Below are positions 1-30,105 of a stretch of 30,105 nt of DNA, in pieces (position 1 is the stretch's first letter; each line of letters opens with the position of its first letter). Source of the DNA: a virus; the IMG/VR virus record IMGVR_UViG_3300046368_000125, positions 1 through 30,105 of that record; one strand, given 5' to 3'. The notes under the pieces were generated by a model that saw only the letters and a list, made by a program, of their open reading frames with translations, made no database searches and was not told the DNA's origin. The position numbers and the translations under genes were made by a program.

Positions 1-561
1 TGTTATATATGGGGTTCACAAGTTGAGGAACAAATATATGGCTCAAGCTATATAAAAACAGAGGGTAGTATAGCTACAAGAAACAAAGAAACTAGAGTAT
101 CGACAGGGTTATATGGTGACCCAGAATTTAATAAAAATGAAGGCGTTGCATTTATAGACGTTAAACCTTTTCCGGTCGATGCAAGTGATACAAATGGAAA
201 CATAATATCATTAGTAGGTGGAACTTATAATCAGATGTTTTTTAGATTTAGAACAAATAATGTTTTAGAATTTTACGCTCACGATGCACCAGCTGGTTCG
301 GCAATTTTTGACTATGACTTAGCGCACAATGGCGGAAGAATTAAAGCGGCTATACGTTGGAACAACGGTAATTATTCTATTTTTGCAAACGGACAACTTT
401 ATAATAGTTACTTAAATACTAGCAGATTTTTTACGGACTTAGATACATTCCAATTTCAACAATCATATAGCAGTAATGAATTTGAGGGTGAAGTTTATGG
501 AATACAAGTTTTTGATGAAGCCTTAGATAATAACGAAATAGCAAAATTAACTGAATTATGA
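1..561 (+). CDS. tail fibre protein, C-terminal part (5' end cut by window edge)
   Basis: The reading frame is open from base 1 and ends at 561, giving about 186 residues. They align along their whole length with the C-terminal part of the complete fibre gene at 28407-29657, so this is the end of a tail-fibre or receptor-binding protein. The repeated aromatic/glycine pattern (GRIKAAIRWNNGNYSIF, then EGEVYGIQVFDEAL) fits a LamG/concanavalin-like beta-sandwich, a fold often used by phages for glycan binding. The first methionine in frame is at 235, but homology continues upstream of it, so that is not the true start. The stretch around 238-330 differs strongly from the other copy. Its stop overlaps the next gene (ATGA). 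Function is inferred from context and fold pattern. Confidence 0.75.
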   Translation, partial: CYIWGSQVEEQIYGSSYIKTEGSIATRNKETRVSTGLYGDPEFNKNEGVAFIDVKPFPVDASDTNGNIISLVGGTYNQMFFRFRTNNVLEFYAHDAPAGSAIFDYDLAHNGGRIKAAIRWNNGNYSIFANGQLYNSYLNTSRFFTDLDTFQFQQSYSSNEFEGEVYGIQVFDEALDNNEIAKLTEL

Positions 562-899
562 AAATAGGCAAATACGAATTTAACGACAAAGAACAAGTTA
601 AAGAAAAAATTGAGGACTTAGGCGTGGACTATGATTTTGAGGGTAACCAATATCCGACACATAACCATACTATTGTTGAGCTAGGGAATATCGTTTTACA
701 AAAGGGTGAATACGAGATTAAAGACGGAGAAATGCAAATGATAAAAGAGCCTATCTTAAGCGATAAGTATCACGTGGACGTTATTTGGAGTGACTTAAAA
801 GACCATCCTTGGGGTTGGAAAACTTACAGTTGCGACTTAGATACAGAGGGAATGCACAGTTTTTATGGGCTTTCATATTTAGAATATAAAATAAAATAA
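558..899 (+). CDS. 113-aa fibre-associated protein
   Basis: This small acidic protein of unknown function starts inside the stop of the fibre gene (ATGA), suggesting translational coupling. A second copy lies at 29654-29995 in the same position behind the other fibre copy. The two proteins differ at about nine residues while the DNA differs at about 32 bases, so the protein is under purifying selection. It has no signal peptide or membrane segment, and Trp and Tyr cluster in its second half (residues 78-110). The fixed position behind a fibre gene makes a fibre chaperone, fibre-tip or accessory adhesin role plausible, but nothing in the sequence proves it. Confidence 0.8.
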   Translation: MKIGKYEFNDKEQVKEKIEDLGVDYDFEGNQYPTHNHTIVELGNIVLQKGEYEIKDGEMQMIKEPILSDKYHVDVIWSDLKDHPWGWKTYSCDLDTEGMHSFYGLSYLEYKIK

Positions 900-901
900 T
901 A

Positions 902-1375
902 ATGGCAAATACTATAAATTGGGGTGAAATATATTGTTATTCACATTGGGGTGATGACAAAAACAAAGCTAGTGTACCAGAATTTCCAGAATTTTGTGCA
1001 ACAGAACAAGGGCTTTGCGGTACTCAATATTCATATACTGGCGGAGAGAAATTCCCTACTCTGTTGAGTATTAATTTAGGAGCAGCGACAGGAACTGTAA
1101 CACTCAATTTTAATGCTAAAAATGTACCAGATAAATTTGAGGTATGGTTTGATGGTGTTAAAGTTATTGATACAGGTTATAGGGGTTTAGCAACGGAACA
1201 AACTAACCTAGACAATGCATTAGCTTTAAGAGGTTTGCCAAGTGAAACGATAGCTGGAACTGGTACAGGAACTGCTAATTTTAATAAAACAACAAACACA
1301 GAGGTTGCATTAGTCAAGGTTTACGCACCATTAGATGGTACTTCGTGGGATATAACATTGGGTTGCCCAGTATAA
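902..1375 (+). CDS. 157-aa putative structural or adhesin protein
   Basis: The protein is rich in Gly, Thr and Asn and looks all-beta, with a run such as TVTLNFNAKNVPDKFEVWFDG near residues 85-105. It carries four Cys residues (C12, C32, C39, C155). No catalytic motif or signal peptide is visible. It is the last gene of the fibre cassette, two bases after the previous stop, and its first ~36 codons recur almost identically at 29998-30105. The context suggests a virion surface or fibre-accessory protein, but the family is not recognised. Confidence 0.75.
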   Translation: MANTINWGEIYCYSHWGDDKNKASVPEFPEFCATEQGLCGTQYSYTGGEKFPTLLSINLGAATGTVTLNFNAKNVPDKFEVWFDGVKVIDTGYRGLATEQTNLDNALALRGLPSETIAGTGTGTANFNKTTNTEVALVKVYAPLDGTSWDITLGCPV

Positions 1376-1379
1376 AATT

Positions 1380-1538
1380 ATGAATATACAAGATTTGAGA
1401 ATAGCAATATTAAACGCAGTTACCTTTGGGGTGAGCTTTACGCATATAGAAAATGGTTTAAAAATTATATTATTGCTTTTATCCATAGGATATACTGCAC
1501 AAAAAATATACGAAACGCACAAGAAAAAGAATGACTAA
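1380..1538 (+). CDS. 52-aa small membrane protein, holin-like
   Basis: ATG at 1380 opens 52 codons ending TAA 1536-1538. The peptide has a moderately hydrophobic N-terminal stretch (about residues 8-20) and a strong one (about 28-41, KIILLLLSIGYTAQ), followed by a Lys-rich tail (HKKKND). Its end overlaps the start of the M15 endolysin (ATG 1531) by 8 nt, so the two are probably coupled. Size, one or two membrane passes, charged tail and position directly before a lysin fit a small holin or a pinholin-like protein. A larger holin-like gene follows the lysin, so this one could instead be a regulator of lysis timing. Confidence 0.65.
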   Translation: MNIQDLRIAILNAVTFGVSFTHIENGLKIILLLLSIGYTAQKIYETHKKKND

Positions 1539-1908
1539 AAATTTTAGTATAAAAGAATTTGAGTGTAAATGTGGCTGTGAAATGCCTGATGATGTTTTAG
1601 TAAATATAACTAAACTAGCAAATCAATTACAGTACGTTAGGGATAACGTGGTGATGCCTATAATAATAAACAGTGCTTATAGATGTGAAGCACATAATAA
1701 GTCCGTAGGGGGTTCTCCTAACTCTCAACACTTACTAGGCAAAGCTGCTGATATTGTTATTCAAGGACTTGACCCTATTTTAGATACTTACGACTATTTA
1801 GACGACTTAATGTTATCTGGCGAAATACTACAAGGTGGTTTGGGTATGTATAAAACTTTCACGCATTACGATATAAGAAAAACAAAAGCACGTTGGAATA
1901 ATGCCTAA
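1531..1908 (+). CDS. endolysin, M15-family zinc peptidase
   Basis: This is the likely cell-wall hydrolase. The M15 zinc-peptidase signature is visible: S-x-H-x-x-G-x-A-x-D at residues 65-74 (SQHLLGKAAD; H67 and D74 as zinc ligands) and THYD at 111-114 (H112 ligand, D114). The N-terminal FECKCGCEMPDD and the SAYRC segment near residue 48-52 are also typical of the Peptidase_M15_3 type. Family members cut peptide cross-links of peptidoglycan (D,D- or L,D-carboxypeptidase/endopeptidase). At 125 aa it is a single catalytic domain without a wall-binding domain. No signal peptide is present, so export needs the flanking holins. Its end overlaps the next gene by 8 nt. Confidence 0.9.
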   Translation: MTKNFSIKEFECKCGCEMPDDVLVNITKLANQLQYVRDNVVMPIIINSAYRCEAHNKSVGGSPNSQHLLGKAADIVIQGLDPILDTYDYLDDLMLSGEILQGGLGMYKTFTHYDIRKTKARWNNA

Positions 1909-2380
1909 ATATAAAGATAAAAACGGTACTACAAGGGTTGGCGATGCTTTACGTTGGTTATTAAAGCAAGGCAAAGAAGTTGCACCAGAACTTTTAAAAA
2001 TAGCTGGTAACGTTACAGGAATTGAAGCACTAGATGTTTTGGCTTCTAAAATCGGAGCTGATGAAAAACTAAGCGAAGCAGATAAACAACTTTTATTAGA
2101 AGAACTAAACTTTGATAAAATAGAAATGCAAGAAACCACAAAACGGTGGGTTTCAGATAACAATACAGATAGTTACTTAACACAAAATATAAGACCTTTA
2201 ACACTCGCATTTTTAACTGCTACACTGTTTATATATATTATATTAGATAGTTCATTAGAGGGCTTTAAAATAGACCCTAACTGGATTGATTTACTTTCTT
2301 CTTTATTACTTTTGGTTTACGGTGGTTATTTCGGTATGCGTTCGGCAGAGAAAATAACTAAGCATTGGAAAAATAAATAG
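1901..2380 (+). CDS. holin, 3TM/GTA-holin-like
   Basis: The soluble, charged N-terminal half (residues 1-90) is followed by two clear membrane segments, about 100-116 (PLTLAFLTATLFIYIIL) and 128-146, and a basic tail. The RPL motif before the first membrane segment and the GGYFGMRSAEK ending before the tail are typical of the GTA-type/3TM holin group that sits beside lysins in Bacteroidota and alphaproteobacterial phages. The expected role is to permeabilise the inner membrane and release the M15 lysin. It overlaps the lysin by 8 nt. The amphipathic region near residues 25-50 could be a third membrane-associated helix. Confidence 0.8.
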   Translation: MPKYKDKNGTTRVGDALRWLLKQGKEVAPELLKIAGNVTGIEALDVLASKIGADEKLSEADKQLLLEELNFDKIEMQETTKRWVSDNNTDSYLTQNIRPLTLAFLTATLFIYIILDSSLEGFKIDPNWIDLLSSLLLLVYGGYFGMRSAEKITKHWKNK

Positions 2381-2438
2381 CTTTTTACTTTTTTTTCTAA
2401 AATAAAATATATAACTTTGAATTTTTTATTAAAACTAG

Positions 2439-2454
2439 ACATTTAGTTAAATGT
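2439..2454. promoter_or_regulatory. 16-bp palindrome, candidate operator
   Basis: ACATTTA-GT-TAAATGT is a perfect inverted repeat with 7-bp arms, 20 nt downstream of the TAACTTTG box. Its size suits a dimeric helix-turn-helix repressor site. No repressor gene is recognised, so the binding partner is unknown and chance in AT-rich DNA cannot be excluded. Confidence 0.35.
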
Positions 2455-2528
2455 TTTGTTGCCCTTAAAGGCATAAAAAACAAATACAAAATAAATAGAT
2501 ATAAAAAGTTAAATAAAATATAAGACTT

Positions 2529-2533
2529 AGGAG
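2529..2533 (+). promoter_or_regulatory. Shine-Dalgarno site of NinG-like gene
   Basis: AGGAG lies 10 nt before ATG 2544. This is noteworthy because most genes here have A-rich leaders without a Shine-Dalgarno sequence, as is common in Bacteroidota. Confidence 0.55.
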
Positions 2534-2543
2534 AACTAATCAA

Positions 2544-2939
2544 ATGGCAAAAAAAACACAACGTAAAAAATTAATAGAAAAACTAGATAAAATATTTAGT
2601 ATATATATAAGACGTAGAAAAGCTATTAATGATATATCTGAATGTTTCACTTGTGGCAAACAAGACCATTGGAAGAAGCTACAAAACGGACATTTTCAAA
2701 GTCGTAAACATTATTCTACTAGGTGGCACGAACAAAATTGTCAAGTTCAATGTGCTGGTTGTAATGTGTTTAGATATGGAGAACAATATAAATTTGCTAA
2801 GAACTTAGACAATACTTATTATGACGGTTTAGCAGAAGAACTTCATATTGAAGCAAATAAAACTGTAAAGCTAGATAATACAGATTTAGAAATGTTAATA
2901 GAAAAATACGAAATGTTAATTAAATTACTAGATACTTAA
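2544..2939 (+). CDS. NinG/Rap-like recombination endonuclease
   Basis: A zinc-binding HNH-like core is visible: C34-x-x-C37, then QNGHFQSR (H50), TRW at 59-61 and C70-x-x-C73. This pattern (CxTCG, QxGHFxSR, TRW, QCxxCN) matches the lambda NinG/Rap family. Lambda Rap is a structure-specific nuclease that cuts Holliday junctions and D-loops in phage recombination. The N-terminus is Lys/Arg rich (residues 3-26), as expected for DNA binding. It is the first gene of the early block and has a rare good ribosome-binding site. Length (131 aa) is shorter than lambda NinG (~200 aa) but covers the zinc core and a C-terminal helical part. The family call is strong; the exact substrate is inferred. Confidence 0.82.
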   Translation: MAKKTQRKKLIEKLDKIFSIYIRRRKAINDISECFTCGKQDHWKKLQNGHFQSRKHYSTRWHEQNCQVQCAGCNVFRYGEQYKFAKNLDNTYYDGLAEELHIEANKTVKLDNTDLEMLIEKYEMLIKLLDT

Positions 2940-2941
2940 TG

Positions 2942-2949
2942 TATATTTG
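2942..2949 (+). promoter_or_regulatory. TAnnTTTG promoter-like box
   Basis: TATATTTG matches the Bacteroidota -7 box. It lies just after the NinG-like stop and about 47 nt before a strong terminator, so if active it would make only a very short transcript. No clear TTTG box lies upstream. Confidence 0.25.
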
Positions 2950-2995
2950 TAGTGTATTGTTTTTGTTTTAAAATAGGCTAACCAGCCAAATTAAG

Positions 2996-3020
2996 CCACC
3001 TGTAAAAAGGTGGTTTTTTT
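2996..3020 (+). terminator. rho-independent terminator after NinG-like gene
   Basis: Stem CCACCT (2996-3001) / AGGTGG (3008-3013) with loop GTAAAA, followed by seven T. It would end transcripts from the control region after the NinG-like gene. Confidence 0.85.
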
Positions 3021-3062
3021 GTTTATAATGTGTTTATATTTTTTTTATTGAATTATTTGTTT

Positions 3063-3070
3063 TATATTTG
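3063..3070 (+). promoter_or_regulatory. early promoter -7 box (TATATTTG)
   Basis: A perfect TAnnTTTG followed by C lies 28 nt before ATG 3098 and directly after a terminator, as expected for a new transcription unit. The -33 element is not clear; TTG at 3048-3050 is too close. Confidence 0.5.
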
Positions 3071-3097
3071 CCTTAATATTAATTAAAACAATACATT

Positions 3098-3298
3098 ATG
3101 AATTTATTTGAAAGATTAAAACCAGAGTACAAAGACAACCTAGAAACAGGTAACACTAAGCACCCAGCACTTGTTGGATATGCAGTAGACCAATTAGAAC
3201 TTTACGAATACGTCAGAGATATGCCTTATGGTTTAGTTACTGACTTAAGGTTCTTATTAGACGTAGATAGTCCTTACGAATTATTTAAAGAGATTTAA
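3098..3298 (+). CDS. 66-aa early protein of unknown function
   Basis: This small acidic soluble protein has no recognisable motif or membrane segment. It is first in the transcription unit that starts at the TATATTTG box, ahead of the annealing-protein and SSB genes. Early position and small size suggest a host-takeover or replication-accessory role, but this is context only. The next micro-gene starts one base after its stop. Confidence 0.7.
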   Translation: MNLFERLKPEYKDNLETGNTKHPALVGYAVDQLELYEYVRDMPYGLVTDLRFLLDVDSPYELFKEI

Positions 3299-3299
3299 T

Positions 3300-3428
3300 A
3301 TGACTTATTCGGAAGATGTAAACAGAGCAGCCTCAACGGACACAATAGACTTTTTAAATGCACGTGTAGATGCATTAGAAAAAAGAGTAGAATTTTTAGA
3401 AGCACAAATAGAAATCAAAAACAATTAA
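3300..3428 (+). CDS. 42-aa coiled-coil micro-protein
   Basis: ATG 3300 to TAA 3426-3428 fills the gap between two genes, one base after the previous stop and one before the next start. Residues 16-40 show a leucine/valine heptad pattern (FLNARVDALEKRVEFLEAQI) typical of a short coiled coil, so it probably forms dimers or binds a helical partner. Function is unknown. Confidence 0.65.
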   Translation: MTYSEDVNRAASTDTIDFLNARVDALEKRVEFLEAQIEIKNN

Positions 3429-3429
3429 T

Positions 3430-3822
3430 ATGAACAAAGAAAAATTAACAGAGTTATATAAACAATATAACCTAACTAAAGACGATGTATTTAAACATCA
3501 ACATTATTTAATCATCACCAGAAGTGGCATTGAAAAATTAATGGCACAAAGTAATATTACAATTAATTACGAGGTAGTAAGATGCGAGCCGAATTTTGCA
3601 GTATTCAAAGCAATAGCACATAAAGGAGCTACAACTATTCAAACCTTTGGCAGTGCCTTAAAAGGCGATAGCTACAAAGATAGCTCAACAAATAGCTGGT
3701 ACGTTGCTGAGATGGCAGAAAAACGAGCTATGAGCAGAGCAGTTCTTAAATTAACAGGCTTTTACGAACAAGGAGTGTTTGGCGAAGATGAAAGCGAAAG
3801 TTTTAAAAATAATAATAAATAA
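3430..3822 (+). CDS. possible single-strand annealing protein
   Basis: This 130-aa protein lies directly before an SSB and a RecA/RepA-fold ATPase. It has a hydrophobic strand with TRSGIEKL (about 30-37), a beta region around residues 44-75, TFGSALKG (72-79), and the helix AEMAEKRAMSRAVLKLTG (about 92-109). A C-terminal helix with AEKRA..RAVLKL recalls Rad52/ERF-like annealing proteins, in which a conserved helix carries A-x-x-R-A-x-x-x-A-L patterns. The tail is acidic (FGEDESE) and then Asn/Lys rich. The annealing assignment is an inference from context and this weak pattern. The gene itself is certain from its codon structure and tight packing. Confidence 0.5.
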   Translation: MNKEKLTELYKQYNLTKDDVFKHQHYLIITRSGIEKLMAQSNITINYEVVRCEPNFAVFKAIAHKGATTIQTFGSALKGDSYKDSSTNSWYVAEMAEKRAMSRAVLKLTGFYEQGVFGEDESESFKNNNK

Positions 3823-3846
3823 TAACAATTAAAAACAAGTAAAATT

Positions 3847-4146
3847 ATGAGTGCAATTATTAACTATTCACTACGAGTGGACAAATTACCAAAAGAGAAA
3901 TTTATCGCTGGAAAAGACGGAGCGGTTTATGTAAACCTTACAATGTCAGTAAATGACGAAACACGTTACGGAAATAACGCATCGATTATGATTAGTCAAA
4001 CACAAGAAGAGCGAGAAGCTAAGAAGCCACGAACTTACATTGGCAACGGTCAAGTAGTTTGGACTGACGGTAACATTGTCAAAGCCGAGCGTGAAGAAGC
4101 TAAAGAAGTAGTGCAAGAAGCTGAAACAAGCGACTTACCATTTTAA
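3847..4146 (+). CDS. single-stranded DNA-binding protein, short
   Basis: The 99-aa protein has a beta-rich N-terminal part (about residues 4-70) and an acidic tail (EEAKEVVQEAETSDLPF). The final D-L-P-F matches the SSB C-terminal tip (DDIPF in Escherichia coli), which recruits replication and repair partners. It is shorter than typical bacterial SSB (about 110-180 aa), as phage versions often are. The neighbours, a possible annealing protein and an ATPase, agree with a recombination-dependent replication module. A strong terminator follows. The fold is inferred; the tip is seen directly. Confidence 0.72.
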   Translation: MSAIINYSLRVDKLPKEKFIAGKDGAVYVNLTMSVNDETRYGNNASIMISQTQEEREAKKPRTYIGNGQVVWTDGNIVKAEREEAKEVVQEAETSDLPF

Positions 4147-4154
4147 CAAACTAG

Positions 4155-4179
4155 GGCGGTGTAATAACCGCCTTTTTTT
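4155..4179 (+). terminator. rho-independent terminator after SSB
   Basis: Stem GGCGGT (4155-4160) / ACCGCC (4167-4172), loop GTAATA, followed by seven T. It separates the SSB unit from the ATPase gene, or lets part of the transcripts read through, since the ATPase starts only 28 nt downstream with just a weak box (TACCTTTA, 4182-4189). Confidence 0.85.
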
Positions 4180-4206
4180 ATTACCTTTACAAAACAATAC
4201 AAAAAA

Positions 4207-5073
4207 ATGACAGAAGAACAAACTACACATAATATGTTGATGGAGTTGATAGCAGAGGAATGTGCTATTGATACAGCTGAGATTATGGAATATCCACCAA
4301 CAGCTTTAAGTTTAGGTGAGAAAACTATACAAGCAAAAGGTGGAGATATTACAATGCCTATTCCAATCGGAACTTATGGAAATTTCAGTTTTGTACAAGC
4401 TCCCCCAAAATCGAAAAAAACTTTCTTTGTTAGTTTACTAGCTTCAGTTTATTTAAGTGGTGGGAATAACTTTGGTGGTAAAATAAAAGGACATCGTGAC
4501 GGGCGTTGTTTAATGCACTTTGATACAGAGCAAGGACACTGGCACGCTCAACGAGTTTTTAAGCGTGTTCAAGATATGAGTAATACAAAAGAAGTAGGTT
4601 GTTATCATACATACGCACTAAGAACAGTAGGGTATAAAGAACGATTACAATTTATAGAACACTGCTTAGAACAAAACAAAGGTAAAAACGGTTTAGTTAT
4701 TATAGACGGAATAGCCGATTTAGTTTCAGATGTTAATAATTTAGAAGAAAGTAATTTATGCGTTCAAAAAATAATGCAATTATCCGCAAAATATGATTGT
4801 CATATAGTAACAGTAATACATAGTAATTATGGAAGCGACAAACCAACAGGACACTTAGGCTCGTTTCTTGAAAAAAAGACAGAAACACAAATACAACTAG
4901 AAGTCAATACAGTAAATAAAGAATGGATAACAGTAAGTTGCAAACGTTCTAGGGGTTATGCTTTTGGAACGTTTAGCTTTAGTATTAACGAGTTCGGATT
5001 GCCTTTTGTAGTTGGCGAGATATATGACCCTTTAGAATACTTTGTACCTAGAACACTAACACCAAATAAATAA
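4207..5073 (+). CDS. RecA/RepA-fold ATPase (Sak4- or helicase-like)
   Basis: The 288-aa protein has the layout of AAA_25/RepA or Sak4 ATPases. A nucleotide-binding loop lies at 65-72 (APPKSKKT), the catalytic-Glu-like DTEQG at 106-110, Walker B GLVIIDG at 162-168, and a sensor strand HIVTVIHSN at 199-207. The Walker A is unusual: Lys70 occupies the place of the usual Gly, giving A-P-P-K-S-K-K-T. An SKKT-type loop is, as far as I recall, also seen in other Bacteroidota mobile-element ATPases. It sits between SSB and a sigma-like gene and touches the next gene with no gap. The likely role is loading or moving annealing or replication proteins on DNA; a hexameric helicase role is also possible. 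Confidence 0.75.
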   Translation: MTEEQTTHNMLMELIAEECAIDTAEIMEYPPTALSLGEKTIQAKGGDITMPIPIGTYGNFSFVQAPPKSKKTFFVSLLASVYLSGGNNFGGKIKGHRDGRCLMHFDTEQGHWHAQRVFKRVQDMSNTKEVGCYHTYALRTVGYKERLQFIEHCLEQNKGKNGLVIIDGIADLVSDVNNLEESNLCVQKIMQLSAKYDCHIVTVIHSNYGSDKPTGHLGSFLEKKTETQIQLEVNTVNKEWITVSCKRSRGYAFGTFSFSINEFGLPFVVGEIYDPLEYFVPRTLTPNK

Positions 5074-5565
5074 ATGACACCAATTTTAGAACTAGCTTAT
5101 AAAAAGCATAATGATTGGAATAACATTGTAAAGAGTTTCGGCTGCAACCCCTCAATGAGTGAAGACGTTGTTATGGAAATGTATATCCAATTAGATGCTG
5201 ATGTAAAAAAAGGTTTAGACCTTTACTATAAAGAGCAAATAAATCATTATTATTGCTATAAAGTTCTAAGAGGTATTTACACAAATTTATATAAGTCAAG
5301 CCTAAGACAAAAGAAAGTTTATTTAGAAGATATAAACGAACTAAAAGAAATACAAGAAAGCGGTATTGATGAAAAAGAATGGGCGAAGCAACGTGACCAT
5401 ATAGACAGCATATTAAACGAAATGTATTGGTATGATAAAAAGATATTTGAAATAGTCGCTAAGGGCGTAAGCGTTGCAGAGTTAAGCAGAAACACTAAAA
5501 TAAGTTATTACTCACTTTACAACACATATACAAACGCAAAGAAACATATAAAAAACAAGTTATGA
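5074..5565 (+). CDS. sigma-like transcription factor
   Basis: The 163-aa protein has the two-part layout of small sigma-70/ECF factors. A helical N-terminal part (about 10-75) carries DWNNIVKSF and SEDVVMEMYIQL, resembling sigma region 2. After a charged linker there is a C-terminal helix-turn-helix (about 131-160: GVSVAELSRNTKISYYSLYN) like region 4. Such factors would redirect host RNA polymerase to phage promoters. It directly abuts the ATPase gene and overlaps the next micro-gene (ATGAG) by 4 nt. The late genes share an AT-rich upstream element that could be its target. The alternative is a DNA-binding regulator without sigma activity. Confidence 0.6.
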   Translation: MTPILELAYKKHNDWNNIVKSFGCNPSMSEDVVMEMYIQLDADVKKGLDLYYKEQINHYYCYKVLRGIYTNLYKSSLRQKKVYLEDINELKEIQESGIDEKEWAKQRDHIDSILNEMYWYDKKIFEIVAKGVSVAELSRNTKISYYSLYNTYTNAKKHIKNKL

Positions 5566-5705
5566 GATTAGGGGATTTAGTTTATTACATTACTTACTAC
5601 ACTGGCATACATTGGCTAGTAAAAAAGATTAGCAAAGCACTAGGAAAAGATTGTGGTTGCGACCAAAGGCGTGACGATTGGAACGACATTAATATAGAGC
5701 TATGA
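5562..5705 (+). CDS. 47-aa conserved phage micro-protein with CGCD motif
   Basis: ATG 5562 overlaps the sigma-like stop and TGA 5703-5705 overlaps the next start. The peptide has an amphipathic N-terminal helix (LGDLVYYITYYTGIHWLV) and then GKDCGCDQRRDDWN at about 28-41. A K-D-C-G-C-D-x-R-R segment is, as I recall, common in small proteins of Bacteroidota phages; its role is unknown. The two Cys could bind metal if the peptide dimerises. Confidence 0.7.
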   Translation: MRLGDLVYYITYYTGIHWLVKKISKALGKDCGCDQRRDDWNDINIEL

Positions 5706-5899
5706 GAATAGAAGATAGAGAAGCGTGGATTGACTTTAAAGCAAATGTATCTACTAAGCTATCAAAAGACCAATACAGGCTACTGTGTACGCTCCACGCT
5801 CGTTATTTAAACCATAGGTATCACGAACCTTGCAGTTGCCGACCAAAAACATTAGTAATGTGGATAAAAGATATTGATAACATATATAACAAAATTTAA
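5702..5899 (+). CDS. 65-aa conserved hypothetical with CSC motif
   Basis: This mostly helical, basic protein carries HARYLNHRYHEPCSCRPKT at residues 33-51. His and Cys clustering there hints at a metal site or a small DNA-binding fold. It is coupled by overlap to the genes on both sides. The function is not recognised. Confidence 0.75.
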   Translation: MRIEDREAWIDFKANVSTKLSKDQYRLLCTLHARYLNHRYHEPCSCRPKTLVMWIKDIDNIYNKI

Positions 5900-6369
5900 T
5901 GATAAATAAAATACATAACTGGGAAAAAGCAGTAGTAACACTTTTAAACCTTGACGGTTGGAACTTAAAACATACAGGGGACGGAATGGAAAGCTGGGAC
6001 GCAATAGGCACAACCCCAAAGGGTCAAGAATGCGTTATTGAAATGAAGTTCAGAAATAAATACTATAAAACTAAAATACTAGAAAAATTTAAGCACGATA
6101 AACTAATTGAAACAGGTAAGGTTGCCTTGTACTTAGTAAACGACCCAAAAGGAAATTATATGTTCTGGCTCAATAATTTAAAAGACTTACAAACAAAAGA
6201 TATGTATTGTCCAGATACAACGCTGTGGACTAAAAAGAAAATATTAAAGCCTTGTTATCTATTAAAAGAACAAGATGCTGCAATAATTAACTTAAATGAA
6301 GAACTAGAAATTGGTATATGGGATAGCTATTTTGATATAAAAGAAAAAATAAATAAAAAAAATAGTTAA
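5899..6369 (+). CDS. PD-(D/E)XK-like nuclease
   Basis: In the first 60 residues a helix is followed by WDAIGTTPKGQECVIEMKFR (33-52). D34 and E48-x-K50 fit the D...ExK core of the PD-(D/E)XK nuclease fold (restriction enzymes, resolvases, Cas4-like and VRR nucleases), and the preceding HTGDG loop is compatible. Length is 156 aa, with an alpha/beta C-terminal half. In a recombination block this could be a Holliday-junction or DNA-end nuclease, or act in host DNA breakdown. The start shares one base with the previous stop (TAATG). Confidence 0.6.
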   Translation: MINKIHNWEKAVVTLLNLDGWNLKHTGDGMESWDAIGTTPKGQECVIEMKFRNKYYKTKILEKFKHDKLIETGKVALYLVNDPKGNYMFWLNNLKDLQTKDMYCPDTTLWTKKKILKPCYLLKEQDAAIINLNEELEIGIWDSYFDIKEKINKKNS

Positions 6370-6372
6370 TAA

Positions 6373-6404
6373 TTTGTTTATAATTAAAATAAAGTTGTAT
6401 ATTG
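6373..6404 (+). promoter_or_regulatory. promoter of small-gene cassette (copy 1)
   Basis: TTTG (6373-6376), 21 nt, then TATATTG (6398-6404) and CGGTATATTAATAA. The block TTGCGGTATATTAATAA recurs exactly at 13467-13483, 33 nt before the ATG of another small gene. The spacing and boxes are close to the Bacteroidota TTTG/TAnnTTTG promoter. Confidence 0.6.
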
Positions 6405-6432
6405 CGGTATATTAATAACAAAACAAAACATT

Positions 6433-6735
6433 ATGAAAACTATTAAAATTACAAAATTAGAAAATGAATTACTAAATGAAATTATGCTAGGAGAAAATGA
6501 CGGTGTAGGGATGGGCTACGGAGAGTATGACGGAGTTAATGCCTCTAATGAGGAAAAGGGTGTTTTAGGCTCATTAATTAAAAAAGGTCTTGTATACGAT
6601 AGTCAAGAAAATAATGTTAATGAGTTTGACTACGAGCCTATGTATTGTACAAGTTTATGGGATAAAAAAATAGTAGGTCTTAAAATTATATTACAAGGAA
6701 TTTATGACCCTCAAAGCATACTAGGAACAGTTTAG
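6433..6735 (+). CDS. 100-aa possible winged-helix protein, promoter cassette 1
   Basis: A helical N-terminus (ITKLENELLNEIML) and NEEKGVLGSLIKKGLVYD around 38-55 resemble the recognition helix and wing of small winged-helix proteins. The protein is acidic. It has its own promoter and is followed by a G/C hairpin, so it forms an almost separate transcription unit. A regulatory or host-takeover role is plausible but unproven. Confidence 0.65.
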   Translation: MKTIKITKLENELLNEIMLGENDGVGMGYGEYDGVNASNEEKGVLGSLIKKGLVYDSQENNVNEFDYEPMYCTSLWDKKIVGLKIILQGIYDPQSILGTV

Positions 6736-6758
6736 TAGTAAATAAATAAAAATCAATA

Positions 6759-6776
6759 GGGGGTGTAAAAACCCCC
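6759..6776 (+). terminator. G5/C5 hairpin after small gene, no T tract
   Basis: Stem GGGGGT (6759-6764) / ACCCCC (6771-6776) with loop GTAAAA, the same loop as the terminator at 2996. It lacks a T run, so it may act as a pause, a partial terminator or an mRNA-end stabiliser. The next ATG is only 17 nt downstream. Confidence 0.55.
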
Positions 6777-6792
6777 ATTAAAACAAAGCACT

Positions 6793-6981
6793 ATGAAAAA
6801 GACAAAAACAGGACTTCACATTGAAACAAGAAAAAACCGCATTGAGGTTTACACTAAAAAAGACTTATTAGAAAAACAACGTAAAGAGCAAGAATACAGA
6901 AACCTTATAATAACAGGTAGTATTTTACTTTTAGGGGTTTTAATTTTTACTTTTGGTTTAATTATAGGCTCTAGGATATAA
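6793..6981 (+). CDS. 62-aa single-pass membrane protein
   Basis: The charged, basic N-terminal part (1-36) is followed by one strong membrane helix (about 38-58, LIITGSILLLGVLIFTFGLII) and a very short tail GSRI. This suggests a membrane-anchored small protein with a cytoplasmic N-terminus. Possible roles are superinfection exclusion, membrane attachment of the replication complex or modulation of lysis; none is proven. It overlaps the next start by one base (TAATG). Confidence 0.7.
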   Translation: MKKTKTGLHIETRKNRIEVYTKKDLLEKQRKEQEYRNLIITGSILLLGVLIFTFGLIIGSRI

Positions 6982-7256
6982 TGACACCGCTACAAAAACA
7001 GTCTTACAATTTATGGTTTAATCACATAGGCAATTTAATTATGCAATGGAGCAAAGAAAAACCAGCCAATACAGACTTAAAAAATATGGTGCAAGGAATG
7101 ACAGAAATAGGTCAGTATGTAAACGGTTTAAGCGTTGAGAATACAGTATTAACAAAACGCATAGGTTTAATACGAGAAGAAAAAAACAAACAGTTAATAA
7201 TGTTTAAAAAACAAATAGAGAAATTAGAAAACGATTTAAAACAATACGATATATGA
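6981..7256 (+). CDS. 91-aa helical coiled-coil protein
   Basis: The protein appears fully helical, with a heptad-like C-terminal half (about 50-88: NTVLTKRIGLIREEKNK and beyond). No catalytic motif is seen. It is coupled to the membrane protein before it and overlaps the zinc-ribbon micro-gene after it by 4 nt. Membrane anchor plus coiled coil could form a complex; this is inference. Confidence 0.7.
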   Translation: MTPLQKQSYNLWFNHIGNLIMQWSKEKPANTDLKNMVQGMTEIGQYVNGLSVENTVLTKRIGLIREEKNKQLIMFKKQIEKLENDLKQYDI

Positions 7257-7375
7257 GTTGGTTAGATAGTTATATAGACGAGCCAGATACAAAGACAGAA
7301 TGTGCTTGTTGTGGCACTGAAACAAATGGCGATTATTATTGTTCAGTTGAATGCTTTAATTTAGATATAGAATGA
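7253..7375 (+). CDS. 40-aa zinc-ribbon micro-protein
   Basis: ATG 7253 to TGA 7373-7375, overlapping both neighbours by 4 nt. C17-x-C19-C20 and C30-x-x-x-C34 (ECACCG...YYCSVEC) form a likely treble-clef/zinc-ribbon knuckle. Many phages encode such peptides, probably as nucleic-acid or protein binding adaptors. Confidence 0.7.
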   Translation: MSWLDSYIDEPDTKTECACCGTETNGDYYCSVECFNLDIE

Positions 7376-8088
7376 TACTACTAGTTGATGCAGATAGTTT
7401 AATCTTTGCAGCTTGTTATAAGAAACGAGAGAACCCAGAAGATGACAAATACTATCGAGATATAGAAGAAGCTCAAGCTAAGTTTGATGAGCAGTTTATG
7501 AGCATAGTCAATAAGCTAGAAGATATGTACCCTATTGAAAAAGTAATAACGTTTAGTGGTAGCAAAGGCAACTTTAGAAAGCTAATTACAAGCGACTATA
7601 AAGCCAATAGAAAAAAACAAGAGTTACCGCCTTTATTGGGTGATATGCACCAATACGTCAAAGACCAATACGACAGCGTTTGGGGTTTTGGAATTGAAAC
7701 TGATGATATGGTTGCTAGATATTGGTACGAGTTATCAAACGAACTAGGGCGTGATAATGTTATGATAGTAAGCATTGACAAGGACTATAAGCAGTTTCCT
7801 TGCCTTATGTACAACTATCACTACAAACACAAAGAGGTTTTAGATATAAGCGAAGATGAAGCTTTATATAACTTTTATGAGCAAATGATTATAGGAGATA
7901 CAGCAGACAACGTAAACTATTTTAAAGGTAAAGGAAAAAAGTTTGCAGAGAAATACTTAGCTGATTGCGACACTAAATATCAATACACCAAAAAGATGTA
8001 CGAATTATTTAAACAAGAGTATAAAGGTAAGGCACGTCAAAAATATGCAGAGTGCTATCACTTATTAAAACTTAGAACAAATGATTAG
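7372..8088 (+). CDS. 5'-3' exonuclease / FEN-family nuclease
   Basis: The 238-aa protein shows the FEN/PIN-fold signature: D6 and D8 (VDADSL), the YKANRK arch motif (76-81), ETDD (109-112), SIDKDYKQF (134-142; D136, D138) and GDTADN (175-180; D176, D179) before a helix-hairpin-helix-like GKGKKFAEKYL. These acidic residues bind the two metal ions of flap endonucleases such as the T5 and T7-type 5' nucleases. Expected roles are removal of RNA primers, end resection for annealing-based recombination, or host DNA degradation. There is no polymerase domain, so it is a stand-alone nuclease. Confidence 0.9.
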   Translation: MILLVDADSLIFAACYKKRENPEDDKYYRDIEEAQAKFDEQFMSIVNKLEDMYPIEKVITFSGSKGNFRKLITSDYKANRKKQELPPLLGDMHQYVKDQYDSVWGFGIETDDMVARYWYELSNELGRDNVMIVSIDKDYKQFPCLMYNYHYKHKEVLDISEDEALYNFYEQMIIGDTADNVNYFKGKGKKFAEKYLADCDTKYQYTKKMYELFKQEYKGKARQKYAECYHLLKLRTND

Positions 8089-8203
8089 ATTTGTATATGA
8101 CTTAGATATAGTAATTGAAGCTATGGAGAACCAAGACTATAAAGACGCTTTAAAAATGATTAAAGACATACAAGAAGATTTGAGAATATTAGCATTGCTA
8201 TAA
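8081..8203 (+). CDS. 40-aa helical micro-protein
   Basis: ATG 8081 overlaps the exonuclease end by 8 nt; TAA is at 8201-8203. The acidic, fully helical peptide (IVIEAMENQDYKDALKMIKD) resembles a single helical hairpin. Position and overlap support translation; function is unknown. Confidence 0.55.
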   Translation: MIRFVYDLDIVIEAMENQDYKDALKMIKDIQEDLRILALL

Positions 8204-8257
8204 AATAAATAGTTAATTAATTGTTTATTAAAAATTAATAATTAAAACAAAAACAAA
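8204..8257 (+). promoter_or_regulatory. AT-rich leader before ParB/Mom cassette
   Basis: This 54-nt gap contains AGTTAATTAATTGTTTATTA, similar to the -33 side of the 6373 promoter (AGTTAATAATTTGTTTATAA), but no clean TAnnTTTG box. The A-rich ACAAAAACAAA-ATG leader is typical of the host type. It may be a weak or activator-dependent promoter for the modification genes. Confidence 0.35.
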
Positions 8258-9064
8258 ATGAAAACAACAAGAACAATTTACACAAAAAAAGATTTTAAAA
8301 ATGTAATTATTCCAACGTGGCAAAGGTGGAAGAATGAAAAGAATGTCAAAGACCTATCGGAAGCGGTATCTGAGAACGGTCAGCTTAGGGACGTTCTTAT
8401 ATGTATAACTAAAGACGGAACTAAAATATTAACAGACGGAAACCATTTATATAGTGCTGTTTTTGATTACCTTAAATATAGAAAAATCAATGTTTTAGAA
8501 AAACAAGTTAAAGACAACGAAGAGGCTAGGCAAACATTTATATCTTTTAACACAAGGGGTAAATCTTTAAAAGTTATTGATTACATAGTGAGTTATGCTG
8601 GTAGTGGTAATATAGATTACAAAAGATTTTTATTAGAGGTTATGAAAAGCCCAAACAGCTTAAAGGAAGCTGAGAATGTTTATGGAAAACTTTTTACTAT
8701 TCCTGCTTTAGTTTCTATATTTTTAGGTCCAACAATAGATGTTAAAAAGGGTTATTGCAAGTTACATAAGAACCATAACAGGCTTTTAGAGGTTGTTGAG
8801 TATTTAGGTCAAAACTACTTATATAATGGTAGGCTTATAAAACACTTGAATAAGAATGGTAAATCTATGAAATTAAATGGGGGTAGTATTATACCTGTAT
8901 TTAAAAAAATCAAAAGAAGCGAAAAGATTTTATCAATGTCAAATAAAGAAATATTAAACCTACTAATTGATTTTACATTTTATCATTATAACTCTATGGA
9001 AAACTGCTCTTTTACAAAAGATGCAATAGATAAAAGTTTTAAAACTTATTTAACAACGATATGA
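8258..9064 (+). CDS. ParB/DGQHR-like partner of Mom-like enzyme
   Basis: The N-terminal ~110 residues follow the ParB/sulfiredoxin-like plan: a helix NVKDLSEAVSENGQLRDVLI (29-48), then ILTDGNHLYSAVFDY (57-71), where DGNH stands at the place of the DGxHR/GExR nucleotide-binding box, and FISFNTRGKSLKVIDY (94-109), like the region after the box in DGQHR/DndB-type proteins. The remaining ~150 residues are helical and basic. The gene overlaps the Mom-like gene by 4 nt (ATGA), which argues for joint function in DNA modification, for example as a DNA-binding or nucleotide-using specificity factor. Catalysis has not been shown for this fold here; a plasmid-partition role is unlikely without ParA. Confidence 0.6.
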   Translation: MKTTRTIYTKKDFKNVIIPTWQRWKNEKNVKDLSEAVSENGQLRDVLICITKDGTKILTDGNHLYSAVFDYLKYRKINVLEKQVKDNEEARQTFISFNTRGKSLKVIDYIVSYAGSGNIDYKRFLLEVMKSPNSLKEAENVYGKLFTIPALVSIFLGPTIDVKKGYCKLHKNHNRLLEVVEYLGQNYLYNGRLIKHLNKNGKSMKLNGGSIIPVFKKIKRSEKILSMSNKEILNLLIDFTFYHYNSMENCSFTKDAIDKSFKTYLTTI

Positions 9065-9759
9065 AAGGATATATTTATAGCGACCAGATACCTATGTTTG
9101 GACATAAAGACATTATAGGATATGGAACTAAAGAATTTCAAGTAAAGGAAATAGACAAAGATTTAGCAAATAAAACCATAATTAAAAATCATTATAGCAA
9201 AAAAATTTATAATGCAACTTATTTACATTTAGGGGTTTTTATTAATAATGAGTTTATGGGGGTTTTACAATACGGTTATGCAATGAACCCAGCAAGTTGC
9301 GGAAGTGTTGTAACAGGTACGGAAATGAACCAATATTTAGAATTAAACAGAATGTGGTTAGACGACAAAGCTGAACGCAATAGTGAAAGTAAAGCAATTT
9401 CTTATAGTATTAAATATATTAAAGGCAAACTAAAGACTATAAAATGGATACAGTCATTTGCAGACGAACGCTGTGGCGGTTTAGGTATTGTTTATCAAGC
9501 CTGTTCTTTTAGATATTACGGAGAACACACAAGTAGTTTTTGGGAATGGGATAATGAGGTTTTTCATAATATACAAATGACCGTTAAGAAAGGTACTAAA
9601 AGATACACTAAAAGGGTACACGAACTTCAAACAAATAAAGACAAGGCAATTAAACACGATTTAAGGCAATTTAGATACATTAAGTTTTTAGATAAAAGCT
9701 GGGTAAAAAGATGTACTAAAAAAGAATTACCATATTTAAAACATTATAATAACGATTAA
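9061..9759 (+). CDS. Mom-like DNA adenine modification enzyme
   Basis: This 232-aa protein carries the marks of the Mu Mom family (GNAT fold): NHYSKK at 43-48, LHLGVF and GVLQYGYAMNP (55-77), LELNRMWLDD (93-102), ERNSESKAISYSI (105-117) and FADERCGGLGIVYQACSFRYYG (133-154), corresponding to the family pattern ADxxxGHxGxIYQAxxFxYxG. In phage Mu, Mom converts adenine to N6-(1-acetamido)-adenine and protects the DNA from many restriction enzymes. D135, Y145, R97 and H44 are good candidate active-site residues. It forms a two-gene unit with the ParB-like protein upstream. Identity as a Mom relative is judged from these motifs; the exact modified base is inferred. Confidence 0.8.
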   Translation: MKGYIYSDQIPMFGHKDIIGYGTKEFQVKEIDKDLANKTIIKNHYSKKIYNATYLHLGVFINNEFMGVLQYGYAMNPASCGSVVTGTEMNQYLELNRMWLDDKAERNSESKAISYSIKYIKGKLKTIKWIQSFADERCGGLGIVYQACSFRYYGEHTSSFWEWDNEVFHNIQMTVKKGTKRYTKRVHELQTNKDKAIKHDLRQFRYIKFLDKSWVKRCTKKELPYLKHYNND

Positions 9760-9766
9760 TAAAATT

Positions 9767-9997
9767 ATGAAACGAGCAACTTATTTACATTACGAAAACG
9801 GTAAAGGCTATGACGTTATAGACTTTATAAAAGATTATGAGCTAAACTTCAATAGGGGAAATATAATTAAGTATATTTGTAGAAGCGGAAAAAAAGACGA
9901 TGAGCTAAAAGACTTAGAAAAAGCAGCAGATTATTTACGCAGAGAAATAGAATACCTAAGAGAACAGCAGCAACAATGGATAGAAAAAAACAAATAG
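9767..9997 (+). CDS. DUF3310-family protein
   Basis: The 76-aa protein has the DUF3310 core: GYDVIDFIKDYELNFNRGN (14-32), IIKYICRSGKKDD (33-45) and LEKAADYLRREIEYL (50-64). This family is frequent in phage nucleotide-metabolism regions and has been linked to nucleotide-kinase-like proteins, but its activity is not settled. It is helical, with no signal peptide. Its last 22 nt overlap the next gene, so the two are co-translated. It lies just downstream of the Mom-like gene with a 7-nt gap and is likely in the same transcript. Confidence 0.8.
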   Translation: MKRATYLHYENGKGYDVIDFIKDYELNFNRGNIIKYICRSGKKDDELKDLEKAADYLRREIEYLREQQQQWIEKNK

Positions 9998-10419
9998 AAT
10001 ACTATAAACAAATGGAACAAAAAGAACTAGAACACCAAGAACAAGTAAGAGGGGTTTATGATGAACCAATAAACGACAGACACTTAGCTTATTTAAAGTG
10101 CGTATTGATAAGTCAATTACTACTAGAAGCAAACGATGATTTAAAAGGCAGTAAAGCATTTAAACAAAACGTAAAGCTACAAGTCAATAAAACATCAAAT
10201 ATACTAGAACGAATATACCAAGAGGGTTTTAACACTGTATATCATAATAACCCAGAGATGTGTACTAACGTACTAAACAAAATAGACAGCTTAATACACA
10301 AAATAAAAACCGCTAGTATTGACGAGCTAGTAATGATTGATGCACTAGTTGATAACTACTTTCAAAACAAAGAAGAACATAATAAAAACCAAACAGCAGA
10401 ATTCACTAAAATAGATTAA
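9976..10419 (+). CDS. 147-aa helical protein of unknown function
   Basis: The gene starts inside the DUF3310 gene (22-nt overlap). The protein is nearly all helical and charged: KQIEYYKQMEQKELEHQEQ near the start, then an alpha-helical core (35-125). No motif is recognised. Similar helical proteins occur near replication genes in Bacteroidota phages. An alternative start at M13 (10012) would reduce the overlap. Confidence 0.7.
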   Translation: MDRKKQIEYYKQMEQKELEHQEQVRGVYDEPINDRHLAYLKCVLISQLLLEANDDLKGSKAFKQNVKLQVNKTSNILERIYQEGFNTVYHNNPEMCTNVLNKIDSLIHKIKTASIDELVMIDALVDNYFQNKEEHNKNQTAEFTKID

Positions 10420-10420
10420 A

Positions 10421-10555
10421 ATGTACGTAAACATAGAAGTAAAAAAAGCAGACCGAAAAGACTATTATAAATTTAATATTAACGGAGTTAAACTAGGAGA
10501 ATGGGAACGGTCAGACCTTAGACACTTAATAGAAGTTATAGACAATAAAATATAG
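10421..10555 (+). CDS. 44-aa micro-protein
   Basis: ATG 10421, one base after the previous stop, to TAG 10553-10555. It appears to contain two beta strands and a helix (YYKFNINGVKLGEWERSD). No motif is recognised; tight spacing to both neighbours supports it. Confidence 0.6.
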   Translation: MYVNIEVKKADRKDYYKFNINGVKLGEWERSDLRHLIEVIDNKI

Positions 10556-10560
10556 ATAAA

Positions 10561-10704
10561 ATGAAAACACCAAAACAAATAGTACAATACGCAATAGACA
10601 ATCCACATACAGAAGAATACACAGGCTCTAATTGCTGCGGTGCTTCACAGTGGTTAGAAACAGATTTATGTAGTGAGTGCTTAGAACACGCAGAATTTAA
10701 TTAA
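10561..10704 (+). CDS. 47-aa zinc-ribbon micro-protein
   Basis: ATG 10561 to TAA 10702-10704. The segment SNCCGASQWLETDLCSECLEH carries C25-C26 and C37-x-x-C40, a compact zinc-ribbon arrangement often found in phage micro-proteins ending with CSxCxEHAEF. It probably acts as a nucleic-acid or protein adaptor. Confidence 0.7.
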   Translation: MKTPKQIVQYAIDNPHTEEYTGSNCCGASQWLETDLCSECLEHAEFN

Positions 10705-10712
10705 AAACAAAT

Positions 10713-11234
10713 ATGAAACTAGAAACGATAAAAGAAGCAGTAAATAAAAAATTCAATTTAGATATATCAGTAAACACAAGACAAAGGAATTACTCTTATG
10801 CTAAAAAGGTATTTAGTAAACTAGCTTATGAGAGTGGAGCTACATTTAGAGAGGTAGGCGATGTAATAAAAAAAAGTCACTGTAACATATTGCACCACGT
10901 TAATAGCATAGATGTAATAACAATTCAAGACAAAAGGAAACACGATGAGATAATAAGAGAACTAGGACTAGTTTTATCTAAACCATTTTTTAATTCAGAA
11001 CAAGACAAAATAAAAAAAGAAATAAAAAGAAAAACAACAACCAAAACAATAAAAGAAATACAAGACGTTATAGACATCTTAACAGGCTGGGATATAGAAA
11101 CAGTAGAAGAATTTAAACAAACACGACTAGACCCATTTAACGCATTAATAAAGACTAGAGTAAAGCGTAAGACAATACCAGAAATAAAAGGTGCTATATT
11201 AAACAAGAAAGTTAAAAACCCTGTACTATGCTAA
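10713..11234 (+). CDS. DnaA domain IV-like DNA-binding protein
   Basis: Residues 1-70 resemble the C-terminal DNA-binding domain of DnaA: a first helix LETIKEAVNKKFNL, then NTRQRNYSYAKKVFSKLA (21-38), SGATFREVGDVIKKSHCNILHHVN (41-64), where SHCNILHH stands where DnaA has RDHSTVLHA. The middle (about 95-112) is very basic and the rest is helical; no AAA+ domain is present. Such proteins could bind DnaA-box-like sites, seed replication or block host DnaA. It overlaps the methyltransferase gene by 7 nt. The family link is by motif; the role is inferred. Confidence 0.7.
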   Translation: MKLETIKEAVNKKFNLDISVNTRQRNYSYAKKVFSKLAYESGATFREVGDVIKKSHCNILHHVNSIDVITIQDKRKHDEIIRELGLVLSKPFFNSEQDKIKKEIKRKTTTKTIKEIQDVIDILTGWDIETVEEFKQTRLDPFNALIKTRVKRKTIPEIKGAILNKKVKNPVLC

Positions 11235-11869
11235 TAACAAACGAGGATAATATGGAACTAATGGCAAGGTATGAGGATAACTATTTTGACCTTGCGATAG
11301 TAGACCCTCCTTACGGGATTGGTGCTGATGATAAAAATAGTACAGACAAAAAACAGTCAAAAAAATCTGCATATAAAAGCAAAGATTATGGTTGCCAAAA
11401 ATGGGATAATGCAATACCTACAGATGATTATTTTTTAGAGTTAAAACGAGTTAGTAAAAAACAGATTGTATGGGGTGCAAATTTTTTTAATTTACAAGGT
11501 GGAATGTTGTATTGGCATAAGCACGTTACAATGCCTACATACTCACAAGGGGAATTAGCTTGGTTAAGTTGGCTAAATAAAGTTGATTTTGTTTCTATTG
11601 CTTGGCACGGAATGATACAACACGATATGAAGAATAAAGAAAACAGAATACACCCAACACAAAAACCTGTAAAGCTATACGAATGGCTTTTAATGAACTA
11701 CGCAAAGGAAGGTGATAAAATACTCGACACTCACTTAGGTAGTGGTTCAATAGCTATTGCCTGTCATAATTTAAACTTTGATTTAACCGCTTGTGAACTA
11801 GATAAAGAGTATTACGATGCAGCAATAAAAAGAATAGAGCAGCACAAAGCACAACAAAGGTTATTCTAA
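11228..11869 (+). CDS. DNA N6-adenine/N4-cytosine methyltransferase
   Basis: Motif IV DPPY is at 26-29 (VDPPYGIG). Motif I (ILDTHLGSGSIAIAC, about 163-177) lies near the C-terminus, as in beta-class amino-methyltransferases, and the HPTQKP block (about 142-147) precedes it. The enzyme would transfer methyl from S-adenosylmethionine to an exocyclic amino group. At 213 aa it is compact, with a short target-recognition region between residues 35 and 130. No restriction endonuclease partner is visible beside it, so it is a solitary phage methyltransferase, probably for restriction evasion or regulation. It is the last early gene before the terminase. Confidence 0.9.
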   Translation: MLITNEDNMELMARYEDNYFDLAIVDPPYGIGADDKNSTDKKQSKKSAYKSKDYGCQKWDNAIPTDDYFLELKRVSKKQIVWGANFFNLQGGMLYWHKHVTMPTYSQGELAWLSWLNKVDFVSIAWHGMIQHDMKNKENRIHPTQKPVKLYEWLLMNYAKEGDKILDTHLGSGSIAIACHNLNFDLTACELDKEYYDAAIKRIEQHKAQQRLF

Positions 11870-11884
11870 AAAAAAGTAATTCTG

Positions 11885-11895
11885 TTTATATATTA
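11885..11895 (+). promoter_or_regulatory. late-gene element TTTATATATTA before terminase
   Basis: This matches the element found directly before the genes at 13799 and 25204 and, in variant form, at 21279 and 22923. Here it lies 23 nt before the ATG of the small terminase. Proposed to be a late promoter core; AT-richness raises the chance of random matches. Confidence 0.4.
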
Positions 11896-11918
11896 TTGAA
11901 TAAACAATTTATTTCAAT

Positions 11919-12188
11919 ATGGATAACAGAAAAAATAATGGGGGTGCTAGACAAGGTGCTGGACGTAAACCAAAAGCAATAGAACAAAAACTAATTGAAC
12001 GCTTAGATGCTATAATAGACAAAGACGAGGCTATAAGTAAACTAGGGGAGTTAGTAGCAAAAGGCGATATGAGAGCAGTACAGCTATATTTAAGCTATCG
12101 TTATGGGAAACCTAAAGAAAGTGTAGACATTAACTCTAGTGAGGGCTTAAACATTAATTTTAGAGATTTAATAAAGTTCGTTGATTAA
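11919..12188 (+). CDS. terS: terminase small subunit
   Basis: The 89-aa protein begins with an AT-hook-like segment NNGGARQGAGRKPKA (6-20), followed by a helical region for oligomerisation. The C-terminal SSEGLNINFRDLIKFVD is typical of small subunits that contact the large terminase. GARxGAGRK at the start is common in TerS proteins of Bacteroidota phages. It recognises the packaging site on phage DNA. Its final codons overlap the TTG start of the large subunit by 8 nt. It is short for TerS, but the position directly before TerL leaves little doubt. Confidence 0.8.
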   Translation: MDNRKNNGGARQGAGRKPKAIEQKLIERLDAIIDKDEAISKLGELVAKGDMRAVQLYLSYRYGKPKESVDINSSEGLNINFRDLIKFVD

Positions 12189-13389
12189 AGTAAAAAAGAA
12201 ATATATGCCTATTGTTGAAAGCGACAGTAGGTATTTTATTGTGAGTGGTGGGCGTGGTTCCGGGAAATCTTTTTCAGTAAACGCCCTTTTAGTGATGCTA
12301 ACATACGAACAAGGTCACACGATACTGTTTACACGTTACACGCTAACCTCTGCCTATATATCAATCATTCCAGAGTTTATAGACAAGCTAGAACAGTTCG
12401 GTTCAATAGCAGACTTTCACATAACCAAAGATGAAATACTAAATAAAAAGACTGGTAGTAAAATAATATTCAGAGGGATAAAGACTTCAAGCGGTGACCA
12501 GACTGCAAACCTTAAATCTTTACAAGGCATTACAACGTGGGTTGTAGATGAAGCAGAAGAACTAGTAGATGAACAAAAGTTTGATACTATTGATTTGTCA
12601 GTAAGACAGCAAGGCAAATCAAACAGAATTATATTAATACTAAACCCTACAACAAAAGAGCATTTTATATATAGACGTTTCTTTGAGGACAGAGGGGTGC
12701 AAGAGGGTAGCAATACAATTAAAGAAAATACAACTTACATACATACAACGTACCAGGACAATATAGACAACTTATCTAAAAGCTATATAGAACAAATAGA
12801 GCAAATGAAGATAAGACGTCCAGAGAAATACAAACAACAAATGTTAGGTGCGTGGCTAAACAAAGCAGAGGGGGTTATATTTAATAATTGGAGTGTAGGG
12901 GATTTCAAACATATAGGCACAAGTGTATGGGGTCAAGATTATGGATTTGCAGCAGACCCTAGTACATTGGTTGAAGTTAATATTGACAGTTCTAACAGAC
13001 GTATTTATTTAAAGGAATGTTTCTACTTACAAAGACTAACAACGTCACAAATAGCACAGCTAAATTTAAAACACGCTAGAGAGGGTTTAATCGTTGGAGA
13101 TAGTGCAGAGCCTAGACTACTAAGCGAAATAAAAGCAAAGGGTTGTAATGTACGCCCAAGTATAAAAGGACAAGGGAGTGTTACTTATGGTATCAGCTTA
13201 TTACAGGACTATGACATTATAGTAAGTCCAGATAGCACCAACTTAATTAAGGAGCTAAACAACTATCGTTGGCTAGAACGCAAGAGTAATACACCAATAG
13301 ACAAATACAACCACTTAATAGATGCGGTTAGGTATGCAGTGGGCTTTCAACTACAAAACCCAAACAGAGGTAAATATACTGTATCTTAA
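12181..13389 (+). CDS. terL: terminase large subunit (XtmB/PBSX type)
   Basis: Packaging motor and nuclease. The N-terminal ATPase shows Walker A SGGRGSGKS (22-30), Walker B WVVDE (D123, catalytic E124) and the coupling region NPT. The C-terminal RNase-H-like nuclease shows GQDYGF (D253), VGDSAEP (D307) and NHLIDAVRY (D381) as the metal-binding acidic residues. Length (402 aa) and motif order fit the Terminase_3/XtmB family. TTG 12181 gives the best overlap with TerS; ATG 12205 would remove eight residues without harming the ATPase. Relatives often use headful packaging, which agrees with the circularly permuted contig. Confidence 0.95.
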   Translation: MIKVKKKYMPIVESDSRYFIVSGGRGSGKSFSVNALLVMLTYEQGHTILFTRYTLTSAYISIIPEFIDKLEQFGSIADFHITKDEILNKKTGSKIIFRGIKTSSGDQTANLKSLQGITTWVVDEAEELVDEQKFDTIDLSVRQQGKSNRIILILNPTTKEHFIYRRFFEDRGVQEGSNTIKENTTYIHTTYQDNIDNLSKSYIEQIEQMKIRRPEKYKQQMLGAWLNKAEGVIFNNWSVGDFKHIGTSVWGQDYGFAADPSTLVEVNIDSSNRRIYLKECFYLQRLTTSQIAQLNLKHAREGLIVGDSAEPRLLSEIKAKGCNVRPSIKGQGSVTYGISLLQDYDIIVSPDSTNLIKELNNYRWLERKSNTPIDKYNHLIDAVRYAVGFQLQNPNRGKYTVS

Positions 13390-13440
13390 AACTGCACTAC
13401 ATAGGTAGAATAAAAAAAATAAAAAAAAGTTTATTAAATG

Positions 13441-13469
13441 TTTGTTGTTTCAAAAAAAGGTGTATCTTG
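13441..13469 (+). promoter_or_regulatory. promoter of small-gene cassette (copy 2)
   Basis: TTTG (13441-13444), 18 nt, TATCTTG (13463-13469), then CGGTATATTAATAA. The block TTGCGGTATATTAATAA is identical to that at 6402-6418, and both are followed by an A-rich leader ending in ACATT-ATG. Its presence argues that translation starts at ATG 13500, not at the in-frame TTG 13467. Confidence 0.6.
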
Positions 13470-13499
13470 CGGTATATTAATAAAACAAAAACAAACATT

Positions 13500-13664
13500 A
13501 TGACAACTCTAAAAGAAATTACAGAATTAGAAATGGATATTCAATATCAAGAAGCTATTTTATCAAATGGGTGGCACGACACTCAAGAGGAAAAATATGA
13601 GGCTCAAGCTGAATTAGAAGAATTACAACAAAAATTAAGAAATTTAAAAAAATATACCAAGTAG
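13500..13664 (+). CDS. 54-aa coiled-coil protein, promoter cassette 2
   Basis: The small helical protein has a heptad pattern in ITELEMDIQYQEAIL and AQAELEELQQKLRNL (35-49). It lies alone between the terminase and tail modules with its own promoter and a hairpin behind it, like a moron-type insertion. ATG 13500 is preferred over the in-frame TTG 13467 because the promoter copy overlaps the latter. Function is unknown. Confidence 0.65.
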   Translation: MTTLKEITELEMDIQYQEAILSNGWHDTQEEKYEAQAELEELQQKLRNLKKYTK

Positions 13665-13673
13665 TAAAATAAC

Positions 13674-13699
13674 AAAGGGAGGTATAAAAACCCCCTTTT
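13674..13699 (+). terminator. hairpin terminator after small gene
   Basis: AAAGGG-A-GG (13674-13682) pairs with CC-CCCTTT (13691-13698) with a one-base bulge and an A-rich loop, followed by TTTT overlapping the stem. This is the counterpart of the G5/C5 hairpin at 6759. Confidence 0.6.
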
Positions 13700-13725
13700 A
13701 AAACAAACAAAAAATTTTTAAATAA

Positions 13726-13752
13726 CCCTTGCAGAAATGTAGGGGTTTTTTT
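13726..13752 (+). terminator. rho-independent terminator with GAAA loop
   Basis: Stem CCCTTGCA (13726-13733) / TGTAGGGG (13738-13745), with two G-U pairs, closed by a GAAA tetraloop and followed by seven T. It ends the small-gene unit before the tail genes. Confidence 0.8.
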
Positions 13753-13785
13753 GTACCTTATAGTTACTAAAATAAAATTAAAAAG

Positions 13786-13798
13786 TTTATATATTAAT
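13786..13798 (+). promoter_or_regulatory. TTTATATATTAAT element adjoining the start
   Basis: This 13-nt block touches ATG 13799 and is identical to 25191-25203 touching ATG 25204; both lie just after strong terminators. If it is a promoter core, the transcript would be almost leaderless. Confidence 0.4.
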
Positions 13799-14443
13799 AT
13801 GAAAGTTAAGTTAAGCATACCAACAACGTTAAATGAAATCACTCTAGGGCAATACCAAGAGTTTGATAAATTAGATTTAACAAAGGAAGCAGAGGTGCAA
13901 TCTAAGATGATTGAGATATTCTGTAAAGTACCTATTGAGGTTGTACGTTCAATGAAAGCAAAAGACATAAACGATATTTGTCTTATTATTAATAATATGT
14001 TTGACACAGAGCATCAGCTTATAAATAGGTTTCAAATGAACGGTATTGATTACGGCTTTATACCAGACTTAGAAAATATGAGTTTTGGGGAATACGTGGA
14101 CTTAGATACGTTTATAGGCGATAACGATAATTTACATAGAGCTATGAATGTTCTATATAGACCTATTGATTTAAAGCAAGGACAAAGATACACGCTTAAA
14201 GAATACGACCCAGATACAAATGAAGATGCTAAGAACTATCCTTTAGATGCTGTATTCGGTGCTATTGTTTTTTTTTACAATTTAGGCAAGGACTTATCGA
14301 CAGTTATTCTGAACTCTTCGAGCAAACAGAACGAGGAGAGCTTAGCGCAATTTCTGGCTTCACAGCAAAATGGGGGTGGTACAATTCAATCTATGCAATC
14401 GCTGACGGAGATATTACGAGATTTGAAAATATCACTAAACTAA
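13799..14443 (+). CDS. tail assembly chaperone, zero-frame product (G-like)
   Basis: The 214-aa protein starts KLSIPTTLNEITLGQYQEF and contains a helical core, features of small tail-assembly proteins of Bacteroidota phages. The open frame extends back to a TTG at 13751, but ATG 13799 directly after the terminator and TTTATATATTAAT block is the likely start. A nine-T run (14268-14276) at codons 157-159 offers a slippery U UUU UUU, and a second coding frame continues beyond it. After the run the zero frame uses codons rare elsewhere (CTG, CAG, TCG), consistent with overlapping coding. As with lambda gpG/gpGT, the short and extended forms would guide the tail tube onto the tape measure. Confidence 0.7.
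   Translation: MKVKLSIPTTLNEITLGQYQEFDKLDLTKEAEVQSKMIEIFCKVPIEVVRSMKAKDINDICLIINNMFDTEHQLINRFQMNGIDYGFIPDLENMSFGEYVDLDTFIGDNDNLHRAMNVLYRPIDLKQGQRYTLKEYDPDTNEDAKNYPLDAVFGAIVFFYNLGKDLSTVILNSSSKQNEESLAQFLASQQNGGGTIQSMQSLTEILRDLKISLN
14268..14276 (+). other. probable programmed -1 frameshift site (T9)
   Basis: In the zero frame the run reads GTT TTT TTT TAC. The heptamer T-TTT-TTT at 14269-14275 lets both Phe tRNAs re-pair after slipping back one base; reading continues with TTA at 14275. The -1 frame is open from 14233 to 14529 and has no ATG, GTG or TTG before its conserved part. Confidence 0.65.
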
Positions 14444-14529
14444 ACGTACACGAATGTTTGACGTATTTAACATTCACAAAAGAAAAAAACGAAATAGAAG
14501 CAAGAAATATTAAAAGCAAATTCAAATGA
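14275..14529 (+). CDS. -1 frame extension of tail assembly chaperone (GT-like)
   Basis: These 84 codons in the -1 frame end at TGA 14527-14529, which overlaps ATG 14526 of the next gene. Joined at the slip site they give a product of about 243 aa. The sequence looks like real protein: FTAKWGWYNSIYAIADGDI (from about 14359), then NVHECLTYLTFTKEKNEIEA. A KWGWYxxIYxLAxGD pattern is, as I recall, typical of the downstream ORF in this tail-chaperone pair of Bacteroidota phages. Without it, 14444-14525 would be an unexplained gap in a tightly packed operon. The alternative, a sequencing or natural frameshift in the T run, would still make this region coding. Confidence 0.65.
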   Translation, partial: LQFRQGLIDSYSELFEQTERGELSAISGFTAKWGWYNSIYAIADGDITRFENITKLNVHECLTYLTFTKEKNEIEARNIKSKFK

Positions 14530-14996
14530 GTTACACAGGAATAAGAGGTTACTATTTATTAACACAAGCAATTAAAGATGCTTTACTAGGTGATATAAAT
14601 GTAAACACTGTCACAGAGGGAGATTTGTTTGATATTGATTTGTCTAAGCAATCTATATTTCCATTATCTCATTTGATTATAAATACAGTTACAGCACAAG
14701 AGAGTGTGCTAAGGTTTAACATATCTATTTTATCAATGGATATAGTAGATGAAAGTAAAGAGCCTACAACGGATATATTTATAGGAAACAATAATGAGCA
14801 AGATGTTTTAAATACACAACTAGCCGTATTAAATAAGCTAGTCCAAGTTTTAAGGCGTGGTGATTTATATAATGACAAATACCAACTTGACGGTGACGCA
14901 AGTCTTGAACCATTTGTTGATAGGTTTGAAAATAAAGTAGCTGGTTGGACTGCAACGCTTGACATATTGGTGAATAACGATATTGAAATATGTTAG
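14526..14996 (+). CDS. putative tail terminator / tail completion protein
   Basis: The 156-aa alpha/beta protein has LSKQSIFPLSHLIINTV (about 39-55), a long strand with SILSMDIVDES (67-77) and DVLNTQLAVLNKLVQVLRRGDL (91-112). The size, and the position between the chaperone and an HK97-gp10-like gene, fit tail terminator or neck proteins, which have a similar strand-helix layout. It overlaps the frameshift product's stop by 4 nt and the next gene by 7 nt. No catalytic motif; structural role inferred. Confidence 0.55.
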   Translation: MSYTGIRGYYLLTQAIKDALLGDINVNTVTEGDLFDIDLSKQSIFPLSHLIINTVTAQESVLRFNISILSMDIVDESKEPTTDIFIGNNNEQDVLNTQLAVLNKLVQVLRRGDLYNDKYQLDGDASLEPFVDRFENKVAGWTATLDILVNNDIEIC

Positions 14997-15520
14997 CAGA
15001 CAAAGCCTTAAAAGAAGAATTAAATAAGTTCGCCAAGTACGTTATACAACAAAGCCGAAGCAACCTATCTAAAAGCAATAGGAACGACACTAAGGCACTT
15101 TATAACAGTTTAGGGTATAATATAGAGCTAACGACAAAAGGAACTGAATTAGGCTTTAGTATGGAGCAATACGGAGAGTTCCAAGACAAAGGAGTTAGGG
15201 GTAAATCGTCAAGTGCAAAAGCGCCAAACAGTCCGTTTAAGTTTGGCAGTGGCACAGGAAAAAAAGGTGGTTTAACAAACAGTATTAATAAATGGGTTAA
15301 ACGAAAAGGAATACAATTTAGAGATAAAAAATCTGGGCGTTTTTTAAGTTATCAAAGTACAGCGTTTTTAATTTCAAGAAGCATATACCAAAAAGGAATT
15401 AAGCCAAGTTTGTTTTTTACTAAGCCATTTGTAGCGGCTTTTAAAAGGTTGCCAGATGATTTAATTGAAGCGTATTCTTTAGGGTTGGAAAAAGATTTAA
15501 TAAAATTAACAAAACGATAA
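14990..15520 (+). CDS. HK97 gp10-like neck/tail protein
   Basis: The 176-aa basic protein has an N-terminal helix (LADKALKEELNKFAKYVIQQSRSNL), the pattern KALYNSLGYNI...GFSMEQYGEFQDKGVRG (about 37-72) and a C-terminal FLISRSIYQKGIKPSLFFTKPF. YGxFxDxGVRG and a late KGIKPSxFF are characteristic of HK97-gp10/minor head-tail proteins that close the head-tail junction. It overlaps the previous gene by 7 nt. The assignment rests on motif and operon position. Confidence 0.65.
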   Translation: MLADKALKEELNKFAKYVIQQSRSNLSKSNRNDTKALYNSLGYNIELTTKGTELGFSMEQYGEFQDKGVRGKSSSAKAPNSPFKFGSGTGKKGGLTNSINKWVKRKGIQFRDKKSGRFLSYQSTAFLISRSIYQKGIKPSLFFTKPFVAAFKRLPDDLIEAYSLGLEKDLIKLTKR

Positions 15521-15521
15521 A

Positions 15522-16634
15522 ATGGCAAAAATTAATGTAAGAAGTCCTTACTATGTATATTATAATTTAAGCAAGTTAGAAAGTGCGACTTTAAGTCTTT
15601 GGATATATACAGGAACGCAAACAACTTCAAGACCAGTAAACCCAACTTATGTATTAAACGCAAATGCGGTAAACTTTACAGTCAATTTTGAAATAGCAGA
15701 ACTTGTTAGGGATTATATGACTTACAATGCAGATGACTATGAAACAGAAGTTGTGTGGGTTGATTATCAAATAACTAGAACCGTTAGTGGCGTAAGTGGG
15801 AACTTACCTTTAGTTGAAAACAAAGCCTTTTATGGTTATGGGTATTTTCAAGAGGGTATTAACCCTCAAAACGATAGTGGACTATTGCAGTCAAATTTAA
15901 CAGTTGTTAAGCTAGATGACGCGCCAGTTGTTTTACCTATTGACACAAATAAGGTTAGTACTGTGCAATATTATTCAGAAAATCAAGAAGTTTACGAAGA
16001 GAATTTTGTGCCGACAACTTCTTCAACAACTCAAATACAATACGTTTCAAATACTGTAAACGGAACAGATGAGTTTGTAGATAGAGTTTATAGAGATAAC
16101 GGTACTTTTGAGAATAGCATATGTTTACACGAATTCTTAGACACCAATATAACGTTTCCTGTTGATACTATTTACATTAATTCAGACGATGGGGTTTCAG
16201 TTGTTAAAGTGCAAAACATTACAGAGTGTAAATACGAGCCTTATAAGTTAAGTTTTATAAACAAGTTCGGAGCGTTGCAAAACCTTTGGTTCTTTAAGCG
16301 AAGCAATAAACAACTATCAACTAAAGCAGAGGACTTTAAAAGAAATACACTTTCAGCAAATAGTTATGATGTAGATAAGCACCAACAGAAAAACCTATAT
16401 AAAATGGGTAACGAAAAAATGGACTTGAATACAGGATTTTATCCAGAGGAATACAACGAGGTGTTTAAACAGATGCAATTAAGTGAGGATTGCTGGATTG
16501 AAATAGACAACGTTGTTTTACCTGTTAATGTAAGTGATAGTAGCTTCAGTTATAAAACAAGTCTAAACGACAAGCTAATTAATTACACTATAAAAATAGA
16601 CTTTGCTTTTGATACTATAAACAATATTCGATAA
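15522..16634 (+). CDS. 370-aa putative tail structural protein
   Basis: A beta-rich soluble protein with many Tyr, Thr and Asn and no membrane segment or enzyme motif. The N-terminal part starts NVRSPYYVYYNLSKLESATLSLW; the C-terminal part contains EDCWIEIDNVVLPVNVSDSS followed by a final beta region. It abuts the large tail protein (next ATG follows its stop directly). In Bacteroidota siphoviruses such a protein precedes the large tail-tip protein and may be a distal-tail or tube-cap component. Exact role unknown. Confidence 0.65.
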   Translation: MAKINVRSPYYVYYNLSKLESATLSLWIYTGTQTTSRPVNPTYVLNANAVNFTVNFEIAELVRDYMTYNADDYETEVVWVDYQITRTVSGVSGNLPLVENKAFYGYGYFQEGINPQNDSGLLQSNLTVVKLDDAPVVLPIDTNKVSTVQYYSENQEVYEENFVPTTSSTTQIQYVSNTVNGTDEFVDRVYRDNGTFENSICLHEFLDTNITFPVDTIYINSDDGVSVVKVQNITECKYEPYKLSFINKFGALQNLWFFKRSNKQLSTKAEDFKRNTLSANSYDVDKHQQKNLYKMGNEKMDLNTGFYPEEYNEVFKQMQLSEDCWIEIDNVVLPVNVSDSSFSYKTSLNDKLINYTIKIDFAFDTINNIR

Positions 16635-19238
16635 ATGCAGATAATAGACTTATATATTAGAGATGGTAATAAATATACTAGCCAGGGATATTTTCCTACA
16701 CAAACTAGACTTGTAGATACATCAACAGATTTCACAACAGGCAATTTTAGAGTAGGTCAATTAATTAAAAATTTAAGTTCTGGTACTATTGGCTCTATAA
16801 CTGCAATAGCACCAGGCGGAAACGTTAATACACTAGATATTGATGGCGGAGTTTTCCCAAACCTAGCAGGTCAGCCTTACCAAATTTATGATGACTATAC
16901 AAAGCTAGAATTATTTAAAGACGAAAGTGTATCAATTACAGATACTATTCAAAATGTAAAAGACCCAGCTAAGATATTTGCACCGTTTAGCCAACAGTTT
17001 AGCGTACCAGCATCTAAGCATAATAATAAATTCTTTAAGCATTATTACGATAGTGAAATTCAAAATAGTTTTGATGCTAGATTTCAAGGCGATGGACTTA
17101 TTCAATTAAATGGCGTAAACTATAAAATAGGTAAAATACGATTAACGTCTGTTGATTTAAAAAACAACGTAGCTTATTCTTATAAATTAGTATTCACTGG
17201 TGAAACAGTTGAGTTTAAACAAATACTAGCAGAGAATGAATTAAGTTCTTTAATATATCCAGAAAGTTTAAATTTTGAATATACAAGCGATTTTGTTAAA
17301 AGTAAATTACAGGGAAGTGCAGAGGGTGACGATGTAATATTCCCACTAATAACGCATAGTAAAAATATGCGATTTAATTATGCCAACAATGGTGGGTATA
17401 AAGACGCTATAACAGGAACGAAATTAAATTATGCAGATTTAAAACCAGCGTTAAAAACTAAGGTTATAATTGATGCGATACAAACTACATATCCGCAAAT
17501 TGTATTTAGTCAGCAGTTTTTTAATACTACGGTTTTTAAAAAGCTATATATGTGGATTCACAGAGAAGAGGGTTATTTATCTAATGCAGATGAGGGTGGG
17601 AGTACTCAACAAATAAGCAGTAAATTTTATACAACGTTTCAAGGGACATCAGCAGTTAATTATGATTTTGTTAGCGGTGATGAATTAAGGCCAGCAAGGT
17701 GTTTTCATACTAGTAGTGGTATTTTTGCTCAAAAATATGGTTATATATTTACTTTAAATGTAACAGTGCCAAACCAAGCGACAACTTACAACGTTCAAAT
17801 GTTAAGAGCTTCGGATAACTCTACTTTATTTGATATTGACGGAACTGGAAACCAAACTTTTACATATGAGTTTACAAGAGATAATTATGGTGAAAATGAT
17901 ATTGATGTTTTTATAAATATAAATGGTGAAAATACTTTAGGTTTAAGTCAAACATTAACAGTTCAAAAAGGTTATAGAGTTCTTAATTCTAATTTTCAAG
18001 TTACAGATACTGGTAACTACGAAAGATTAGCTCCACCCTCTGTAAACACTATTGTTATAGCTAATCAAATGCCTAAGATGAAAATATTTGATTTTCTTAA
18101 AAATATCTTTACGATGTTTAATTTGACTGCATATAAAGAAGATGGCGTTATTACAGTATTACCTTTAGACGATTATTACAACGCTGGTAAGGTTTACGAT
18201 ATAACGGAATATGTAGATACAAGCAAGTCTAAAATTTCAAAGTTATTGCAGTTTAAAAATATGATATTTAACTTTAAAAGCAAAAAATCTTATTTAGTTC
18301 AATATTCAGAGGAGTTGCAAGGTAATAAGTTTTCCCACGAAAGTTATGGTAATGATGAATGGGACGGTGGCAATTACAAAGTAGAAGTTGATTTTGAGAA
18401 AATGATGTACGAAAGGCTAACAGATGAGATAACAGGCGATTTAACTACTATCGTGCAAGGTGCTATGTTAGATAAAAAGTTTGAGCCAACAATAGGTTCT
18501 CCTTTATTATTTTATTGCTTTAGTACAACAACAGTTTACCCAATAGCATTTGAAAACCCAGACGGCACTGACGTTGCGATAAACCCTTATTTAAGACCAT
18601 CTAACTCTATATCAAATATTACAACAGGCTTTATAACTCAAACGTTAAATTTTGGTATTGAGGTTGATGAGTACACACTAGGAACTGGCAGTGCGTTTCA
18701 ACAAAACCAGTCAAATGATTTATTTACTAAGTATTACAGAAATTATGTAGCCAATCTATTTGCTAGAAATTCAAGAAAGACAAATGTATCTGCTTACTTA
18801 CCGTTGAGTGTTATTTTAAAATATAGACTAAATGATATATTTATTATAGGCACAACAGAATACAGAATAAACTCTATAAAGACAAATCTATTAACAAATA
18901 AAAGCGACTTAGAATTGTATAACTTAAACGTAAATACTTCTCAAAGTTTAAGCGGACAAAGTCAAAACTTACAAAGAGTTGAAAACTTAGAAACAACTAG
19001 CAAAACAAGTAGTACAATAGACTTTACATATAATTCTATTACAGACACAAACCTTTTAAGGTACGAAATTTATGTAGATGATATTTATAATCAATTTACT
19101 AACCCTGGCTCTTTTGGTTCTACTGTTTCAGCTTTAGATAGTGATACAACTTACAAAATATCTGTAAGGGCTATTTACGATGTTGATGGAGAAGACGCTG
19201 GGGCATTTGACACAGATTTATTTGAAACAACATTATGA
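16635..19238 (+). CDS. large tail-tip/minor tail protein with Fn3-like end
   Basis: At 867 aa this is the longest protein in the window. Residues 1-12 and about 89-140 (KLELFKDESVSITDTIQNV, then QQFSVPASKHNNKFFKHYY) form a recognisable N-terminal block of Bacteroidota phage tail proteins. Residues ~18-85 look like an inserted beta domain (LVDTSTDFTTGNFRVGQLI). A middle part contains MKIFDFLKNIFTMFNLTAY, followed by a tail-hub-like segment. The last ~75 residues are fibronectin-III-like (TYKISVRAIYDVDGEDAG). It likely forms the tail tip or baseplate hub contacting the host. It sits before the tape measure, an unusual order. No lysozyme motif is visible. Confidence 0.7.
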   Translation: MQIIDLYIRDGNKYTSQGYFPTQTRLVDTSTDFTTGNFRVGQLIKNLSSGTIGSITAIAPGGNVNTLDIDGGVFPNLAGQPYQIYDDYTKLELFKDESVSITDTIQNVKDPAKIFAPFSQQFSVPASKHNNKFFKHYYDSEIQNSFDARFQGDGLIQLNGVNYKIGKIRLTSVDLKNNVAYSYKLVFTGETVEFKQILAENELSSLIYPESLNFEYTSDFVKSKLQGSAEGDDVIFPLITHSKNMRFNYANNGGYKDAITGTKLNYADLKPALKTKVIIDAIQTTYPQIVFSQQFFNTTVFKKLYMWIHREEGYLSNADEGGSTQQISSKFYTTFQGTSAVNYDFVSGDELRPARCFHTSSGIFAQKYGYIFTLNVTVPNQATTYNVQMLRASDNSTLFDIDGTGNQTFTYEFTRDNYGENDIDVFININGENTLGLSQTLTVQKGYRVLNSNFQVTDTGNYERLAPPSVNTIVIANQMPKMKIFDFLKNIFTMFNLTAYKEDGVITVLPLDDYYNAGKVYDITEYVDTSKSKISKLLQFKNMIFNFKSKKSYLVQYSEELQGNKFSHESYGNDEWDGGNYKVEVDFEKMMYERLTDEITGDLTTIVQGAMLDKKFEPTIGSPLLFYCFSTTTVYPIAFENPDGTDVAINPYLRPSNSISNITTGFITQTLNFGIEVDEYTLGTGSAFQQNQSNDLFTKYYRNYVANLFARNSRKTNVSAYLPLSVILKYRLNDIFIIGTTEYRINSIKTNLLTNKSDLELYNLNVNTSQSLSGQSQNLQRVENLETTSKTSSTIDFTYNSITDTNLLRYEIYVDDIYNQFTNPGSFGSTVSALDSDTTYKISVRAIYDVDGEDAGAFDTDLFETTL

Positions 19239-19375
19239 TAAAATTAATAATAGAGAGTTTAAAATACGCAAACGGAGAAACTGAAAATTTGCGAATAGCA
19301 CAAGGTAAATACAAACTACCTACAACATTAAAAGAGGGTTACAAGGCTTTAAAACAAGAGATAAAATGGCAATAG
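19235..19375 (+). CDS. 46-aa micro-protein between tail tip and tape measure
   Basis: ATG 19235 overlaps the previous stop by 4 nt and the TAG at 19373-19375 overlaps the tape-measure start by 10 nt. The basic peptide (KLIIESLKYANGETENLR...) has no recognised motif. The double overlap supports translation and may couple expression of its neighbours. Confidence 0.6.
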   Translation: MIKLIIESLKYANGETENLRIAQGKYKLPTTLKEGYKALKQEIKWQ

Positions 19376-21243
19376 AAAAAACAATTAATTTAAACGTTGA
19401 TAGTAAAAAAGCTACAAAGGGTTTAAAAGATTTAGAGAAAGGTATTGACGGAGTAAATAAAGAGGTTAAAGAAACAAGTAAATCTACTCAATCAATGAAC
19501 ACCACTCTTGACCAAGTAACAGGTGGTGCGGTTACTAAATTTAGTAAATTCAAAGGTGCTATTAGTAGCGTTACAACAGGGTTTAAGTCTTTAAGGGTTG
19601 CTATCATAGCCACAGGAATTGGTGCTTTATTAATAGCTGTTGTAGCTTTAGGACAAGCGTTTACAAGAAGCGAAGAGGGACAAAATAAGTTCGCTAAAAT
19701 ACTAGGGGTTATTGGTAGTGTTACAGGAAACCTTTTGGATTTATTAGCTGACTTAGGCGAAAACATTATAAGTGCTTTTGAAAACCCTAAACAAGCATTA
19801 ATAGATTTTAAAAATTTAATAGTTGAAAACATAACTAATAGATTTGAAGCTGCTATTGACACTGTGGGTTTTTTAGGGAGTGCTTTTAAGAAAGTGTTTA
19901 GTGGCGATTTTACTGGAGCTTTAGAAGATGCTAAAAAGGCTGGTAGTAGTTATATTGATGGCTTAACTGGGGTAAAAAATACAATAGATAAAGCATCTGA
20001 AAGTGTTAAGAATTTTACTAAAGAAATTGTTGATGATGCAAATGCAGCGGTAAAGATTGCGGACCAAAGAGCAAACGCAGAAAAGAAAGCAAGAGGTTTA
20101 ATAGTTGAACGAGCTGAAGCAGAAAGAAAAATTGCTGAATTAAGGGAAAAGGCGGTTAATAAAGATAAATTTACTGCACAAGAAAGAATTAAATTTTTAG
20201 AAGAAGCTGGGCGTGTAAGTGATGAACTAGCAGCGAAAGAAGTGCAAGTAGCTAAATTAAGATTAGAAGCTAAACAAACTGAAAACGCATTAACTAAAAG
20301 CAATAAGGACGATTTAAACGAAGCAGCACAACTAGAAGCTAGTGTTATACAATTAGAAACCCAAAGACTTAATTTACAAAAACGTTTAAGCACTGAATTA
20401 TTAACATCTAGGCGTGAAGTAACAGCAGAAGAAAAAGCCAATATAAAAGAATTATCTGATTTAAAGAAAACATTAAGAGATGCGGAAGCGGTTTCTGAAC
20501 AAGAAAAAAGAGAACTAGAGCTAATTAAAATTCAAGAACATTATGATAATTTAATTGCAAAAGCTAACGAAAACAATATAAAGACTGGTGAATTAGAAGC
20601 AGCAAGAGATGAGGCTAAATTATTAAAACAAGCAGAATTTGATGAAAAAGATTTAGCTGCTAAAACAAAAAAACAAGAAGAGGAACAAGCATTAAGGCAA
20701 AAAACCATTAATGAGTTATTAGCAGAAAAAGAAGCAAAGGCACAAATACAATTAGCAACTATTGGGGTTGCAGAAAAAGGTATCGCTATTGGTAAACAAC
20801 TAGCTGGTAAAAATAAAGATGTTCAGAAAGCACTTTTAATCGCTGAAAATGCCGCTGGTATAGCTAAAATATTAATAAATACAGGGGTTGCAAATGCTAA
20901 GGCAGTAGCGACTTCCCCTATAACAGGTGGGCAGCCTTGGGTTGCGATTAATTCAATAAGTGCAGGTCTGGGCATTGCTGGTAGTATAGCCGCAACAGCT
21001 AAGGGTTTAAGCGCTTTAGGTGGTGGAAGTGCTGGAAGTAAACCAAACGCACCCTCTGGAAGCGGTGGTGGTACTGCTCCAACCCCTCCAAGTTTCAATG
21101 TAGTTGGTGCAAGTGAAACAAGTGTTTTAGGTGATGCAGTTGCAAGTCAAACTAACGAACCAATACAAGCCTATGTAGTATCGAATGACGTTACTACCGC
21201 ACAAAGTTTAGAAAACAATATTGTTGAGGGTGCAACTTTATAA
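19366..21243 (+). CDS. tail tape measure protein
   Basis: The 625-aa protein has a hydrophobic, glycine-rich stretch at about 75-100 (RVAIIATGIGALLIAVVALG) and further amphipathic segments to ~190. A long charged coiled coil spans about 220-470. A small-residue hydrophobic region (about 478-560) leads to a Gly/Pro/Ser-rich linker. The C-terminus PIQAYVVSNDVTTAQSLENNI is typical of tape measures of Bacteroidota phages. It sets tail length and may form the DNA channel during ejection; by the usual ~0.15 nm per residue rule the tail would be near 90-95 nm. No peptidase motif was noticed. Confidence 0.85.
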   Translation: MAIEKTINLNVDSKKATKGLKDLEKGIDGVNKEVKETSKSTQSMNTTLDQVTGGAVTKFSKFKGAISSVTTGFKSLRVAIIATGIGALLIAVVALGQAFTRSEEGQNKFAKILGVIGSVTGNLLDLLADLGENIISAFENPKQALIDFKNLIVENITNRFEAAIDTVGFLGSAFKKVFSGDFTGALEDAKKAGSSYIDGLTGVKNTIDKASESVKNFTKEIVDDANAAVKIADQRANAEKKARGLIVERAEAERKIAELREKAVNKDKFTAQERIKFLEEAGRVSDELAAKEVQVAKLRLEAKQTENALTKSNKDDLNEAAQLEASVIQLETQRLNLQKRLSTELLTSRREVTAEEKANIKELSDLKKTLRDAEAVSEQEKRELELIKIQEHYDNLIAKANENNIKTGELEAARDEAKLLKQAEFDEKDLAAKTKKQEEEQALRQKTINELLAEKEAKAQIQLATIGVAEKGIAIGKQLAGKNKDVQKALLIAENAAGIAKILINTGVANAKAVATSPITGGQPWVAINSISAGLGIAGSIAATAKGLSALGGGSAGSKPNAPSGSGGGTAPTPPSFNVVGASETSVLGDAVASQTNEPIQAYVVSNDVTTAQSLENNIVEGATL

Positions 21244-21266
21244 AAAACAAAAATAAATAAATTTAA

Positions 21267-21276
21267 TTATATATTA
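21267..21276 (+). promoter_or_regulatory. late element variant TTATATATTA
   Basis: It lies two bases before ATG 21279 in a 35-nt AT-rich gap behind the tape measure, at the start of the head-gene block. Confidence 0.35.
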
Positions 21277-21278
21277 TT

Positions 21279-22223
21279 ATGAGAATAGTCGAATTAATAT
21301 TAGACGAAGAAAGCGATTTAGGGATTGAAGCCATTTCAGTAGTTGAAAACCCAGCTATTGAAGAAGATTTTGTTGCTTTAAAAAGCCAAGAGTTTAAACT
21401 TGCAGAAATAGACGGAGAGCGTAGGATATTAATGGGTGCTTTATTAATACCAAATAAACCTATTTACAGACGCAATGGTGAAGATGAATACTATATATAT
21501 TTTTCAAAAGATACTGTCTTAAAAGCGTCCCAAATGTATTTAATGAATAGCAAACAAAACAACTCAACACTAGAACACCAACACCAATTGGAGGGTTTAA
21601 GTTTAGTCGAAAGTTGGATAGTTGAGGACAAGGTACACGATAAAAGCGTTAAGTACGGAATGGATTTACCTTTGGGTTCGTGGGTTGGTTCTGTAAAAGT
21701 AAACAACGACCAAATATGGAATGAGTTTGTTAAGACTGGCAAAGTAAAAGGCTTCAGTATTGAGGGGTATTTCGCTGATAAAATGGAACGTCCAAACGAC
21801 CAAACAATAAAAGACGAACTAGCACAAATAGAAGAAGAAGAAGCTGAATACTTACTAGGCGAAATAAAAGCTATTATTAAAAATGATAAACGAGTTAAGG
21901 GCGGTAAAAAAATGGTTTTAGAGAGCTATTCGGACTACCCTAGTTCAGTGAGTAACAACGCTAAAAGAGGGTTAAAACTTAACGAAGCGGTTAATAATAA
22001 ATGCGCTACACAAGTTGGTAAAATTAGAGCGCAGCAATTAGCACAAGGAAAACCAATAAGCAAAGAAACAATAAAAAGAATGTACTCTTATTTGTCAAGA
22101 GCAGAAGCTTATTACAATCCAGAAGATAAAGAAGCTTGTGGAACTATATCATATTTATTATGGGGTGGCAAATCGGCTAAAACTTGGGCAGAGGCTAAAC
22201 TTAAACAACTAGAAAATGATTAA
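21279..22223 (+). CDS. XkdF-like prohead protease with C-terminal domain
   Basis: The N-terminal ~185 residues match the XkdF-type phage protease: EAISVVENPAIEEDF (17-31), LMGALLIPNKPIYR (51-64), LEHQHQLEGLSLVESWIVED (98-117, H100/H102), GSWVGSVKV (133-141) and KGFSIEGYF (157-165, S160). H100/102 and S160 are the candidate catalytic pair. It would mature the procapsid by cutting scaffold and capsid precursor. A Glu-rich linker leads to a separate C-terminal domain (~213-314) with KPISKETIKRMYSYLSRAEA and GTISYLLWGGKSAKTW, a module found on other phage head proteins. It overlaps the next gene by 8 nt. The scaffold gene follows closely, in agreement. Confidence 0.82.
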   Translation: MRIVELILDEESDLGIEAISVVENPAIEEDFVALKSQEFKLAEIDGERRILMGALLIPNKPIYRRNGEDEYYIYFSKDTVLKASQMYLMNSKQNNSTLEHQHQLEGLSLVESWIVEDKVHDKSVKYGMDLPLGSWVGSVKVNNDQIWNEFVKTGKVKGFSIEGYFADKMERPNDQTIKDELAQIEEEEAEYLLGEIKAIIKNDKRVKGGKKMVLESYSDYPSSVSNNAKRGLKLNEAVNNKCATQVGKIRAQQLAQGKPISKETIKRMYSYLSRAEAYYNPEDKEACGTISYLLWGGKSAKTWAEAKLKQLEND

Positions 22224-22434
22224 GTGGTCGAAGTATTTTACGCCAAGCAAAACAAGTCCTAGAAACGGTCGTAGAGGTTGTTTATGCAGAGATAGAGATG
22301 CTTATTCTATCGAATGCTGTAATGGTGATATAATTGCACAAGGTATTGGTGAAATGTCTAAAAACGAAAACTTTATACTTTTAGAAAACGGAGATTTTTT
22401 ATTACAAGAAAATAATTTTAAAATAGAGAAATAA
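22216..22434 (+). CDS. 72-aa Cys-rich conserved phage protein
   Basis: GRRGCLCRDRDAYSIECCNG (18-37) carries four Cys (C-x-C and CC), likely a small metal-bound or disulfide-stabilised knot. The C-terminal ILLENGDFLLQE looks like a short repeated beta strand. Such small proteins are, as I recall, frequent between head genes in Bacteroidota phages. It overlaps the protease end by 8 nt and shares one base with the next start. Structural role inferred. Confidence 0.7.
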   Translation: MIKWSKYFTPSKTSPRNGRRGCLCRDRDAYSIECCNGDIIAQGIGEMSKNENFILLENGDFLLQENNFKIEK

Positions 22435-22883
22435 TGGCAAACGCTAAAATAAGTGCATTACCAATAGCAACGGAATTACAAGGCGGTGAATTATTTGCAG
22501 TGGTTCAAAACGGGGAAACAAAACAAACTACATTAAATGATATTGACAATTATTTAATACCTACTACTTTGGTTGTATTAGCAGATACAGTTGTTAATCT
22601 AAACGATATTTCTTACCAAGAAGTTTCTTTAATTCGCTTAACGTGGAGCGGAGTTAATGGCACAATGGTTTTAAATTTACCACACGCAAGCGATAACACA
22701 AACAGAGTTTTAAGGTTTTTGTCAAACGGTGGTTTTCAAACTTCTACAAGGGTAGAATTAACACCAATTAGCGGAGAAACATTAGACGGAACAACAAGTC
22801 CTTATATTATAAATAAAGAATACGAGGGCATTCAATTATGGAGTGACGGCGTAGAATGGTTCATAATTCAGAAAAAAGCATAA
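22434..22883 (+). CDS. 149-aa head-fibre or decoration protein candidate
   Basis: The first ~40 residues (KISALPIATELQGGELFAV, then TKQTTLNDIDNYL) form a common N-terminal module of phage fibre proteins (KISxLPxATxLxGxELxxxVQ). The rest is a small beta domain with SGETLDGTTSPYI. Position between protease and scaffold, rather than in the fibre cassette, suggests a capsid decoration or head-fibre protein. An adhesion role is also possible. The motif is seen directly; the location in the virion is inferred. Confidence 0.65.
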   Translation: MANAKISALPIATELQGGELFAVVQNGETKQTTLNDIDNYLIPTTLVVLADTVVNLNDISYQEVSLIRLTWSGVNGTMVLNLPHASDNTNRVLRFLSNGGFQTSTRVELTPISGETLDGTTSPYIINKEYEGIQLWSDGVEWFIIQKKA

Positions 22884-22910
22884 CGAAAATACAAATTAAA
22901 TTAATCTAAA

Positions 22911-22920
22911 TTATATATAA
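22911..22920 (+). promoter_or_regulatory. late element variant TTATATATAA
   Basis: It lies two bases before ATG 22923 of the scaffold gene in a 39-nt AT-rich gap. It is a weaker match to the late element. Confidence 0.3.
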
Positions 22921-22922
22921 GT

Positions 22923-23549
22923 ATGAAATCAAACAACGTGATAGAAAAAATCAAAGACGTTCTAAACCTTAACGAAGAAGTTAAGTTAGAACAAGCTAAA
23001 CTAGACAACGGTACAGTCATTGAGGCTGATGCGTTTGAAAGTGGAAACGAAGTTTTTATCGTTACAGAAGATGAGAAAGTTGCTTTGCCTATTGGCGAGT
23101 ATGCATTGGAAGATGGTAAAATATTAGTAGTAGCCGAAGAGGGTCTTATTTCTGAAATCAAAGATGCCGAAGCCGAAGAAGAAACCGAAGAAATTGAAGA
23201 GGTTGAAGAGGTTGAAGCAAAAGAAGAAGAAAAAGAAGAAATGGGCTACGCTACTAAAGAAGAACTAGCAGAGGTTAAAGATATGATTGAAGAAATCAAA
23301 GCAATGCTAGAACCAAAAGAGGATTTAAGTGCTGATGACTTAGGCAACCTTTTAACGGAAGAATTAGCTAAACACGAAAAAGTTGAGTTAAACGAAATTC
23401 CTGTTGAAGTGCAAGCAGAATTAAACGAACCAAGTGCAGAGCCTATCGTATCAAATCCAGAAGTACATAAAACTATCTCGAAATTTAGTGTTTCTAAAAA
23501 CAGAAAAAGCACTACTATTGACCGAGTAATGTCAAGACTAAATAATTAA
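22923..23549 (+). CDS. capsid scaffold protein
   Basis: The 208-aa, very acidic protein has a beta-like N-terminal part ending in EYALEDGKILVVAEEGLISEI (60-80), a Glu-rich central stretch (about 82-105), a coiled-coil-like segment KEELAEVKDMIEEIKAML (113-130) and a basic C-terminus ending RKSTTIDRVMSRLNN, suitable for binding capsid subunits. This layout directly before the major capsid gene is typical of phage scaffolds, which build the procapsid and are then removed, here probably by the XkdF-like protease. Confidence 0.82.
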   Translation: MKSNNVIEKIKDVLNLNEEVKLEQAKLDNGTVIEADAFESGNEVFIVTEDEKVALPIGEYALEDGKILVVAEEGLISEIKDAEAEEETEEIEEVEEVEAKEEEKEEMGYATKEELAEVKDMIEEIKAMLEPKEDLSADDLGNLLTEELAKHEKVELNEIPVEVQAELNEPSAEPIVSNPEVHKTISKFSVSKNRKSTTIDRVMSRLNN

Positions 23550-23571
23550 TAACAACTAAAAACTAAATAAA

Positions 23572-24507
23572 ATGAGTGTATCATTAACAACAACTTATGC
23601 TGGAGAATTTAGTGGCAAGTATATCGCTGCTGCTTTACTATCTGCTGACACTTTGGATAAAGGTTTAATCACCGTTATGCCAAACGTAAAATTCAAATCT
23701 GTAATTCAGAAAGCATCAACAGACGACATCGTAAAAGATGCAACTTGTGACTTTCAAACAGATGCTGGAACGCTAACTTTAACAGAAGCTATCCTACAAC
23801 CAGAAGAATTCCAAGTAAACCTTGACATTTGTAAGAAAACATTACATTCTTCTTGGGAAGCTGAACAAATGGGGTATTCTGCATTTGACAACTTAGCTCC
23901 AAACTTTGCTGATTTCGTATTGGCTCACGTTGCTGCAAAAGTAGCTGACAGAACTGAAAAAAATATCTGGTCTGGTTCAACTGCAACTAGTGGACAGTTT
24001 GACGGTTTCGGAACTTTATTAGATGCTGACGGAGATTTACCAGCAGGACAAGATTTAACAGGTGCTGCAATTACAGCCGCTAACGTTATTGCCGAGCTAG
24101 GAGCTGTGGCTGATGCTATTCCTACTGCCGTATATGGTTCAGAAGATTTATACATCTTTGCCGCTTCTGATGTAATTAGAGCTTATACAAGAGCTTTAGG
24201 AGGTTTCCAATCTGGTGGCGAGGGTGCTAACGGTTACGAAAACAAAGGAAACAACCAAGCTTTAGGTTCTTTATTCTTTGATGGTATTCCAGTAGTACCA
24301 GCAAGAGGTGCTGCAAACGGAACTATTATTGCTGCTGAAAAATCAAATTTATTCTTTGGAACTGGTCTATTAAATGACTTGAACGAAGTACGAGTAATTG
24401 ATATGGCAGAGAATGACGGTTCACAAAATGTTCGTGTAGTAATGAGATTTACTGCTGGAGTTCAGTACGCACAAGTAACTGACATCGTTTACAGAAAAAC
24501 TGTATAA
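23572..24507 (+). CDS. major capsid protein (HK97 fold)
   Basis: The 311-aa protein has an N-terminal extension, a P-domain-like region with EFQVNLDICKKTLHSSWEAEQMG (about 82-104) and SAFDNLAPNFADFVLAHVAAKVADRTEKNIWSG split over 106-139. The later part has IFAASDVIRAYTRALGG and FFDGIPVVPARG (~240-251), and ends VRVVMRFTAGVQYAQVTDIVYR. These are hallmarks of HK97-type capsids in Bacteroidota phages. Codon use is noticeably richer in preferred codons (GCT, GGA, ATC, TTC), as expected for the most abundant protein. It follows the scaffold and is closed by a strong terminator. Confidence 0.9.
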   Translation: MSVSLTTTYAGEFSGKYIAAALLSADTLDKGLITVMPNVKFKSVIQKASTDDIVKDATCDFQTDAGTLTLTEAILQPEEFQVNLDICKKTLHSSWEAEQMGYSAFDNLAPNFADFVLAHVAAKVADRTEKNIWSGSTATSGQFDGFGTLLDADGDLPAGQDLTGAAITAANVIAELGAVADAIPTAVYGSEDLYIFAASDVIRAYTRALGGFQSGGEGANGYENKGNNQALGSLFFDGIPVVPARGAANGTIIAAEKSNLFFGTGLLNDLNEVRVIDMAENDGSQNVRVVMRFTAGVQYAQVTDIVYRKTV

Positions 24508-24526
24508 TAATTAACTAATCAAATTT

Positions 24527-24558
24527 AAAAGGGTGGGTAAGATAACTCGCCCTTTTTT
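24527..24558 (+). terminator. rho-independent terminator after capsid gene
   Basis: Stem GGGTGGGT (24531-24538) / ACTCGCCC (24545-24552) with loop AAGATA, flanked by AAAA and six T. Placement behind the capsid gene is common in phages and can boost its mRNA level. Confidence 0.88.
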
Positions 24559-24578
24559 ATTTAAAAAACTTTAAAAAT

Positions 24579-25106
24579 ATGGGTTGCTTAATAACAAGCG
24601 GACGTAAAGTACCTTGTAAATCGGCAGTAGGCGGAATAAAAACTATCTACTTTGCAGATTACGGAACTTTAGGAGATGCGACAATCGTAGCTGGCGAAAT
24701 AACAGCAGTATCAGGAACTCCAACGTGGTTTCAGTTTGATGTAAAAGGTAACAGTTCAATGGAAACCGCTATCACTTCAAGCCGAGAAAACGGAACAACT
24801 TTCTATGATACTACATTAAATATGACTTTGACCTTTCAAGACAAAGCTACACAAGAAGAACTTAAATTAATCGCACACGCACGTCCACACGTTGCGGTTG
24901 AAGATTACAATGGTAACTTCTTTTTAGTAGGACTAGAAAATGGTGGCGATGTAAACGGTGGTACAATCGTTACAGGTGCTGCAATGGGAGATTTAACAGG
25001 TTACACATTAACGGTAAACGCACAAGAAACTGCACCGCCTTACTTTGTGACATCAACCGTAATTACTGACGATGCATCAGCGGTTCAAATTGACCCAACA
25101 GCATAA
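24579..25106 (+). CDS. major tail tube protein candidate
   Basis: The 175-aa beta-rich protein starts MGCLITSGRKVPCKSAVGGIKTIYF, with WFQFDVKGNSSMETAI (~50-65), DTTLNMTLTFQDKATQEELKLIA (~74-96) and VEDYNGNFFLVGLENGGDV (~105-123). The strand-helix-strand pattern, size and codon quality fit tail tube proteins of siphoviruses. It lies between the capsid terminator and another terminator, so it forms its own highly expressed unit. Far separation from the tail chaperone is unusual. The role is inferred from pattern and context. Confidence 0.7.
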   Translation: MGCLITSGRKVPCKSAVGGIKTIYFADYGTLGDATIVAGEITAVSGTPTWFQFDVKGNSSMETAITSSRENGTTFYDTTLNMTLTFQDKATQEELKLIAHARPHVAVEDYNGNFFLVGLENGGDVNGGTIVTGAAMGDLTGYTLTVNAQETAPPYFVTSTVITDDASAVQIDPTA

Positions 25107-25129
25107 TTAGTAATTTTACTTGTAAAATG

Positions 25130-25158
25130 GGGTTATCTTAACGGATAGCCCTTTTTTT
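25130..25158 (+). terminator. rho-independent terminator after tail tube gene
   Basis: Stem GGGTTATC (25130-25137) / GATAGCCC (25144-25151), loop TTAACG, followed by seven T. Confidence 0.88.
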
Positions 25159-25190
25159 ATACCTACACAATACAAAATATTTGTTTTTTA

Positions 25191-25203
25191 TTTATATATT
25201 AAT
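25191..25203 (+). promoter_or_regulatory. TTTATATATTAAT element adjoining the start
   Basis: Identical 13-mer to 13786-13798 and, as there, directly before an ATG behind a terminator. TTTG at 25179-25182 lies 10 nt upstream, closer than a normal -33 box. Confidence 0.42.
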
Positions 25204-25554
25204 ATGAAGTTAATAACCACAAGCGGAAACAAAACCTTTAAAATAATTCCTAGAGAATTTACAGTAGGTACTTTGAACTTGAAACTAACAAGCGAAAGTA
25301 CAAATAAAAGTATTACAGTTAATGCTACTTCAGTAATTGACGGTAATTATATTTCATTTGATGCAGTTTTTGGTACTTTAACTGAAAGCGATTTTTATAT
25401 TTTAGAAGTTAGTTATACAAACAATATAATTTATAAAGACAAGATTTTTTGCACCGACCAAGCTATTAACCAAAGTAATGACGAATATTATAGCGTTAAT
25501 AAAGACCAATATATAAGTGAAGAAAGTTCGGATAACGAATTTATAATAATATAA
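25204..25554 (+). CDS. 116-aa beta-sandwich structural protein
   Basis: Beta strands alternate with polar loops (KTFKIIPREFTVGTLNLKL, NYISFDAVFGTLTESDFYIL), with a Ser/Glu-rich tail. No motif is recognised. It is the first gene of the portal transcription unit and lies two bases before the portal start. A head decoration or connector role is possible by position. Confidence 0.65.
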   Translation: MKLITTSGNKTFKIIPREFTVGTLNLKLTSESTNKSITVNATSVIDGNYISFDAVFGTLTESDFYILEVSYTNNIIYKDKIFCTDQAINQSNDEYYSVNKDQYISEESSDNEFIII

Positions 25555-25556
25555 AT

Positions 25557-27374
25557 ATGAACGATTTAAGAATAGTAAATTTAAGTACTTACACAACGCC
25601 AGAAATTGTTGAGAAATCAAACAAAGAGTGGGTTTCTTATGGCGAAAACAATAATTATTTTAAGTATTTAATTGACCGTTACAATGGTAGCCCAACAAAT
25701 AACGCTATTATAAACGGTATTAGTGAGATGATTTACGGACGTGGACTAGATGCTTTAAATTCAAATAAAAAGCCAGAGCAATACGCTAAAATGATTTCTT
25801 TGTTTCATAAAGATATGGTGCGTAAATTATGCTATGACCTTAAATTAATGGGTCAATGTTCTATGCAAATCATTTATAGTAAAGACCGCAAAACTATTGC
25901 ACAAGTTGAGCATATACCAGTTGAAAATTTAAGAGCTGAAAAATGCAATGAAAAAGGGCAAATAGAAGCGTATTATTATGCTGATGATTGGTCAAAAGTT
26001 AAAAATGTGGGTCACACAACTAGAATACCAGCTTTTGGTTGCAGTACAGAAAACATTGAGATTATATATGTAAAGCCTTACAGAGCTGGTTATAAATACT
26101 ATTCAAGTCCAGATTATGCTGGTGGGTTACAATATGCCGAACTTGAGCAAGAAATAAGCAACTATCATTTAAACAATATTCTAAACGGTTTAGCACCGTC
26201 AATGCTTATTAATTTCAATAACGGTACACCAAACGCAGAAGAACGTCAAGCCTTAGAAAATCGTATATACCAAAAATTTAGCGGTTCTAGTAATGCTGGT
26301 AAGTTTATACTAGCATTTAATGACAATCCAGAAAGTGCAGCGACTATTGAGCCAATACAATTAAGCGAAGCACATCAACAATATCAATTTTTAAGTGATG
26401 AAAGTTCTAAAAAAGTTATGGTTGCTCACAGAGTTGTTAGTCCTATGCTTTTAGGAATTAAAGACAATAGCGGACTAGGTAACAATGCAGACGAATTAAA
26501 AACCGCAAGTACATTAATGGATAACACCGTTATAAGACCGTTTCAAATGCTTTTAATAGATGCTTTTGATAGTATATTAGCTTACAATCAAATGAGCCTT
26601 AAATTATACTTTAAAACGCTTCAACCTTTAGAATTTACAGACTTAGAAAATGTAGAAGATGACGAAACAAGAGAAGAAGAAACAGGAGTTAAATTAGCTA
26701 AAGAATTACCAAACGAAGTAGGCGGCAAAATAGCTGATGAATTAATCGACTTAGGACAAGATGAAAGCGAATTATTAGCTGAATATGACTTAGTAGATGA
26801 AAGCGAGGTTGATTATGAATTAAACAATGAACTAGATGAAGTAATAACAGACTTAAACACCGAACCAGAACAAGAAGAAACAACGCTATCTAAAATATGG
26901 AATTTTGTAAGCACAGGAACTGCAAAGCCAAACGCAAAAAGCACACAAGACGGTAAGTCTAAACAAGAAAGTCAAAAGGGCGTTCAGTTTTTAGTACGTT
27001 ATTCGTATGCACCAGAAAAGGCTGGTTCAAATAGCAGACAGTTTTGTTCTAAAATGGTAGGTGCTAAAAAAGTTTACCGTAAAGAGGACATAGTTGCAAT
27101 GGGTAAAAAATCTGTAAACCCTGGCTTTGGAAAAGGTGGCTCTGACAGCTATTCTGTCTGGCTTTGGAAAGGCGGAGCGAGATGTAATCATAAGTGGTTT
27201 CGAAAGACTTATCAAATTAAAAACGGTGAAAAAAGCCAAATAACAAGTGGTCAAGCAAAAAGTAAAGGTTTTAAAATGCCTAAGAACGCTCAAAAAGTAC
27301 CAGTAGCACCAAAGGATATGAAGTATAAGGGTTATACCGCTGAATATTGGAATAAAATGAAATTCAAAAACTAA
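25557..27374 (+). CDS. portal protein with fused C-terminal head domain
   Basis: Residues 1-~380 are portal-like: NNNYFKYLIDRYNGSPTNNAI (about 30-50), a stem region with YHLNNILNGLAPSMLINFNNG (~201-221), ESSKKVMVAHRVVSPMLLG (~281-299) and NADELKTASTLMDNTVIRPF (~308-327). An acidic linker (~365-440) follows. The C-terminal part (~474-570) is a separate domain: SRQFCSKMV, YRKEDIVAM, NPGFGKGGSDSYSVWLWKGGARCNHKWFRKT split over ~521-552, with conserved-looking Cys and His. This resembles a minor head (gpF-like) module fused to the portal. Portals form the dodecameric head vertex for DNA passage. At 605 aa it is longer than most portals because of this domain. Confidence 0.82.
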   Translation: MNDLRIVNLSTYTTPEIVEKSNKEWVSYGENNNYFKYLIDRYNGSPTNNAIINGISEMIYGRGLDALNSNKKPEQYAKMISLFHKDMVRKLCYDLKLMGQCSMQIIYSKDRKTIAQVEHIPVENLRAEKCNEKGQIEAYYYADDWSKVKNVGHTTRIPAFGCSTENIEIIYVKPYRAGYKYYSSPDYAGGLQYAELEQEISNYHLNNILNGLAPSMLINFNNGTPNAEERQALENRIYQKFSGSSNAGKFILAFNDNPESAATIEPIQLSEAHQQYQFLSDESSKKVMVAHRVVSPMLLGIKDNSGLGNNADELKTASTLMDNTVIRPFQMLLIDAFDSILAYNQMSLKLYFKTLQPLEFTDLENVEDDETREEETGVKLAKELPNEVGGKIADELIDLGQDESELLAEYDLVDESEVDYELNNELDEVITDLNTEPEQEETTLSKIWNFVSTGTAKPNAKSTQDGKSKQESQKGVQFLVRYSYAPEKAGSNSRQFCSKMVGAKKVYRKEDIVAMGKKSVNPGFGKGGSDSYSVWLWKGGARCNHKWFRKTYQIKNGEKSQITSGQAKSKGFKMPKNAQKVPVAPKDMKYKGYTAEYWNKMKFKN

Positions 27375-27875
27375 ATGGCAACAGCATTATTTATATCAAG
27401 AACTGACTTAGTACGTAATTCTATATTAGACGGAAACGTTGATACAGATAAATTTATTCAATTTATTAAACTAGGTCAAGAAATTGACATACAAAACTTA
27501 CTAGGAACGGATTTATATAACCGAATAAGTACAGACATTGAAAATAGTACTTTAACAGGCGATTATTTAGCACTTGTACAAGATTATGTACAACCGACCT
27601 TAATATGGTTCGCACAAGTTAATTATATTCCATTTGCTGCGTATCAAATCAAAAACGGTGGTGTGTTTAAACACTCTAGCGAAACAGCCGAAAACGTAAA
27701 TAAAAACGAAGTTGATTATTTAGTTGGCAAAGCAAGAGAATACGCTAATTATTACAGTACAAGATTAGTTGATTATTTATGTTTTAATCAATCTAAGTTT
27801 CCAGAATACACAAGCAACACAAATGACGATATTAGTCCTGATACTGATACGGTTTTTAATGGTTGGGTTTTATGA
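27375..27875 (+). CDS. head-tail adaptor / head completion protein (DUF6712-like)
   Basis: The 166-aa helical protein has SRTDLVRNSILDGNVDTDKF (8-27), a KLGQEIDIQNLLGTDLY stretch (~33-49), LVQDYVQPTLIWFAQVNYIPF and NEVDYLVGKAREYANYYSTRL (~111-131). This is the layout of DUF6712-type head completion proteins of Bacteroidota phages, related in role to gp6 adaptors that dock on the portal. It immediately follows the portal stop and overlaps the next micro-gene by 4 nt. Confidence 0.78.
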   Translation: MATALFISRTDLVRNSILDGNVDTDKFIQFIKLGQEIDIQNLLGTDLYNRISTDIENSTLTGDYLALVQDYVQPTLIWFAQVNYIPFAAYQIKNGGVFKHSSETAENVNKNEVDYLVGKAREYANYYSTRLVDYLCFNQSKFPEYTSNTNDDISPDTDTVFNGWVL

Positions 27876-27964
27876 AATATAAAGTAAAGAAAAAAAACTT
27901 AAATAAGTTGATGTCTTATTTAAAGAAACAAAACAAACCTTTAATAAAGGAAAAGACTAAATGA
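27872..27964 (+). CDS. 30-aa Lys-rich micro-protein
   Basis: ATG 27872 overlaps the adaptor stop (ATGA), and TGA 27962-27964 overlaps the next ATG 27961. The peptide (MKYKVKKKNLNKLMSYLKKQ...) contains 12 Lys. It may bind DNA or acidic proteins, or exist mainly to carry ribosomes to the next gene. The double 4-nt overlap is the main evidence. Confidence 0.6.
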   Translation: MKYKVKKKNLNKLMSYLKKQNKPLIKEKTK

Positions 27965-28407
27965 TTAATAACGTTTTAAAAGCTAAAACAAGAGAATACA
28001 CTAGCAGAGGTTTAACGACTGAAAAAATATCTGTAACGTGGCGTCACTATATTAGTGGAATTTCTACATATACTTTGTACGGTACAGGTGCAACTACCGT
28101 GTTCCCGTATGCTTATGGCGGTATTGGAGTGCCTTACGATGCTTATTTTAGTCAATTTCAATTGTCATCAATGCCTTACTCGACTAGACAGTTTCCGAAT
28201 GGTAGCTCTTTGACTTTAAGCGTTTATGTAGATAATGTTTTAAAAGGAACTCAAACAAGTGCATACGGCAATAATGTAAGGGAAGTAGTAATTTTAGATT
28301 TTGGTAGGTCAATAGAAATAAACAGGGGTGAAGTAGTAACGCTTAGACTACAAGTGAACGGACAGTGGTGGTATTGTACTAGCACATCAATAATAATAGA
28401 GAGATAA
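27961..28407 (+). CDS. 148-aa beta-rich virion protein candidate
   Basis: Apart from a basic helical N-terminus (INNVLKAKTREYTSRG) the protein is Tyr/Ser/Gly rich and all-beta (SGISTYTLYGTGATTVFPYA, SLTLSVYVDNVLKGT, GEVVTLRLQVNGQWWY). This fits a small jelly-roll or spike/fibre domain. It shares one base with the fibre start (TAATG). A structural role before the fibre is likely; the family is not recognised. Confidence 0.65.
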   Translation: MINNVLKAKTREYTSRGLTTEKISVTWRHYISGISTYTLYGTGATTVFPYAYGGIGVPYDAYFSQFQLSSMPYSTRQFPNGSSLTLSVYVDNVLKGTQTSAYGNNVREVVILDFGRSIEINRGEVVTLRLQVNGQWWYCTSTSIIIER

Positions 28408-29657
28408 TGAAAAAGCCAATTTTAGCATTAGTGCCTAGTGCAGAAAAAACTTTAAAAGTTTATTCAGTTTTACCAGTAAATGGTGACGGTGATTTTGAAC
28501 TAAGAAGAAGCGGTGCTGCAAATAGAATAAATAAAGACGGTTTGATTGAGTTTGTTTCAGGTTCAGACAATCCAAGATTAAATTGGAGTGGCGAATGTCC
28601 TAGTCTTTTATTAGAAGGTACATCTACAAATTTACAAATAAGAAGCGAGGAGTTTGATATTTTCACGTGGACTAAAACAAATATAACAGTTACTGCAAAC
28701 GATACAATTTCTCCAGACGGTACAGAAAGTGCTGATAAATTACAAAGAACAAATACTGCTGCTAGTTACATATATGACGCTATAACCATTGGTTATGGTC
28801 AAAAGACTTACACTAATTCAATTTTTGTAAAAAAAGGTGAGGGTAGCTTTTTAGCCATTAGAGCTAGAGGCTCTGGTGCGTGGGTAGATTTAAGATTTAA
28901 TTTTTTAACTAAGCAAATAATTTCTTATACTGCAACTAGTATATTTACTGCAATAAGCTCAAAGGTTGAGGAGTTTGACAATGGTTGGTTCAGAATACAC
29001 TTCACCTATACAACTGACGGATATAATATACTAACTCATTCTTATAGCCCAAGATATACGCAAGGGGATATTGACGATACAGATGTGAATAATATTGCTA
29101 ATTGTTATATATGGGGTTCACAAGTTGAGGAACAAATATATGGCTCAAGCTATATAAAAACAGAGGGTAGTATAGCTACAAGAAACAAAGAAACTAGAGT
29201 AGCGACAGGATTATATGGTGACCCAGAATTTAATAAAAATGAAGGCGTTGCATTTATAGACGTTAAACCTTTTCCAGTCGATGCAAGTGATACAAATGGA
29301 AACATAATATCATTAGTCGGGGGAACTTATAATCAGATATTTTTTAGGTTTAAACCAAATGTTTTACAGTTTTACGTTAATAACCAACCTGGCACGGCAA
29401 TAGTTTTCTATGAATTAGCACATAATGGCGGTAGAATTAAAGCAGCTATAAGGTGGAATAACGGTAATTATTCTATTTTTGCAAATGGTCAACTTTATAA
29501 TAGTTACTTAAATACTAGCAGATTTTTTACTGACTTAGAAACATTCCAATTTCAACAATCAACAAGTCTTTATGAATTTGAGGGTGAAGTTTATGGAATA
29601 CAAGTTTTTGACGAAGCCTTAGATAATAACGAAATAGCTAAATTAACTGAATTATGA
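28407..29657 (+). CDS. tail fibre / receptor-binding protein, complete copy
   Basis: The 416-aa protein has three parts: a short N-terminal part (1-60), a carbohydrate-binding-like beta domain (about 62-240: PSLLLEGTSTNLQIRSEEF, SPDGTESADKL, SIFVKKGEGS) and a LamG/concanavalin-like domain (about 260-416: GVAFIDVKPF, GGRIKAAIRWNNGNYSIF, EGEVYGIQVFDEAL). The order resembles phage adhesins that bind host glycans; no hydrolase motif was seen. The last ~185 residues are homologous to the truncated copy at 1-561. The patch RFKPNVLQFYVNNQPGTAIV (near 29346-29405) differs from its counterpart, a likely receptor-contact loop. It overlaps the 113-aa gene by 4 nt. Confidence 0.75.
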   Translation: MKKPILALVPSAEKTLKVYSVLPVNGDGDFELRRSGAANRINKDGLIEFVSGSDNPRLNWSGECPSLLLEGTSTNLQIRSEEFDIFTWTKTNITVTANDTISPDGTESADKLQRTNTAASYIYDAITIGYGQKTYTNSIFVKKGEGSFLAIRARGSGAWVDLRFNFLTKQIISYTATSIFTAISSKVEEFDNGWFRIHFTYTTDGYNILTHSYSPRYTQGDIDDTDVNNIANCYIWGSQVEEQIYGSSYIKTEGSIATRNKETRVATGLYGDPEFNKNEGVAFIDVKPFPVDASDTNGNIISLVGGTYNQIFFRFKPNVLQFYVNNQPGTAIVFYELAHNGGRIKAAIRWNNGNYSIFANGQLYNSYLNTSRFFTDLETFQFQQSTSLYEFEGEVYGIQVFDEALDNNEIAKLTEL

Positions 29658-29995
29658 AAATAGGCAAATACGAATTTAACGACAAAGAACAAGCTAAAGA
29701 TAAAATTGAGGATTTAGGTGTGGACTATGACTTTGAGGGCAACCAATATCCAACACATAACCATAGTATTATTGAGTTAGGGAATATCGTTTTACAAAAG
29801 GGTGAATACGAAATTAAAGACGGAGAAATGCAAATGATTAAAGAGCCTATTTTAAGCGACAAGTACCACGTTGACGTTATATGGCAAGATTTAGAAAAAC
29901 ACCCATACGGTTGGAAAACTTATAGTTGTGATTTAGAAACAGAGGGAATGCACAGTTTTTATGGGCTTTCATATTTAGAATATAAAATAAAATAA
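29654..29995 (+). CDS. 113-aa fibre-associated protein, second copy
   Basis: Same length and frame as 558-899, with about nine amino-acid replacements: five at the gene start and centre (A14, D17, S38, I40 and E110-type exchange at 104) and a cluster WQDLEKHPYG (77-86). The last ~40 nt are identical between copies. The role is unknown, as for the other copy; the conservation shows that both versions are functional alleles or paralogues. Confidence 0.8.
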   Translation: MKIGKYEFNDKEQAKDKIEDLGVDYDFEGNQYPTHNHSIIELGNIVLQKGEYEIKDGEMQMIKEPILSDKYHVDVIWQDLEKHPYGWKTYSCDLETEGMHSFYGLSYLEYKIK

Positions 29996-29997
29996 TA

Positions 29998-30105
29998 ATG
30001 GCAAATACTATAAATTGGGGAGAAATATATTGTTATTCACATTGGGGTGATGACAAAAACAAAGCTAGTGTACCAGAATTTCCAGAATTTTGTGCAACAG
30101 AACAA
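29998..30105 (+). CDS. start of 157-aa virion protein (3' end beyond window)
   Basis: The first 36 codons are the same as in the gene at 902-1375, with one base changed (GGT to GGA, synonymous). The window stops in mid-gene. If the contig is circular, this is simply the 902 gene reached again. Confidence 0.75.
   Translation, partial: MANTINWGEIYCYSHWGDDKNKASVPEFPEFCATEQ

Follow-up and report, generated by a model that had tools for sequence, protein, structure and literature searches.

The closest described systems include the tail genes of phages lambda and P2. In lambda, a gene of the tail cluster gives gpG and gpGT, a short and a long form with a common start, by way of a -1 shift at GGGAAAG that has no evident stimulator; the short form stops five codons past the slip, and the gene lies directly between the major tail protein and the tape measure. 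Pairs of this type are further defined by a short form binding to the tape measure and a long form that brings in the tail tube, both of them missing from virions. In P2 (gpE and gpE+E') and in P2-like phages such as Smp131 (PMC3931495), a tail gene undergoes a -1 shift on a run of six or seven T's followed by G or C, and the P2 short form ends six codons after TTTTTTG. In particular, T7G and T7C slip sites have been described in P2-like phages and prophages, where Smp131 has T7G and T7C is predicted (PMC3931495), and a downstream stimulatory structure is unnecessary in certain tailed phages (PMC5009743). Outside tail genes, runs of nine A or T are found in Thermus dnaX, in Shigella mxiE and in IS elements (PMC1088944, PMC5009743), where transcriptional slippage is established; mxiE and the IS elements join overlapping frames, and slippage in dnaX ends a frame early. 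In many bacteria, nine is also where avoidance of A/T runs sets in (PMC1088944; see also PMC5009743), and where homologs conserve such a run of nine, purposeful transcriptional slippage is very likely (PMC1088944). In the literature searched, we found neither a tail-assembly case of transcriptional slippage nor a description of recoding of the kind reported here in Bacteroidota phages.

The locus studied here comes from a 30,105-base virus record (IMGVR_UViG_3300046368_000125), the whole of which forms the analysed window. The host of the virus is a marine Bacteroidota of the Flavobacteria type; judged by the recoded gene, its nearest named relatives are the Nonlabens phages P12024S and P12024L, and homologs of the gene are present in Winogradskyella and Flavobacteriaceae genome bins. 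The recoded gene (13799-14529) is the first of the tail cluster, preceded by the large terminase gene (terL, 12181-13389) and by a terminator-like hairpin with a T tail (13724-13747, + strand), which is called from its consensus match only and suggests that the recoded gene probably opens the tail transcription unit. The gene starts at ATG 13799, and its zero frame has 214 codons (13799-14443, + strand), closed by TAA 14441-14443. A T9 run (14268-14276, + strand) occupies zero-frame codons 157-160 as GTT TTT TTT TAC, and the zero frame extends 55 codons beyond the second TTT, both of which the first-pass annotation had read correctly. Equally visible, as it had stated, is an open -1 frame at 14233-14529, preceded by TAA at 14230 and closed by TGA 14527-14529, which overlaps as ATGA the ATG at 14526 of the next gene (14526-14996, + strand, 156 aa, phrog_30964, unknown). 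A -1 shift at the run would lead to a 243-aa product (159 + 84 aa) with the junction GAIVFF-LQFRQGL, whose 84-aa extension after the slip (14275-14529, + strand) reads LQFRQGL...KWGWYNSIY...KFK up to the stop TGA.

Further downstream on the + strand are a neighbour gene whose fold, from a low-confidence model, resembles an HK97 gp10-like tail or neck component (14990-15520) and, four genes on from the recoded gene, a 625-aa tape-measure candidate (19366-21243) that matches phrog_9483, tail length tape measure, with E=8e-9. Separately, the window has two genes, at 21279-22223 and 22923-23549, that match positions 2-172 and 216-317 of the 349 positions of phrog_24921; they are separated by two small genes, resembling a split structural gene, and the first of them also matches head maturation protease families.

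The frame relation at this locus recurs throughout its family. Starting from 80 close relatives, the locus set was extended to remote ones found from P12024L, from both domain profiles and from two divergent members, and profiles of the N-terminal (zero-frame) and C-terminal (-1) domains were run against the three forward frames of all loci. The C-terminal domain lies in the -1 frame relative to the N-terminal domain in 374 of the 374 public loci having both, which goes well past what chance would produce. After duplicate removal, 281 slip sites remained, with T9 in 266 and T10 in 15, all in register, and a run shorter than T9 occurs in none of these distinct homologous sites; this conservation reaches down to about 25-30% protein identity. 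For example, the isolate P12024L, which is about 30% identical, has CTT TTT TTT TAT, a T9 in the same register, and its -1 frame has a stop only a few codons 5' of the run, pinning the shift to the run. The remote members L384, L387 and L391-L395 have T9 too. Moreover, the -1 peptide directly after the run is conserved (FLxFR..L...Y).

Outside this locus set, a gene search in 397 genomes of one host's family found the gene in three, the starting genome among them, and a search in 395 genomes of the same host's phylum gave no additional carrier, so that these carriers are too few to assess alternative slip sites. In the phylum, the C-terminal profile gave a single partial match (G660), where a quick look showed no WGW block. 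Flavobacterium phage 6H (L397, KC959568) encodes a protein, matched by its 191-aa length (10352-10927, minus strand), whose fold is remotely related to that of the short form. The phage 6H gene has TGT TTT TTC TAT close to its end, and the unannotated stretch after it has an ORF in another frame, but a simple -1 slip meets a stop immediately; recoding in this phage, if any, differs from the T9 system.

Synonymous differences in the zero frame, counted over 33 independent pairs, show where the second frame begins to matter. The counts are normal up to codon 156 (67 observed and 71 expected over codons 146-156), fall to 0 observed versus 26 expected at codons 157-160, and amount to 92 observed versus 335 expected over codons 157-214, a ratio of 0.27. 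This comparison of synonymous sites in relatives, which the first-pass annotation had suggested, thus places the onset of selection on the -1 frame exactly at the run, as far as sequence can tell. The zero-frame tail beyond the run is evidently selected as well, according to rate differences and shuffles. In the overlap, across 94 pairs from the wider family, the change rates per opportunity are 0.21 for doubly silent changes, 0.034-0.044 for singly silent changes and 0.016 for changes silent in neither frame. When synonymous codons are shuffled with the zero-frame protein kept, the -1 frame stays open in only 0-1.4% of cases; with the -1 protein kept, the zero frame stays open in 0-2.6%. By these measures, both frames are under purifying selection over the 55 codons after the run, the dual-coded overlap (14276-14443, + strand) that forms the C-terminal tail of the short form after codon 159. 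Unusual zero-frame codons would be the expected outcome of dual coding, and those pointed out in the original reading of the locus match this expectation. Across homologs, the zero frame usually has 52-88 further codons after the slip; shorter tails of about 16 to 25 codons are found in P12024L-like phages and a relative.

Together, the frame relation, the conserved run, the stop of synonymous change at the run and the dual selection argue that the T9 run (14268-14276) is a site of programmed -1 recoding, with products of 214 and 243 aa, and we put the probability of this reading at roughly 0.93. The initial proposal of a programmed -1 frameshift at the T9 is in this respect borne out by all 374 loci, all 281 sites and the selection on both frames. 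The gene would be read into two proteins with a common N-terminal domain, where ordinary reading would yield the 214-aa short form and, in a fraction of cases, a slip at the T9 would lead into the -1 frame and yield the 243-aa long form. The two forms probably act like the tail chaperones G/GT of lambda or E/E' of P2; the short form would then be made in excess, and the long form would bring in a further tail component via its KWGWY domain.

The slip itself may take place at either of two levels of gene expression. For RNA polymerase the chances are about even, for the ribosome they fall moderately short of even, and a contribution of both is improbable; with no conserved RNA structure downstream, slippage by RNA polymerase is at least as likely as the ribosomal slip first proposed. 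In the first case, RNA polymerase would stutter on the T9, and the fraction of mRNA with U10 would align the -1 frame; run lengths of 9+3n would give zero-frame proteins with extra Phe, and U8 or U11 transcripts would be truncated almost immediately. The junction peptide is identical under a polymerase or a ribosomal slip, and protein evidence of the junction alone therefore cannot tell the two apart.

Several features of the run point to the polymerase. The run is uninterrupted and conserved, and nine T's are the floor in 281 of 281 distinct sites. In particular, a change of the second Phe codon from TTT to TTC is silent in both frames (Phe in one; Leu, TTA to CTA, in the other) and leaves a legal T TTT TTC, yet it is absent: a difference at this base is found in 0 of 96 independent pairs, whereas other doubly silent transitions differ at a rate of 23% (P about 1e-11), and TTC makes up 27% of upstream Phe codons yet is never the second Phe of the run. 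This doubly silent change, which breaks the T run, keeps the heptamer and is never used, amounts to a natural test between transcriptional and ribosomal slippage. In one lineage (L385/L386) the preceding codon is GGT, so that the first T is lost, and the next codon is TTG, which restores nine T's; TTN is present at the next codon in only 6 of 95 diverse loci. Further, among 989 other genes of the fetched loci, A runs of at least nine are about five times rarer than expected under synonymous shuffling (10 versus 54), where runs of seven or eight A's are hardly avoided (328 versus 382), which suggests that the threshold for slippage lies at nine in the phages and in their hosts. The +1 frame is closed after two codons in 85 of 95 loci, and no downstream RNA structure was detected. 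Against slippage by the polymerase, tail-chaperone recoding that has been studied by experiment is treated as ribosomal, and the unvarying last base of the heptamer may reflect tuning of ribosomal efficiency. Amino-acid requirements (V/L/I/F before the run and the -1 Leu after it) may also account in part for the outer T's, and the run-length argument therefore comes mainly from the doubly silent site and the one compensated lineage. Conservation of the first T was dropped as evidence on run length, as other V/L/I/F columns are equally clean.

A ribosomal -1 frameshift, in which two Phe-tRNAs would slip in tandem at the U UUU UUU site originally proposed for this locus, is a possibility of somewhat less than even weight. 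The X XXY YYZ heptamer (T TTT TTT) is in perfect register in all 281 sites, and this part of the original proposal stands. Tail genes of P2 and P2-like phages have T6G, T7G or T7C, and certain tailed phages can do without a stimulator (PMC5009743). However, the heptamer requires seven T's and all sites have an uninterrupted run of at least nine, which suits polymerase slippage equally well or better, and the variant with C in the third position, predicted as T7C in P2-like prophages, is doubly silent here, yet absent. Runs of seven or eight T's in slippery register elsewhere in the 989 genes are not specially avoided (31 versus 68 expected; out of register, 10 versus 42), and the window has one such in-register T run in its methyltransferase gene (11482-11488). 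A stem-loop or pseudoknot 3' of the site, which is common at ribosomal frameshift sites but not obligatory, is not conserved among 95 diverse loci, whose downstream regions have a mean z of about 0; in the window, the region downstream of the run has a z of 0.49 and no Rfam match.

The role of the recoded gene as a tail assembly chaperone is inferred by analogy. The zero-frame product matches phrog_32199, of unknown function (E=1.5e-22), and in PHROGs there is also a weak match to phrog_166, tail protein; no curated chaperone family in Pfam or NCBIfam matches either frame. In its predicted structure (mean pLDDT 79), the short form is similar to a large number of phage proteins that are uncharacterised and, weakly, to one BFVD entry named 'Tail assembly chaperone' (E=0.026). 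No solved structure is similar by sequence and the fold search against solved structures gave only weak matches, from which no conclusion on the fold is drawn. The recoding could be real in a protein that has two alternative C-termini and serves tail assembly or the neck in some other way than as a chaperone; we regard this as unlikely. It would agree with the position of the gene, which opens its cluster, is followed by the gp10-like gene (neck or tail) and stands four genes from the tape-measure candidate, with the lack of a matching chaperone model, and with the selection on both alternative tails; in lambda and P2, by contrast, the short form stops five to six codons past the slip. However, two products from one start through -1 recoding in a tail cluster are a hallmark of tail chaperones, and the weak matches to an annotated tail assembly chaperone and to phrog_166 point in the same direction. 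Of the features that define lambda G/GT-type genes, overlapping -1-joined frames with a common N-terminus are present at the sequence level in all 374 loci, with selection on both frames, and the slip site is conserved among homologs (281 of 281 sites and P12024L), but the gene is not located directly between the major tail protein and the tape measure. The recoded gene is therefore described as working like a tail chaperone, and not as a proven member of the class; for the chaperone assignment in the first-pass annotation, the -1 recoded pair in a tail cluster speaks in favour and the position of the gene against, and the model and fold searches gave one weak fold match to a protein of this name.

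That the two frames are separate genes, the second with its own start, is very improbable. It is how P12024L is annotated, where gp41 (L082, 11528-11695) begins at an ATG beside the gp40 stop. However, as had been noticed at the outset, the -1 frame of the window has no ATG, GTG or TTG ahead of the KWGWY block, and its first such codon is TTG 14458; 63 of 95 diverse loci likewise lack an alternative start before the block, and none is conserved. An independent start of the -1 frame is rejected on account of these missing starts, and the -1 peptide is conserved and the synonymous sites are frozen from the run on, well before the gp41 ATG. The annotated gp41 of P12024L is the C-terminal end of what the -1 frame of gp40 encodes, so that both the published annotation and phrog_38404 seem to contain a truncated part of the recoded gene. 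Finally, an assembly error or a frameshift mutation in a formerly single gene has a negligible probability: homopolymers are error-prone, but no relative among the loci compared has both frames fused, and the 281 distinct sites, which come from many samples and agree with the isolate P12024L, rule out a sequencing error or a pseudogene. A shorter run, a fused relative and a conserved independent start, the findings that had been named as contrary to programmed recoding, do not occur in hundreds of independent assemblies.

The programmed -1 recoding proposed here can now be set beside the known systems. One counterpart is the gp40/gp41 pair of Nonlabens P12024S and P12024L (phrog_32199, phrog_38404), a homologous pair with T9 in the same register, which differs in its shorter overlap of 16 codons and in its annotation as two unrelated hypothetical proteins; in PHROGs, the halves are kept as separate families of unknown function. 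For hundreds of environmental genomes of Bacteroidota phages, a missing half-gene can thereby be assigned; databases list the two halves of the gene as separate unknowns. The locus shares with bacterial genes that use transcriptional slippage a run of nine, but slippage there is established, whereas here it is putative and deduced from sequence. As in P2 and P2-like phages, a tail gene would undergo the -1 shift at a run of T's, but here the run has at least nine T's, uninterrupted, the searches made found no sequence family in common with P2, and the gene order is also unlike that of P2. The locus shares with lambda the common start, the short and long forms, the tail cluster and the lack of an evident stimulator, but it has T9 and 55 dual-coded codons in place of GGGAAAG and an early stop, and the gene is first in its cluster. 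The parallel to lambda G/GT with a poly-U slip that was drawn at first is thus valid for the comparable -1 pair, but poly-U slippage in tail chaperones is already known from P2 (T6G) and Smp131 (T7G). What is new, on the present evidence, is the long overlap with demonstrable selection on both frames and the uninterrupted U run of at least nine. With a likelihood just under one half, many Bacteroidota phages make two tail-assembly proteins, with both tails selected, by polymerase slippage on an obligatory T9, and not by ribosomal frameshifting; if so, they have reached a G/GT-like logic at another step of gene expression.
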